DNA from: Sclerodactyla briareus
Taxonomy: Eukaryota > Echinodermata > Holothuroidea > Dendrochirotida > Sclerodactylidae
Direction: 5' to 3'
NCBI GenBank assembly: GCA_026419785.1
Contig: JAODTK010005592.1
Coordinates: forward strand, 228,434-292,433
DNA: 64,000 bases
The first letter of the stretch is position 1. Each line of letters begins with the position of its first letter. The translations under genes were made by a program, and so were the position numbers. The notes under the pieces were generated by a model. It ran no database searches and was not told where the DNA came from. It saw only the letters and a program-made list of their open reading frames with translations. Of this stretch, positions 1-64,000 are shown piece after piece.

Positions 1-146
1 CTTGAAATTTAGAGTGTAGCCTTCTTATCAAGGGTAGGAACTCTATTGGTCGGTTGGGGAAGATGGGAAATTTGTCAGACATTATGTTGGCCCTAATGAG
101 CTGGTTGAATGGTAGAATCTCCCATTGTCTTGTGTCTGGCTATAGG

Positions 147-1246
147 TAGGGCTCGGACATATGCGCGATTTTGAGGGAAAAAAAAACGCACCTACTTGAA
201 TAAAAGCGCGATCCTTAATCGACAAAAAACGTGATCGGATTCGTAAGAATTATCTGGCAAAACTGGCTGTAATCAGGCCAGTTGTTGCTACAACTATGTG
301 ATCAAAAACATGAAAGAAATAATACTCATTAATGTTTATTCAGGAAGAACAAAATAATTCCAACAACAATTAGGCTTGAACTGGCCTATCCTTTGACTTT
401 TCCAACACCAATTGCGTTCGTTCAGATTTCAATGTTAGCAGGACGCCTAAGTTAGCTAACTATTGTTGGTTCCAAAAGCTATTTACAAATTGCTCACATT
501 CATCTTCCCCTCTCGTGTAATGATAGTTTCATTTACACATGTGACAGAAATTCGGATGGTCCAAACATATCAAACTTTACCATACCGCCGGGCGCTAGCC
601 CTATTTTGAAGTGGTCCCGTTCAAAATCAGCCGACTGCCAAACCAATGTGGTAATGACTAGAACTGCCACGTCATATGTGTTGCGGCCTTGGCATAAGCG
701 ATCGAATGCTTCACACAGGCTAGCTGTTGATAGCCTACTGTAGATCGAGCTCACAGTGAACGTGATGATCTGATTAGTTTAAGTAACCTCCCTTCATCCG
801 TTTGAAACATATCGTATGCACATCCATTTACAAATCATGGAAGTCTGTTTCTGTCCACCTGGGGCATGGATCATGGAAAAGACACGCGGATCGCGGAAAG
901 AATTCTTTCGTGAAATTGCAAAATCAGTGAATGTGTAGCCTGAGCTGACATAGGCGTAGGACCAACAGGATGCACGGGGCTATGTGCGCGACAATATTTG
1001 GTAATGGCCATTGGGGAAGGCTTTGAATTCGGACGATATTTCATATTTGTTGTAGTGAAACAGAGCAATTCATCTGATATAATCATATAACACAAAATTG
1101 TTGATTGTGTTTCCCAAAAATGAACATCGTTATTTTTTTTCATGCTTTTCTTTTTGAAAACCCCAAATTTACCAAAAAATGCAATGATTCGCAAAAAGCG
1201 CAATTTTGCACTGCAAAAACTGCAATCGCGATGCGTTCGAGTCCTA
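147..1246. mobile_element. non-autonomous hAT-type DNA transposon
   Basis: A 1.1-kb element bounded by terminal inverted repeats. The left end reads TAGGGCTCGGACATATGCGC; the reverse complement of the right end begins TAGGACTCGAACGCATCGCG. It is flanked by a perfect 8-bp direct repeat GCTATAGG at 139-146 and 1247-1254, the target-site duplication length typical of the hAT superfamily. No transposase frame is visible inside, so it is non-autonomous. It sits in a fumarase intron, ending about 60 bp upstream of the first visible exon. Confidence 0.8.
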
Positions 1247-1310
1247 GCTATAGGTTGTCAGAAGAGTCAAGGAATCACTAGCCGCTTGGCTTCTGTTACA
1301 TTCTTCCTTT

Positions 1311-1532
1311 TCACAAACGGTCGCACCGCTGGATATGTACAAGGAATCAATACAGGGACGAATCTCCCAGCCCAGATAGAGTTATATGCAACCCCGGGGG
1401 GAGAGTATGAGTTCCTGTTCCTTGCCAAGGGTGGGGGCTCAGCCAATAAGACGTTCCTCTACCAGCAGACGAAAAGACCTCCTGAATCCTGAGAAGGAGA
1501 AACTGATGTCCTTTGTTGATGAGAAGATCAAG
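1311..1532 (+). CDS. fumarase exon A (FumA residues about 148-217)
   Basis: Reads [12 protein letters not shown], then [33 protein letters not shown] and [18 protein letters not shown]. It ends at AAG before gtaagg. FumA has [20 protein letters not shown] at the same place. Two single-base changes of length are needed: one base missing near 1344 (GAA then TC AAT where a valine codon is expected) and one extra A in the A run near 1471. The 5' border is not a clear AG, so the start is approximate. Confidence 0.9.
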
Positions 1533-4500
1533 GTAAGGCTATACGGAAATTAAAATGCGAGTATTTCAATGTCGCCCTCGGTGAACCAGCCTAAACGCTA
1601 TTTAGCTTTTTATGGTGCCTTATTATGTTGGTCCCACATCGCAAAATGCTCGTTGAACAAACATGACCCCTGGTTATTTATAGTAACTTGGCAAACCCCA
1701 TTACGGTTATTCATACGATAGGGACCCTCTCCAGTGAGCGCTCACCCAACTTTTTTTGCAAGGCAGGTCACTACCCAATCTGTCAAGTGAGTAGGCATAG
1801 GGTAGGCATAAATACAATATTGAGTACGATTCAATTAACTCACTGAAAAATTCAATTCTTTTCCATTCATTCCTCTGAAAAATATATCCAAAACAAACAT
1901 ACTCTGGTAGGCACCCTCTCTGAAACTTTGCGAGCACCTGGCGCTTATTGGAATGAATGTGGTGTATTGGACACATTCCTATACTCTGGCACTGGGCTCA
2001 CTGATGGAAGTCCTGCCTCTTCATCATGTTCCCTGGGCCCTTCCCATAACACAAGCTAGATCCCAATGTCCCCAAAATCAAACTGGATGATACTAAGTTA
2101 TTCCTTACACTGTCTCTGCCCAAAATTTGGCGTCATTCTTGACAGAAATGTCGATGAACTGATTCATTGACCAGAAGAATAAGGCTGCTTGGTACTACTT
2201 GTGTAACATCGGGAAAAATTGTCCTATCTTCACTGCTAAGTATATTGAGCAACTTGTCATTGCTCCCGTCACTACCAACATGATTACTGTAACATGTTGC
2301 TGTCCGACTTCCGTCTACCCAGCTATCCATCCAAACTTCAGCATATTCAGAACGGGGCTGCAAAGTACGTGCACCCCCAACGCTCCAGGATTAGGCTGTT
2401 CTTAGCCATCTTCACTGGCTTCCTGTTGAGCAAAGGATCTTGTTTAAGGTTCTCCTTATTGTTTTTTCGAGCTATTACCACTGGCTCCCCATCTTACATC
2501 ACATATTACCTGAATCCTATCGACCCTCTAGACTATGTCTCAGTAGTGCTGACAGAAATCTTCTAGTTGTTCCACCTGACAGATAAAATCCTACGGGACG
2601 ATTCTTTCCAAAACATTTGCGGTGTGTTCAATGGAAGCACTTACGTTGTCTGTAAAGAAATCAGAAATCCATACCCTAGCTTCAAATCAAAGCTCAAGAC
2701 ACCAAAAATATCCTTTTCTAGGGCTTTTCCTGAGGACCTGTAGTTCTTTACTCTAGGTTGTATGTTCAGTGCTTCAGGTCTTAGATCCCTCATTGCGAGT
2801 TGTATTTTTAACTATATAAGTGCTTCATTATTATTGTTATCATTATAAGGGCAGCCACATGCAGCTCTAGCACATCACCATACAAGTTATCCCACAAGGT
2901 CAATGAAATGAAAAGGATTGAGCTACAGCACCATTGGTGCTCTAGTTTCCATAATAATTGAAAAACGAATGCGATGGATGCAAGGTTGAAACGGAACAAA
3001 AAAATGGGAAAAATTTCTAGTCCAGCGTTGGGCGAGTGAGCTAGCAACATATAGCTTTGCAGTTATGTTACGATGCAGCTGTGATGTCCGCAGCGGCTGG
3101 GATATTCAGCAAATATGCAATACACGCTCAAACCCACGTGGGGAAAGTTCATCATTTTTGACAGGTTGGGGATGATGGCTGCGATGTAGCGCAGATGGGA
3201 TGGCAAAAAATACAAGTATGATAGCACTGGATTTTGTAATTTTAATTAGTACCGGGATTTGATGGAACATACCGGTTATTTCCGCAGTACCAGGAATAGT
3301 AACTGTGCATTTGACCGTCAGTACTGTGAGTACCGGTTGCTGCGAAAGTAGTACCCAGTTCTAATCATCTTCACAATATCAGTGGTATCAGGTCCCTGAA
3401 CAAAAATGGCACAGAGACGCTGATTACGTTTTTGATTCCTTGCGAAGTCGGAGGAATCTATGCCAGTCATGCAGTGTGTGTGTATGTGGTATGTGTGTGG
3501 TATGTATGTAGTGTGTGTGTGTGTGTTAATGTTGTGTGACGCAGGGCTTGTGAACACAATAATTGGACCCCACCTAGGTGGATGAAGATCATATTTGGTG
3601 ATGTGTTCCCTATGATGAGTACATGAACCTAGGGTTTTGGGGTCGGTCGAGTCATTGAGGTCACCAGAGGGCAAAGTATGAAAACCTTGTGAACACGATA
3701 AGTCCAGAATGGTTGGTCGGATGGGGTTCAAATTTGTGTGTAGCTTTCTATGGGGAGGGAACAAGAACCCTATGGTTTTTGGTATAGTCAGGGGGGAATT
3801 TGGGTCATAAATAGAAAATTTGTGAAAAGTCATGTAATTTGGCCAATTGTGGCTTGTGAACACGATAACTTGACCACTACCGGATGGAATGAAGCTAATA
3901 CTGGGTGCATTGTGTCCCATGAAGTACATGAACCCTATTGTTTTGGGTAGGTCAAGGTCATCTGATGTCACCCGAGTGGTCAAAAGTATGAAAACTTGTG
4001 AACACGATAAGTCCAGAATGGGTGGTCTGATGGGGTTCAATATTTGGGTGTAGCTTTTTATGGGTGAGAACAAGAACCCTATTGTGTTTGTTATAGGTCA
4101 GGGGTAATTTTGGTATCAAAAATAGAAAAATTTGTGAAAATCAATAATTTGGCCAATTTTGGCTTGTGAACACGATAACCGACCCTACCTGGATGGATGA
4201 AGACTCATACGTGGTATGTTGTGATCCCCATGATGAGTACCATGAAACCCTATTGCTTGGGGGTCAGGTCTGAGGTCACCAGAGGTCAAAGTATGAAAAC
4301 CTTGTGAACCGATAAGGCCAGAATGGTTGGTTGATCCAGGTTCAAATTTGTGTGTAGCTTTCGTAGGGGAGTACAGGAACCCATTGTTTTTGGTATAAGT
4401 CGGGGGTTGAATTTTGGTCAAATAGAAAAATTTGTGAAAAGTCAATAATTTGGCCAAAGTTGGGTTGTGAACACGATAACTCGATCCCACTTGGATGATG

Positions 4501-7265
4501 AAGCTCATACTTGGTATGGTGTGTTCCCCATGATGAGTACATGCACCCTGTCGTTTTGGGGTCAGGTCAGAGCACTGAGGTCACCCGAGGTCAAATTCTG
4601 AAAACATGTGTGAACACGATAAGTCCAGAACGTATGGTCTGATCAGGTTCAAATTTGGTGTGTAGCTTTCTTATGGGGACTAAAGACCCCTATTCAATTG
4701 TTTTTTGTAGAAGGTCGGGAGTGAATTTTTGGTGAAAAATAGGGGATTTGTGAAAAGTCAATAATTTGATTCCATTGTGCTGTGAACATGATCTGACCCC
4801 ACCTGATTGATGAAGTTCATACTTGGGGTATGTTGTGCCCATGAGAGTACATGAACTCTATGGTTTTGGGGTCAGGGCAGATGTCATCTGAGGTTAGCAG
4901 TGGTCAAAGTCTGACAACCTTGTGAAAAACACGATAAGTCAGAATGTTGTCTGATCAGGTTCATAATTTGGTTGTGTAGCTTTCTTTGGGGAGTACAGGA
5001 ACCCTATTGGTTTTGGTATAGGTCGGGGGTGAATTTGGTCAAAAATGAAAAAGTTGAAAAGGTCACTAATTTGGCCAATTGGGCTTGTGACACGAGAACT
5101 CGACCCCACTGGATGGATTGAATGAAGTCAATACTGGTATGTGTTTCCCCATGGATGGAGTACATGAACCCTATTGTTTTGGGGTCAGGTCAGAGATAAT
5201 TACAGCTGATACAATTCCCACTTGTTCCTTGTGCTGGCTAAGGTGTCAGGAAGAGTAAGAATCCTAAGCCTTTTGGCTTTCTGGTTATCATGTCTCAGCT
5301 TGACTGTGGGAAAAGCCTCCTGCTAGCTAGCACTGGTCTTCCGAAGCACATATTCAAGTTGAAGGCTTTGCAAAGCTGCTGGATTAGATCTGTAATACGA
5401 TGGGATCTGATCGCATCACACCGGCCCGTCACAAACTACACTGGTTACCTTCCAAACAGAGGATCAACTGTGAAATTACTCTTGCTTGCTATGCTTGCTT
5501 GCTTGGGAAAATCCTCCATAGCTTTGCCAAGTTTATCTCATCAGACACATGGTTCACCTGTTCTGTCGACCTACATTATGAAAAAGCTAATCACTTGGTT
5601 GAACCTTAATTTAAAATCAACAACTATCTTCTTGAGAAAAGCTCCTAGACTATGATACTCTTAATCAAACTTGGGAACCGCCGTCGGTGCCACCATCATC
5701 CCACAGCCGCTAATTGTTGGTTGATTGTACGTGAAGGCGGCACAAAAAATAATCCATCTCATTCACCAGAGATTTAGCAGTCCAGATCAATTCATCATAT
5801 CTTCTTCATTATTCTGTAGCTTCAAATGATCAACAGCTTTGCCATCATCGTAACACTGTGCTATTACCTGTCAGTATCTGATCTCGCTCCGAATACTGAA
5901 CAGCTGCTTCAATTATGGTTTGATTGATTGTTTCTCTGTGACGTTAGGAACAGCGCTGCCCACCTTACCACTTGGCGGATGGGGTTAGAGGTCGGTCTCT
6001 CTGCCTGAGCTCACACTGAAGACTGTCAAGATGGCCTCCACCAAAAATACTATGACAACCTACCTCAAACAGGTTAGTTCAGGGTGTCTGTTAGACAAGG
6101 CATTGTTCTCGACATTTCTCCCGCTACTCATGTGTACAAGTAGGTGCCCGCGGTGGCTGCCATGGGTGTAGTAGGCGTGAGCAAACGTGCATCTCTGGAG
6201 GTGCAGGCAAGGTCTTCATCAGGTTATCGATGACAATGGGGTTAATTCCCAGTGGTGTGAAGAAGTGCTGCCTTGATACAAAACTATGAACAGAATCTTA
6301 TCTGACAATTGATACACCCCACAGTCCGGGAATGAGGAAAAGGGGCATTCCCCAGAGTCACAGTCTTGTATAGACCACATGTTACAGACCCCACCCTATC
6401 AGCTGGTGTCAATCAGACTCACCTACCGTCACATAGGGGAATGCAACATTGTACAACAATTACCCAGGTGAGTCACCCTGTGATTGGAAAATGACCTACA
6501 CATTAACCCACCTGGTGGGTGGTAGTAGCGGACTGTGTCTTACAGTTGATAAAATCATAACATTGCGAGTGCGACTCCGTCAGGAGTCCCCAGTCAATTG
6601 CAGAGGGAGGATGGGTGATTATGTCCTGCAATAAACTCGTCAACTTTATCAGATTGTCCTAACTTGTGCACATGCCCCCTGTGAAATCTTGGAGGGTGGT
6701 GTATAATGCTGTTTGGCGCCCTCTATTTTGCAGGTTTTAGCAAAAAAGTTAGTCCAATTACACAAAATTGGGAGGTTGGGGACAATAGTTGACGTCCTAT
6801 AAAAAAAACAATCCATGATTTCAAGGTCACCCAAGGTTCAAATTGTTTTTTTGTTCTTTCCCCCAATTTGAAGAAATTTGAGTGAATGTGGATTATGGTT
6901 GGTACTGAACAACAGGTAGGTATTTCAAAGTCAGGGAGGTCTTTTTGAGGTCCACAAAGGAAGATGTGGGAATATGTGATTCACCTATCCGGCCACAGGT
7001 CCAACTCTTTCTTCTATGGCGCAATCCTTGTCGAGTTTAAACCAGAGATTTGTGAGGCATCGTTCATCTTGTAGCAATTGGTAAAGAAGCAACAGTGACA
7101 TGGGCAGGAGATCTCAATGAAAATGTCATAGCACAATGATATGTCAATTGAAAAATTAGTTCCGTTATACCGTGAGAATTTGTTTTGTTGCTTGTTCCTA
7201 TCGCATCTTTAAATGGCATTTTCCTCATTTGCCTGGCATTGAGACTTGTTATATATATATATATA

Positions 7266-7304
<39 letters not shown>

Positions 7305-10300
7305 ATATATATATATGTATTATAATATTTGGAGATCAGATAAACCGCAGTCGGTAGAGCTTAGACTAGTGATCGGAAGGTTCCGAGTTTGAATCCCTGT
7401 CCGAAGTCCTTTACTGTGTGCATTCTTGGGCATGCGCTCTATCTCCGTTGCTTCGTCACACACAGGCGCTGTCAGGAACCTTAGTCCGTAGAGCTTAGGA
7501 CCAGTGATCGGAAGGTTCCGAGTTTGAACCCCTGCCGGTCCTTTATGGTGCATTCTTGGGCGTTTGATGCGCTCTATCTCGTTGCCTCGTCCTACACAGG
7601 CGCTGTCAGGAACCCCTGAGAAGTATACAACACTTATGATCACAAGTGTGCCTAAATTTTGGCAGCCATGTGATAATTGTCCCCCCCCCCTCCCCCCCGG
7701 GACATGTTGTGAGGGGCAATCAATGGTGGTTGCCAGGAGTGTGTAGCTTGAGGTGGACTATGGGCAGGAGGCTGGCTGAACAGTTACCATTGACCAGGGT
7801 TTGAAAATTTACTACATACATACCGTATGTGCTATAGAGGAACGGTGTGTATTATTTTTTATATTGCTTCTTCAAAAAGTGAGCCCTACTATCATTCTAA
7901 GTTCGAGTGCGCATGCTCACCCACAAAACAGTTCGGGGAAGTAGACAGATTTGCGTCAGATTCCCTCCATTGCAATATCATTACGGCTTATTTTTAAGCT
8001 GTCACCACTATTCGAAAATGTTTTCGGATGTTATTGTTGATAAGTATGGGGGAGAAATCTGTTAAAGTTTTGTGATGGCAGGATCGTAATTTTCGGCAGG
8101 GGAGTTTCGAAAGTTTCATTCACGGTAAACTGCGGTCAATCCCCTGGGACCTTTGACACAATATCATTATCAAACCAGCCACCAACTAATCAATAGCCTG
8201 TGGGGAGCTGCTGGTTAACATAGGTCACAATTGAAACAGAAACAAAGTGATGTTACTTGGCTGCTTGTACCAGGGTCCGAAATACTTTTTCAATTTCGGA
8301 GGCTATTTTAAAGAAAAAAATCGCCCCCCCTAAAACTCCTTTTCAGGGGGCTACATGAGAGCTTTCGGGGACTACTTGAAATAAACATTAATTTTCGAAA
8401 TAACCCTCAAAATGGGCTATGAAACTGCAGAATTGTATAAGCCACTGTGGTGAGTCACTTAGAATGAAGCCTTCAGTAATGAGGCTGGTTGATGGAAGCG
8501 GAGCCCTGCTGAAGGTGGAAATGCGCTTCCAGGCATCATTGTGGTCCTCTCTGTTAGCCTGAAACCTGCAATGTTACCACTATAAATCGCACGGTAAAAC
8601 AATGGAATATATGTTCTTGTCAGGGTTCGGAATACTTTTTGAATTTTGGGTACTATTTTCCAGAAAAAATTGCCCCTCTCAATTATTTGGCCGGGTGCTG
8701 GTGCTATTTCAGAGTGCTACTTAATAAATATGGTAATGATAAAAAACAGGGTGACTCTGCCTACAGTTTTAGTTGTAGTTGCATGGGTTGAAATCATGTC
8801 GAGGAACTAAGAACATGCCCTCCCATTTAATTCCCACTGTACAGGTAACACAGTAACTTTTGGGGAAATAGGCCCATGCCCCCCCCCTCACCCCCCCACC
8901 CATATACAGCAGACGCCTCTCGTGCGTAGCTGAGCTAGCTAAGGCTGTAAATGGGTTTTCTTGCCACAAGTTTTAATCATGATGTTAGCAGTGACCTCAC
9001 CTGTGGAGAAGGGCCGAGAGGAATACGCCACTCTTGTTGTGTATTCACAGGATACTGCAGCCTAGACACTCCCAAACCTAGATACTCCCAAATCTACCCA
9101 ATTAATCTTAGTCTCCCACCCCTCCCCTGTAAGATTTTTCATCAAAATCATAGATTCTGCGTTCTGAGTTTTTTATTGGGGTGCCATCTGTCCATGTGCT
9201 CAATCCTGTCTATTTTACATGACTTGGAGGTGACAAGTGAGGGAATTGATAGCTACGATCACGAAATCAAGTCGAAAAACGTGTATCCTAACTACACACT
9301 GTAGCATAGGCAAATTTAACATCAGGCCTCCAAGCAATCTTCCGAAATTTGTGGTCATAATTTAATTTAATTGGGGTGTTTTTAGGTTTGATTTGACACA
9401 AATCAGCTGTATCCTGCTCTCAATTTGGTGATAGTACAACTGTCAACTACACAAAATATATGTTTAGGAAGCCACAGATGTTTTCTCTTGAAATATCTTA
9501 ATTTTAGTGTAAAATATCTGACACTTGTATCGCAATATGGACGACCAAAATTGTATTGTTGAGGACATGTGCTGATTAATCATGTGTTGGAATGTTGGCT
9601 ATATAATATGGGCTCCGTTATACTGTACTTTTAACTTATACAGACTACAGGCTGCACGGTTATTTGGTTAAACAGAGAAAACCGGATTGACTCGGTTTCG
9701 GTTTGACTGTTTCGAAATTTGCAGAAAACCGAAAAACCGTGAACACCGAAAAATCCGAGTCGCCCGATGCCAATGGCTAAAAACCGAGTCATTGAAAAAA
9801 TCTGCACGCAATCCGCACTCGGTGAGAGCGGCAAAGCCCTAAAGAGTCTTTGTAACATGTAACATGTATATTACGCACACGTATGACGCCCACATAGTAA
9901 CTAAATGAAATGGTCACTGGGGACTGGATTATGTGTACTTTCCTTGCAGCAATAAAATCATAGTGATCTAATAGAACCTATCAATTCCAATATGCTGTTG
10001 TCTCTGTGTCCTTTCTTTTTCATTACCATCGTCTATAAAGTACATCATACTCTCAATTGTTGTTGCTAACTTTTACTCTTTCACCTTTCCAAACAGGTAA
10101 GTGAATATATGTCATTTCTTGTGCTGCATGTTAGCCATGCCCCATTCAGTTTGGACTGTTCCATTTATGACGAGGTGACAAACTCACAAGAGTGTGTGAC
10201 ATAGCACTGTGTTCTAAAGTTGACAGCTTCTCATTGTGTCACACTCCGTTGTTTCGGAATTAATTACCTTAGCTACCAAACACTGGTACTAAATCAAATT

Positions 10301-13300
10301 ATTTATTTTTCGCCGATCCAAGCCGCGCATACATCGCAGCTCAACCCGCAACCGGGTGAAAAATTATAGAACGACCCCCCCACGTGTGTACCAGGCTGTG
10401 TACTTTCATTATTTGCCAATATCCTGCCGCCACGGACATCGCAGCTTTGTGGTAACATAATGATAAAACTGCAAAGCTATATGTTGCTTGCTCACTCGCC
10501 TAATGCTGTTGCACTAGTTCAAGACATAGCCCTGTTTGGAACATGTGGTCATCACCTACTTACTGTTCACAAGCATTCTGACAATGCATTCCCACTGATA
10601 ATGTACAGTGCGTTACACAACTACCAAGTCGGCCACTCCTATTGATTTGGTACAGGCCGCTGACAGCAAACCTTTTAATCGCACACACTTAACATCTATG
10701 GAGTTTTAACTGACTCTGTGATTAAGGACTGGAATTATTAGCGCTCGTCGTTCCACTTCGATCCGCGATACTGCGATGTATTTTCGTGTGGGCCTACATT
10801 TCTATGAATGAATTAATGTGAAATTGGGCAATCGGTGGAAAAAGATAATTATACATGAAGGTTTAGCGCAGATCTGGTGGTTTTAGGGCTGATTTTAGAC
10901 TGCCGTGCTTCATTTTCTTGCTAACATAATCACAGTTAGGTTTCGGTTTGGGGCTTACTGGTAGTTGCACAAGCGATCTGTTTGTACTGTGCATGTGCGG
11001 TGCCGGGCGTACATACGTAGGTACGTGTGGAAGAATGTAGTAGTTTTTTTTTTTGGTTTTGTTATTTCTGCACGTTGCATGTTTAAATAAAGAGAGACAC
11101 GTTGTATGATGCTCCGTGCAGGTTTATTTGCAATTATTTCTTCATTCCCCTATATCATAATAGAACAGTCTGATTGATGAAAAGGATTGGCCTGCATTTA
11201 CACAGCTGAATAGGTACTAGACATAAATGAATATGGAGGGGATAACAATGCTGGATTTTATCACTAATGGCATTAACTAGAAGATGAAGTCTGGAAACTC
11301 ATAATATCAAGATCACGTTGACTTTTCTTATGATTGTTTTTTATCAGAGTTACAATTCATTACTAATCAATCTGCTAAGGGATATACATATCTTTGACCT
11401 GGACGACACGTACCTATTGCACCTGAAGTTAACACTTGCCCTCGGGCGGGACCGTGTTTGGGGTTCCGGAGCAGCACGTCCCCCTTGGCGGCACAATACC
11501 TTTTGTTGAACGGCATCGGTGAAAAAAATGGTTTGACTCGGTTAGCAAATCGGAAACTGACCGGTTTTGCTCAGGAACTAATCGTGCAGCCTTAATACAG
11601 ACTACAGATTGCGGTAGCCGACGGGCATTTCGCAACTGAAATCCAGTGGCCCGAGGGCACGGAGAGGAAGCCCCGGGCTACCGGCGCATAGGATTTTTCG
11701 AGCACTGATTTCCCCCGAGAGTACCTTGTTTTTTCTTTTATTTTGGATCAGTCTGAATTTTCCAAGGATCTTTTTACCCAGTTTTGAATGGTTACAACCC
11801 TGCATAGTGTGTCTAGAAAGTGAAACACAATCTAGTGAACAATTGCACCAATTTACATAAGGGCCTAGTAGCATTACCCTTCTCCACCACCAGCCAATAC
11901 ATAAGGGCCTAGTAGCATTACCCTTCTCCACCACCAGCCAATACATAAGGGCCTAGTAGCATACCCTTCTCCACCACCCGCCAATACATAAGGGCCTAGT
12001 ACATTACCCTTCCCCCGTCGCCCCACCGCCTTGTGCAGTAGGTACATATTGATATCTGCCAGCAATCCTGGTTGAGTAAAAATTCCAGATGAACTAGCAG
12101 TTCGAGCGCTGAGCCAGGAGTTAATTGGGTGACAACAGAAAGGAACTAACCGTCCAGGGGAGGAATTGATTATAGAAAGCATTTAAGAGCCGGACAATCT
12201 ATTTGAGAAAGTAAGATGTGAGGAGTAAGATGCAAGATTGAACTGGAAAATGAAGTGGCAGAAATGCGTCATTGGTTGAGGGGTGAGGTGTGGTCAGCAA
12301 TTCCTATCACCCTACCCCACCCCTTCCCCTGGTAGTGCCTGTTTGAAATTTCAATCACCCTTTTATCCTCCACATGCAACGAATTCGGAGGGGGGCTTCC
12401 CGAGACGTCAAACTCGAAGAGAAAATTCACGAACTCTCTAGAAAGACGGTATAGGTGCCCAGTTTGGGGCACGTAAATTTCTGCCATGATGTGCGTGTTT
12501 GTAAACGGGATGGCCCAGGCACGGCATCTTGCCCTGTGGGTATCGGAGTGTCCTGCTCAGCTGATCGTCAGGTAACTGTGAATTGAATTCGTTATTAACA
12601 CTGACAATTTTATAACATGATTTTACAATGTTCCAATTTGCAACGTGATACTAAAACACTATGTTGGGAAAGTAAGAATCTTTTTCTCATGTTCCTCCAA
12701 TAACTCCCCTAATATAGAACCCTGCATCCCCTGGCAATAAGATTCTGAACTGGCCACCCCTCACCATTCTTATTTTACCAGACCTACTGTCTTTTCTATT
12801 TTCTTTCTAACCTATTCAAGGCCCAAGCAGGATGTAGACCTGGATAGTGCACCCCCTATTTTCAGCTGCGAATCCCTCATCATTAGCACGAAATGAGGCA
12901 CATGCCTCTTCCCGTGGTACCTCACGGTGCGGGGTGGGGGCGCGTCGCTGCAGATGTTTTTTTTTCACGATTGCCTCCCCTTGTTTATCCCTGCTCCAAT
13001 CCCTTGCCCTTAGCAACATGCAAGAAGGCAACATGTAAATTTTCTAAGTCTGTGGTATGGCCAACCAGGATTTGAACCCTCCGGCTGATTCCCTGAATGG
13101 AAGGCCAAAGCTCGTCCAATTGTGCCAACCACTTGGTTATAGCTCTAGCTCAAGTTTTTGGCTTTGTTTCTTTTGTTTCCCCAAACTTCCCAAATTTTGT
13201 TCAGACTGCTGGTGTGCTGCGAGGGATTGATTCCTGTCAACTTTTCAGTTGTCAGTATCAGTATCATGCATCATATTTTAGAAACCAGAACAAAGTTCTT

Positions 13301-16300
13301 AATACACTCAAAGTAGACACAATATGCACATGATGGGGATGATTTCCAATTTATCTAATCTAATTTTATCTAATCTAATTTAGCTAATTCTAAATACTCC
13401 TCTTACAATGCTTCCAAAGGTGAACCCACTCTTGGATTCACTGTCAATTCTAATGAGGAACCTCCGTTGAAATTCGGGCACTGTCCATTCATACCATAAC
13501 GGGAACTTGTGTCAGTTTGCTTTTATATAGCATAGATCCACTATTCTACGGTGTCCCATGTAAAGTTTGCGATAGTTGCAACTTATTGGAAGAATGAGTA
13601 GTAAAGTATCTAATAGGCCTGTTTGCAGTTACAGTTAATGAAATGATAATGCTATGGTATCATAGGCACTGGCTGTCTGACATTGCACCAACAGTGTGAA
13701 GAACATTCTCTCAAGACGCCTCTGATGAAAATCCACATCCAACCAGCACAAGGCTTTACAAATGTACCCCTATATTTATCAATGCTAATATAGTAAATCT
13801 TTTCCAAAGAGTGGTGACAGTTTAGCAATGATCCATAGTGATAGGGAGGGAGGCCGATTAGCTCCAGGTCGGTAGCGAGTCCATACTGCAAAGCATTGAT
13901 GCGAATTCGGAAGCCCCTTGGAAGCCCAAGGGCTTTTCCGCAGTGCTGTTGGACAAGGCATGTCTCCTGAATGTCACACGCCACCCACGTGGGTACATCG
14001 TGAGGTGACTTGTGAAGAGTAGCGAGCGCCGATTGGCAGCCCTATTGGGAAGTCCCCCGGGGGACCGATGAAGCAACGTACTGTAATGGTGCGTCGGGAG
14101 AGAACAAGCGAGAGGTGCGTGCTACATAGAACGGGTGTGACAAGTCACTAAATGATCAGGGGTAATATCTGTAAAGCATTTTGAGCATGTATTCGATGTG
14201 GGAAAGCTCTATATAAGAACGAGATATTATTATAGCGCCGTGGGGAACATCTTGTCTATACTGCTGAACTGCTCAGTGGAAAGCATGCACACTTATAACC
14301 ATTAACAGGCCTCTAGTTATACATCTATTTGGAATTATTATTTTCCCCCTTGCAGTCGCCACCTCCCTTCACCTCCAAGCATAGCCGGTCACAGGCCGTC
14401 TACCTTGATTCGGGATATTCCAAATTAAGACAGAAGGCCTGTGACTGACCCGTGCTAAAAGACACTCTCCACAGTGTTTCATAATCAGCACCTTCCCTGA
14501 GACTGGATCCTGAGACACATGACATAAGTAGCATAGTGGCCGATCATGAGCGATCACGGTTGTGAATTGATCAACTCATCATTTTTTGTCTCGCCTGAAC
14601 ATGGATTCAGGGTCACTGGAGGTCATTCACACATCTAATTTGCATAAATTATGCATAATGTTAAAGTTTGCCAGATTTCCATGAAACTTGGTAGATATGG
14701 CTTCCCTTTACTCTCCAACATTTTTTACAAGACTGGAGGAAACTGGAGTCATTCATGTGTCTATTTCGCATGGTTCATTCCAAATTTCAAAGTTGGTTCG
14801 ATTTTCATGAAGCTTGATTGGTATGGTCTAACTTTAGTCCCCCAAGATGTTACATTGACTTGAGTCACTGGGGTGTATAAATTGATCCATTCATGTGAAT
14901 GTTCAAGTTTGTTGGATTCCATGAAATGGTCCACCATTGGTCCTGAGATATGTGAAGTGAGAAAATGGGTCAATGGAAGTTTAATATTGTGTCTAATTTG
15001 CATAATTTAGGCAATCTTATAGTCACATTTCCACAAAACTTCTTATCCTTTAGTAGACATTGTCAATAATCAGTCCTTACGAATTTGAAATCAGTCACTG
15101 ATTAGTAGGCTGTTCCCGTTAAATGCTAATACCAAAATCTTGAACAAACACATGGAAGACTTGTATTGGTGCATGGTGGGAACGAAAGGTAGGAAACACT
15201 GATCGTGCAACCAGGCGAGACACTGGAGCGGGGGGGGGGAGGGGCATTCGCCTTGTTTACTGTAGAAGCGTGCTACGTACTGCTTGTAAATATTGCTAGA
15301 TTAAATCATGTGCAGGACAGTACACTTCTACTATGGATGCATCAAAAGAAGCAATCCTCCCTATGTACCTATTTTGGGGGGAAAAAAATGCCCTCACTGG
15401 ATTTTGGTGTTTCTGTAACTGGCAAAACTACTCTGCCAACGATTTGCTGCAGAGAACAAGGAAAAGGTTCTTCTACATTCTTTACTCACACCTAAAGTCT
15501 GTGAACCTACTTGGGATTCTCTGAGGAGCTCCTCTATACAGATGTAGTCTCACAAAACTTGATATATTGTATACCCTCCAATAAAATTAGAATGGGCCCA
15601 TGTCCCCTCCCTCCTCCCCTAACTATGAAAGATTATCAATGGTAATTTGTACTAAGGTACATTTTGAATCTCAATACATACCCAAGTATACATTGCTGGT
15701 TATATATACCTCCCACCCGTCATGTGTGCAGAACATTTTCATTGAGATATGTTCTTCCATTCTCTTTACTCTCCTCTAGGCTCTTGGCAAGATTACAGAG
15801 GAAGGCGTATTCCTGGAGCAGCTGGAGACCAACCCTGATAAATACCTCCGGAGGTGGATGAATCTCATTTCAGTAGTGATGTTGTGAAGGTAGGGGAATG
15901 TTTGTGTGTGGAACCCAAATAAATACCTCTTAGAAGAGGATGAATCTCATTTCAGTAGTGATGTTGTGAAAGTAGGAGAGTGTTTGTGAGTTAAAACCCA
16001 GATGAATACCTCCCAGAGAAGGATAAATCTCATCTCAGCAGTGTTGTTGTGAAGGTTAGGGGAATTTTTGTGTGTGGAACCCGAATAAATACCTCTTAGA
16101 AGAGGATGAATCTCATTTCAGTAGTGATGTTGTGAAGGTAGGAGAGTGTTCGTGTGTGGAACCCAAATAAATACCTCTTAGCAGAGGGTGAATCTTATTT
16201 GAGTAGTGATGTTGTGAAAGTAGGAGAGTGTTTGTGAGTTAAAACACAGATGAATTCCTTCCAGAGAAGAATGAATCTCATTTAAGTGGTGATGTTGTGA

Positions 16301-19300
16301 AAGTGAGAGTGTTTGTGTGTGGAATCCCCGGACCCTACCTTCCCCTAGGTGGGTGGATGAATCTCATCTCGGCGGTGATGTTGTGAAGGTAGGGGAATGT
16401 TTGTGTGTGGAACCCAAATAATACCTCTTAGAAGAGGATGAATCTCATTTCAGTAGTGATGTTGTGAAGGTAGGAGAGTGTTTGTGAGTTAAAACCCAGA
16501 TGAATACCTCCCAGAGAAGGATAAATCTCATCTCAGCAGTGTTGTTGTGAAGGTTAGGGAGTGTTTGTGTGTGGAACCCGAATAAATACCTCTTAGAAGA
16601 GGATGAATCTCATTTCAGTAGTGATGTTGTGAAGGTAGGAGAGTGTTCGTGTGTGGAACCCAAATAATACCTCTTAGCAGAGGGTGAATCTTATTTGAGT
16701 AGTGATGTTGTGAAAGTAGGAGAGTGTTTGTGAGTTAAAACACAGATGAATTCCTTCCAGAGAAGAATGAATCTCATTTAAGTGGTGATGTTGTGAAAGT
16801 GAGAGTGTTTGTGTGTGGAATCCCAGATAAATACCTCTTAGAAGAGGATGAATCTCATTTCAGTAGTGATGTTGTGAAAGTGAGAGTGTTTGTGTGTGGA
16901 ATCCCAGATAAATACCTCTTAGAAGAGGATGAATCTCATTTCAGTAGTGATGTTGTGAAGGTAGGAGAGTGTTCGTGTGTTAAATCCCATACAAATACCT
17001 CCCAGAGGTGAACGAATCGCATTTCAGTAGTGATGTTGTGAAGGTTAGGGAGTGTTTGTGTGTTAAAACCCAGATTAATTCAGTGGTGAAGTTGTGTGTA
17101 TTCCAACACGTGCATTTTGTATTCAACTGCGTGTTCCTAATGCATGCATGTTAGTATTCACCTGTGTATACTTGAACATATGTTTGTTAGTATTCACCTG
17201 TGTGTATTCAATGCATCCACATCAGTACTCATCTATGTGTACTGAATGCATGCATGTAGTATTCACCTATGTGTACTGAATGCATGTGTGTTAGTATTAA
17301 ACTGTGTATACTCAATGCATGGATGCTAGTATTCACCTGCATACTCAGACACATGCATATTAGTATTCAACTTTGTGCATTCAATGCTTGCATGTTTCAT
17401 GGATTTTAATGTGTGTACTCAAACACATGTATGTTAGTATTCACCCGTGTGTACTCAATGCATCCACATCAGTACTCATCTATGTGTACTGAATGCATGC
17501 ATGTAGTATTCAACTGTATGTACTCAATGCATGCATGTTTGTATCGATCTGTGTACCGTGTCTTCAACAACAAACCAGCAAAAATGTGCTTGAGTGTTTC
17601 AAAACCAATTCTTTTTTAGAGGGTACCAAGCTATCAGGCTACATTTCCTGGAGAAAGAGCTATTTAACAATATTGGTAAATGGGAAAAAAAGGTTATGAA
17701 TTTCCTCCACCTGTCATGGTATTTATCTAGCCCCCCCCCCACAGGTGTTATATGATCTAATAACCAGAACAACCACTTTTCCAGGTGGGGGAGGGGGGAC
17801 AGATCCAGTCAAACCAAAGACCAACTGCTGTTGTTCGGGTGTGGTGCTCCACCAAAGCAAATGGAGTAGGGGAATACAACTTAGTGCCCGTGACAGCTTA
17901 GTCTTGCCCAAGACGCTTCGTTTCTCCACACCTACTCATTATTCTGTCAATGACTCACTTTTTCCATGCGCAACACCCATAGAATTATATACATGCTGTG
18001 TTATGTGTCTATCAAAACATCTTGTTGCACTCCCCATGAGCAAGAAATATTCCAGAACATAAACATCAATGATATTGAAAATGAATGCCACCTTTGATAC
18101 CTCATCTACCAGGAGAACTAATGTCAAAACTACAGCACTCAAATCATTTCTATTCTCGGAGAAAAATGGTGAATTTTTACTAATGCTATCGTTTCAACAG
18201 ATTTTTTTAAACTGTAGTTCTTGTAAAGTCAATACATTAGATTCCACAGTATGGTAGCTTCGTGGCTGGAAAGGAGGACATGAACTGAAGGTTGAATGGA
18301 ATTTTAATTGAACTTGACCGCATGTGGTATGTGAGGGGTGTTTTCGTATAACATGATTAGTGCACAGTATTGCTCTAAGGTGAGATGGAGAGAAGTCTAA
18401 GATGGATTCACTCACAAAGCATGCAACCACTGATATATTTATTTGAAACCCACAGGTGGACTTGAATCAGCCAATGAAAGACATCCTGGAGACTCTGTCC
18501 CAGTACCCAATCAAGACGCGACTCAGCCTTTCTGGGACCCTCGTCGTGGCCAGGGACATAGCTCATGCCAAGCTCCTCGAAAGGTTAGAGAGTGAAGGTG
18601 CTCTTCCACAATACATTAAGGATCACCCTGTGTATTATGCTGGCCCTGCAAAAACTCCAGAGGTGAGTCCATATCAGTCAGTATCATTTCATCTGTTGCC
18701 AAAAGGCTGGAAGAGATATTGCAGTCAGTTTGCCATCTCACTTATATCCACTGTTACTGGTTGCCATGATAGCAACTGTTGCTGTGGTAACAGTTCTTGT
18801 GGTTGAGAACTTCTCACTGAGGGGTACCCCATGGTGGCTTACTAATGGGTGCGGGGTGGTCCAGGTGCACTCAAGAAGGTGTGCATTAGTGTGTGTGTTT
18901 GTGTGTTCGTCAGATTTTTGATGGTTTCTTCTCCCATAATATGCCCAGTTTGGAGTGGCCAAACATCTTGAAATTTTACACTTGCCTGAATAGTTACAAG
19001 ACACACATTTCTCATGAAATTAGGCAAAAGTTATCAAAAGTGTGAAATTTAGGGGGGAAACACCTTGGGGGCAAATTTTCATCAATTTCCCACATTTCTT
19101 TCAAGATATTTTCTGATTCCAATGGTTTCCATGCAATCAGCCAAAAATTACCAAAATGTGAACTCAAGGTGGGGAAAGTTATTATCGGCCAAAAATTGGG
19201 ATTTTTTTTTATTAAGTTTCCTTCAATATATTCAGAGATTGGAAGGACTGGTGGGTTCCATATTTAACAATTTACAAATTTAACAAATTACCATTTCTAC

Positions 19301-21992
19301 TGAGAAATTCCAGTAATTTTCATGATTATGATTTTTTTTCCAGGAAAAACTGCAGTTTCAGACATATTTTGATAAATTTTCACTATTTGCTACTTGGCAA
19401 GATATTTGGAGATAGAAAAGATTTTCTTTCCAGGGATGCCGATGAGATTCTGCAACTCAGGAGTGGGAGGGAGGTGATTTCCTCCTTGTTGGAGTCATTA
19501 GTGATAATATTGACTTAATATGGACTAATGGTGGGAAGTGATAGCCTGGGGAAGGGTTCTGATACAACTAACAGCTCTGCCAACGAAAACCAGTCATGGG
19601 TCTCGATCCTAGTGAGAGGGGAAGTTGAGGGTGAGGAGGGAAGGAGGGGTGTTTGGGAGGGTGGGGGGGGGGGTTGATGAATAGCCTATTGAGTGTTGAG
19701 GAATCAAAAGAATATGTATATATGCAGTCATATCAGTGTGTATATACATGTGTGTGTTGTGTATGTGATGCCTGTCTTGTGGACACAATAGCTTGACCCC
19801 ACTTGGATGGGTGAAGCTCGTACCTGGTATGTGTGCCGCAAAAAAGAGTACATGATCCCTGTTTTTTTGGCACCAGGTCAAAAGTCATCTCAGATCAACA
19901 GAGGTCAGTCTGAAAAAATTGTGAACATGATAAGGCCAAAACGCTTGTTCCGATCAAGCCGGAATTTGGTATGCAGCTTTCTAATGGGCAATACAGAATA
20001 ATCCTGTTTCCGGTGTTGATTAGGGGTCGCTTTTAATAGACAGGTTGACCAGTACATACAGCATGGAATAGAAGGCAGAAGATCTCAGATCTGCATGCTT
20101 TTCCAATGATTTTTGCGACGGTATTCTGGAGACGTTGGAGCCAATGAATTGAGGGCGAGAGTGGCCTGGAAGAGATTAATTAGAGATCAATTACCATAGT
20201 CGGGGTCTTCTGCTTATAACCATGTAGCCAATTTAGAGGGAGAAAAGCTGTCACAGAAGACGGGGGAAGCATAGGTCTCGTTGGGACAGACATTCAATCT
20301 TCATCTGCATAGTCCAATCCATGAAAACTCTGAGTTACTCTCTCTACCTTTCTATAACGACTGTCCAGATTTGACAGTTTATAAAGACTGTCCAAATTTG
20401 ACAGTTTATGAAGACTGTGCAAGTTTGACGGAGAAGGTGTTCATGTGGGCACAAGCGTACAAGTACAGATGACAATGTACGACTAGCATGGCCATTACAA
20501 GACAGGAGGAGGAACAACCTGTGACAACACATTGGTTTTATACGACTTGAGGATGATCCCACTATACGTGTGGGCTATCCCATTAGGAACTGGGACGATT
20601 CCACATCAAATCTTGGCCATACCAGAATAAACATACACTATACATTTCACCAACCTTTCTGGTCATTATGGTTTCGATTCTATGTCCAGAATGCGAGATG
20701 GACACCTCGTCACTAGGCTACACTCAGAGCTGTGTAATGAATCAGTTCATGGAACAATCCTTCTTTTTTCCTCCCCCGTCAGGGTTATGCATCTGGATCT
20801 TTTGGTCCGACCACGGCTGGGAGGATGGATTCCTACGTTGACACCTTCCAGGCCGCCGGAGGCTCGATGGTCATGTTAGCCAAGGGGAACAGGAGTAGAC
20901 AGGTAGGTTCTCTTCTTCAGTAGGGCTTGAAGGTCAGTGGAAGACTAAAACATGACTTCGAAGATTGTGAGATGGCGCATTGACGAGTTCTTGCAAATAG
21001 GATGAATTGCGCTATGGTTTTCCGAACTCGCTTATTTCACTGGGATTGCTTTGCTTTATTGAATGTCTTCAGAGGAATAGAGGTAAATGTGATAGTCTTT
21101 TATATTGTTATCTCCAGTTCCTCAAATATATATATTTCTCACCATTGCAGTGCAATGTTCATTAGGCCATGGACAGTACCATACCACTGCGATTGCTATA
21201 TTTAATTATTTGTAGATCAATGAAGTATATGTGAGAAATTGTATATTGCTGTAATATCTCCTGTTTGTTTAATATAGTTTTACAATTGTGGTGCAATATC
21301 ACATAGGCCGTGTACAATATCACTTAGATTGCTCTGGTATGTCAAAACATTGATGAACAATAGAGGTATATGTGAGGCATATATGTGAGAGTTTATCGTT
21401 GTTACAACTCTAGTTCACTGAATAGAATCTTACCGATGCAGTGCAATGGCCACTAAGAATATTCCATACACTGTGATTGCCTATGCTTCATTTAATTAAG
21501 ATGAGACTGGTGCAGGTTTCGACAGGTTTGTTTGAAGCAAATGATAAATTGTCACAATTTGTTGATAGCGTGAATAAGGTATCTGAAGAGCAGAAATCCA
21601 TCGCGATGGGAGGAGACAAATTGACATAGAATGGAATCATATTGTTCTGATAGCGTGAATCACCCGATAGCGTAGATAACGTATCTAAAAAGCAGAATGT
21701 TGGGAGAAGTCCAGCTCTCGTCGTTTATACTAATGTGCCGCTTACCCTCGTCCAATCAATCTGTGTTCTCCAGGTGACCAGCGCCTGCAAGAAGCACGGT
21801 GGGTTCTACCTGGGCTTCTCTCGGTGGGACGGCGGTATCGTGGCCCAGAACTGCATTAGGAAGGTTGAGGTGTTGGAGTACCCAGAACTGGGCATGGAGG
21901 CCGTCTGGCGGGTCGAGGTCGAAAACTTCCCGGCGTTCATCGTCGTTGACGACAAGGGTAACGACTTCTTCAAGAAGTGGCAGGTTGAGTAA
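1311..21992 (+). CDS. class I fumarate hydratase (iron-sulfur type), gene overview, 5' end outside window
   Basis: Seven exons encode a protein collinear with Escherichia coli FumA from about residue 148 to near the C-terminus. Class I fumarases interconvert fumarate and malate at a 4Fe-4S cluster. Of the cluster cysteines in FumA numbering, C224 (AACPPYH) is in the second visible exon and C318 (GVSCSAD) in the third; C105 (TCQDTG) would lie in exons to the left of the window. The catalytic residues R393 (VARDIAHAK), T439 (GPTTAGRMD) and K463 (LAKGNRS) are all present. Exon borders fall at GT/AG sites for most exons, which shows a eukaryotic gene and not bacterial contamination. The cell compartment cannot be told because the N-terminus is missing. 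Exons A, B, C and D need single-base indels to stay in frame and exon G carries a cancelling pair. The family call is firm; whether this copy is functional depends on whether those indels are sequence errors. Confidence 0.93.
2100..2745 (+). mobile_element. CR1-like LINE, 3' reverse-transcriptase remnant
   Basis: Scrambled frames read pieces typical of the C-terminal end of CR1/jockey-type reverse transcriptases: an [17 protein letters not shown] block (usually LxxLQxVQNAAAR), then [12 protein letters not shown] where an L-x-GxAPxYI block is expected, and finally [17 protein letters not shown], matching the usual FKxxLKTHLFxxAF tail. Several frame changes separate the blocks, so this is an old fragment lying in the fumarase intron. 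Confidence 0.65.
2985..3130. repeat. dispersed repeat, copy 1 of an inverted pair
   Basis: The reverse complement of this stretch matches 10385-10520, sharing for example CTGCAAAGCTATATGTTGCT and CTCACTCGCC. The two copies are about 7.4 kb apart in opposite orientation; the second lies inside the 9646-11594 transposon. Confidence 0.6.
3475..3535. repeat. imperfect GT microsatellite
   Basis: Interrupted (GT)n and GTAT tract directly before the 308-bp satellite. The same order, GT tract then an ACACGATA-type core, recurs at several places in the window. Confidence 0.8.
3540..5195. repeat. tandem satellite, unit about 308 bp, about 5.4 copies
   Basis: The phrase TTGTGAACACGATAACT followed by GACCCCACCTGGATGGATGA recurs near 3550, 3855, 4164, 4467, 4780 and 5085. 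A second marker, GAACACGATAAGTCCAGAAT, lies half a unit away near 3690, 4000, 4305, 4610 and 4925. Copies differ by many small indels. There is no convincing coding content: the long minus-strand frames here are a by-product of the repeat. Related single units occur near 19.77 and, reversed, 49.3 kb. Confidence 0.85.
5320..5660 (+). mobile_element. LINE reverse-transcriptase 3' fragment
   Basis: One frame reads [19 protein letters not shown], matching the ITPVLxxLHWLPVxQRI block near the C-terminus of CR1-like reverse transcriptases, followed by a degraded K-I-L-L-x-Y-K-A-L-like stretch ([14 protein letters not shown]). Upstream, KALQSCW is at the place of LQxVQNxAAR. Frame changes show it is a remnant. 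Confidence 0.65.
5941..6072 (+). CDS. fumarase exon B (FumA residues about 218-260, second Fe-S cysteine)
   Basis: Blocks in successive frames read [33 protein letters not shown], then a G split by gttagt. FumA has TLGTAACPPYHIA and ETNLKTVKLASAKYYDELP here. The Cys of CPPYH is the second 4Fe-4S ligand (C224 in FumA). Several single-base indels are needed, mostly around 5954-6005 and 6047. The base pair before the exon reads TG where AG is expected, consistent with a missing A. Confidence 0.82.
7240..7325. repeat. AT microsatellite
   Basis: Alternating (TA)n tract with a few interruptions, immediately upstream of a SINE. Confidence 0.9.
7330..7760 (+). mobile_element. tRNA-derived SINE (family 2) with internal duplication
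   Basis: The box-B-like block GTTCCGAGTTTGAA plus GTGATCGGAAGG and GGCGCTGTCAGGAACC occur twice, near 7365-7480 and 7503-7613. Then come GCAGCCATGTGATAATTGTC and GGTTGCCAGGAGTGTGTAGC. The same 3' body follows the copy at 22.2 kb, so this is a shared element. The head is duplicated in tandem here, by either duplication or nested insertion. Confidence 0.7.
8265..8765. repeat. two direct copies of a dispersed repeat, about 355 bp apart
   Basis: CAGGGTCCGAAATACTTTTT near 8271 and CAGGGTTCGGAATACTTTTT near 8621 each start a stretch with matching GGCTATTTT / GTACTATTTT, AAAAATCGCCCC / AAAAATTGCCCC and CTACTTGAAATAAA / CTACTTAATAAATA blocks. Confidence 0.6.
9646..11594. mobile_element. second non-autonomous hAT-type element
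   Basis: The left end begins TACAGGCTGCACGGTTA and the reverse complement of the right end begins TAAGGCTGCACGATTA. Both continue into AAAACCGG and then a CGAGTC / CGGTTT-rich stretch. The 8-bp ATACAGAC flanks it at 9638-9645 and 11595-11602. Shared sequence runs a little past the 8 bp, so the exact ends are uncertain by a few bases. No transposase is visible. The element lies in the fumarase intron between exons B and C. Confidence 0.65.
10385..10520. repeat. dispersed repeat, copy 2 of an inverted pair
   Basis: Inverted partner of 2985-3130 (see that entry), nested in the hAT-type element. Confidence 0.6.
11855..12020. repeat. 44-bp tandem repeat, about 3.7 copies
   Basis: Unit starts ACATAAGGGCCTAGTAGCAT and continues TACCCTTCTCCACCACCAGC. 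The first two units are identical, the later ones carry small deletions. The apparent minus-strand glycine/tryptophan-rich frames are produced by the repeat. Confidence 0.9.
12376..12571 (+). CDS. fumarase exon C (FumA residues about 261-322, third Fe-S cysteine)
   Basis: Blocks read [52 protein letters not shown] and end at CAG before gtaact. FumA has NEHGQAFRDV, LGLGAQFGGKYFAHDIRV and [17 protein letters not shown]. The Cys in GVSCSAD is the third 4Fe-4S ligand (C318 in FumA). About four to six single-base indels are needed, and the acceptor reads CACAT where CACAG is expected. Confidence 0.88.
12840..13145 (-). mobile_element. tRNA-derived SINE (family 1)
   Basis: On the minus strand: a box A-like TGGCACAATTGGACGAGC, a box B-like GGGTTCAAATCCTGG, then GGGATTGGAGCAGG and GAGGCAAT matching the body of the 25.3-kb and 46.4-kb copies. 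It lies just after fumarase exon C. Confidence 0.7.
13652..13984 (-). CDS. unrecognised 110-residue open frame
   Basis: An open frame with an ordinary amino-acid mix, including [20 protein letters not shown] and LVQCQ-like wording ([11 protein letters not shown]). I do not recognise the family. It lies within the fumarase intron on the opposite strand and is followed by a SINE-like tail, so a degraded transposon product is more likely than a host gene. No start context or splice site supports it. Confidence 0.2.
   Translation of the reverse strand: MACDIQETCLVQQHCGKALGLPRGFRIRINALQYGLATDLELIGLPPYHYGSLLNCHHSLEKIYYISIDKYRGTFVKPCAGWMWIFIRGVLRECSSHCWCNVRQPVPMIP
14090..14235 (+). mobile_element. 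SINE tail, family 2-like
   Basis: Ends GGAAAGCTCTATATAAGAAC followed by an ATTATTAT run. The same 3' end (AAAGCGCTATATAAGAAC plus ATT repeats) closes the copy at 22.2-22.6 kb. Confidence 0.55.
14575..15265 (+). repeat. dispersed 650-bp repeat, copy 1
   Basis: Contains repeated short modules: CATGGATTCAGGGTCACTGG, AATTTGCATAAATTATGC and TTTCATGAAACTTGG. The end reads AGGCTGTTCCCGTTAAATGC, then CGTGCAACCAGGCGAGACAC. The same order and ending occur at 30680-31290. No coding potential. Confidence 0.75.
15780..15889 (+). CDS. fumarase exon D (seed of the tandem array)
   Basis: Starts after ctcctctag with [20 protein letters not shown] and continues KYL then [13 protein letters not shown], ending AAG before gtaggg. 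FumA has [21 protein letters not shown] at this place. The exon is 110 bp where 111 would keep frame: one C is missing in the CTCC run near 15848. The last 60 bp are the sequence amplified in the following intron. Confidence 0.9.
15890..17060 (+). repeat. exon-plus-donor derived minisatellite, about 14 units of 81-84 bp
   Basis: Each unit holds about 22 bp from the start of the intron (GTAGGGGAATGTTTGTGTG or variants) followed by a copy of the last 60 bp of exon D, still readable as [18 protein letters not shown]. Unit ends (GTTGTGAAR) fall near 15969, 16053, 16137, 16220, 16300, 16388, 16467, 16550, 16634, 16717, 16797, 16879, 16960 and 17043. Donor variants are AAG-GTAGGG, AAA-GTAGGA, AAG-GTTAGG and AAA-GTGAGA. 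The first half of exon D is not repeated. A block of about 498 bp is itself duplicated (15.88-16.30 against 16.38-16.80 kb). Confidence 0.93.
17090..17560. repeat. second minisatellite, unit about 35 bp
   Basis: Degenerate tandem copies of TTAGTATTCACCTGTGTGTA plus CTCAATGCATGCATG. A longer segment containing CATCCACATCAGTACTCATC appears at about 17213 and again at about 17462, so there is also a 250-bp higher-order period. It follows directly on the exon-derived array. Confidence 0.85.
17880..18055. repeat. dispersed repeat, partner of 57.25-57.39 kb
   Basis: Shares CCAAGACGC, TGCGCAACACCCATA and GTGTCTATCAAAACATCTTG with 57255-57390 (there TGCGCTACACCCATA and GTGTCGATCAAAACGTCTCG), in the same order and orientation. 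Confidence 0.6.
18456..18662 (+). CDS. fumarase exon E (FumA residues about 361-429, catalytic Arg)
   Basis: 207 bp, exactly 69 codons, bounded by cccacag and gtgagt. Reads [39 protein letters not shown], then [20 protein letters not shown] and TPE. The Arg of VARDIAHAK corresponds to FumA R393. No frame disruption. Near-identical in order and length to FumA. Confidence 0.97.
18880..18912. repeat. short GT tract
   Basis: Imperfect (GT)n followed by TTCGTCAGATTTTTGATGGT, one of several GT tracts in the window that precede dispersed-repeat sequence. Confidence 0.6.
19690..20035. repeat. solitary relative of the 308-bp satellite
   Basis: GTGTGT/TATATA tract, then CTTGTGGACACAATAGCTTG, ACCCCACTTGGATGGGTGAA, GAGTACATGATCCCTG and GAACATGATAAGGCCAAAAC in the order seen in each unit at 3.5-5.2 kb. 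Confidence 0.8.
20358..20430. repeat. 27-bp tandem repeat, 2.7 copies
   Basis: GACTGTCCAGATTTGACAGT followed by TTATAAA, three times with few changes, in the intron before fumarase exon F. Confidence 0.85.
20783..20902 (+). CDS. fumarase exon F (FumA residues about 430-469, catalytic Thr and Lys)
   Basis: 120 bp, 40 codons, bounded by cccgtcag and gtaggt. Reads [20 protein letters not shown] then [20 protein letters not shown]. Contains the residues equivalent to FumA T439 (GPTT) and K463 (LAKGNRS). No disruption; phase 0 on both sides. Confidence 0.97.
21060..21480. repeat. degenerate tandem triplication, about 150 bp
   Basis: The blocks GCAGTGCAATGTTCATTAGG, GTGGTGCAATATCACATAGG and GCAGTGCAATGGCCACTAAG are spaced about 150 bp apart, each followed by a CACTGCGATTGCT-like block. 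The copies are old. Lies in the intron between exons F and G. Confidence 0.6.
21774..21992 (+). CDS. fumarase exon G (terminal coding exon)
   Basis: Starts after tctccag with [14 protein letters not shown] and ends [41 protein letters not shown]. The open frame reads FSRWDGG where FumA has SIGGPAA. Reading one T fewer near 21816 and one base more near 21836 gives SLGGTAA, the expected conserved loop, so two opposite single-base errors probably cancel here. The protein stops about 7 residues earlier than FumA. No polyadenylation signal was pinned down. Confidence 0.96.
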
Positions 21993-22194
21993 GGAACTTT
22001 GCAGAGGACTCATTGGCTCAGACTCTAGTAAACTCTCATACCTACAACTTTGTTCAAGATTATGAAGGTATCTCACTGGTGGCCATGATGCAGTATGGTC
22101 ATAGTGGAAGCTTCGAAGGAGCAACAAACTACTACAGATTCGTCTTGTGGTGTCCCAACCCCTGCAGTGTCGCAGGAAGGAATGCTGCAACATC

Positions 22195-22554
22195 CCCCTT
22201 CCCCTTAGGAGCTTTGAACTTGTGATCGAAAGGTTCCGAATTTGAACCCCGGCTGGTTGACCTCTCCGGTGCATTCTTGGGCAAGGCGCTTCATCTCTGT
22301 TGCTTCGTCGTACCCAGGCATTATTGGAAACCTCTGAGAGGTTACTTGTAATTTAACAAAGTGCACTGATTACAGCTGCCATGTGATGAATGTCCCCGGG
22401 GACCTGTTGAGGGGGCAACCATTGGCAGTTGCCAGGAGTGTATAGCTTGAGATGGCACTATGGTGCGGGCCAAACAAGATACCATTGGCCAGGCGGTAAT
22501 GGCATTCAGCGCTTTGAACTGTATTACAGGAAAAAGCGCTATATAAGAACGGTA

Positions 22555-22588
<34 letters not shown>

Positions 22589-22590
22589 AT
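22195..22590 (+). mobile_element. tRNA-derived SINE (family 2)
   Basis: Begins GAGCTTTGAACTTGTGATCG with a box B-like GGTTCCGAATTTGAACC, then GCATTCTTGGGCAAGGCGCT, GCAACCATTGGCAGTTGCCA, and ends GCGCTATATAAGAACGG followed by (ATT)n at about 22556-22586. It lies just after the fumarase stop. Confidence 0.75.
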
Positions 22591-23169
22591 TATATGGACT
22601 GTGGAGGAAGACTCATGGGTTCCTTCCTGTGTCATAGAGAGGAATAGATGGGAGGTTCTCCCACTGTCTGCTAGTGTTTACCCTTTTGTGTCCTTCCCGT
22701 TCTAGTGAAGCAGAAAGGAATGCTCCAACACCTTCCTCCCTCTACCCATATGGACTGGAGGGTAGGCTCATGGGTTTTGCCCTGTGCTGTTAGGAGTAGC
22801 TAAGTGGGAGGATTTGTCCTGTCCTACTCCTTGAGGAGTTAGGGAAAGTGTTTGACATGTGTGCTCTGAAATCAATATCAATCAACCAATGGTACAAATG
22901 GTTCGTCAAAAGGCTATTCAGCCTTTGTGGTTCCTCTTGTATTGGTGTGGATGATACTGATATCAGAGTGTGATCATCATACATTGATGTTGGTCGAGTG
23001 TAAAACAGTTCACATACTCCTTTCCAGCCATCACCTCTCAGGGCACACCTTCACCTATGTCTCATAGCTTGGCCAGTATTTCCCCTCTGCCTTCTTTACC
23101 ATTTCTTTCTCGGTCACTGCTCGCTCAACTGAACTTCAGCCAGGATTTGATTCCTGGGGGTCAATCCTG

Positions 23170-23415
23170 GCGTCAATGGGAATTTAGCCAATTATTGCAA
23201 CATACCATGAAGATGAAGGTAACATTCAGACCAACACTCCTGTACCAAAACCATGTGTGCTCCTGCACATTCACCTGGGGTGGGGGAGGGGATTTTCTTA
23301 CAGGATCTTGCCAAAGAGCAAAGTGGTAAAACCCAGTACTCAAACCCACAACCATTTGTTCCAATACTGGAGCTTCCCTGACTGAGCCAACCCGACCTCG
23401 ATGAGTGAGAGGCGA
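23170..23415 (-). mobile_element. possible tRNA-derived SINE
   Basis: On the minus strand a box A-like TGGCTCAGTCAGGGAAGC is followed about 35 bp on by GTGGGTTTGAGTACTGG, resembling box B. The downstream body does not match the other copies, so the family is uncertain. Confidence 0.45.
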
Positions 23416-24229
23416 CTTGATTCCCTAACACTTGGTCACTGCATTTATGGAATAAAAAAATAGATATTTCAATACAAATTGAAAATACTGTGAGATTTCT
23501 GATAATATTATATAATATATTTTATGAATGTACAGAAAGAGAAAATGGAAGTAAAATACATTTTTGAGTACTTTTCTTGATTCGTTTCAGTTTCCACTTC
23601 TCTGCTGTTTTCCTTATTACATCTTTCAGTCAATATGTCTGGATGCTTGATGCAAAATATGGTTTAGTGACAGTTGTGCAGAATTGAACATCAGGACATG
23701 CAGCTGTAACAATTTGAAGTTGGCCTCATACTGTACCGAGTCCAAGGCTGCATTACGCAGCATTGCTTGCGATCATTGCTCGCGGCGGTCAGTCATCGTA
23801 CACAGTGTCCTGTAACTACTTGTGAAAGCTTGCAATCCATCGTGCAAGCGGTGGCCCAACTGTATTCTTGGATGCACATCAGAGGACGAACATGGGTATG
23901 TCACATTCCAAAGGGGCTGTCAGGATGTCTTCTACCGAGATTGAGGCAAAGCTGGCTATGTTAGCAGAGAATGACAATGGCTCCCAATCGAGCTTTCCAG
24001 CGGTTCCCAACTGGGCAGGCTCATTTATATGTTCGCCAGCATAGAATTGTATGGGCCATACAGTATGCAAAGAAAAACTGAACTTGTTGCAGCCAGTTTG
24101 GACAGCGTGCAGTGTCTTTTTCCAGCAGTTCACGCCTCACTCATGCAGAGACCCTGAGTCTAACCAGCTGACTGTATGTTCTTGCGGTCAGCAAAATCTG
24201 TACAGTGTGAGGCAGACCCTCATCCCCCC

Positions 24230-24720
24230 GTATAACGTACGAGTGACATGTCACCGTTGTGCTCCAGGGTGCATGTGGCTACTTGCTTGATAGATCTATT
24301 AGCTTGCTGCCTCCCCAATACAGCAATCACCATACCCTGGAGAACCCCTGCGAAATCACTGTGCCTTCACAGACCAAAAGGTCTGGCAATGCTGAGGAAG
24401 GTATATGGCTGAGGTGTTTTGTTATGCAAATACAATGCTGTTGAATATTCATTTCTGCAGTTGGCACTTTTTAGTACTGAGGATATATCCATATCAAAAT
24501 GAATTATCCTACCAAATACTTCTCAATGCAATTATATACGGACTTGTAGACGGTAGCCGGGGTACGATTCCTGGTCGGGTCATATCAAAGACTACAAGAA
24601 GGGTACCTGTTGCCTTCTCGCTGGATGCTCGGCACAAGGGATTGGAGTAGTGACACGTCACCGTTGTGATCCAGGGTGCATGTGGCCACTTGCTCGAAAG
24701 ATCTATCAGCTTGCTACTAC
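24230..24720 (+). repeat. direct repeat pair with a partial family 1 SINE between
   Basis: GTCACCGTTGTGCTCCAGGG, then GCATGTGGCTACTTGCTTGA near 24250 recurs near 24657 with few changes. Between them, 24535-24650 matches the family 1 SINE: GGTACGATTCCTGGTCGGGT, CTGTTGCCTTCTCGCTGGAT, GCTCGGCACAAGGGATTGGA. The box A part is missing or degraded. Confidence 0.65.
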
Positions 24721-25309
24721 TTTTGAAATTGGACTGTATTTGTGCTGCCTCCCAGTTCCTCCATGCAAGTAGTATGAATATTCAGTACCTCCTTTCAAAA
24801 ATAGGCTACAGCCATGGAAGAAAAGAAAAAAACATGACTGTTACATTGCAAATTACTGAATTGACGAATAGCCTCTGCTGTTGCATTCTTAGTTTCATTT
24901 CAGAGGTGGCTTGTCTATGGGTTCATTCATCTATATTTCACTAGTGTACAAGCAATGAATGGTTTCAATGTGGTACTTCAGACAATGTGGTACTTCAGGT
25001 GAAAAAAGAAACCTGAATTGACTATTCAATGATTCAACTGGTAAACTATTATTACTATTCACGATTTCTTCATTCAATAGGGCAGGGCTTTTTATCAATA
25101 GGCTGGCAATTCTGTCAACTGTTGAAATACTGTCGATAATAGCATTAAAAGCTATCTTATTTTGCTGGCCTTCCTATTTTCCCAACTGGTGAACTAAGTT
25201 TCTTATTAAAGAGACATCGTCTAGTAGCAATGGTGACATTCGCATGACGTCACAACGGAATACTTCTCAATGCAGTTTCATTCAGGATGCGGTATATTGT
25301 CACCAACTA

Positions 25310-25565
25310 TTTAACGAAGTGGTTGGCACAGTTGGTAGAGCGTCGGCCTTCCACCTGGTAGACCGGGATTGATTCCTGGTCGGGTCATACCAAAAACTAC
25401 AAAATGATAACTGTTGCCTTCTCGTTGGACGCTCAGCACAAGGGTTTGGAGCTGCGACAAAGGATGTGGGGTAGGCAATTTGCAAGTGGTCGTCTGTGTG
25501 TGATTACTCCCACTCCCACATTAAGTTACCGCCAAGAGGCATTGCCTTATTCGTGTACCTGGTGA
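25310..25565 (+). mobile_element. tRNA-derived SINE (family 1), best copy
   Basis: Box A TGGCACAGTTGGTAGAGCG, box B GGGATTGATTCCTGG (about 35 bp downstream), then GTTGCCTTCTCGTTGGACGC, GGGGTAGGCAATTTGCAAGT and TACCGCCAAGAGGCATTGCC. The reverse complement of 46430-46690 follows it through the whole length, including the last 20 bp. Confidence 0.85.
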
Positions 25566-26779
25566 GGGATTCGCAGCTTACAATAGATGCATCCTTTGCT
25601 GGGCCTTGAATAGGTTTGGTCTTCTGCTCGGCGAGTATACCAGAAAAAGAAAAAACAAAGTGCATGCAATATGAATTTGATATTCCATGGGATGGATTTT
25701 CGTTGTGATGTCATCAGTGCAGAAGGCGGACCGTCCAGGTGTCCACGAAACAAGATACACTCAGAATAGTCCATTCAAGAAGCAGTACCAAATTTGCTGA
25801 ACTTCAACCTTTTATCCAGTGAAGTACAATGCAACCCCACATCTATGTTTCGTCCTTTGATTTTTAATGAAGGTTTCTTGGAAGCGGACATTCTATTGAT
25901 GTCCCAGCGAAATCTATGTCATCTGACGTGCCATTGGACTGTGTGTGTATATTCATGTATATGAATGCCTTAGGTGTTATTGTTGGGGAAAAACAGCATT
26001 TACTGTGTAAAGTCTATGGGCAGCCTTCAAATCGTTCCCCCCGTGATGCCATCGATGCCTCAAATTCCTTGAAAGCTAATTGGAATAACTTCACATGACA
26101 ACATACTAGAACCTCAAAATTTGGGGTGTTGGGTTTTGACATGCCCTCTTTTTACCTGTGCTAGTTAGAAGGAAATCTGTTACACGACTATTGGCCTTTT
26201 ACCAATCTGCTTGTTAACACAAGATGTTGAGCGACGAGTACATAACACTGTTTTTTAGTTATTTCAAAAGTGGATGTAATCTCACGCAATCGCCGTTGTT
26301 CGCATGACGTCACGTAATTCTATTGGGTGTAGTTTGGTAGGAACTAAAATGAATGTGCATATTATTGTCACCCTACGTACATAAATTATTAACTTTTTTT
26401 TCTGTTGGACAGGGAATCAAATGTCCTGCTTCACAAGTCCCACAGGAATACAAAAGTGTGATGACAGAGCCTGTTTAATGGAAAGTCCATGGTTATCCAT
26501 AGCACTCTTTTTTTTTTTTTTTTTGCTGCTGTTCCTGTGGTTTGTCATCCTGTGCCTTGAGACTTCTTACTGAATTGCCAATGTATTACCTTTATCTCCT
26601 ATATGGCAGATTCAATAGGTAAAGATCCATTCCCCATATCACCTGCGTCGCTTTGTAAAGATGTATGATTTACCTCAGTTTTCAGAACACAATTCATATC
26701 ATTTCCCCGTGTTCACTGAAACCACCATCCTTTGAAGAAGCTTCCTTATCCCCCTCTGTCTCCAGTGTTGCCATAGTTA

Positions 26780-27870
26780 CATTCTTGGGCACAGACCACC
26801 TCAACACTCCACATTCCTGACGCGCCGGTATCTGTTTCCTCTCCAGCTGATCTGTTCAGGAATCCGTTAACCCCATCCTTCCAGTTTCGCCCATATGAGT
26901 AGGGCTCCGTTCTCCAGACTCGGTATCACATTCTTTGCTAGTATCATTCCCACTGTCCTGACCCACTTCATCTGCCTCGATTGTGTCTATGCCCCTATCA
27001 TCGCTCGTACCTGGTGGTACCCTATCATCGCTCGTACCTGGTGGTACCCTGTTGACTACATTACCTGCTGGAAGAGTGCATTGAGCACCTCTGGCCTGCC
27101 ATCTCTCTTCGAAAATAACCCATTCTCCTCGAGTTTGTTCAGGTTATACTTCGGTGTGAGTCCCAGAATCTCGAGAGGCTTCTTCCCGACACTCTGAGGA
27201 CCATGCCCTTTCCGGCGAGCTTGTCTTTGCTTCACGTTCCCGGTGGAAGATGCTTCATGCTGTCTCTCATACGATCGCCTCTGTGACCGGTTCTTAACCC
27301 TGCGAGGGGTCAGGACTTTCCCTTCGACAGTGTCCAAGCTATCATCGGAGGAGAGAAACTACCTTCCGGCCCCTCCGAGAAATACGCATCCTTTCTATGT
27401 CTCCCATTGTGACACCGAGAGAATACTTCGGCGAGAGACCTAAGATCTGCAATGGCTTCTCGCCAACATCTGAAGGCACTCCTTGTTGGCTTCCAGATTA
27501 CAAAGAACGCCACTATTCCGTCTCCTGCTCTTACCGCTGCTCCTCTCCATGCTACGTGAAAAAAAAAAAAAAAAAAAAAAATTCGTTTCCTAAACTTCTG
27601 TGGTGTATTGATCTGCCCCTCCACCGTCTTCAAGCGCTCGTCCGACATCTCGAGTAGTTCTTCTTGGTTTTCCTCCGCGGCACCAGCCCTTGTCTCTCCT
27701 TCCTCCATGGCAGAGCCACCATTATATGTCCACCCCGACTCCACCATTGTTATACTTGGCCCACCGCGATACTTCTTCGATCCATTATGTGATGTCTTAT
27801 GATTCTTCCGTTCCTGTTTCTCGAGCACCAATCTCCTGAGGTCGGGTGTCTTCACGAACCGTCTCAGCAC
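26780..27870 (-). CDS. unrecognised gene, blocks with the repeated KPL-ILGL-PKY motif
   Basis: Reading down the minus strand: LRRFVKTPDLRRLVLEKQER, SITMVESGWTYNGG, GETRAGAAEENQEELLEMSD and EGQINTPQKF (27870-27590), a run of T, then VGEKPLQILGLSPKYSL (about 27470-27415), later VGKKPLEILGLTPKYNL (about 27200-27139), then GTSDDR-rich acidic sequence ending about 26780. The two motif copies differ at 4 of 17 positions and lie about 90 codons apart, which argues for selected protein sequence. The blocks are in different frames, so small indels or short introns intervene. Confidence 0.4.
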
Positions 27871-30339
27871 CCATGGGCTTCTGGAGCCTTTGTGGATTTT
27901 ACCTGGACTTATTGCGACCTTTGGATCTTTGATTCCTTCTTATTACCAACTCGGTTCGCATTTGAACTGTGATCTTTGTCCAGAGTGCTTCTGATATCTT
28001 CCCGTTCATCTCTGTCGCTATTTCCCTTCACTAAGTGTTCACCAACTCTTGCGTTTTCGTTCCCCACAAATTTTCCGTTAGCAGTGTTTGGATTGATACC
28101 ATGATCTTGCATTGTGGCAATGCTGATGGACGATCCACCGTCGATGTCATTACTAACCACTCTATCCGGCAAGCCCTCCCACTGTTTAGTCTTTTCGCGC
28201 CACATTGGATCATTTCGCGCCACTTCTAAGACGGAAGATGTCGTATCCTCGTCGTCGTCGAAGTTTCCGTTCAATCATCCGCTTCAGATCTGGGCTGCAG
28301 ACAAATCGCGGCAACTTTGGTGATTTTGGTGGTTCTCTTGCTGGGGCTGAGGTGGTCGTGGTGGCCGAGGTCCATCGCCTTGGTTACCGGAATATTCATT
28401 GGTGTTGTCCGGAAATTCTTCTGTGTGGTAGTCCTCAGAATCTCATCAGCGTTCCGTGAAGGCGCCGAGAGACAGGTTCTGTGGAAGAAGTGTGTGCACT
28501 TGTTAGGTATTACAACCTAGTTCCTTGTGTGTGTACATGCACTTGAAATTATGTGTATGCCTGCGTGCTTGTGCGTTTTTGTGCATGTATGTGTTTATGG
28601 GTGTGTGGCGGCATGTTTCTTTCTTGACCCATCTGTACCCCGTATCTTGAGAGATGTACTTTTGTACGATATAACATTCAAGTTCTGCTATGGCGCTGTT
28701 CCGGGCCGATGGCCTGCGCGAACGCGGCAAACATTACCTCGATCATCGAAACTGCTATACGCACTGACAATTTCAAAATGCCGCCCGTAATATAGCACCA
28801 TAGTTGTTCCCACGTGTAATACAGGGTCCCCACTAGGCACTCGGGAGGGGAGAGTCACGAGCATAAGGTGCATTGCTCGAGGGCACACATAAGAGCTGAT
28901 TGGTCATTTGATGGATTCGGAAAACATTATTTCCACGAGATACGACCAATCGACTTGAGCATACCCAACCAGGATCATGTCAGGCGGGGCAAGGTGGGCG
29001 GAGGAGTTTGATGGGAGTCGCAATATTTGTCGTATGAAACGCTGCTGAACAGTGACATTTAGGTACCGGTGAACGATCTGGACCATTCGTTGATGGAACA
29101 AATACATACTCTCCGTGCTCTCATCTTCCGTTAGAAAAGGACGTTTTAAAACCGTTCACTGTGATTTGGCGATGCTCTAGAGAGTTGACACTTCATTTAG
29201 AACAATTTCATATAGAAAAAAAATCTTATACCTACCATCAATTTGTTGGTCTGTATTACTGTTCCCTTCTTCGTATTCGTAGTAGGATACGTCGGAAGCA
29301 ACTTCGTTATCGTAGGCGAATGAGTTTCGTCTAACCGGTTCTGGTAAGTTTACCATCGTCCCACTGGCCACTATTCGGACTCTGGGCCATTCGAGCGCCT
29401 GATTTACCGTCACGCCGTAATCGCGGAGGTCGTCGCTTTTGACATCCCTTCGACTGTGAGTGATGTTTCCACATGAGATGAAATTCCCCACTCCCCCCGG
29501 AATGGCAAGAAGATCAGGATTGCGAGAAATGGACTGACTGCATGGTGGACCGATAACATGCACATCGCAACGAGACTGAATCCTGGGCTGACCACGCCCC
29601 CCGACTGGGACTTCACCAATATACCTAAAGGAGAAGGAAGGAAAACATGGAATTCACCACACCTGCCAGCTGTGATTAGTTGTTTACATTCACATTGTAT
29701 GAAATCTATTGGGTTTGGGAATACAGTCACGTACAGTCAATACAGAAAATAACCTTTTGAAAATCGGCCTCATTGGCACTGGGTGGCGCAAATATATTAG
29801 AGAGGTTCAATTATACAGAATATCCAAATAGTTCCAGTCAGTCAGGTCAGTCACAGGATGAATGTGAAACATTGAAAAGTACGGCAAGTGCAGGTTAGTT
29901 TTGGTGGTGCCACTGTGCCTCCCGATTTGGAGCTTTACCAAAATCGTCTGAAGAGAGATAAACGCCGGGTCGCTACGTTCCGCAAGCCAATCACGCCTGT
30001 CGACAAGGGTTTACCAAACATTTGCACCTAAACTGCTGGAGGATAGAGATCCATGCCACAGCAGCCTGGAGTAGCTACATGATGCAAGCATCCGCGTTTG
30101 GCTAAGTTTCTCTAAGTGCGGATGCATTAATTATCAGTTGACTCATTTAACAAATCCTTCACTGAACACACTCGATGAAAGTTTATTTAGACTTTAACCT
30201 TGCCATAATTTCTGTATTTGATTGTACACATTTATGTAGGCTTGTCTCGCCTGAATGAATGAAATCAGGAGGAGACTTAATGGTCACTATGACGTGTGTG
30301 TATGTGTGTGTGCGCGCGCGCGTGTGTGGTGTGTGTGTG

Positions 30340-30373
<34 letters not shown>

Positions 30374-32464
30374 CGGTGTGTGTGTGTGTGTAGGTGTGTG
30401 TGTGTGTGTGTATCACACTTTCTCGTTAGCAGGATATCTTTCGAACGGTGAGTGCAATTGCGACAAATTTTTCAGGGTATAGCATCGGGGTGGGTGAACA
30501 CGATCTGATCAGATTTTGGGCACAAAAGTCACTATTAAGTAAGGATAATTAGCCTATTTTATGTAATTTATTGTTTAGGCTCGTTAGCAAGATTACGGAT
30601 GAACCGTAGGTGCTATGGTGACTTGGTTTGGCCCCTAAGAATGCGGGATATAAGTAGATGAACTGATTAGGTTTTCAGCGTAAAATATGGTAGTTAAGTC
30701 GTCTAATTTGCATAATTTATGCGGATTCAAAAGTTTGTCGATTTTCACGAAACTTGGTGATTATGGTCTGCCTTCCAGTCCCAAACTTTTTAACAAGATT
30801 CAGGGTCAATGGAGGCATTCCACGTACCTGGAATTTTCATAATGTATGCGAATCTTAAGTTTGCATTGGATTTTCATGAAACTGGTGGGTATGATTTACC
30901 GTGAGTTCCATTTTTTTTTTATCATGGATTCAGGGTCACTGGTTGTCCATTCAGCATGGTCTCATTTTGCAATTATTTATGCGTAATTTCAAAGTTTGCA
31001 GTTTGCCGGATTTTCGTGAAACTTATAAGTAAATTGCCTATAAACTTGCATAAATTTTAGGCCAATTTTAGGTCACTTTCCACAAAACTTTTACTCTTTA
31101 TAATACATTGTCATAATTCATCCATTCGAATTTGAAATTGGTCACTGGTTTAGTAGGCTGTTTCTGTTAAATGCTAATACCGAAACTTTAAGCGACACAT
31201 GCAATGCCTTGTAATTGTTTGCATGGTGACTAATAGGGGTGAACCCTGATCGCGCACCAGGCGAGTCACTGGGGGCGAATCGCCTATTTTTCTATTTCAT
31301 ATCATTTAAAAGAGGCATCTGTCCCCTTCTCAATCGTTTGTGTGTCCCAGCATAAGCACTACTTTGATACCCTGTCCACAGCCGCGTACCACTTCAACCG
31401 AGTCAGCCGGGGGCAAGACGGTCCCCCCGGTTCGGACATTTCTCCCGGTTTCCCTCTGCTCACGGAAGTATGCGGGGGGGGGGGGGGAGGGAGGGGGAGC
31501 AGATATCTAACTATATGATTGCGTCAAACCAAACATCAGGCTTCCTCGCACCTCACCATGACCCCATTACCCTCAACTTGCCATTTTGGGCCCACTTATT
31601 TTGGCGATTGTAAAATTTATTCCCAACTTTACTGGACTTCCCCCCGCCCTTCAATAATTCTTCCCCTTCCCCCCCCCCCCTCTTTTATTTCCCTTTTTTA
31701 GCCTTCGACTTCCCGATTGGCCATCTCGATCTCTTGTCACTATCTGTCCTCTTCGAATAGTAAATATTTCTCAACGTATGTCCACATTCATTTTTCTACG
31801 CCCGACCAAGCTGCACCCAGCCCATGATCTACGTGACGTGACGACATGCATCGCACGGGACAATTCACCTTTAACTATTCAATGCCACTCTATATGCGCT
31901 CGTTATTTTAGTAGCGCAAACGGTGTTATTTTGATTGAAGATTTACGCATTTCTAATTATGGCAATGATTTTTTGCGGGGACCAACTTTCGTGGTGTGAT
32001 TCCAATCGAGTTCTGTTTTTCGAAACATGGCGATCGCCTCTGGACAAGCAGTCATATTTTTCTCTTGAAGACCCTTCCGTCATCGAATAAGACAAGCGTC
32101 GTCCACTATTTCCTCATATGCGTGGATATATACTTGGCGTTGGCGGTTCACCCACTAGCCGATGTCTTGTTCACTAATTGGAATGTTATACTGTTGTGAT
32201 ATACCCTGCATGCAACATAGTCCCTACAGCACAGTGACAGATCAAACGTCTGGGGGATGAGGGTATGTTCATGAGCGATTCCTTTTCTATCGTGGGGAAT
32301 CAGGATAGGGCTATAGACCCTCGTCCTTCCGCCTCCCCTCACAGACGATTACTCCACCCGGACGCCCATACGAGTATTACTCTAAACTTACCAGTGTCGG
32401 GAGCAGGCAGAAGGCAAACGAGAAGAGTAACTGCCATTGCTGTTACAGCTACATCCCATTCCAT
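26780..32464 (-). CDS. unrecognised split gene with signal sequence and hydrophilic low-complexity body
   Basis: I do not recognise the family. Four coding blocks on the minus strand make a plausible gene: a signal-sequence exon (32464-32392), a 131-codon exon (29624-29232), a long block from 28478 downwards, and a motif-bearing block at 27.5-26.8 kb. The second and third join in phase (2 bases plus 1) with good acceptor tracts. The product would be secreted or a type II membrane protein with a body rich in Asn, Asp, Glu, Gln, Gly and Ser. Several single-base frame changes are needed in the third and fourth blocks, as in the other genes here. No catalytic domain is seen. Its composition resembles the stem of the sulfotransferase at 53.9 kb, but no sulfotransferase motif was found downstream, so that link is only a guess. 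An exon between the first two blocks is likely, since their phases do not match. Confidence 0.5.
26994..27047. repeat. 27-bp tandem duplication, coding VPPGTSDDR twice
   Basis: CCTATCATCGCTCGTACCTG plus GTGGTAC occurs twice without change. On the minus strand it reads VPPGTSDDR VPPGTSDDR in frame, within the acidic part of the unrecognised gene. Confidence 0.85.
27559..27582. repeat. A homopolymer (T on the coding strand)
   Basis: An uninterrupted A run of about 22 bases. On the minus strand it is a T run followed by CACGTAG, which could serve as a splice acceptor. It may also be a source of length error in the sequence. Confidence 0.8.
27909..28478 (-). CDS. unrecognised gene, hydrophilic stem exon
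   Basis: Begins after cttcttccacag with TCLSAPSRNADEIL, shifts to DYHTEEFPDNTNEYSGNQG and RPPRPPQPQQENHQNHQ, then LNGNFDDDEDTTSSVLEVAR, WREKTKQWEGLPDRVVSND, HGINPNTANGKFVGNENARV and RDEREDIRSTLDKDHSSNAN. The composition is strongly hydrophilic, rich in Asn and Asp, and without cysteines in the middle. The phase of its start fits the end of the 29232-29624 exon. The exon's 3' limit is unclear. Confidence 0.5.
28505..28615. repeat. imperfect GT-rich tract
   Basis: TGTGTGTGTACATGCACTTG-type imperfect GT repeat with GTGCATGTATGTGTTTATGG, in the intron between two exons of the minus-strand gene. Confidence 0.6.
29232..29624 (-). CDS. unrecognised gene, 131-codon exon
   Basis: Acceptor cttccttctcctttag, donor GGTAG-gtataag. 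One frame is open throughout: YIGEVPVGGRGQPRIQSRCD, VHVIGPPCSQSISRNPDLLA, GNFISCGNITHSRRDVKSDD, ALEWPRVRIVASGTMVNLPE, then VASDVSYYEYEEGNSNTDQQ. It contains an N-glycosylation sequon (NIT) and an acidic tyrosine-rich end. I find no known domain. Confidence 0.55.
30294..30412. repeat. GT microsatellite
   Basis: (GT)n with short CG interruptions, about 115 bp, followed by TCTCGTTAGCAGGATATCTT, which resembles the GATATCT core that follows other GT tracts here. Confidence 0.95.
30680..31290 (+). repeat. dispersed 650-bp repeat, copy 2
   Basis: Matches 14575-15265 in order: AATTTGCATAATTTATGCGG, TTTTCACGAAACTTGG, ATGGATTCAGGGTCACTGG, AGGCTGTTTCTGTTAAATGC and GCGCACCAGGCGAGTCACTG. Confidence 0.75.
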
Positions 32465-35400
32465 TCTCCTCAAGATGGCGCGGCGATTCTCAAGATGTGA
32501 GGCGTTCTTAATGAACCTCGCTGTACCGTTAATCGGACACCTCCGGCGTTCTATAAATCCTATCGATAGCAAAACGTACAACTGAACTTGGAACATGACC
32601 ACTATCGTCAAAATATGCAGATACCAAATGATGTCATGAGAAGGTCATTGGTCGACTCGTAGTTGAAGTGGCAGTGTCCATTCCGTGGGTCGAAAGTTGT
32701 TACGCCGCCCTCTCTCACTAACGGGATAACAGACAAGATGGCCGATCTCGCGTAACCCATGTAACCAGCGATTAGAATCATTCTCCGTTGTTTCCCGATG
32801 ATTCAATTGATTTTGTCGTAGGTCTGTGATGATAGCGTTCCCCATCATGAGGGTGGTGGTCCAATTCGCGGAACTGATAATGTTAGAATTGCCCAGGCAT
32901 TGAATAGACATAAACCCCCGGGCACCTGTAGCTCACATGACTCGGTAAGGTAGCACGTAACTGATACGCCATCGATTGATACCGTGTAGGCGATATTCAG
33001 TATCGCGAAATTTAGCAACAGCAGAACAAAAGCCCCAGATGGATTCGGTATCCCTCGCTTCCAATATCGATAGATAAGCAGAACAAGAGTTGTATTTCCT
33101 AAAGGCTGAATGGCGATAGAACTAACAGCGACACAGCCACGCCTGGTTGAAGGACGCCACCAGTAGGGGGTCTTCTGTAATGTTCATTTTGGGTTCGTTC
33201 TATATCCGTCGATCCACCTAATAGATTTCTATGCAAAGTCGACCGTTTTATGTTTTTTGGTAGTTTTTTAGTTGGAGTAAGGACCGGTCCCCTATGCTTT
33301 CACACTAGATATCACTATAAACAGGAATAATGCTGTAACGTCACACTAAATCGCGTACTATCCTCTCATATATATCTTTTTTTTTTTTTTTTTTTTACAG
33401 TCGGGACTTTACAATTGAAGGAAAGCTAGGACCATACACACTAGATTAACGTTTGTGAATGTAATATCAGGGCTATATATGTCTTCCGAAGTAATATAAT
33501 AAACTATAATATGACTGTTCTTGTGCTTTCTCGTAATTTTTTTTTAATTCAGGGATGTCACAGTTTCGATGGACTGCAGTAGGCCTACACGATGTAAAAA
33601 AAATATATGGACGCATCGGAGTTACAGTTAGCAGTTAGTCACACTTCCCCAGTTGTGAGACTGACTGGACTGTATCACCATCATAATGTTCGTGCGGAGC
33701 ACCACGCCCGTGAACAGTTGGTCCCATTCAAAAGTTGAGAGTTTATGACTATATGTTGGCATTGACCCTGTACTCGACGGTGCGAGATCTCATCCTTTTT
33801 ACCTGTTCAACGATTCGAAATTTACATTACCAAATGCGGTCTATAGCATCGATTAGGGTCTAATGCTTTGCAAGTCTCCGTTGTGAAATTTCCGTCCGGT
33901 TGTATAGCCCGATATGGGGTAGGATTAGATGGTTGGCCCTACGCCACTTCACATATTAACCCACAGTCCACATCATTTGAATTTCACTGCAGGGGATAAT
34001 AGTTTTATCACTCGCAGAGAAACATTGAACACGTTATTCTAATTTTTACAGCGTTGTTATGTCTTATTATTTTTCTTTTCTTTAAATACACAAGATTTGC
34101 TCGTTTACCGTCTGCCGATTATCGGTGGAATAGATCTGCCATGAGATGTGACCTAGAACATGGATGAAGTCGTACATCATTAGTTACGCAGTCAGTTCGC
34201 AATATCAGATCCATGACACTAAATACCGGTGAATTCTTGTCCAAATAACAATTCGTCCAATCGACGTTCAATTGAAATTATCCACAGAATTGTTCCATAG
34301 GAATTCCATTAAATAAATATAAAAGAACGTCTGTCACAATACGCACTGCATTAGTCCATAAAGTCGCATTACTCCGTATCATTCGATCCTACTAGAAACG
34401 TCTCCTTTCGAAACGAAAACAGTTTTAATAAAACGGAACTGCTGGCTGATTCCCGGTCCCGTCGGGTATTTGCAAGGATTGTATAGTCATCCAACACATC
34501 ATCAGAATGTTTAGAGATGGAGGAACTGAAAGAAGAAGAAGCTAACTTCTGTGATATCGAATCAACTTCGGACAAAACTCGGCTTCCGTCGAACGCCGAG
34601 TCGAGTAACCAACTGTTTTCACAGTGACTGTCTCAATAACCGTAGGCCCGAGTCGTATTTTCTGCCAAAACAGTACTGTTCGTGAACCGCTGTATAGCTC
34701 GCCCGTTCAATGCGGAGATTCCATTCTGCATGAAATATTAAAATGAAAAGAAAATAAACGCTTTTTATCTCTGAAAAAAATCTCGATCTCTATACGGAGA
34801 CTTCCTTTTATAGTGTATTCCCTTCCTCCACCTGTCAAAATTTGATATCACCCATTGGGTTGTCACATGAATCGATAGCGCGATGTGCGTGAATGGGATT
34901 CTATCGGACGCGGAAGAGGACTCCCCGGGCCGAGGAACAGTGGAGTTAAATTCGAGTGGATCAGGCAGTGTTAGGGAGGATTCTCGCGGCTAGAAAAACT
35001 TTCAAAATTTATTCACGGACCCCTGCGTAGTTGATCCGTCTTCGGGCTTCTGAATTAAAATATTTCGAATAAAGATTAAAAATCGAAATCCCGACGCGCT
35101 TGTGTCTATATGCCACACACGGCTTGTTGCTCTTTGAGGATCAACAGAGTGTGTCCTAGTTTACGAGAAGAAAGTATATGGAAACTTAAGAACAATGACA
35201 TCTGATGACCTCGAAATGACATTCAATATTTTTGCCGATCTAATCATTTTGTAATCTAGGTTAATTAATACAAATTAACCTGATCTCTGATGACATATTT
35301 GCCATGATACTTTACTGTTTTTCCATGCAGATCCATCAATGTTGCAATCGTCTTAAACGTTTATGACGAACCCTATTTACCTGATGAGTCATTTTTTCAA

Positions 35401-35700
35401 TGTGGGGTCATACAAGTTTTGTACATTGACGCGCTCGGCACCCTCAGCACATGGATGACTTACAATCAATTGAAAATGAACCACTGTAGTAGGCCAGCCT
35501 TTTCCGTTATTTTCCACATGAAAATGGCACACCTCAAGAGTCAGCTTTTGTGACTGACCATTTAGGAAAGTAAGGCACATGTGAGTCACTTTGGATTTGA
35601 CTGACTCACATCTGACTGACCTGTCCTGGTATCGGTGGTGCGTCACGCAATTGACAAGTGCAAGACGAGAGTTTCTTATGCCGCTCGAGTGAAATGTCAG
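31300..35700. other. no supported gene apart from one small exon
   Basis: Apart from the signal-sequence exon at 32392-32464 I see only a G run near 31470, a C run near 31671, a T run near 33379 and unassigned sequence. A minus-strand frame at 34369-34575 is serine-rich (SSSFSSSISKHSDDVLDD) but has no other support. Confidence 0.5.
32392..32464 (-). CDS. unrecognised gene, signal-sequence exon
   Basis: ATG in a good context (A at -3, G at +4) starts MEWDVAVTAMAVTLLVCLLP, followed by APDT and a donor G-gtaagt. The hydrophobic run of about 14 residues and the short polar ends fit a cleavable signal peptide or signal anchor. The exon ends in phase 1, which does not match the next supported exon (it needs 2 bases), so another exon probably lies between. 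Confidence 0.5.
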
Positions 35701-35734
35701 GTTGTCGTTGGACTGTATAGTCAGCACCTTCAAT

Positions 35735-36370
35735 GTTCCAACACCTCGATGGATGGATGCGACGCGACCGAGAGGCGTGTTTTTGTGAGTCCTTGGAGAG
35801 ACACCAGCTGACTGGGGTGCCTCGCAGCCGGCCTATACAGAGCGATTCAGGGACTGGCCGCGACTCGGCCTCTGTGGCACGGTGCCCAGCTGTTAAGGCA
35901 GATAACGGCAGGTCTCGACAGAGGAATCGATGTGAGGGCCCGCTTGGTAGGGTATTTTGAGGATGTGTACAAGGCCCCAGCTGGAACTTCAGATAGGATG
36001 GTTTGCGAACCCCTGTTGTCTGAACTGCCTATGGATTGTGACGTGTCTACTATTGAAGAATCTCGGAAGACATTGGAGCAGTTGAAGGGCAGGGAAGCTC
36101 CGGGGGGTCTGTGACATAAATGAAGAGATGCTCTGGACTGGCGGCCAGGCTGCCCTCGAGTTGAATGGTCTTTACTGCCCTGTTTGGAGCACTGGTGTCG
36201 TCCCAGCTCATGCCAACTGGCTGAAAAGGGGAACTTATTGTTCCAATCTGGAGAGGGAAGGGTGATATAGCTGGGACTGGGCAATAACTATAGTGGGTTA
36301 TACTCCTCTCAGTACCTGACAAGTCTTCGCTAGGATCATTTTTAGAGGTTGTCATTGATGAATATCTAAA
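35735..36370 (+). mobile_element. LINE fragment, start of reverse-transcriptase domain
   Basis: Frames read LYRAIQGLAATRPLWHG, RARLVGYFEDVYKAPAG, ESRKTLEQLKGREAPGG, then GQAALELNGLYCPVWSTGVV and a SVPDKS stretch. These match the order in metazoan non-LTR reverse transcriptases (WxxYFExLY, then LKxGKAxGxDGIxxEML, IWxxGxxPxxWxxGxIVPIWKxKG, YRGITLLSVPGKVF). Several frame changes; the rest of the element is missing. Clade not assigned. Confidence 0.75.
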
Positions 36371-37944
36371 CTAACGCAGGTTACCGAAACCGTAAACTTT
36401 AGTGACCCATTAAAAGCCACAGGTCATATAGGGGATCACACCAGCCAACACACTGGAATGCTATATTAACTTGAATACCACAGGTTATGATTTCTCTGCC
36501 AAATACGAACGTTAAACATATTGCGCAATCGAACAGTTTCTTCCCTTCAGGAATCAGGGCCAATCCTCACGCCTACCAGAAAATCATTTCACTGATGTGT
36601 CTAAGCGAATGAGGGTTGAACTGCGAACCAATATTAACTAATTGAATATTTCTTGTAACTTTATTTCCACTTTTAGGCCATCAGATTTTTTCGAACGTGA
36701 ACATGGTGCTTGCTGTTATACCCAGCTGCTAATTCTGTGCAGTTTAGCTCACCATTTTTGAAAAAAAAGTTTTCTTTCCATTTTTGAAGAACCTTTCAGT
36801 ATTTATCGGTTGTTAGGTTCCCTGAGATTTCATAAACAATTATATATAAAAAAAAATATTGAGATATTATCCAATATTATTAGATCAATCTTCAAAATAA
36901 TCCAGTAAATTTGGGGCCTTATCGAAATATTTTCTATTCAGTTTGCTCAAGTACACTAAATAGCAACTTACGCAGCCAACTGATCGAAAACTGGGATACC
37001 AAATTCGTGCAGATATTGATCCATGACAGCCTTTAACAGAATCCGTTGTCAGTCACTTGCGCATCAGCGTCCTGAGCAGTCGGGTTGCGCTCTCAAGAAG
37101 TCAACTGTGGATCGCAACTCGGCTCCCCGTGTCCAGTCTTAGCGGATGCGTGAATTCGTAGGGTTTTTCTTTTGTGATCACTATCGATTTCTCAAGGCCT
37201 TCGGACTCAATGTGTAGAGAGGCTTCCTGGAGAATTCGCGAGTACCTCAGGGTGTTGAGGGCGACGGGCCAGACCACGGCCTGATCATTGCCCGAGGTGA
37301 TTGGACGAGGCGGGTGGATGCAGCGGGGTCTTCCAGGCATATTGTGGCTCGATGAGTGAGTGGGTGAGTGACGTGAGTGAGTGAGAGGGGGAGTGAGTGG
37401 TTCACCGAGACCGATAGGCCGTGGATTCTATAGAGGCAGAGAACATCCTGCAAACACCTTCGAAACGCATTGATACCATGAACAGTTATCAATCGCCAAA
37501 TTGAACGAGTCCACGGGACGAAGTTTGTTTAAGATTTATCCGATACATTACACAAGCGAAGGGATTACAATCTACAGGGCCTGAACTCTACTCACACACT
37601 GAAGCCGTCGAACTGCTCGTGCTATCTCTCACGTGATACCAAAGTAGTGGAATGGCGAGGTAGAATTAAATATCATTGAAACACCATTTATCGACTAAAT
37701 ATCATTGAAAAACACCACGCGTCTAACAATGAGAACGTTTCAGAATTTGACAGTCATGTTTAGCATTTATGCATCTGGAAGAAAGACGTGCGGCAATATT
37801 ATTCATATGTACGAGCCGCCGCATTTCAATGGTCTTTCCGCATCACCACACTTTTTTTTTCTTTTCCTGAAAATTTTCCTTCGTGAGGAAACGGTTTTCA
37901 CGTTCATACCGCTTCCCGCATTCACACCTATTTAATCCTAGCCT

Positions 37945-38472
37945 AAAGCCTGCCTCAAACTGTACGGATTGCTTGATCTCAAGGCTTGCAACAGCTTATG
38001 GTCATATTCGCGGTCACTGTATTACCGTAAGATGTGAGGCGATGACCGCAACACCGTAGCCACTGCGAGTGGCCGCAAGCGTTGCGGCGAATTTTGAATC
38101 GAAATTCCGCAAGGCCCACGTAGTTTTGTGATGGCAAATGAAAAAAATAAAAACATGGGCAGATGGATCTTACGAAATTGCTCGAGCTGAAAGTCGTATC
38201 CTTTTTGCTATCAGTGGTCCAACTTCCTTAAAAAATTCTCGGAGGACAAATTAGCGACCGCTTCGAAATGAAAGAGATTCCTCGTAGTTTCTTCTGCTGT
38301 GCATTCCTCCAGTGCGCGTTCAAACAATACAATCACTGTCTGGGAATTCGACCGCGCAGTGAATTTCGCGAGGAGTCGCAAGGAGCTTACTATACGTTCG
38401 CCGCTCGCAGTCACCGCAAGCGGAGACTGTAGGCGCTGCGGCGTTGAACTCTGTTTAGTGTGAGGTAGGCTT
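37945..38472. mobile_element. MITE with terminal inverted repeats
   Basis: The left end reads AAGCCTGCCTCAAACTGTAC; the reverse complement of the right end reads AAGCCTACCTCACACTAAAC. Inside, CGCGGTCACTGTATTACCG and CCGCTCGCAGTCACCGCAAG are further loosely inverted, GC-rich arms. About 530 bp and without a transposase. The target duplication is not clear, so the superfamily is open; a PIF/Harbinger or foldback origin is possible. Confidence 0.6.
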
Positions 38473-38499
38473 GATATCCCATAGAGGTGAGGCTATGGT

Positions 38500-41400
38500 T
38501 CCATAGATGCGGAAGTGGTGTGCGTTATGAATGTGAAAATCATAATTTTGCGAGGGAGGTTAACATTCCTGAGGGAAGTGATAAAAAATGTGAAAGGACC
38601 ATGCATGAATATCTAGAACCCACGAATAAGGACGTTAAATTGCTTCATCGGGAAGAAGATCCGAAGAATCAATTTGCCGCGATGCGCACTATTGCCGCAC
38701 GTCCGTACACAATAATAAATTGGCCCCTCAGTTTTCGTTCCATTTTATTTGAACTTTTTTTTTTGTCTGTTACGGAACTCCATCCATCTCCATCTCCCTT
38801 CTCTACAAACCACCTGCAGCTCATTCAACACGTTTCATTTTCGTACACGCATATCCACCATTTATGGTGTCTTGCCGCATGCTACATCCGCGTCTATGAA
38901 TCCAGCCTTAAATGACACTTGCAGAATGATTTATACCAGGGCTTACCTCATAGCTGGATAAAACTGAATGCGTTTTCAACCGGAAGTTCCTAGGATTTTC
39001 CGTTTACGGGTTTAGTCATTGTGGTTTGTGTATTGTGAAGCAGTGTATTTGCGCAAGATCGGGAAGCATCCTCGTGCAATAATAAATGATGTCGTACTTT
39101 GGCACAACCCTGCAAACATTTTTTGTTTTCTGTTTAAATTCAAATATATTCCCACCTTCGAAAAGCATTTAGTCTATGGGAGAGGATTGCTGTATGGGTT
39201 GGTAGGTGTTGATGAATTATTGTGAGAGAAAGACAACAGAACTTCCTGCTAAATGTTGACTTATAATTATTCAACAAAATAACATCACATACATAACATA
39301 ATTTCCTGTGTTTCCATGTGTGACGTCATTGTGATCCTCATTTTTTCTGTTTAATGGCCCAAATTTTGAAGGCCATAAATTCCACATAGGCCATCGTATT
39401 GAAATGGGGGGGTGGTTTGGATCTCGAGGGATGGAAAAAAAACATGGAGGTGACAGGAAAATGAGGCCTATAATACATTTTTCCATCTCCACTATAAACC
39501 TCTTCTTGTATTCAAGCCTGCAGTTGTCCTTTAATCAGTTATGCTGTGAATAAAAAACCCCAACTTCTTGGCGGAAGCACGCACGCACACACACACACAC
39601 ATTTGTTCGAATCTTCGCCAATGCCGGTCTGCTTGTTATTTTTACAGGCCGATGACGGCAAAAACAAGAACCGCACTCTGGCGTGTGAGTCCTTGCCTTT
39701 TTCCTGACTGTTCCCCTACTCAGCTATATCAAACCTGCAGATGTGTTTTGCCACTCAACCCCACTTGACACAAAATATCACCTCAATATTTACTCAGCGC
39801 ATGAGAGAAGATACTTGTTGCTTTTGACCAGGTCAAACAGTCATTTGGGCCCTGAAATGAAATACTGAAAAATAAACCTGGTAAAGTAAGTATATCTGAG
39901 AGTGAAGGTAAAGTCCCGAGTCATAACCATCGAGTTCCAATGTTTTCCATTCAGTGTGGGAAGTCCCAGCGACCGTCCCACAATCACAGACTGCAGGCAA
40001 GGCTAAAGATGAGGATCACTTTAGCAACATTCCTTACTCATAAGTGACTGGTTTGGTCAACGCAGATAGATTGAATGAGGTGGCATTTCTTTGAATCGGC
40101 CGACCAACACATTACAAATTGGGAAAAATATCTTTTTTAGGGGTATATGTGTGGGGAAAGCGAAGCGCATACAGGCCTATATATATCGAATTGCATCCCT
40201 CCACTACCCTGGACAATGCGAGTTCATTGTAGGTACAGTCAGTGTCCAATACATGGTGTCTTCACATGTTGGTCCATTGTACCATATTCTTAATCAAAAT
40301 GTGACTGGAGGGTAAGTCATTGCCCGTCAATTGTTTTCAATTTGTACAGCAGAGTATCTGGGTCTTTCAAGTGACTGTGGGTGTAACCTCAATTTTCATT
40401 ATTTGTCAGTCACAGTGACCTGAGGGTGCATCTTTTGTTGAATTCCAATGACTCACCTTGGTCTGGGGTACAAGGGGTTGGTCATGCCATTGACAAGTTG
40501 CTAACTGTTCAGATACTTGTATCAATAGCCATGTTACCAGTCCATCAAATGTATTATTGCTTGATTTTTAGGGTCAACTTTTCACCAAGGCTTTTCAAAT
40601 CACATATTCTCTTCCTACTTTGGTGGGTTGAGGATGTCCTTCTATATGCCCACCCCATCAGCACCTCCCATAACAAATATATCGGGCTGCAACTATAATA
40701 ATACAAATCGCTAATAGAACAACAAGATTTTGAATTTTCTAGTATATAGCCCATGTTGAGAACATTTCTGATTATGTGGCTCAGTTAATGTTGATCCCGC
40801 AGTATAACTTCTGGCCAATTGTTTAACATTGTATTATCCTGGCAATCACTTTTCCCAATAGTCCCACATCATGTGACAGTCACACCAGATAGAGAGGCCA
40901 CTGGGGAAGAAGAGAGATAACTTATAGACTTAACCACTGCCATTTCTGCCTGGGGTACAGGGTAATGCCCTCCTTTTTTGCTCCTGGGGTACAGGTATGC
41001 CCTCACTTTTTGTCTCAATAGCAAAAAAATGCCCCAATGTTGTGCCCTTCCACTTTCAGAAGCCACCTTGACCCTTGCTTTCTTCTTCCTCCCAACTCGC
41101 TGCATCTACACACACCACCGTTAATCCCCTCATTAGGGCTTTCTATGCAATCACAGGTACTAATACCAATGGTCAGTCCTGCCTGTCAATAATTTACATC
41201 CTGGCATTGTGCTTTCGCATTCCCAGTAGGCAAGTGTAAACAATCAGATAATCAGTATACTGATGCACACAGAGAATAATTGATTACACTCTCAATCCTC
41301 TGATCAATTGCCAGTGCCAGTACCATTTCCACACTGAAGGTCTGACCTGCAGTCTAAGTTTATTATGTTTTGTTACTTCTCACTTCTTTGCAGTCTCACA

Positions 41401-41600
41401 CCCACACTCGAGGATTAATCCTTTGAGGATTGGGGGATGTTGACCAGTCAACTGAGGCTTTTATAGTATACCACGCAATGCAAACAGTGGTTGAAGATGA
41501 TAATGGTCTGGAACTACCATAGGTTGTTCTTAAATGAAATTCAGCAGGCCCTTTTCCTGGTGGTGCATTTCTGCTGTAATAACTAGTTAAATTGGGACAG
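38500..41600. other. no gene recognised
   Basis: Single-copy-looking sequence with a short CA tract near 39586-39602. The longest frame (38487-38915) has no family resemblance and no splice support. Confidence 0.5.
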
Positions 41601-41639
41601 TTTGAAGATCATATCACCGTTTTCAATTATGTAGGCACA

Positions 41640-42520
41640 AACTTGGCATTCTCCCCTCGAGAGATAATAAATATACTCCTATGGAAGAAACTGCCAGTTT
41701 GTCTACCCCTCCCATCGATATCCATGTATCGTATAGAAGTATATACAAGAAGAAACTTTCTGGCCTTGCAATTAGAATTTGTCATGACATGCAGTGATGC
41801 AGTTCAAATAGGGCTACATTTTCAATTTTCCATAGTCTGCCTATGAAACCTGGGGGGGGGGGTGTTGGCCTTAAGAAAAGGTTTATCTGCCTGCCATTCC
41901 CACGCCCACCCATAGCAACACTTGACCACTACTGATCAGGAGGTACATACATACATACATAGCGCTTCACTGGTCTAGTCCAATAATCAGACATATCAGG
42001 AATAATATAAATGACAATTGAAGCATTTGTACTGTCTCACTAGGGGGAATACTTGTATTGGGGAATGGGAAGAGGGAGGGGGGAGGAAGCACCAGATTTT
42101 AGGAAGGGGGCAACACAACAATTTGGTGGTCGAAAAATGTAACACTAATGAGAGGAGGTTATACGCAAGAAAGGCGTTCTGCTTTGCAATTTGGAATTTG
42201 TCAATATTCAGTGATCAGCTTCAAACAGGGCTACATTTTTAAATTTTCATAGCTGCATATGAAACCTGGTGGGAGGGGGGTGGCGTGCAAGACCAAAATT
42301 TCCACCCCCACCCTTAGCAACACTCCACTACTGGTCGGAGGTAAAAGCCAATAGGCTGTTCACTGGGGCAATATAAATGACAATTCAAGAATTAGTACCT
42401 CTTGTCTAGGGGAACTATTTTGGTGCAGGCCATCCCCTTCAACATATCAGGAATAACAATAAAATGTACATTCAAGAATTTGTAGCTGTCTTCCTGGGGG
42501 AAATATTTGTTTGTTGCTTG
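41640..42520. repeat. tandem repeat, unit about 440 bp, two copies and a part
   Basis: The block TTGCAATTAGAATTTGTCAT with GGGCTACATTTTCAATTTTC and TATGAAACCTGG near 41768-41852 recurs near 42184-42268. CAGGAATAATATAAATGACA near 41998 is followed by CAATATAAATGACAATTCAA near 42369 and CAGGAATAACAATAAAATGT near 42449. Each copy also has a G-rich run and CACCCATAGCAACACT or CACCCTTAGCAACACT. Confidence 0.75.
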
Positions 42521-42732
42521 ATGCTTGTTCCCACTCTGTACAATGAATCGTTGCAGAGATTAAAGGATTGTCCTATGGTTACCTGGAATTACCTTGACCG
42601 AATACCAAAACAATTGGTTCATTCTTCATCCTGTGTACAATCACACACTTAATTTGAACTTGTAGATACTTGCATTCATTAATTATGCTGACGAGCCGAT
42701 GTCAAATGCCAATTTCCACATTCCAGTGTTTT

Positions 42733-43265
42733 AGTGTCTTGCCCTTCCACATTCATTGAGATGCTTGTGATAATAGTATCGTAGTATGGTAGTGTCTTCG
42801 CTTTTCGTTTGGCTTACAGAACGCTTCCCGGCCAACACATAAAAAGCAATGGCAAAATCACCAGTCAAAGGGTAAATGAGGTCAAAGGTCATAGGTCAAA
42901 TCGGTCAAAGTTGTCACCATATATTTCACCAGACAACGAAACTTTCCATTAAGAGTCCTCCAAAATGTTTTCGTTGCCGAGATATCTGAGATTTTACTGT
43001 CTTGACCTTCCACATTCATTGAGATAGCTTGGAATAGTATCGCTAGTATGGTAGTGTCTCCAGTGACTTTTTTTTTGTCTTAAAAACCAATGAAAACGCC
43101 CCCTCCAATACAAAAAAGCATGCAAAATCACTAGATCAGAGGTCAAATGATGTCAGAAGGTCAAAAGGTTAAAAGAGGTCAGGCGGTCACAGATTCTTTT
43201 CAACCCAGACGACAAAACTGTCCGTTCGACATAACTCTAAAATGTTTTGTTGCCAAGTATATCGA
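42733..43265. repeat. tandem duplication, unit about 273 bp
   Basis: CCTTCCACATTCATTGAGAT at about 42744 and 43007 starts two copies. Each continues with GTATGGTAGTGTCT, AAAAAGCA, a GGTCAAA-rich stretch, CAGACAACGAAACT or CAGACGACAAAACT, and AAAATGTTTT-GTTGCC. Confidence 0.85.
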
Positions 43266-43630
43266 TGCCATATGATGAACCTAAATGCACTTGACCTCAC
43301 ACCAAAAACAATAGGGTCAGGGGGGGGTCCCCGCCATGGGTTACACCTACCTACCAAATATGATTTTCATACCTGCTTGCGAATCTTAGATATCGTGCGA
43401 AACACTTTTCAAAGTTGGACCTCTCATGCCTTGAACGACTAATCTGATTGGTACCAAAAACAATAGGGGTCATCCCTTCCATAGGTGACCCTACCTACTG
43501 ATATGAACATAATACATGCTGCGTTGTTTATATATCGCGTGAACGAAGTTGTCACACACACACACACACATACAACACACATACACACCCCACACACATA
43601 CACTACAACCCACACACACGCACACGCGTG
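43265..43630 (-). repeat. dispersed repeat with CA microsatellite
   Basis: ACCAAAAACAATAGGGTCAG near 43301 and ACCAAAAACAATAGGGGTCA near 43452 mark a short duplication, followed by ATATCGCGTGAACGAAGTTG and a CA tract at about 43554-43625. On the minus strand this gives the order GT tract, then a GATAT core, as at 49.57 and 59.26 kb. Confidence 0.65.
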
Positions 43631-43699
43631 ACTGCCTAGATTCCTTTTGCATTCGCCAAGAATCCAAAACGCCATGTTAGGCCAACGTGGCTCTCTTCA

Positions 43700-46430
43700 A
43701 CCTCATCTTATTTATTCTCGAAGATAATGTCAACGAGATGGAAGATTTCCTGCGTGACGTCTACCCCGCGAAAAAACAAATCATAAGCCACAAAAAACTA
43801 CAACGTCAAAAACCGCTACTTCATGTTCCGTGCTAGGCTGACCGAGTTTCCACGTTTTCCAAAGATGATTACAGTAATTCAACGTGCCTGCGGGCCGGCT
43901 AACTGGGTACGCGTTTTATGGAATGTGTTGGGACCCACATTTCCCCCAGGCGCTCTGTTCTATCACACAATCTTCGTCGGTAGAACCTGAATTTTGATAC
44001 TTTGTATCTTTCTGTAATTGCGCAACTGTGGAGGGTCACATTTTCCCACTTATGATCTTGAACTGCGCCGGTACCTTGGGCGAGCAAACATAGTACAGCG
44101 GCTTATCCTGGAACGCTCGAAAATGCCGCGGTTGACCGTCTGCCCGTCATCCTGGCATGTACCTTTATACCGGGGGGTGGTAACCATGTTGTGATGAGTT
44201 ATACTTAAAGTGGGGAGAGTCATAAAACCGCCCCCAAAACTTGCCTCGGTCAGTGGAATCAGTCATATGCATAAGATATAGATTAACTAATTAGTCATAG
44301 GGGTATATAAACATTGACGTATACGCCAAACACTTGTCATTGGGAGTGGTTACGAGATCTCGCAAAAACATACCTCGAGTACATACTTGACTCTGTAACA
44401 TCCGGTACTTCGACCCAAATCTGGGCAATCAAATATCACCCAGTTATAAAAAAAAAACTGTTTCAGCGTAAATGATGGTTCATTACAACACCATGTGGAT
44501 ATTTATTAGAGGGCAACTAAAGTAGTGGGCTGGATACTGGCATTGCGCTTATACCATAAACCGGAGGTGTCGAAAATATTAACATACCCTTTTGCTATGT
44601 AGCGTATCCACATCAAAATGAGTACAATTGTCGTCCTGTTTTGAAGACCCAGAGTACTTTATATCTAGTTGTTCTGGTGGTATTTTGCCAGATATTGTTC
44701 TAAGCCTCAAATCAGAATCATCTTGGAAAATAGGGCCTCGAGGTTATTTTCTAGGTTGTGCCACATTTACCGCAGCCACTTGCTGAAAATTAGGGGTCCA
44801 CAGCCAATGTGCGGGAGTGGGGGCGCAGCGGCCCCAAAGCCGGTTAATGACAATTTTCGGGTGGGGGGGGGGGAGGGGCAAGTAGTTGATGGAATATGTT
44901 GCAGGCAAAAAACGTACAGTAAGGAGCACTCTTATAAAGTTAGGGCGGGGTTGCACCGATTGCCCACTGGTTGAGTTCATGAGTGTAGGGTTATGTGGAA
45001 GGTCTCCTGCTTTGATGTTTCTTGAATTTTTTTATATACGGAGCACCACACATAGGGGCAGTATGTTTTTTTTTTTCTTTAGTGTGACCTGTATAGACCA
45101 ATCGCAAATACAGATAGAGGGCGTTTCGGGGGAACTCCTTGGAATGGTAGGCGCGCACATATGAGGGGATAAGGTTGGGAGTGTACTCAAGCAACAGAGT
45201 GGCAATATGAAGACCAAACCAGACCATTGAGGCAATTCCAATTTTATCAAATAATTTTGCTGCTGGAATCATGTGGTAAGTTGGAAATTCACATAGGCAA
45301 GATCCTGAATAATCGGTGTCAACATACTGTCAATTCCATGCGCTATTTGATATTCAGTTATGAATGCAGTCTGAAAAAATGTTTTTCTCCGTACCATTTT
45401 AACATGAACTTTTCGCGGCAAAAACACATCTTCCCATAATGCACTGAGCGACAAATTTGCGTATGGTCTATATATAGTGGTAGTCGCTATTTAGAAACAC
45501 CTGAGAATAAATATAGTAGGCCCTACGAATAATTTTCGTCATTTTCATTCACAACGAGTCATTTCGGAGACAGAGTGGTAGCTTTCTCTGAGTTGGGGTA
45601 TATGTTCGTTCGTATACATGCGCGTTGCTATGGGAATTTTTTACATTGACTAGAGTGCTCCAATTTAGCGACTGTTCCGATATGTGGAAGTGGCTATATT
45701 AAGAGACGAGACACGTATGTGTCAAGGTTCCCGTTGAATATTCATCGATAGTCATTCAGTTTATGCATTCCGTCAGTTTCTTGGTCAGGTTTATAACTAT
45801 GGACAATCCACATGCGCGCCTTCTCTGAGACGTTTCAATCCCCCGAAACTGTCTCGTCTTACTCTCACATCGGCCTCCTAACTCCCGATGGGACGCTCAT
45901 TGCACATTTCCCTTTAGCCGCCTTCAATGTTACCGAAAACGATATCAACATATTCCTTTAAGCGACCGAATCACATAACTTTCGTATGAGATTTCGGAAC
46001 ACGAGAATCTAAAAACAGTGTGAGATGTTTCGAGAAGAATGTCTCGCCTAATCTGATCAAAATCGCCGAGTTCGTCACGGTTAAAGGGTTTAAATACTCC
46101 CAAAGGTACAATTCCCACCACGACTACGCATGCTGCGATTTTTTGTCCCTTGCCTGTGATTTATACCACAACTCGCTGATATAACAATAGGCCCCATGCG
46201 GTAATATAGCGCCTCTCCATGTGAGGGCCCAAGGCGTTTTACCACATCAGATTGAATCACGTGGCGAAAGACACACCTCCCAAAAATCCCGTACCGTTAC
46301 GGCATGCGACATGAATGTGAAGATCGCAGTTTTGTGAGAATTGAAGGGAAGGGAACATGTTATCTCTTTTACGTAACTTTACATCTTGTTTAGAAACTTG
46401 CCACGTCTGTGTTCAGTTGAATTCGTACAT
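43700..46430. other. no gene recognised
   Basis: Contains a G run near 44862, a T run near 45067 and otherwise unassigned sequence. Long frames here lack any recognisable motif. Confidence 0.45.
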
Positions 46431-46690
46431 GGAATAGGCCAATGCCTCTTTGGCGGTACCTTAATGTGCGGTAACACCAGACGGCAACTTGCAAATTGCC
46501 TACCCCGCGTGCATCCCAGCTACATCCCCCTGTGCTGAACCACCAGCGAAAGGGCAACAGGTACCATTTTTATAGTCCTTGGTATGACTCGACCCGGATT
46601 CGAACCCCGGTCTCCTGGGAAGAAGGCCGATTCTCTACAGATGTTGCCAATCCCTCGTATACGCAACAGATTCTCAACAGATATTAAACT
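46430..46690 (-). mobile_element. tRNA-derived SINE (family 1)
   Basis: On the minus strand the box B is near perfect, GGGGTTCGAATCCGGGTC, followed by GAGTCATACCAAGGACTATA, CCTGTTGCCCTTTCGCTGGT, GGGGTAGGCAATTTGCAAGT and TACCGCCAAAGAGGCATTGG. This is the reverse-oriented counterpart of the 25.3-kb copy. Confidence 0.85.
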
Positions 46691-47371
46691 TTGAAAAACT
46701 CTATCTAGGGGTTGTTGAAGGCAGTCGTATAACAGATAAGCGTTCGAGTGAACTCAATGTTTAGGTGGATAAATAGGGGGTGGGGGAGAGCTTCATTAAA
46801 CGCAGTCGCAGGGCGGGGAGAGTAGCAGCGGTCTACGCAGTCATATCCTGGAACAATTCGAATGAACCGGACCTTGCACCCCTTTAACTTCGGCCTATCG
46901 CTTTCGATAAACACAGATACCATAATGGTGTCACGCACGGGCGGCAGTACGTACAGTACGTGGACGAACTTGCTACATTTAATAACAACTAGGCGACCCA
47001 CGTGACTCATACGGCCCGGCTCGCTCTACCTTACCCCCCCCTCCCGCTGACTGTCAGTGCCTATTGGCCCCATGGTGGGTTGTTTACTGTAACATAAGGT
47101 CACATTTATTCCTACCCGGCCCCACTACAAAATACCAGAGAGTAACATTCCGTGGAACTTTCTCCCCGATTTTCAATCATGTGTGGAACATTAGAATCAT
47201 TCGGCTACTCTGCTAACTGTCAATATTCGTTTCCCCCACATGTCCGATGTTGCTATGAAGACTATGTTGCAACAGGGACGTGAATCGAGGGGTGGACAAA
47301 AGTCCGTCTATAGCGCTACCACGTCGGTCTATGGTCCACCAACATTTCGTACCTCCCTGAGAAGGCAGGAC

Positions 47372-47472
47372 GCTTTTTTTTTTTTTTTTTTTTTTTTGTT
47401 TTTTCTTTTTTTCGTTTTTTTTTTTTCCCCCCCCCGACCCCTCCCCCCCCCCCCCCCAAAAAAAAAAAAATG
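47372..47472. repeat. T, C and A homopolymer cluster
   Basis: A T run of about 25, further T-rich sequence, two C runs and an A run within 100 bp. Apparent lysine- and proline-rich frames here are artefacts of the runs. Confidence 0.9.
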
Positions 47473-48009
47473 ACCAATAAACCAAGCGCAATTGTTAACG
47501 CTTGGTAGCTGCGGGCAAATATGTCGTAGGTGTAGAATCAGTTAAACTGATTAGGAAACTTTTTTTTTCTATCCCTAACATTCCACTCCCATTGCCCCCC
47601 CTAAACATCTCTCCTCTTACTGCTAAAAATCTCAATTATGATCATCCTGACTATGAACACAATTGAAAGAACCTTGCAGACTAAAACCAACCATGTGGAA
47701 ACACTCTTTCTGGTTCCCAGCCAACAGAAACTAGAGCGTGATGTGTTCACAGACAAATCATTTTCCCTCTTCTCTGCTTACTTGGACCTGCTGACAGATA
47801 AGATAAACACTATTGCTGCCTTCTAGGAGTAATGTAACAAACCTCTCTCACGGAGAGCTCAATGGGAATGTGGGAAATTGAGGTAATTAACTGGATTTAA
47901 TTAAAATCTAATCAAATATGCAAAAAAATGTACTCAGGGCCTAGCAAGTAGCCTGTTTCCAATCCACCCACCAAGTTTCAACCTGATCGCCCTGCCTGTT
48001 TAGATAATG

Positions 48010-48062
48010 ATGAACTAACGAACAGAACGAACGAACGAACGAGCTAACGACCAACGCACGAC
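48010..48062. repeat. AACG tetranucleotide repeat
   Basis: CGAACGAACGAACGAGCTAA-type imperfect (AACG)n. Confidence 0.8.
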
Positions 48063-49194
48063 ATAATGACTTGCAAGCTTGGCTCCCCGCTGCGAAATAG
48101 TCCTCTCTAAAAACGCCAGTCATCCCGAAATAGTTCCCCCTACCTTGTCCAATCAAGTATACGAACCTGTTTGTGGTCGCCTGATCATGACACCAGCATA
48201 CAAATACGTTGTCAACAGTTGACATGCAGTACGGTTGGCATAGTTTGTGTCATGATCCTGCGTGATAGCATGTTCATTGGTCGGACCAAACATCCCAAAA
48301 ATAATATTAAAAACCAACCTCTTGAAATTCTGATTACGGCCACTCGCTGTTGTGTTTTTTTTTATCGCTCGTATGTTGTAGTGTTTGCGTGTGTCTGTGT
48401 GTGTATGCTCATGTGTGATGTTTCGTTTTGCGCTGTGCGTGCGTCAATGTGAACACCAAAGACGAAAAGTCCAATTGTTCTCGAACTATCAAATTAATTA
48501 CTCTAATTGTTTTTGGAAATTGTTAAAGGATTTTTGGGATTAACTGTGTGTGGTCGAATATTGAGAACTTAACGATCATGTTCGCCGTAAGTACTAAGTC
48601 AACGAGGAAACTCAGCTCATACTTGTCATGCTTGGAACATAATACGGTGAGGCCATTTAGGAGTGGATACTGACCCTTACAGCACATCAGCAACTTTTCT
48701 CCCTGGAGGGGCTTTCAGTTCCGAACCCATCTTCCTGATCCACCCCCATGTTCGCCATTCGTGTTTACGAATCACCACCGCGGCTATACTCTACTTTTTT
48801 TTTTACATTATCAGCCCCCGGAGTGAAATCGCCAGACGTCAGCCACTTTCGATAAAAAATGTTATTTCGGGTTTTGCAACTGTATAAGGAACATTAGTAT
48901 GTCCTGTATCGACCTCACACGCGGGTAACTCTGTAGTTTGTTCACGTTGGTCTACCGCATGGGATCTCTAGTCTATCAGGAACACAAATGCTCCCATATC
49001 CACTATCCTATACCCCAATGTACTGGAGTGCACGTACCCCCTATACCTAATTACTAGCCAGGGGCGGGTTGACTTATGTCCGCGTTCTTCTGAAGCACGG
49101 TAGACTGTTTGTGGTGCGGTACCCTTGATTATATTGATGGACGGCTTACTCGTTCTACTTCTACAACCGGAAAACTTAAAGGTTGAGTGATTCT

Positions 49195-49900
49195 TTTACT
49201 GCTTTGATGTTCGGTGACCTCAGATGACCTTTCAAACCCCAAATAGGGATCATGTACTCGTTATGTGGCGCCCACGGTACCACTTGTTTAGCTTCTCCAC
49301 CCATGTGGGGTCGAGTTATTGTGTTCACAAGCTGAGATTGGTCAAATATCCATTTCTCGCAATGGTCTAAATTTCACCTATGCTGCCCCCAATGACATTT
49401 GAGCTGACCCCCAAAACAATACAGTGACAATTACATTGCAACTCATGTACCCACATACTAAATATGAACCTGATTAATGTAGGTGGGGTCGAGTTCACAA
49501 AGCCAAAAGTAACCAGAAGTTTTCCACAACTGTTCTTCACTCTATGATTCCTTGCCTATTCCGTCATGTCTGGTGTGTGCGTGTGGTGCGTGTGTGTGTA
49601 TGTGTGTGACACCCCTTTTCAGCACGATATCTAACGAACGCAAAAAAGGTATACAAGTTGGGCACGTGGGTTGCTTGAGTGGAGAAGATGAACCCCGATG
49701 TTTCTAGTGCCAGTTAAAGGTCATTCAACGTCACGACAGGGCAAAGTCAGAAAACATTGTCAGCATGATATCTGATGAAGGCAAGTATCTATTAAGTTCA
49801 TATTAGGTAATGGGTTGCACATATAGTGAGTATGAACTCTATCGTTTTGGTGTCAGGTCAAGGTCATAGGAGGTCACCATAGGACAATCCTTCTATATCT
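49195..49900. repeat. dispersed repeats related to the 308-bp satellite
   Basis: 49200-49510 matches the 3.5-5.2 kb unit in reverse (CACCCATGTGGGGTCGAGTT, ATTGTGTTCACAAGC). From 49565 a GT tract leads into CAGCACGATATCTAACGAAC and GGTGTCAGGTCAAGGTCATA in forward orientation, matching 59260-59740. The two halves face each other. Confidence 0.7.
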
Positions 49901-49999
49901 TGCAACGAACATTCCGGTAGCAATGTTGTTTAATATTGAAAAGTTTTGTTCGTCTATGTGAACTACATCTATCTGATGACCTACTTTTATTTTTAAACC

Positions 50000-52900
50000 T
50001 CATTTGACCATTTAACCTCATAGGCCTAATGACCTGTGACTGGTTCGGAGCACGTTCTGCCCTCGAAGTGGCTGGGTTTTGTGGGACGCACCAGAGCGTC
50101 TTGTTTGCACCAAACCAAAAAGTCAATTGCACTGGCGTAACTAAACACTGCTATCCACACTATTTTCTAGTATGTCCTCTGAGAAAGGGTGAAACAGCTT
50201 TGAAACACTGATAAATCTCATGTTCGACACTGACTTCTCGGCATCGAGACTGAGACACTCAGAGGAACATCGTAAGAGGGAAGTTCTAATTCGTCTGTGA
50301 GATACAAAGAGGGAACCGCGTTTCATATGTCACTCGAATACTGGCTGGTATTGAACTTTTCATCATGTAACTTGTGTGTCCATTGTTTTCAATCCTGGAG
50401 CGAACCAAGCTTTTGAAAAATCCATATCTTACCACAGTGTATTGTGATTTGCTCAATAGTCAGCATACGCAGATAGAAACCACCCTACATTTCGAGGAAC
50501 GTGGAGATTATCGGCAGAAGTACCGGTATTATTTGGGTGTAGTTTAATGGACCAAAGGAAGGAACGTGTTACTTGAAACTCAACTTGACAGCACGATCCG
50601 GTTGTGTGTGTTGTTGATATTTTCGACTGCCTGAGTGGAATAGGATATTCAGATTTAAGTGATTTTGAAAGGCTCCGTTTGTTACAAATGTTGGCTATTG
50701 ACAAGGAATCACTACGCATACTTTGCGGTTACTTCTAAACAATGACCCATCTATACCGACAACATCAGGGTTCTATACTTTCCATATGTAAGTTGTATAC
50801 TGAATATCAGCTCGATCGGACGAAGCACTCTGGAATTATCGGGTCAACATGGTTTTCAGACTTTGACCGCTGTTGACCACGGATGACCTTCGACCTGAAC
50901 CCCAAAATTGATGGGGATCTACCCATGTACTCATAATGCATGGGAAATTCACATACATACATACATACATACATACATACATACATAATACATGACCATA
51001 TATCGGAACGAACGGATCATTGTGTTTCCCGGTAGTAATTGTTTCGTAAAATATTCTTCCTCATCCCGACCATCAGTTTCAAAACGTATGGTAATCACGT
51101 AAAGCGGACACAGGCCAACGACACAAGGAGGCCAAATTGTGTAGAGGTTTAAAGCTGCAATGATAATTATTTTGTGCGTTGAGTTAAGAAGACTTGCCTG
51201 TATATGGAGGCCCTTATAGAAGTTGAGGGTCACAACCTGCCTTCTTCGATACCCTGCACACGAAGTACTTTCTGCATTGACTTTGTAACATTGAACATAT
51301 TTATCTCTCTCCTCGAAAAAAAAAAAAAAAAAAAAAAATCATACAATCTTAAAATGGCCTATTAAGGCGGAAATACTAATAAAGCATCAGTTCAGATTAG
51401 GATACTTTTAAAGAAACAATTTATTGATTACTTTCCTTCACAATAAACCGGGAAGGACAGAATAATGCGCGAAAAACAACCTATATCCTGTCGTGTTAAA
51501 CATGTTTCGGATCAACGCACCTACCTTGTGTGCAGGGTTACTGTACTGTGGAGAGAAGGCTCGGGTTAATGGATGGCTGAGTTCCTTTGAAACGACTAGG
51601 GGCTAAACACTGTGTGAGAACGTAGCCTAAGTACACACAATTTTCGTTAGGCTAACTTGGGTGTCAGATCTACGCGTTTGGCCAGTTTAGGCTGCCTGGC
51701 TAAGGAGGATCTGAAGGGTTATAAGGAAATCAGCGCTCTTATTGTGTTTTTGTTTAGACAGCCGTTAGCTGTGGGGTTTTCTAGTTGGCAGCTGGCCCGC
51801 GTCCATTTTAATTGTCACGTTAAAGCACACAAGGGTTATAAGGAAATCAGCGGTATAGGGTTGACTCCCGCAGTACTACTCATAGCCTATTAATACACGA
51901 GGATTATTCGTGCAAACTAATTAATGAAAATATCTATCGTAAATTGTTGCTAATATCCGGAAGTACTCGACGGTCAATCAATTGTATTGTGAAGTCGTAT
52001 TACCCAATATGCGAAGCCAGCTGAATTTTCACGACCTCAAGGGTGGTATGGTTGTACTAAAGTCTACATGCATGGTATGATTAGATCTGAGACGGTAATC
52101 CCAAGTTTGTGAGAGGAATGCAGCCATAAGAAATGTTTCGCAAGCTTTCAAGATATGCGGTAAGTTATATTATGATATTATTTTCCATATGGCCTTGTTC
52201 TCTCGTGGGCATATGTTATTGTGTGTGTACGTGTGTGTGTGCGCGTTTGTTCGTGTGTGTGTGCGTGCCAGTGTATGCGTGTGTGCATGTGTGACGTAAA
52301 TTACTACTCAGTAATCAAGTCGAACAGCCTGCTTTAGTGAAGTGTAAGTAATTGTTGGGCATGTTTTCCCGAATGGTCAATACTTGCATGGAGGCTGTCC
52401 ACTCTGCATGGTCTCCATTCCGGGGTCCGTTAGGGAAATAATAGTTTGCAAGATTTGTGGCTACGTTATTCTTCTTCGTACAAACTTTGAACACTGCATA
52501 AGAAAAACAAACCACTAAAGAACAAACCACAGAACAGCCTAAGTCAATTAAGATTAATCAGATCATGTTCAAAACTGTATGTCCCCCCCCCCCCCCCCCC
52601 CCCCCTCCCCCCAAAAAACGTGTCAAAGAACGCAACTTATTTTGGTAAAGGTAGTTAATCATTTTCGGAAAGAAACCTCAATCTTAATTAGAAACGTAAT
52701 CAGTTTGTTCTACGGCAATGCTAGGATGTTTTCTAACTAGCACATCTATACCGGTGTTGTATAGGAAATTACACCATCATTGTATAATCTATACAATTTG
52801 TGTAATTTTCTACACACCGTTACACAATGTTGTGTGATTTCTTCGCAATAGCGGGATATGTGTGCTAGTTACACAACGATGTGTAAATTGTACATTTTTA

Positions 52901-53850
52901 AGAGTGTGTAGCTGTGACCGAAAGAGTTAGTGGTGATCGCACAATTACGTGCATTCTTGCTTACAGTCCCTGATATGAAGTTCTTACGCTCCCTGTCAGT
53001 CATATCATTCGACCCAACAGTCTAGGAATACACTAGATTCCGGCATGCGACGTAGGTTAGGGCTAGAGCCTAGTGCTACACTTATTTCGGTCTGCAATAT
53101 AGGCAGTCGTAAGTTAGAGTTACGGCGTGATCACTAGATGAGGTGACTACTAATCAGTGACTCTTCTGCACTAGTGAGTAGAAGGGGCGAGGTGGAGGGG
53201 GGGGGGGGGGGGGGGTCAGGAGACCGAATTGTCCAGAACGATTGCCAAAAGGGAGCAGTGGAACTCCCCTACTCCCTCTCCTCCCCCACATGACTTCAGT
53301 CCGGTGAGACACTCCAGTGTATGGCCTTTGTTCCACATTGTCAGCATGATCTAACCATGCTTCCGTTGGGAAAGCATCACCAGCAAGGTATTCTTTTCAA
53401 CTGTTGATTATCGTTTCCGCTCGTAACTCTAGGCTACGATTATGCAGCATATAAGACAAGTTGGCATGGGCCTATTTATGATGAAACGTTTGGAGGATGG
53501 CTTTACTGTATGCCCACACATATAGGCATATAGGCTATGGACTTTTACATTTAGAAAAGTAGATTTGGCAAAAACGTCACAGATAACAAAGCACGAGACC
53601 TCCTCTTTCCCCATTTAGCAAAATGTTTCTTCCAACAAATTTGGATTTAACCTGGAGGAAATTATTTTCCGCTGCATTAAAGTCATGACTTGTCATTGTT
53701 ATCTGCATAGCACTGTGTTGCTTTGCACTCATTTGGGAGGCCATTGAGTGATCGTGGGATCAGTCATCAATATGTTTAGGATGTGGTATGAGGTTTGTCG
53801 ATAATCATCAGACCATCTTTTCATCCCCAAACCTATTTTGGTTTCGTCAA
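50000..53850. other. no gene recognised; simple repeats only
   Basis: Holds (ACAT)n at about 50951-50988, an A run near 51319-51339, a direct repeat GGGTTATAAGGAAATCAGCG at about 51717 and 51833, a GT tract at 52218-52297, a C run at 52580-52608 and a G run near 53196. No frame shows a known family. Confidence 0.55.
52755..52915. repeat. palindromic TTACACAA-rich element
   Basis: Short words such as TACACAATGTTGTGT, TTACACAACGATGTGTAA and GTGTAAATTGTACATTTTTA recur in both orientations, ending AAGAGTGTGTA. It resembles the end of a foldback MITE, but no matching left terminus was found. Confidence 0.4.
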
Positions 53851-53858
53851 TTCAACAG

Positions 53859-54726
53859 ATGAGGCTGATGATCGGAATGATTGGCATTGTCGTCATACTC
53901 ATTTGCATAGACCACGCCTCCTATGACCAAGACGGAACGCGGTGATGAGTCCATTCTCCCTCGGCGTTTGTATTCCGAACTGATCGAGACGCAGCACATT
54001 GGTCGAGCCGGGAGAAATGACCACGCTCACGGCGACTGAATACGGAAGAGAACTCGAGTCTCGTCTGGGAACGAGGAGTCATTGGAGGGGAGCAAAATTC
54101 CGGGTCCTACAGATCTCAGGAGAAATCCGAGGGCGACGTCCCCTACGAGGGGCGAGACGGAAACGACCAATCGTATGCCGGGATACAAGGGGATCAATCG
54201 AACTACCGACAAGCGGCGATCGATAAGAGCGATGACGTCAAGGCTAGTGATAGTGATCGTCCTAAGGATGTTGCGATGTCTGATTTCAAAACTGTCAAAA
54301 TTGGGAGGAGAGGGGCCCTCATGAGCTGTCAAACGGCGGATCCAAAATGGTCATCGGTGGTATCAGAAGTGCCCATTGGCAGTAACCGGGAAGGTGGTGG
54401 AGATGTTAGAGAAGATAATCATGACGACAATGTTGATGATGAGGGCCAGGAAAGTCCCGACCACCAACAATTAAGCGAGCATAACCAATCGATCGAAGGG
54501 GACGGTGGCATATCTGACGACGATGAGGAACCCGGAGACGGAAAAGCCGGGAGTGGAACCAGAGGGCAGGGACGACGCGTTGGGCGACAGTGGAGGTCGA
54601 CACGTCGAAGAGACACATACGGTCGCTGAAGACGTCAACCACCACGACGAATCATTCGACCACAACCAGGCGATTGATGAGGGTAAACGAGAGTCGTGCG
54701 AAAGGTGGAGAAAAGGTACGGCGATG
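53859..54726 (+). CDS. sulfotransferase exon 1: signal anchor and acidic stem
   Basis: ATG directly after a CAACAG. The anchor of about 16 hydrophobic residues is followed by DHASYDQDGTR, then (one frame on) ERGDESILPRRLYSELIETQ, later LNTEENSSLVWERGVIGGEQ, EKSEGDVPYEGRDGNDQSYA, GDQSNYRQAAIDKSDDVKAS, SDFKTVKIGRRG, EDNHDDNVDDEGQESPDHQQ, and finally HVEETHTVAEDVNHHDESFD. Two or three frame changes occur (near 53935, 54030 and 54505-54590). The donor ATG-gtgagg at 54726 is in phase 0 and fits exon 2. Stem sequences of this family are variable, so this part rests on position, composition and phase. Confidence 0.6.
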
Positions 54727-57700
54727 GTGAGGTCATGAGTAACGACCACGTCGTCCTGGGCGTGGTGCAAGGAGCGGAGACCGCCGGTAATCACCCGGAA
54801 GTCGGTCGGAAACAGGCGGGAGGTCGGAGGGGAGACGTGGTAGGAAACAAAAAGTAGCCCTGGACAACTTCTCTAGCAAGTGGAATATCTCAGAGGAGTG
54901 AGAAGACTGGCCCCAGTTGTGAGTATCCAAGAAAGTATAATTACCATGTTAGCAGTCCCAATTTTCCCTCTTATTTGATCGAGGTTATTTAAGGGTGGAC
55001 CGATCCAAATTCTATTGAAATGTACTAGACACCTTCCAATCGATGGGTGGAATACTCGACTAACTTGCAGAGGAAAACTATCGGGGTCCACTGAGCGCCT
55101 GACTCCCCTCCCCTCGGAGGTTTAGAGTTCGAAACTATGCTATACGTTTAACCTTGGGTAAGGTTTTTATCCTCTCCACCAAGGTGCTTATGTGGTTTGG
55201 GCAACCGTGAGGTGCAATTTGCGTTGAAGTGAACTCTGCCGTTTTTGTGGAATCAACTACTTGTTCCGATGATCTGACAAATAAAAGTAAAGGTGTACAT
55301 GATACAACTCAAATACTTTACTGAGTAAACTATTATTTTTCCAGGTGTTCAAGTATGTACCGCCTACATTCACCCCCGGGTATCGGGGATTCTGCTGGAC
55401 GAACATCAACAGCGACTTAAGATGCATGCCGTATTTTTATCTCCTCGGCATGCCGAAGTGCGGCACCACTGACCTGTGGGACCGTATGTGGAACACCCAC
55501 ATATCATCCGGGTATTGAAGGAACCACATTGGTGGACCAGGGGCAGTGAGTATAAACGACTGAACTGTGTATTCTACATTTTGCTGCTCTGAGTAAATTA
55601 ACGAGGCATCGTCGTCAGGCAGTCTGGTAGCAACTGGCCAAGAACGACGACGACGCTTGCAAGATATCACAATGAAATTTGTTTCCAATCACCTTTGAAA
55701 TTAGGTGTCACATTTCGAAATGTACTGTTTTCATTTGCTGGGCATAGCGTTCAACAAATGTTTGTTTACCAACCGCGTGGACGAGTTTCAGAAGTGACGG
55801 CAGATAAAGAGTATAGAAACTGTTTAATTTCGAAACAATGTTTTTCGAATAATACTGTTCAAATGTTATCGAATGCGTGAGCGACCTGGTTTTACTTCAT
55901 CAAGAATGTAAATTTCGCGAGGTGGGCTTTATGGCTGGCTATTCTTGGTTGACATACTCACTGACTGTCTGCGACCAGTTGGAATTACAGAGAGCGCCCA
56001 TTCTGGATAAGTGATAGAAACATTACTGAGAGTGGACTAGGGTGGTTTATTTTTAAATTGCTCTGACGCGCCTCCAGGAAATCCACTCGGAAACAGGAGC
56101 AGTGTACTTTTAGTGCAATATTCACAGACAAACAAACCTGACCTGGCCCAACCTTCTTGATTAATAGAACTGGTTGAGAAAGCTCATATTTCGGTTTGAA
56201 CGTAAATTTCTCGTGCCTCGACAGTCGATATTTAAAGAGGCGTCGTCGTCTGGGAGCAACGACGAGTAGGCGACGGCGACGTTCAAAAGGACGTCAAGAT
56301 GGAAAACCGTTTCGTCGATGCACTAGCTCGATATCGTCGTTTATCGTACGTAAATCGTCACCGTTGATGTGTCGATATAAAATTAGCTTCGATATGCCTC
56401 GGAACGGTTTTTGTCATTATGGGACTTCATTTGAACGGACTCGTCCATTATTCATTATTCGTACTAACTTCTTAAACGTGGAAAATGCTGTTGCTTCTCA
56501 AACGCATGCGCTCTAACAGTTTTTTATCCATTTTTCAACCGTCGTTCAAGTATATCATAATATAGATATAGGCGGGAGGGCGGAGGCTGTCACGACGAAC
56601 AATATAATTGGTGTGTTTCGTTTGACCTCCCAGATCGTAACATGGCAAGAGTGTACATTGACGGTCAGTCAGTACCGTGAAGAAGATGATCCAGCAGCCT
56701 GCCTCTGCCTCCAAGTACATCCTAGGTGAGAAACAGTAGACTCAACAGTTGAAATGGAGGGATTTATATAGGCCTAGGCTGTCCTTTCGGATATAGCGTT
56801 TTCATCGCAAATACAGTTTGCGAAAACTGCGTTCGCATTGTGCTTATATTATGGATATAGCTAGACAATACGAAGATTGTGTTACGTGAGTGATCAAAGC
56901 ACTGACCAGCTAATTGCATTTGTGCTAGACTTAGTGAAACATCGCTAGCCATGGGATGGCTTACGGGCCGCCAACTATGGTTAATTTGAGGAGGCTGAAA
57001 ATGGGTTTACTTATGTGTGAGCAATACTTGCTTTGGTGTTTGTTTGGGGAACTACCAGCATACAGGGTGGGGAACTGGGGCGTGGTAACTGCACCACTGG
57101 GAAAGGCGTAGACTATTGCTTCTGGTATCCGCAGGCTCCTCAATCAATCCGAGTACAAATTTCACTTGACGGAGCGTGCCTGTCTTCCTACGGACTGTAA
57201 TGAAGGTTAAGGTGAGGGGTGGGGGGGGGGGGGGAGGGGAGTATGGTGTAGTCATGTCCAAGACGCATTGACTGTTGTTTCTCAGAGCCCCCTATTCAGC
57301 TCAATGGCCCATTTTTCCCTGCGCTACACCCATAAAGTTATGGTCTGTGTCGATCAAAACGTCTCGTAGAACTCTTCTTACAGTCAATTCGACCATGTGA
57401 GTTCAAGTTTAGGAGCGGTTGAAACGAAACATTTCCGTAGTTATCAAGAGACCGAGGATTACATTCCCACTTATCAACGTATTCCGAGCTGATTTTCGAA
57501 GTTCACTTGCCCCTAACTACAACCCTAACGGACGCTGGCACTATGCGTCGATGGTCGAATTGACTGACAGAAACACAGGATGAATCGGATCGTCAATTAT
57601 GAAGATAGGACTGTAACGGAATGGTACAGTATAATAAGATGTATTGCTAATCAATTGACCGCTGTTTTTAAAGGAATATTAGAGTTCGTCTATGACGCAT

Positions 57701-58569
57701 GGATCTTTGTCCTATGAGAGGACATCCACTATTTAATTTTATGCACAGAAGCGCGCCGAAAGGGGTCGGGAGAACGCCCCGTATGAGAGTACGCATGACC
57801 GTCAGCTCCTTCAGGCCTTCCGTCGGGAAAGGAATTGAGTGCTCAATGTCACTTTGAATTCAGACCTCGCAGCGTGCGAAAAAAAAAAAGTTTTTGCCCG
57901 CTGTGGTGTGAATTGAAGAAACTATGGTGGTTTTGCGTTCTAGAATTTGGTGGGCATTCCTTATTATTTTCGTGTTGGTGTGAAACAAGATATTTGAAAG
58001 TCGACCATGTCCGAATGGGACCCTTGTCCTGGTGAGATCCATGAATCAGGCCTAATATTTGGTCTAAATGCTAGTCGTAGTAGTTCAACGAAAATCCTAA
58101 TTGTTTTAAGAGGAAAGGACGAGATATCTGAGGTCAACAGAATTCAATCTCCGGAAGTTGTGGACTGGTGAAAAGACTATGCCTCTTTTCCGATCAAGTT
58201 GGAATTGAGTCCGAATCATTGGTCAGGTTCATCTGCCACAGTTAAGAACCGTCAAGTACGATTCATATCTCGAAGTGAATTCGCTTGAAAACTAGCCGAA
58301 TTTTGACGAGTGTGAATTGGGACCACAGCCCCGTGCACCCGAACTCATTATAACAACCTCAAAGCATCGCCAGTTCGTGGATCTTTGAAGTTCTCTGTTT
58401 TTTCTCCTCTAGATGCAGGAGGATGGGTCGGCGTCCTATTGTGGGACATGAGAGATGGCAGATGTTTTGATCCTGATGAATCAAACAAACAGCTATTCCT
58501 GCCCCACGCGATCGGGCTGTCACTCCCAAGGCCAAGTTCATCGCGGCGTTCAGGGAACACGTGCCCCAG
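53859..58569 (+). CDS. CHST15-type (GalNAc4S-6ST-like) carbohydrate sulfotransferase, 5' part of gene
   Basis: Enzymes of this family move sulfate from PAPS to chondroitin/dermatan sulfate sugars in the Golgi lumen, as type II membrane proteins. Order seen: an N-terminal anchor (MRLMIGMIGIVVILIC), an acidic hydrophilic stem of about 280 residues, then C-W, RCMPYFYLLGMPKCGTTDL (the 5'-phosphosulfate loop) and KEPHWWTR, all hallmarks of human CHST15. Next come SASKYIL, LLWDMRDGRCFDPDE, and TPKAKFIAAFRE, which aligns to the stretch ending in RDPVERLYSDYL (3'-phosphate site). Exon 1 and exon 2 join at phase 0. The LYSDYL part and the C-terminal third are not visible before 64 kb. Single-base indels interrupt the frame in most exons, as in the fumarase. 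The family call is strong; the exact acceptor sugar is unknown. Confidence 0.88.
55345..55545 (+). CDS. sulfotransferase exon 2: PAPS-binding loop
   Basis: Acceptor tttttccag, donor GGCA-gtgagt. Reads VFKYVPPTFTPGYRGFCWTN, LRCMPYFYLLGMPKCGTTDL, WDRM, then (one base on) HPHIIRVLKEPHWWTRG. Human CHST15 has LRCLPHFYIIGQPKCGTTDL and KEPHWWTR. PKCGTTDL is the 5'-phosphosulfate-binding loop. One base is missing near 55490, between WDRM and HPHII. Confidence 0.93.
56634..56725 (+). CDS. sulfotransferase exon 3, probable
   Basis: Between tcccag and CTAG-gtgaga, one frame reads STVKKMIQQPASASKYIL and ends in phase 1. Position and wording fit the segment just before the conserved G-E/D-A-S-A-S motif in this family, and the next exon opens near such a motif. 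The upstream half of the exon is not recognisable, so the acceptor is tentative. Confidence 0.45.
57255..57395. repeat. dispersed repeat, partner of 17.88-18.05 kb
   Basis: See the 17880-18055 entry for the shared blocks. A G run at about 57219-57236 lies just upstream. The sequence is within the intron between sulfotransferase exons 3 and 4. Confidence 0.6.
58413..58569 (+). CDS. sulfotransferase exon 4
   Basis: Acceptor ttttttctcctctag, donor CCCCAG-gttaac. One frame gives EDGSAS, the next LLWDMRDGRCFDPDESNKQL and FLPHAI, a third AVTPKAKFIAAFREHVPQ. Family members have G-E/D-A-S-A-S-T-x-W-D, then a variable stretch, then (K/A)-A-(K/R)-(F/L)-I-x-x-(F/L)-R-(D/E)-P-V. Two single-base indels (near 58438 and 58516) would link the pieces. 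The exon ends just before the expected RLYSDYL. Confidence 0.75.
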
Positions 58570-59254
58570 GTTAACTTGTGATTCATCCTAGTATCACACT
58601 TCAAGTTTTGAAGAGGCTATGTCGTTGATTATAGAAACTGAGGAAAAGGGCGATCGTTTCAAGTAATTCGATATTATACGTATTTCGTCATCGTTACCTG
58701 CCAATGTACACAATTTCTCGTGAATACCGCGAGACGATTTTTGTTGTGACGGACTGACGATCCATTATTCGATGGGTGTGCTGGACGACAATCTCCTTGA
58801 GGTCTATCGAAAGCAAGGATGGTTTTAGAAGGCCCTTTCAGCGGCGTCAGACTGATCAAAATCATGGAGAATTGAGAATTCATGTTGGTCTTATTATGGA
58901 AGAGGGTGAGAACGCAACATTGTAATCAGACATAAATGCGACCGGTAGCTCTGAAATGCGTTCAGAACATACACACTTCGGAAACAACGAAACGAAACGC
59001 ATTTATACTCGCTATGTTGAACATATGGACACAATTTCAACGTTCAACAAATAGAAAACGCACGTTTGGGAATTAGGACGTTGTTAAGCACTTTTCAACA
59101 GTGATTCAAAATAGAAGGATACAAAAGTGATTCCTAAGCACCGGTGTATAGATGGCAGCCCGCTTTTAAGCCACTTCTCTTTCTAAGAGATTCTCACTGC
59201 CCGAGCTTTTCCGCGTATAGTTGATTCTTTTGCTGGCAGGAGGAATTTTGCCCA

Positions 59255-59745
59255 TCAACAGACGTGTGTATGTGTGTTGTGTGTTTTGTGTGTGACACGA
59301 TATCTGAAGAACGCAAGCACGAACCAGGTTCAACTTGGGTGTTTGGGTTGCACGTAGATGCGTATGGCGTTAGGTCAGGGTCATTTAAGGTCGTGAGAGG
59401 AACCCTCGAGAAGCTGTCCACCATATGTGAAGAAACAAAGTACCCTATGGAACTCAAACTTGGTATGTGATTGCAAATATGGTGAGATTGATCCCCATTG
59501 GTTTTTAGTGTTAGGTTAGGCCATTCGTGGTCACTATAGTCATCAAAGACAATCTTATATCTTGGCACGCATTTTGAGGATTCTGTGTGGAAAGCTTTGG
59601 TTTCTTCCGTGCGAACACATTTGGTTACCAAGGCGACCCCAGTGACCTTTGACCTTATTTAACCTCATTTGACCTTCCAACCGTGATTTTCGTGTGACCA
59701 GATTCGTCTTGTTGAGAAAGGCGTACTGGTAATTACATGTACATA
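59255..59745 (+). repeat. dispersed repeat with GT tract
   Basis: A GT tract, then GACACGATATCTGAAGAACG, GGTTCAACTTGGGTGTTTGG, TTAGGTCAGGGTCATTTAAG and GACCTTTGACCTTATTTAAC. It parallels 49565-49900. Confidence 0.7.
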
Positions 59746-60019
59746 CATAGACATCATTTGGGAAATATTTAGTATAGCGCCTCCCCACTGATGCTCAAAT
59801 GCTAAACAATGACAATTTAGTTAAAAACAAGTGTGATTTCAGGTGCAGGCACCTATTTAAAACAGTCAGTTGTTTAGTGAAATACGCACGTTACGAGGAA
59901 GATCTTGTAGGGGCTCTGCAAGCAAACGCAACGGTTCGGTCGCCAAGGCAATACGGGGTCCAATTCAATCCATGTCTGGACGGTGGTGCAGGATCAGATC
60001 CTTAACATAAGAGTGTTGT

Positions 60020-60370
60020 CTTTCAGAGCCTTGAACAAAATAAGCAGCACCTTAAATAGGAACACGGGAACCACAGGGAGCCAGTGAAGGGATTTCATTA
60101 GGTGGGACGTGTGTGTGTTTGGGGCAACTGAGACGAGCGGTGCGGTTCATATAAGTACCTACCCTCTGCATGTGTTTTAAGTAAGCGGGCAGTAAGACCG
60201 GCCACAAAGAGTTACAATTGTCAAGTTAACTCGTGATTAGGGCATGGGCAACGGATTTGGGGCTGCTTCGGTTTCAGCCGTTAAATACGGATGAATCCTT
60301 CCAAGGTGCCTAACATCTCATGGCCAGAAGAGCAGACATTTTTAACCTGATGCATTCATAGATATTCGCT
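60020..60370 (-). mobile_element. possible LINE-related remnant
   Basis: GGGAGCCAGTGAAGGGATTT, then AGTTACAATTGTCAAGTTAA and GATTAGGGCATGGGCAACGG resemble a dispersed sequence known to me from several animal genomes (agccagtgaag... ttgcagtagtcaag... ataagggcatg). The parent family is not certain. Confidence 0.35.
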
Positions 60371-60379
60371 TGTCAAAAT

Positions 60380-63300
60380 GACTCCAAAGATTACGAATCG
60401 GGGTCGGAAGGGGCCACAACAGGCTATTTCCAATCTAAAGTACCAATGGTGGGAAAGTTGCTACCTACACTATTATGTTCACGTACTATAACACTCCCAT
60501 CACAAGATGTTGTTCCAGTTACGAACCTTATGACTTTTAAGGGTCCAACAGCCTGAATCACCACTGAAATGTATGGATTTTTGAATCTTGCCATTGACAT
60601 CGGTGGCGATGGGAGCATTCTGGGGGTAATGCGAATGTGGAAAAAATGTTTGCCTTCGAACACCCATCTAGGATTTTTTTTACCTATTTGATATTTTGCC
60701 TCGTGGCTCCTCTGGCCTAATTTCTCGCAATGAACTACCATACTACTACTACGATACTCCTTGAACGATCACATTCTGTCCTCCAATATCCTTCGTGAGG
60801 GTTTGAGAAAGTTTCATCAAAAAATCGAAATATTAAGTGTCATAACAGAAAAAAAAATCAGTAGTTGATTGGGTACAGAACCTTCTGTAGAATGATTCAT
60901 TGCTCCCCACAATGATTTAGAACAAAATAATCGTTTTGAATACACGCTGGCCACTTTGCCACCTAAGTTAAAACGTCCGGTGATTGCTCGATTGCGAACC
61001 CAGGGGTGCGCGACCCAGCGTCAGTAATAACACTCTGGTCTCTGCCATTCTTCTGCCGCCTTCCACATTATATCGGTAAAAAAAATCACACAGTCGTTGT
61101 TACCAAAACACATCATCGATATTGGTTCCCACTCTATCGAGCGTTCTCATATTATCAGTTGATTTTTCATATTGTCGGTTTTCTTTATTACAGCCTACAA
61201 CGGCGGTGAACCTCAGTATTTCCTTTCTTCCTTTCTGCGTTACCATTATTTCACTTTTTTTTTTTTTTCGAAGAAATGGCGTCAACTGTAATTCTTTGAT
61301 CGATTTGTGCGATTTTCTCTCTCTGCAGATTGTACTCCTAGTCCGTGTATTTTTTCGAAAAAATTCCGTCCCCGCCGAGACCAGACCTTCCCGAATAACG
61401 TATAAGGGCGGGGGGAGCATTTCACGAGTGCGCGCAGAACCACAACCACACGCCAGAGGAAATGCGTCTTCAGATAGCGTTGGAAAACGGCGACATAGTA
61501 AGTATTTGCCTCGATATTCTGGGTACCGGGTAACCCATCGCGACCGCCATTTTAATTGTCAACCATCCGGATCCAACTCAATCATTTACACATTATTTTT
61601 TCGATAACATCCTACAACATACTAGAGAAACCTGTCGGCTATTCACCCGTACGAAATGTGTCAAATTGGGCACCAGTGACAGAAACACACTTCAAATTGG
61701 CGATATTGGCACAGGCCGAGTGACATTGGGGTAAAGTCTGCCCTTCTAGACCTAGTGTGGTGGAGGACGGGAACAACTGTAACACAGCAGTCCTGTTCCA
61801 ATGCACGGGTATGGCTATTTGGCCTTTAGACTCATTACCGAAATCCTCAATTTTCGTTACCCTTTCCTCTAGAGTTCCCCCACTGAATACGATACAAAAG
61901 TTGCCAGCCTACGATTTCATAGGTGGCGGACGCAAGATCGTGACATGACGCCGTAGCGACGATAATCGCGAAGTACACAGTGCCCACAAGGTTGGCAGTA
62001 GTTTTGCGAAAGAGCCAATTCCTGGAGCAGAAATGGAAGGAACTAGCACCCGGGTAGACACTATTATCCATGTGTACAAATTGCGGCATTAATCCCGCAT
62101 CCATGCCAAATTGATACTGTGTGATATCTCTCATAAAGCAATTCAACCTCCTTATTCATGAAGGTGATCGAGTTTATGACATTTTCTGTTGACCATTTAC
62201 TTTACTGGCTGACAGGCTTGTGAAGGGGGGGGGGGCGAGCATTCATGAATGTCCCCCCCCCGACCCTCGTCTTTGGAACAACCAGGTGTGATTCAAGGGT
62301 CTCCAATCACCTCGCGACGCTACTAATTTTGGGAATATCAAGAAGTTCTGAAGACCATCCTGTGTTGGGGTATTTCAGATGACTTCTTCGGGGTCATTGA
62401 TATCTCGCTAATAAATCTAAATACTACTTTCTTATTATTATTAGTTATGACCCTTCCTTCACTGTAACCCTTTTTCTCACACAACCTCGATTTCACATTC
62501 ATGCCATGAAACTACACAGTTCCTTCTGCGCATTTCTCGACGTATTCCTGATCGTAGTAATACGTGACCTGTCCCGGCTAGTCATTTCCCCCTGTTGAAG
62601 TCCGTGGTATCGGACACAACTCGGAAGTTGTGGAGACCCAGACCAGGATATTTACTCATATATATAATTCTCCCGATCTGATGAACGTGAACAAGACAAC
62701 AGTTTTGCCGCACACTAGTCTAGTTCGTTCGTTGGGCTTCAGAAAACGGAAAATCCTGAGAAAAAATTGGAGGCAACCTCACGGTGTTTACTCTATTTCG
62801 CATCCTGTTTCCTTCAACTTTCAGCTACATAACTCTTTAATAATTGAGTGTACGCCGGTTGTAGGAAAGGGGACCCTTAAGGAGACGGAGGGGGCGGTGT
62901 GTACGTTGATGGATTGTAAACTTGTTTACACCGACTGCAACGTCAAAGATTATGCAATGTACATTTTTGTTAAGGCAATATAGTCGGTCTATACTCCCTT
63001 CTCAAGTAAGGACCAGACGATCTTCTCTCCTGAACAACATGACCACTCAAGGACGTGAAAACCGCAAGAAAGATGATGGTCTGTTCAATGCATTGTCGCA
63101 CAGAGAGATTTGGTCCAGGGAGAAGTGGGGAGGGGGGGGGGGACCAAGGATGCGTGCCCTCATTTTAAGCGTCACCATCCCCATTGGCAAATAAATGCAA
63201 TTTGCGGCCCCTATTCAACATGCTGTGCGAATTTGATGAACACCAGCTGTAAAACGTCTACAGACAAGTAAAACTAGCGAATTTGTGTAATCAATTATCG

Positions 63301-64000
63301 CTCACAAGGGAGGGTCCGGGGGATTGGACCCCAACCCCTCCCACTGATTCCTTGAAGAAAGACATTTTCATGCGTCGTTTTGAAATATTCAACGATGGGG
63401 GAATCTTCAAAGGGGCATCGCGGTCACAATGTCGTAAGTCCAGTGGGACTTTCCAGTGTGTCCACTTTTTAATATATATTATTCCCTTAACGGGTGATTT
63501 AATCCGCAGCCAACTCGATGACGTGTTGTACACGTGTCACGACCGCGAATGCACGGGATGACCATCTAACCCTCAATATTTTTATTCCTAGGAGATTGGG
63601 CAAAGACTTCTGTTTGTGAGTGACTCGATTTTATTATAGAATCCCTAATCCTTGATACATAATTCGAATTCATACAAAAAACAGATCCGTTGAATGTTTC
63701 CACAATTTTCAAACCTAGAAGTTCGGAATGTTTCTAATTGCTTCTTCTGTTTCCTTTTTTTCTTCAGGGCGCCCCCCATGAATCGGGCATGTACTCGGCT
63801 TTGCGCGTGATTGCTGGACGTTTTTCCACGTGCAATACTCTTTAATACGATTGGTAGACTGCATCTAAACTGCTTGGAATTCATGCCCGCGGATATTAAA
63901 GTCCTGAATGGAAGTTGGAGTGTATGCCATTCATGTGGTCACGGAGTCATATACATTTTCGCTAGGAACACTCGTTAATGATATATAGATATATAATATA
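60380..64000. other. no gene recognised
   Basis: Contains T, G and C runs (61256, 62226, 62253, 63130). An acceptor-like tract before 63768 opens a short frame (GAPHESGMYSALRVIAGRF) that I cannot tie to the sulfotransferase or anything else. The missing sulfotransferase exons were looked for here and not found. Confidence 0.5.

Follow-up and report, generated by a model that had tools for sequence, protein, structure and literature searches.

A tandem array across an exon-intron boundary of a class I fumarase gene, most likely of the amphioxus mirage kind

The class I fumarase gene and the quality of its assembly

The window, by which the whole 64,000-nucleotide stretch of DNA under analysis is meant, forms the end of a 292-kb contig in an assembly of 319 Mb, and carries a fumarase of class I (iron-sulphur type) at 1349-21986 and 6.7 kb upstream (loci L085 and L086). 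A tblastn search with bacterial class I fumarases (the best 80 loci of at least 594 confirmed, retrieved by means of the exon peptides) located one such gene in 11 exon pieces, which extend from some 6.7 kb before the start of the window to position 21986; the pieces at -6711 and 5957 are weak matches. The usual animal fumarase belongs to class II. Among the matches listed, identity of the joined exon peptide to the bacterial enzymes reaches 78%, and a Fumerase_C family search returned three matches, all within this gene. The exon whose end is repeated, the exon that follows it and the parts of the array are given in Table 1.

As assembled, the exon at 15780-15889 seems to lack a base near 15848, a gap that the earlier note passed over, and is read into a TGA ahead of its donor; when that donor is joined to 18456 and reading follows the frame valid downstream of 15848, the product is a peptide much like the bacterial enzymes. 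Such frame breaks are found in the fumarase pieces 5957-6074, 12395-12574 and 15780-15889, and probably in 21771-21986. Judged by eye against the consensus, four homeobox places of the same assembly (L109, L111, L116 and L117/L120) read in more than one frame, L113 is doubtful and L108, L110 and L114 look clean, the remaining homeobox places lying outside this judgement. A fumarase pseudogene was considered as the cause of the frame breaks and set aside, since the homeobox places are broken as well and most fumarase pieces stay near the bacterial enzymes, which together argue for assembly error. Hence, the assembly seems to be rich in one-base indels, and the simplest reason for the base missing near 15848 would be an error of this kind. 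With so many apparent indels, one of them breaking the very exon in question, arguments from reading frame are fragile.

Table 1. Fumarase exons and components of the array (positions in the window)
Feature	Position	Strand	Remarks
Class I fumarase exon	15780-15889	+	From tblastn of bacterial class I fumarases; donor 15889/15890; its final 59 bp (15831-15889) form unit 1
Tandem array	15831-17063	+	15 full units of 81-86 bp, each of exon end, donor and 22-24 bp of intron
Units 2-6, first copy of higher-order block	15890-16302	+	407 of 413 alignment columns shared with 16389-16798
Unit 7, copy of exon end	16303-16388	+	Acceptor-like TACCTTCCCCTAG (to 16348), 40 bp, strong donor at 16388
Units 8-12, second copy of higher-order block	16389-16798	+	From alignment to units 2-6
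Units 13-15	16799-17043	+	Unit 15 retains the exon's GAG GTG (E-V) codons
Region with degenerate, donorless 16th unit	17044-17103	+	60 bp aligned; the unit fades out inside
Next fumarase exon	18456-18662	+	Acceptor 18455; phase 0 join to 15889

Architecture of the array

The tandem array is called by TRF with a period of 83, 15.0 copies and 80% matches. Unit 1 is the genuine exon end, and about 14 further copies lie downstream in the intron, ahead of a 16th, degenerate one. The earlier note had described about 14 additional copies of 60 bp of exon with its donor and some 22 bp of intron, and this description holds with only a slight adjustment, as 15 copies are present in which the exonic part, beginning with the exon homology at 15831, measures 59 bp and the intronic part 22-24 bp. 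Units were cut at the exon-end string TGTTGTGAA[AG], which itself biases the set to units with an intact exon end, and they end at 15889, 15971, 16054, 16137, 16219, 16302, 16388, 16469, 16552, 16634, 16715, 16798, 16879, 16960 and 17043, with a spacing of 81-86 bp throughout. A BLAST search of the window with the fumarase exon and 150 bp of flank gave matches confined to the array, and a DNA search of the same genome, in which the best candidates were scored, gave one place, namely the window itself.

Two main unit types are intermingled, one marked by TTAGAAGAGG or a close variant and the other by CCAGAGAAG. Identity between units ranges from 68 to 100%, and units of different type are up to about 30% apart. 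A higher-order block of five units is present twice, the two copies differing by three one-base indels and three substitutions. Between them lies unit 7, from which onward the sequence at 16352-16537 matches that from the exon end onward (15853-16039) at 96.8%. The interior of the array is thus made of near-identical blocks but also holds the most diverged unit, unit 7, while the exon's E-V codons are found at the far edge in unit 15.

Two further tandem repeats were called by TRF in the window. Right behind the array, at 17111-17544, lies a second minisatellite of 12.4 copies of a 35-bp unit, which looks unrelated, and at 3548-5195 a 309-bp unit is repeated 5.4 times and by eye resembles a single stretch near 19780.

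Strength of the repeated donors

A GT directly follows the exon-like end in all 15 units. The earlier note held that most units keep a usable-looking donor, which stands as far as the dinucleotide is concerned and less well for the pairing with U1, which is strong in six donors (-9.7 for units 1 and 7, -9.2 for units 4, 8, 10 and 14), middling in three (-6.1 for units 3, 9 and 15) and weak in the other six (-4.6 for units 6, 12 and 13, -4.2 for units 2, 5 and 11). As a reference, two true donors of the fumarase gene have values of -8.0 and -10.8, and the 5% quantile of 212 nearby intronic GTs is -6.5. Donor 1 comes first in line, is surpassed in strength by no other of the array and has two weaker donors as its nearest rivals, and from this we infer that it is the one normally used. 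At the same time, the donors of units 4, 7, 8, 10 and 14 roughly equal the real one, so that some leak is likely. Retention of all 15 GTs could hint at selection, a signal weakened by the invariance of 37 of the 102 columns in the alignment of the 15 units and by the use of an anchor adjacent to the donor in finding the units.

Coding potential of the copies

When donors 2-15 are joined to 18456, all 14 products run, in the sequence as assembled, into an in-frame TAA in unit 2, ten codons beyond the exon. The suggestion that the array supplies alternative donors for protein variants is not supported, given this stop, into which every later donor leads. An open frame of 90 aa at 16739-17011, in which two units are open through the junction, is indeed present, as had been observed earlier for the 81-bp units, and counts against a neutral array; however, a transcript that arrives through the exon has already passed the TAA in unit 2. 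The exon-like frame has the lowest pN/pS of the three (0.48; the two shifted ones have 1.09 and 0.52), by a narrow margin that, with 8, 7 and 7 distinct 42-base ends, is too small to be useful.

Micro-exons had also been proposed, based on an acceptor-like string in each unit. This string, CATTTCAG, is exact in eight of the 15 units, although the AG at that point, 16 bases ahead of the donor, is kept in 14. Its context is poor, with 8-10 pyrimidines in the 18 bases upstream of the AG, whereas the true acceptors of the exon at 15780-15889 and of the next exon, scored for comparison, have 17 and 11, and in 10 of the 14 units bearing the AG, the 16-nt piece behind it opens with TAG. Micro-exons from CATTTCAG were rejected on these two grounds. 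Within the array, unit 7 has the best site of acceptor type, with 14 of 18 pyrimidines, and another at 17005 has 12. In sequence, the copies seem unsuited to making protein, and it is possible that they act as splice decoys.

Minisatellites and exon boundaries in the genome

In a 220-kb sample of this genome, arrays with a period of at least 30 and at least 2.5 copies make up 2.18% of the sequence (3.64% with a looser cut), the sample consisting of 22 stretches of 10 kb, of which nine came from two contigs that had been selected on other grounds. With such a coverage, it is unsurprising that a splice site should lie inside an array. A total of 31 exon places (11 in fumarase, 15 homeobox, one ADH and four ABC matches) were tested for copies of a boundary on the plus strand with 1.5-3 kb of flank, and one was positive; among these places, L117 and L120 represent the two halves of a single broken homeodomain, and L115 and L121 possibly come from one gene. 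The other 10 fumarase exon places have no boundary copies within 3 kb. Random placement leads one to expect about 1-2 of the 62 boundaries of these 31 places in arrays, where one was observed, an expectation that is rough since exon edges are constrained and the places are non-random, the fumarase exon being the finding itself.

Searches of the same genome for the families GFP, globin, RAG1, tektin and COX1 returned no match, which says little, as such a search probably misses frame-broken exons. The ADH_N search returned one exon, by eye quinone oxidoreductase-like and not Adh3. Two posterior Hox homeodomains lie on one contig (C2999) at 54.0 and 235.3 kb; we take them to be Hox9/10-like and Hox11/13b-like, types that suggest an echinoderm or hemichordate.

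Origin of the array and alternative explanations

The array is very probably a neutral intronic minisatellite of the mirage type that straddles a splice donor, with normal splicing from 15889 to 18456 and the copies leaving with the intron. Bacterial fumarases encode the repeated stretch and unit 1 is continuous with that coding sequence, so the exon is older than the copies in the array and the direction is from exon to intron; the earlier view of the unit as a boundary derived from the exon is borne out by this. A segment of about 82 bp across the boundary would have been duplicated in tandem and would then have expanded into the two main unit types, with slippage or unequal exchange as the presumed engine. 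A later duplication would have copied some 499 bp at once, comprising the exon end and units 2-6. The presence of the block copy, together with the fact that unit 7 copies the exon end, implies that the latest large event seems to have taken the genuine exon end along with five units, and such a block suggests that exchange within the array can extend into coding sequence. The first donor would most likely still be joined to 18456 and the copies removed with the intron, and the array as such most likely has no function.

An alternative, which is unlikely, is that part of the array, above all the second block with units 8-12, arose through misassembly or through the mixing of two haplotypes. 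The closeness of the two blocks over 407 of 413 columns, with six small differences, would fit such an error, as would the frame breaks in several conserved genes of the assembly; however, the divergence of up to about 30% between unit types places the array as such beyond assembly error.

Regular use of the later donors at a low rate is quite improbable. According to this explanation, the TAA in unit 2 would lead either to destruction of the transcripts or to a truncated enzyme, and the number of units would tune fumarase output. It draws on the five further donors with values of -9.2 to -9.7, which fall within the strongest 5% of the 212 background GTs, and on the stop that every later donor yields. 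Against it, the later donors closest to donor 1, in units 2 and 3, pair less well with U1 than it does (-4.2 and -6.1 vs -9.7), and the amphioxus Adh3 and globin mirages are said to leave splicing undisturbed (PMC3087553).

Recruitment of unit 7 as a 40-nt mini-exon that replaces the exon end with the frame kept would be highly improbable, even though it has a fair acceptor (14 of 18 pyrimidines) and a strong donor (-9.7), and a path that leaves the exon by an inner donor (15853), enters unit 7 through the acceptor at 16348 and exits by its donor at 16388 would restore the frame exactly in the assembled sequence. This path requires the base gap near 15848 to be genuine, its inner donor is weaker (-6.2), and the predicted product is without the proline kept in all 26 bacterial segments of the same length (58 of the 80 listed bacterial loci gave a segment and 22 gave none). 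If true, unit 7 would be a mirage-born exon caught in the act, near the model for new introns proposed in PMC3087553. That the unit is an older intronic repeat merely resembling the exon is hardly credible, as no supporting point was found, bacterial fumarases encode the same stretch at the same place, and no second place was met in the window or, among the best candidates scored, in the genome.

Comparison with known systems

The minisatellite of the human 6-16 gene (IFI6, G1P3) reportedly provides multiple splice donors to the transcript (Turri 1995, cited in PMC4526556); the likeness to the fumarase array is that a donor is offered by each unit. The unit of the 6-16 minisatellite is short. 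In the open-licence literature no boundary-spanning arrays outside amphioxus and 6-16 were found, a result that is not firm. As a single locus, the fumarase array is a curiosity, and a genome-wide count could gauge how often minisatellites straddle splice sites and whether introns or exons are seeded by them. Should the host be an echinoderm or a hemichordate, minisatellites that span such boundaries would not be peculiar to lancelets.

In the model of Rogers, which concerns intron gain, a tandem duplication over an intron-exon boundary gives ready-made splice signals (PMC4974935). The fumarase array differs in that it repeats the 5' splice site 15 times and has unit 7 as the sole candidate for a new exon.

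The closest likeness is to the amphioxus mirages, minisatellite-like tandem duplications across exon-intron boundaries that are described for Adh3, troponin C, the globins BflGb6 and BflGb9, and PGBD5 (PMC3087553, PMC3902484). For these, one of the accounts (PMC3087553) mentions regular splicing by RT-PCR, haplotypes with 6 units and with 3, and a part in intron gain as a proposal, and imperfect repeats over the splice sites of lancelet PGBD5, with Adh and troponin C cited, are described in the other (PMC3902484). The mirage kind is also marked by a unit number that varies between haplotypes or somatically. An array copying a boundary had been thought unusual, which is true in part, since tandem repeats of this kind have already been published as mirages. 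Both the mirages and the fumarase array are tandem across an exon-intron boundary, and many mirage units bear AG/GT splice signals, as does the fumarase array with its GT in 15 of 15 units. Some mirages are homogenised inside with diverged edges; the fumarase array has near-identical blocks in its interior and the exon's E-V codons in the edge unit 15, but its most diverged unit is the interior unit 7. Other differences are the number of units, 15 as compared to 6 and 3 in the BflGb6 haplotypes, with the fumarase array known from the DNA of one assembly, the wider range of unit identity (68-100% vs 81-100% in BflGb6), and a host that, from the Hox types, is probably no lancelet. On its sequence, the array in the fumarase intron most likely belongs with the amphioxus mirages, a kind already published.
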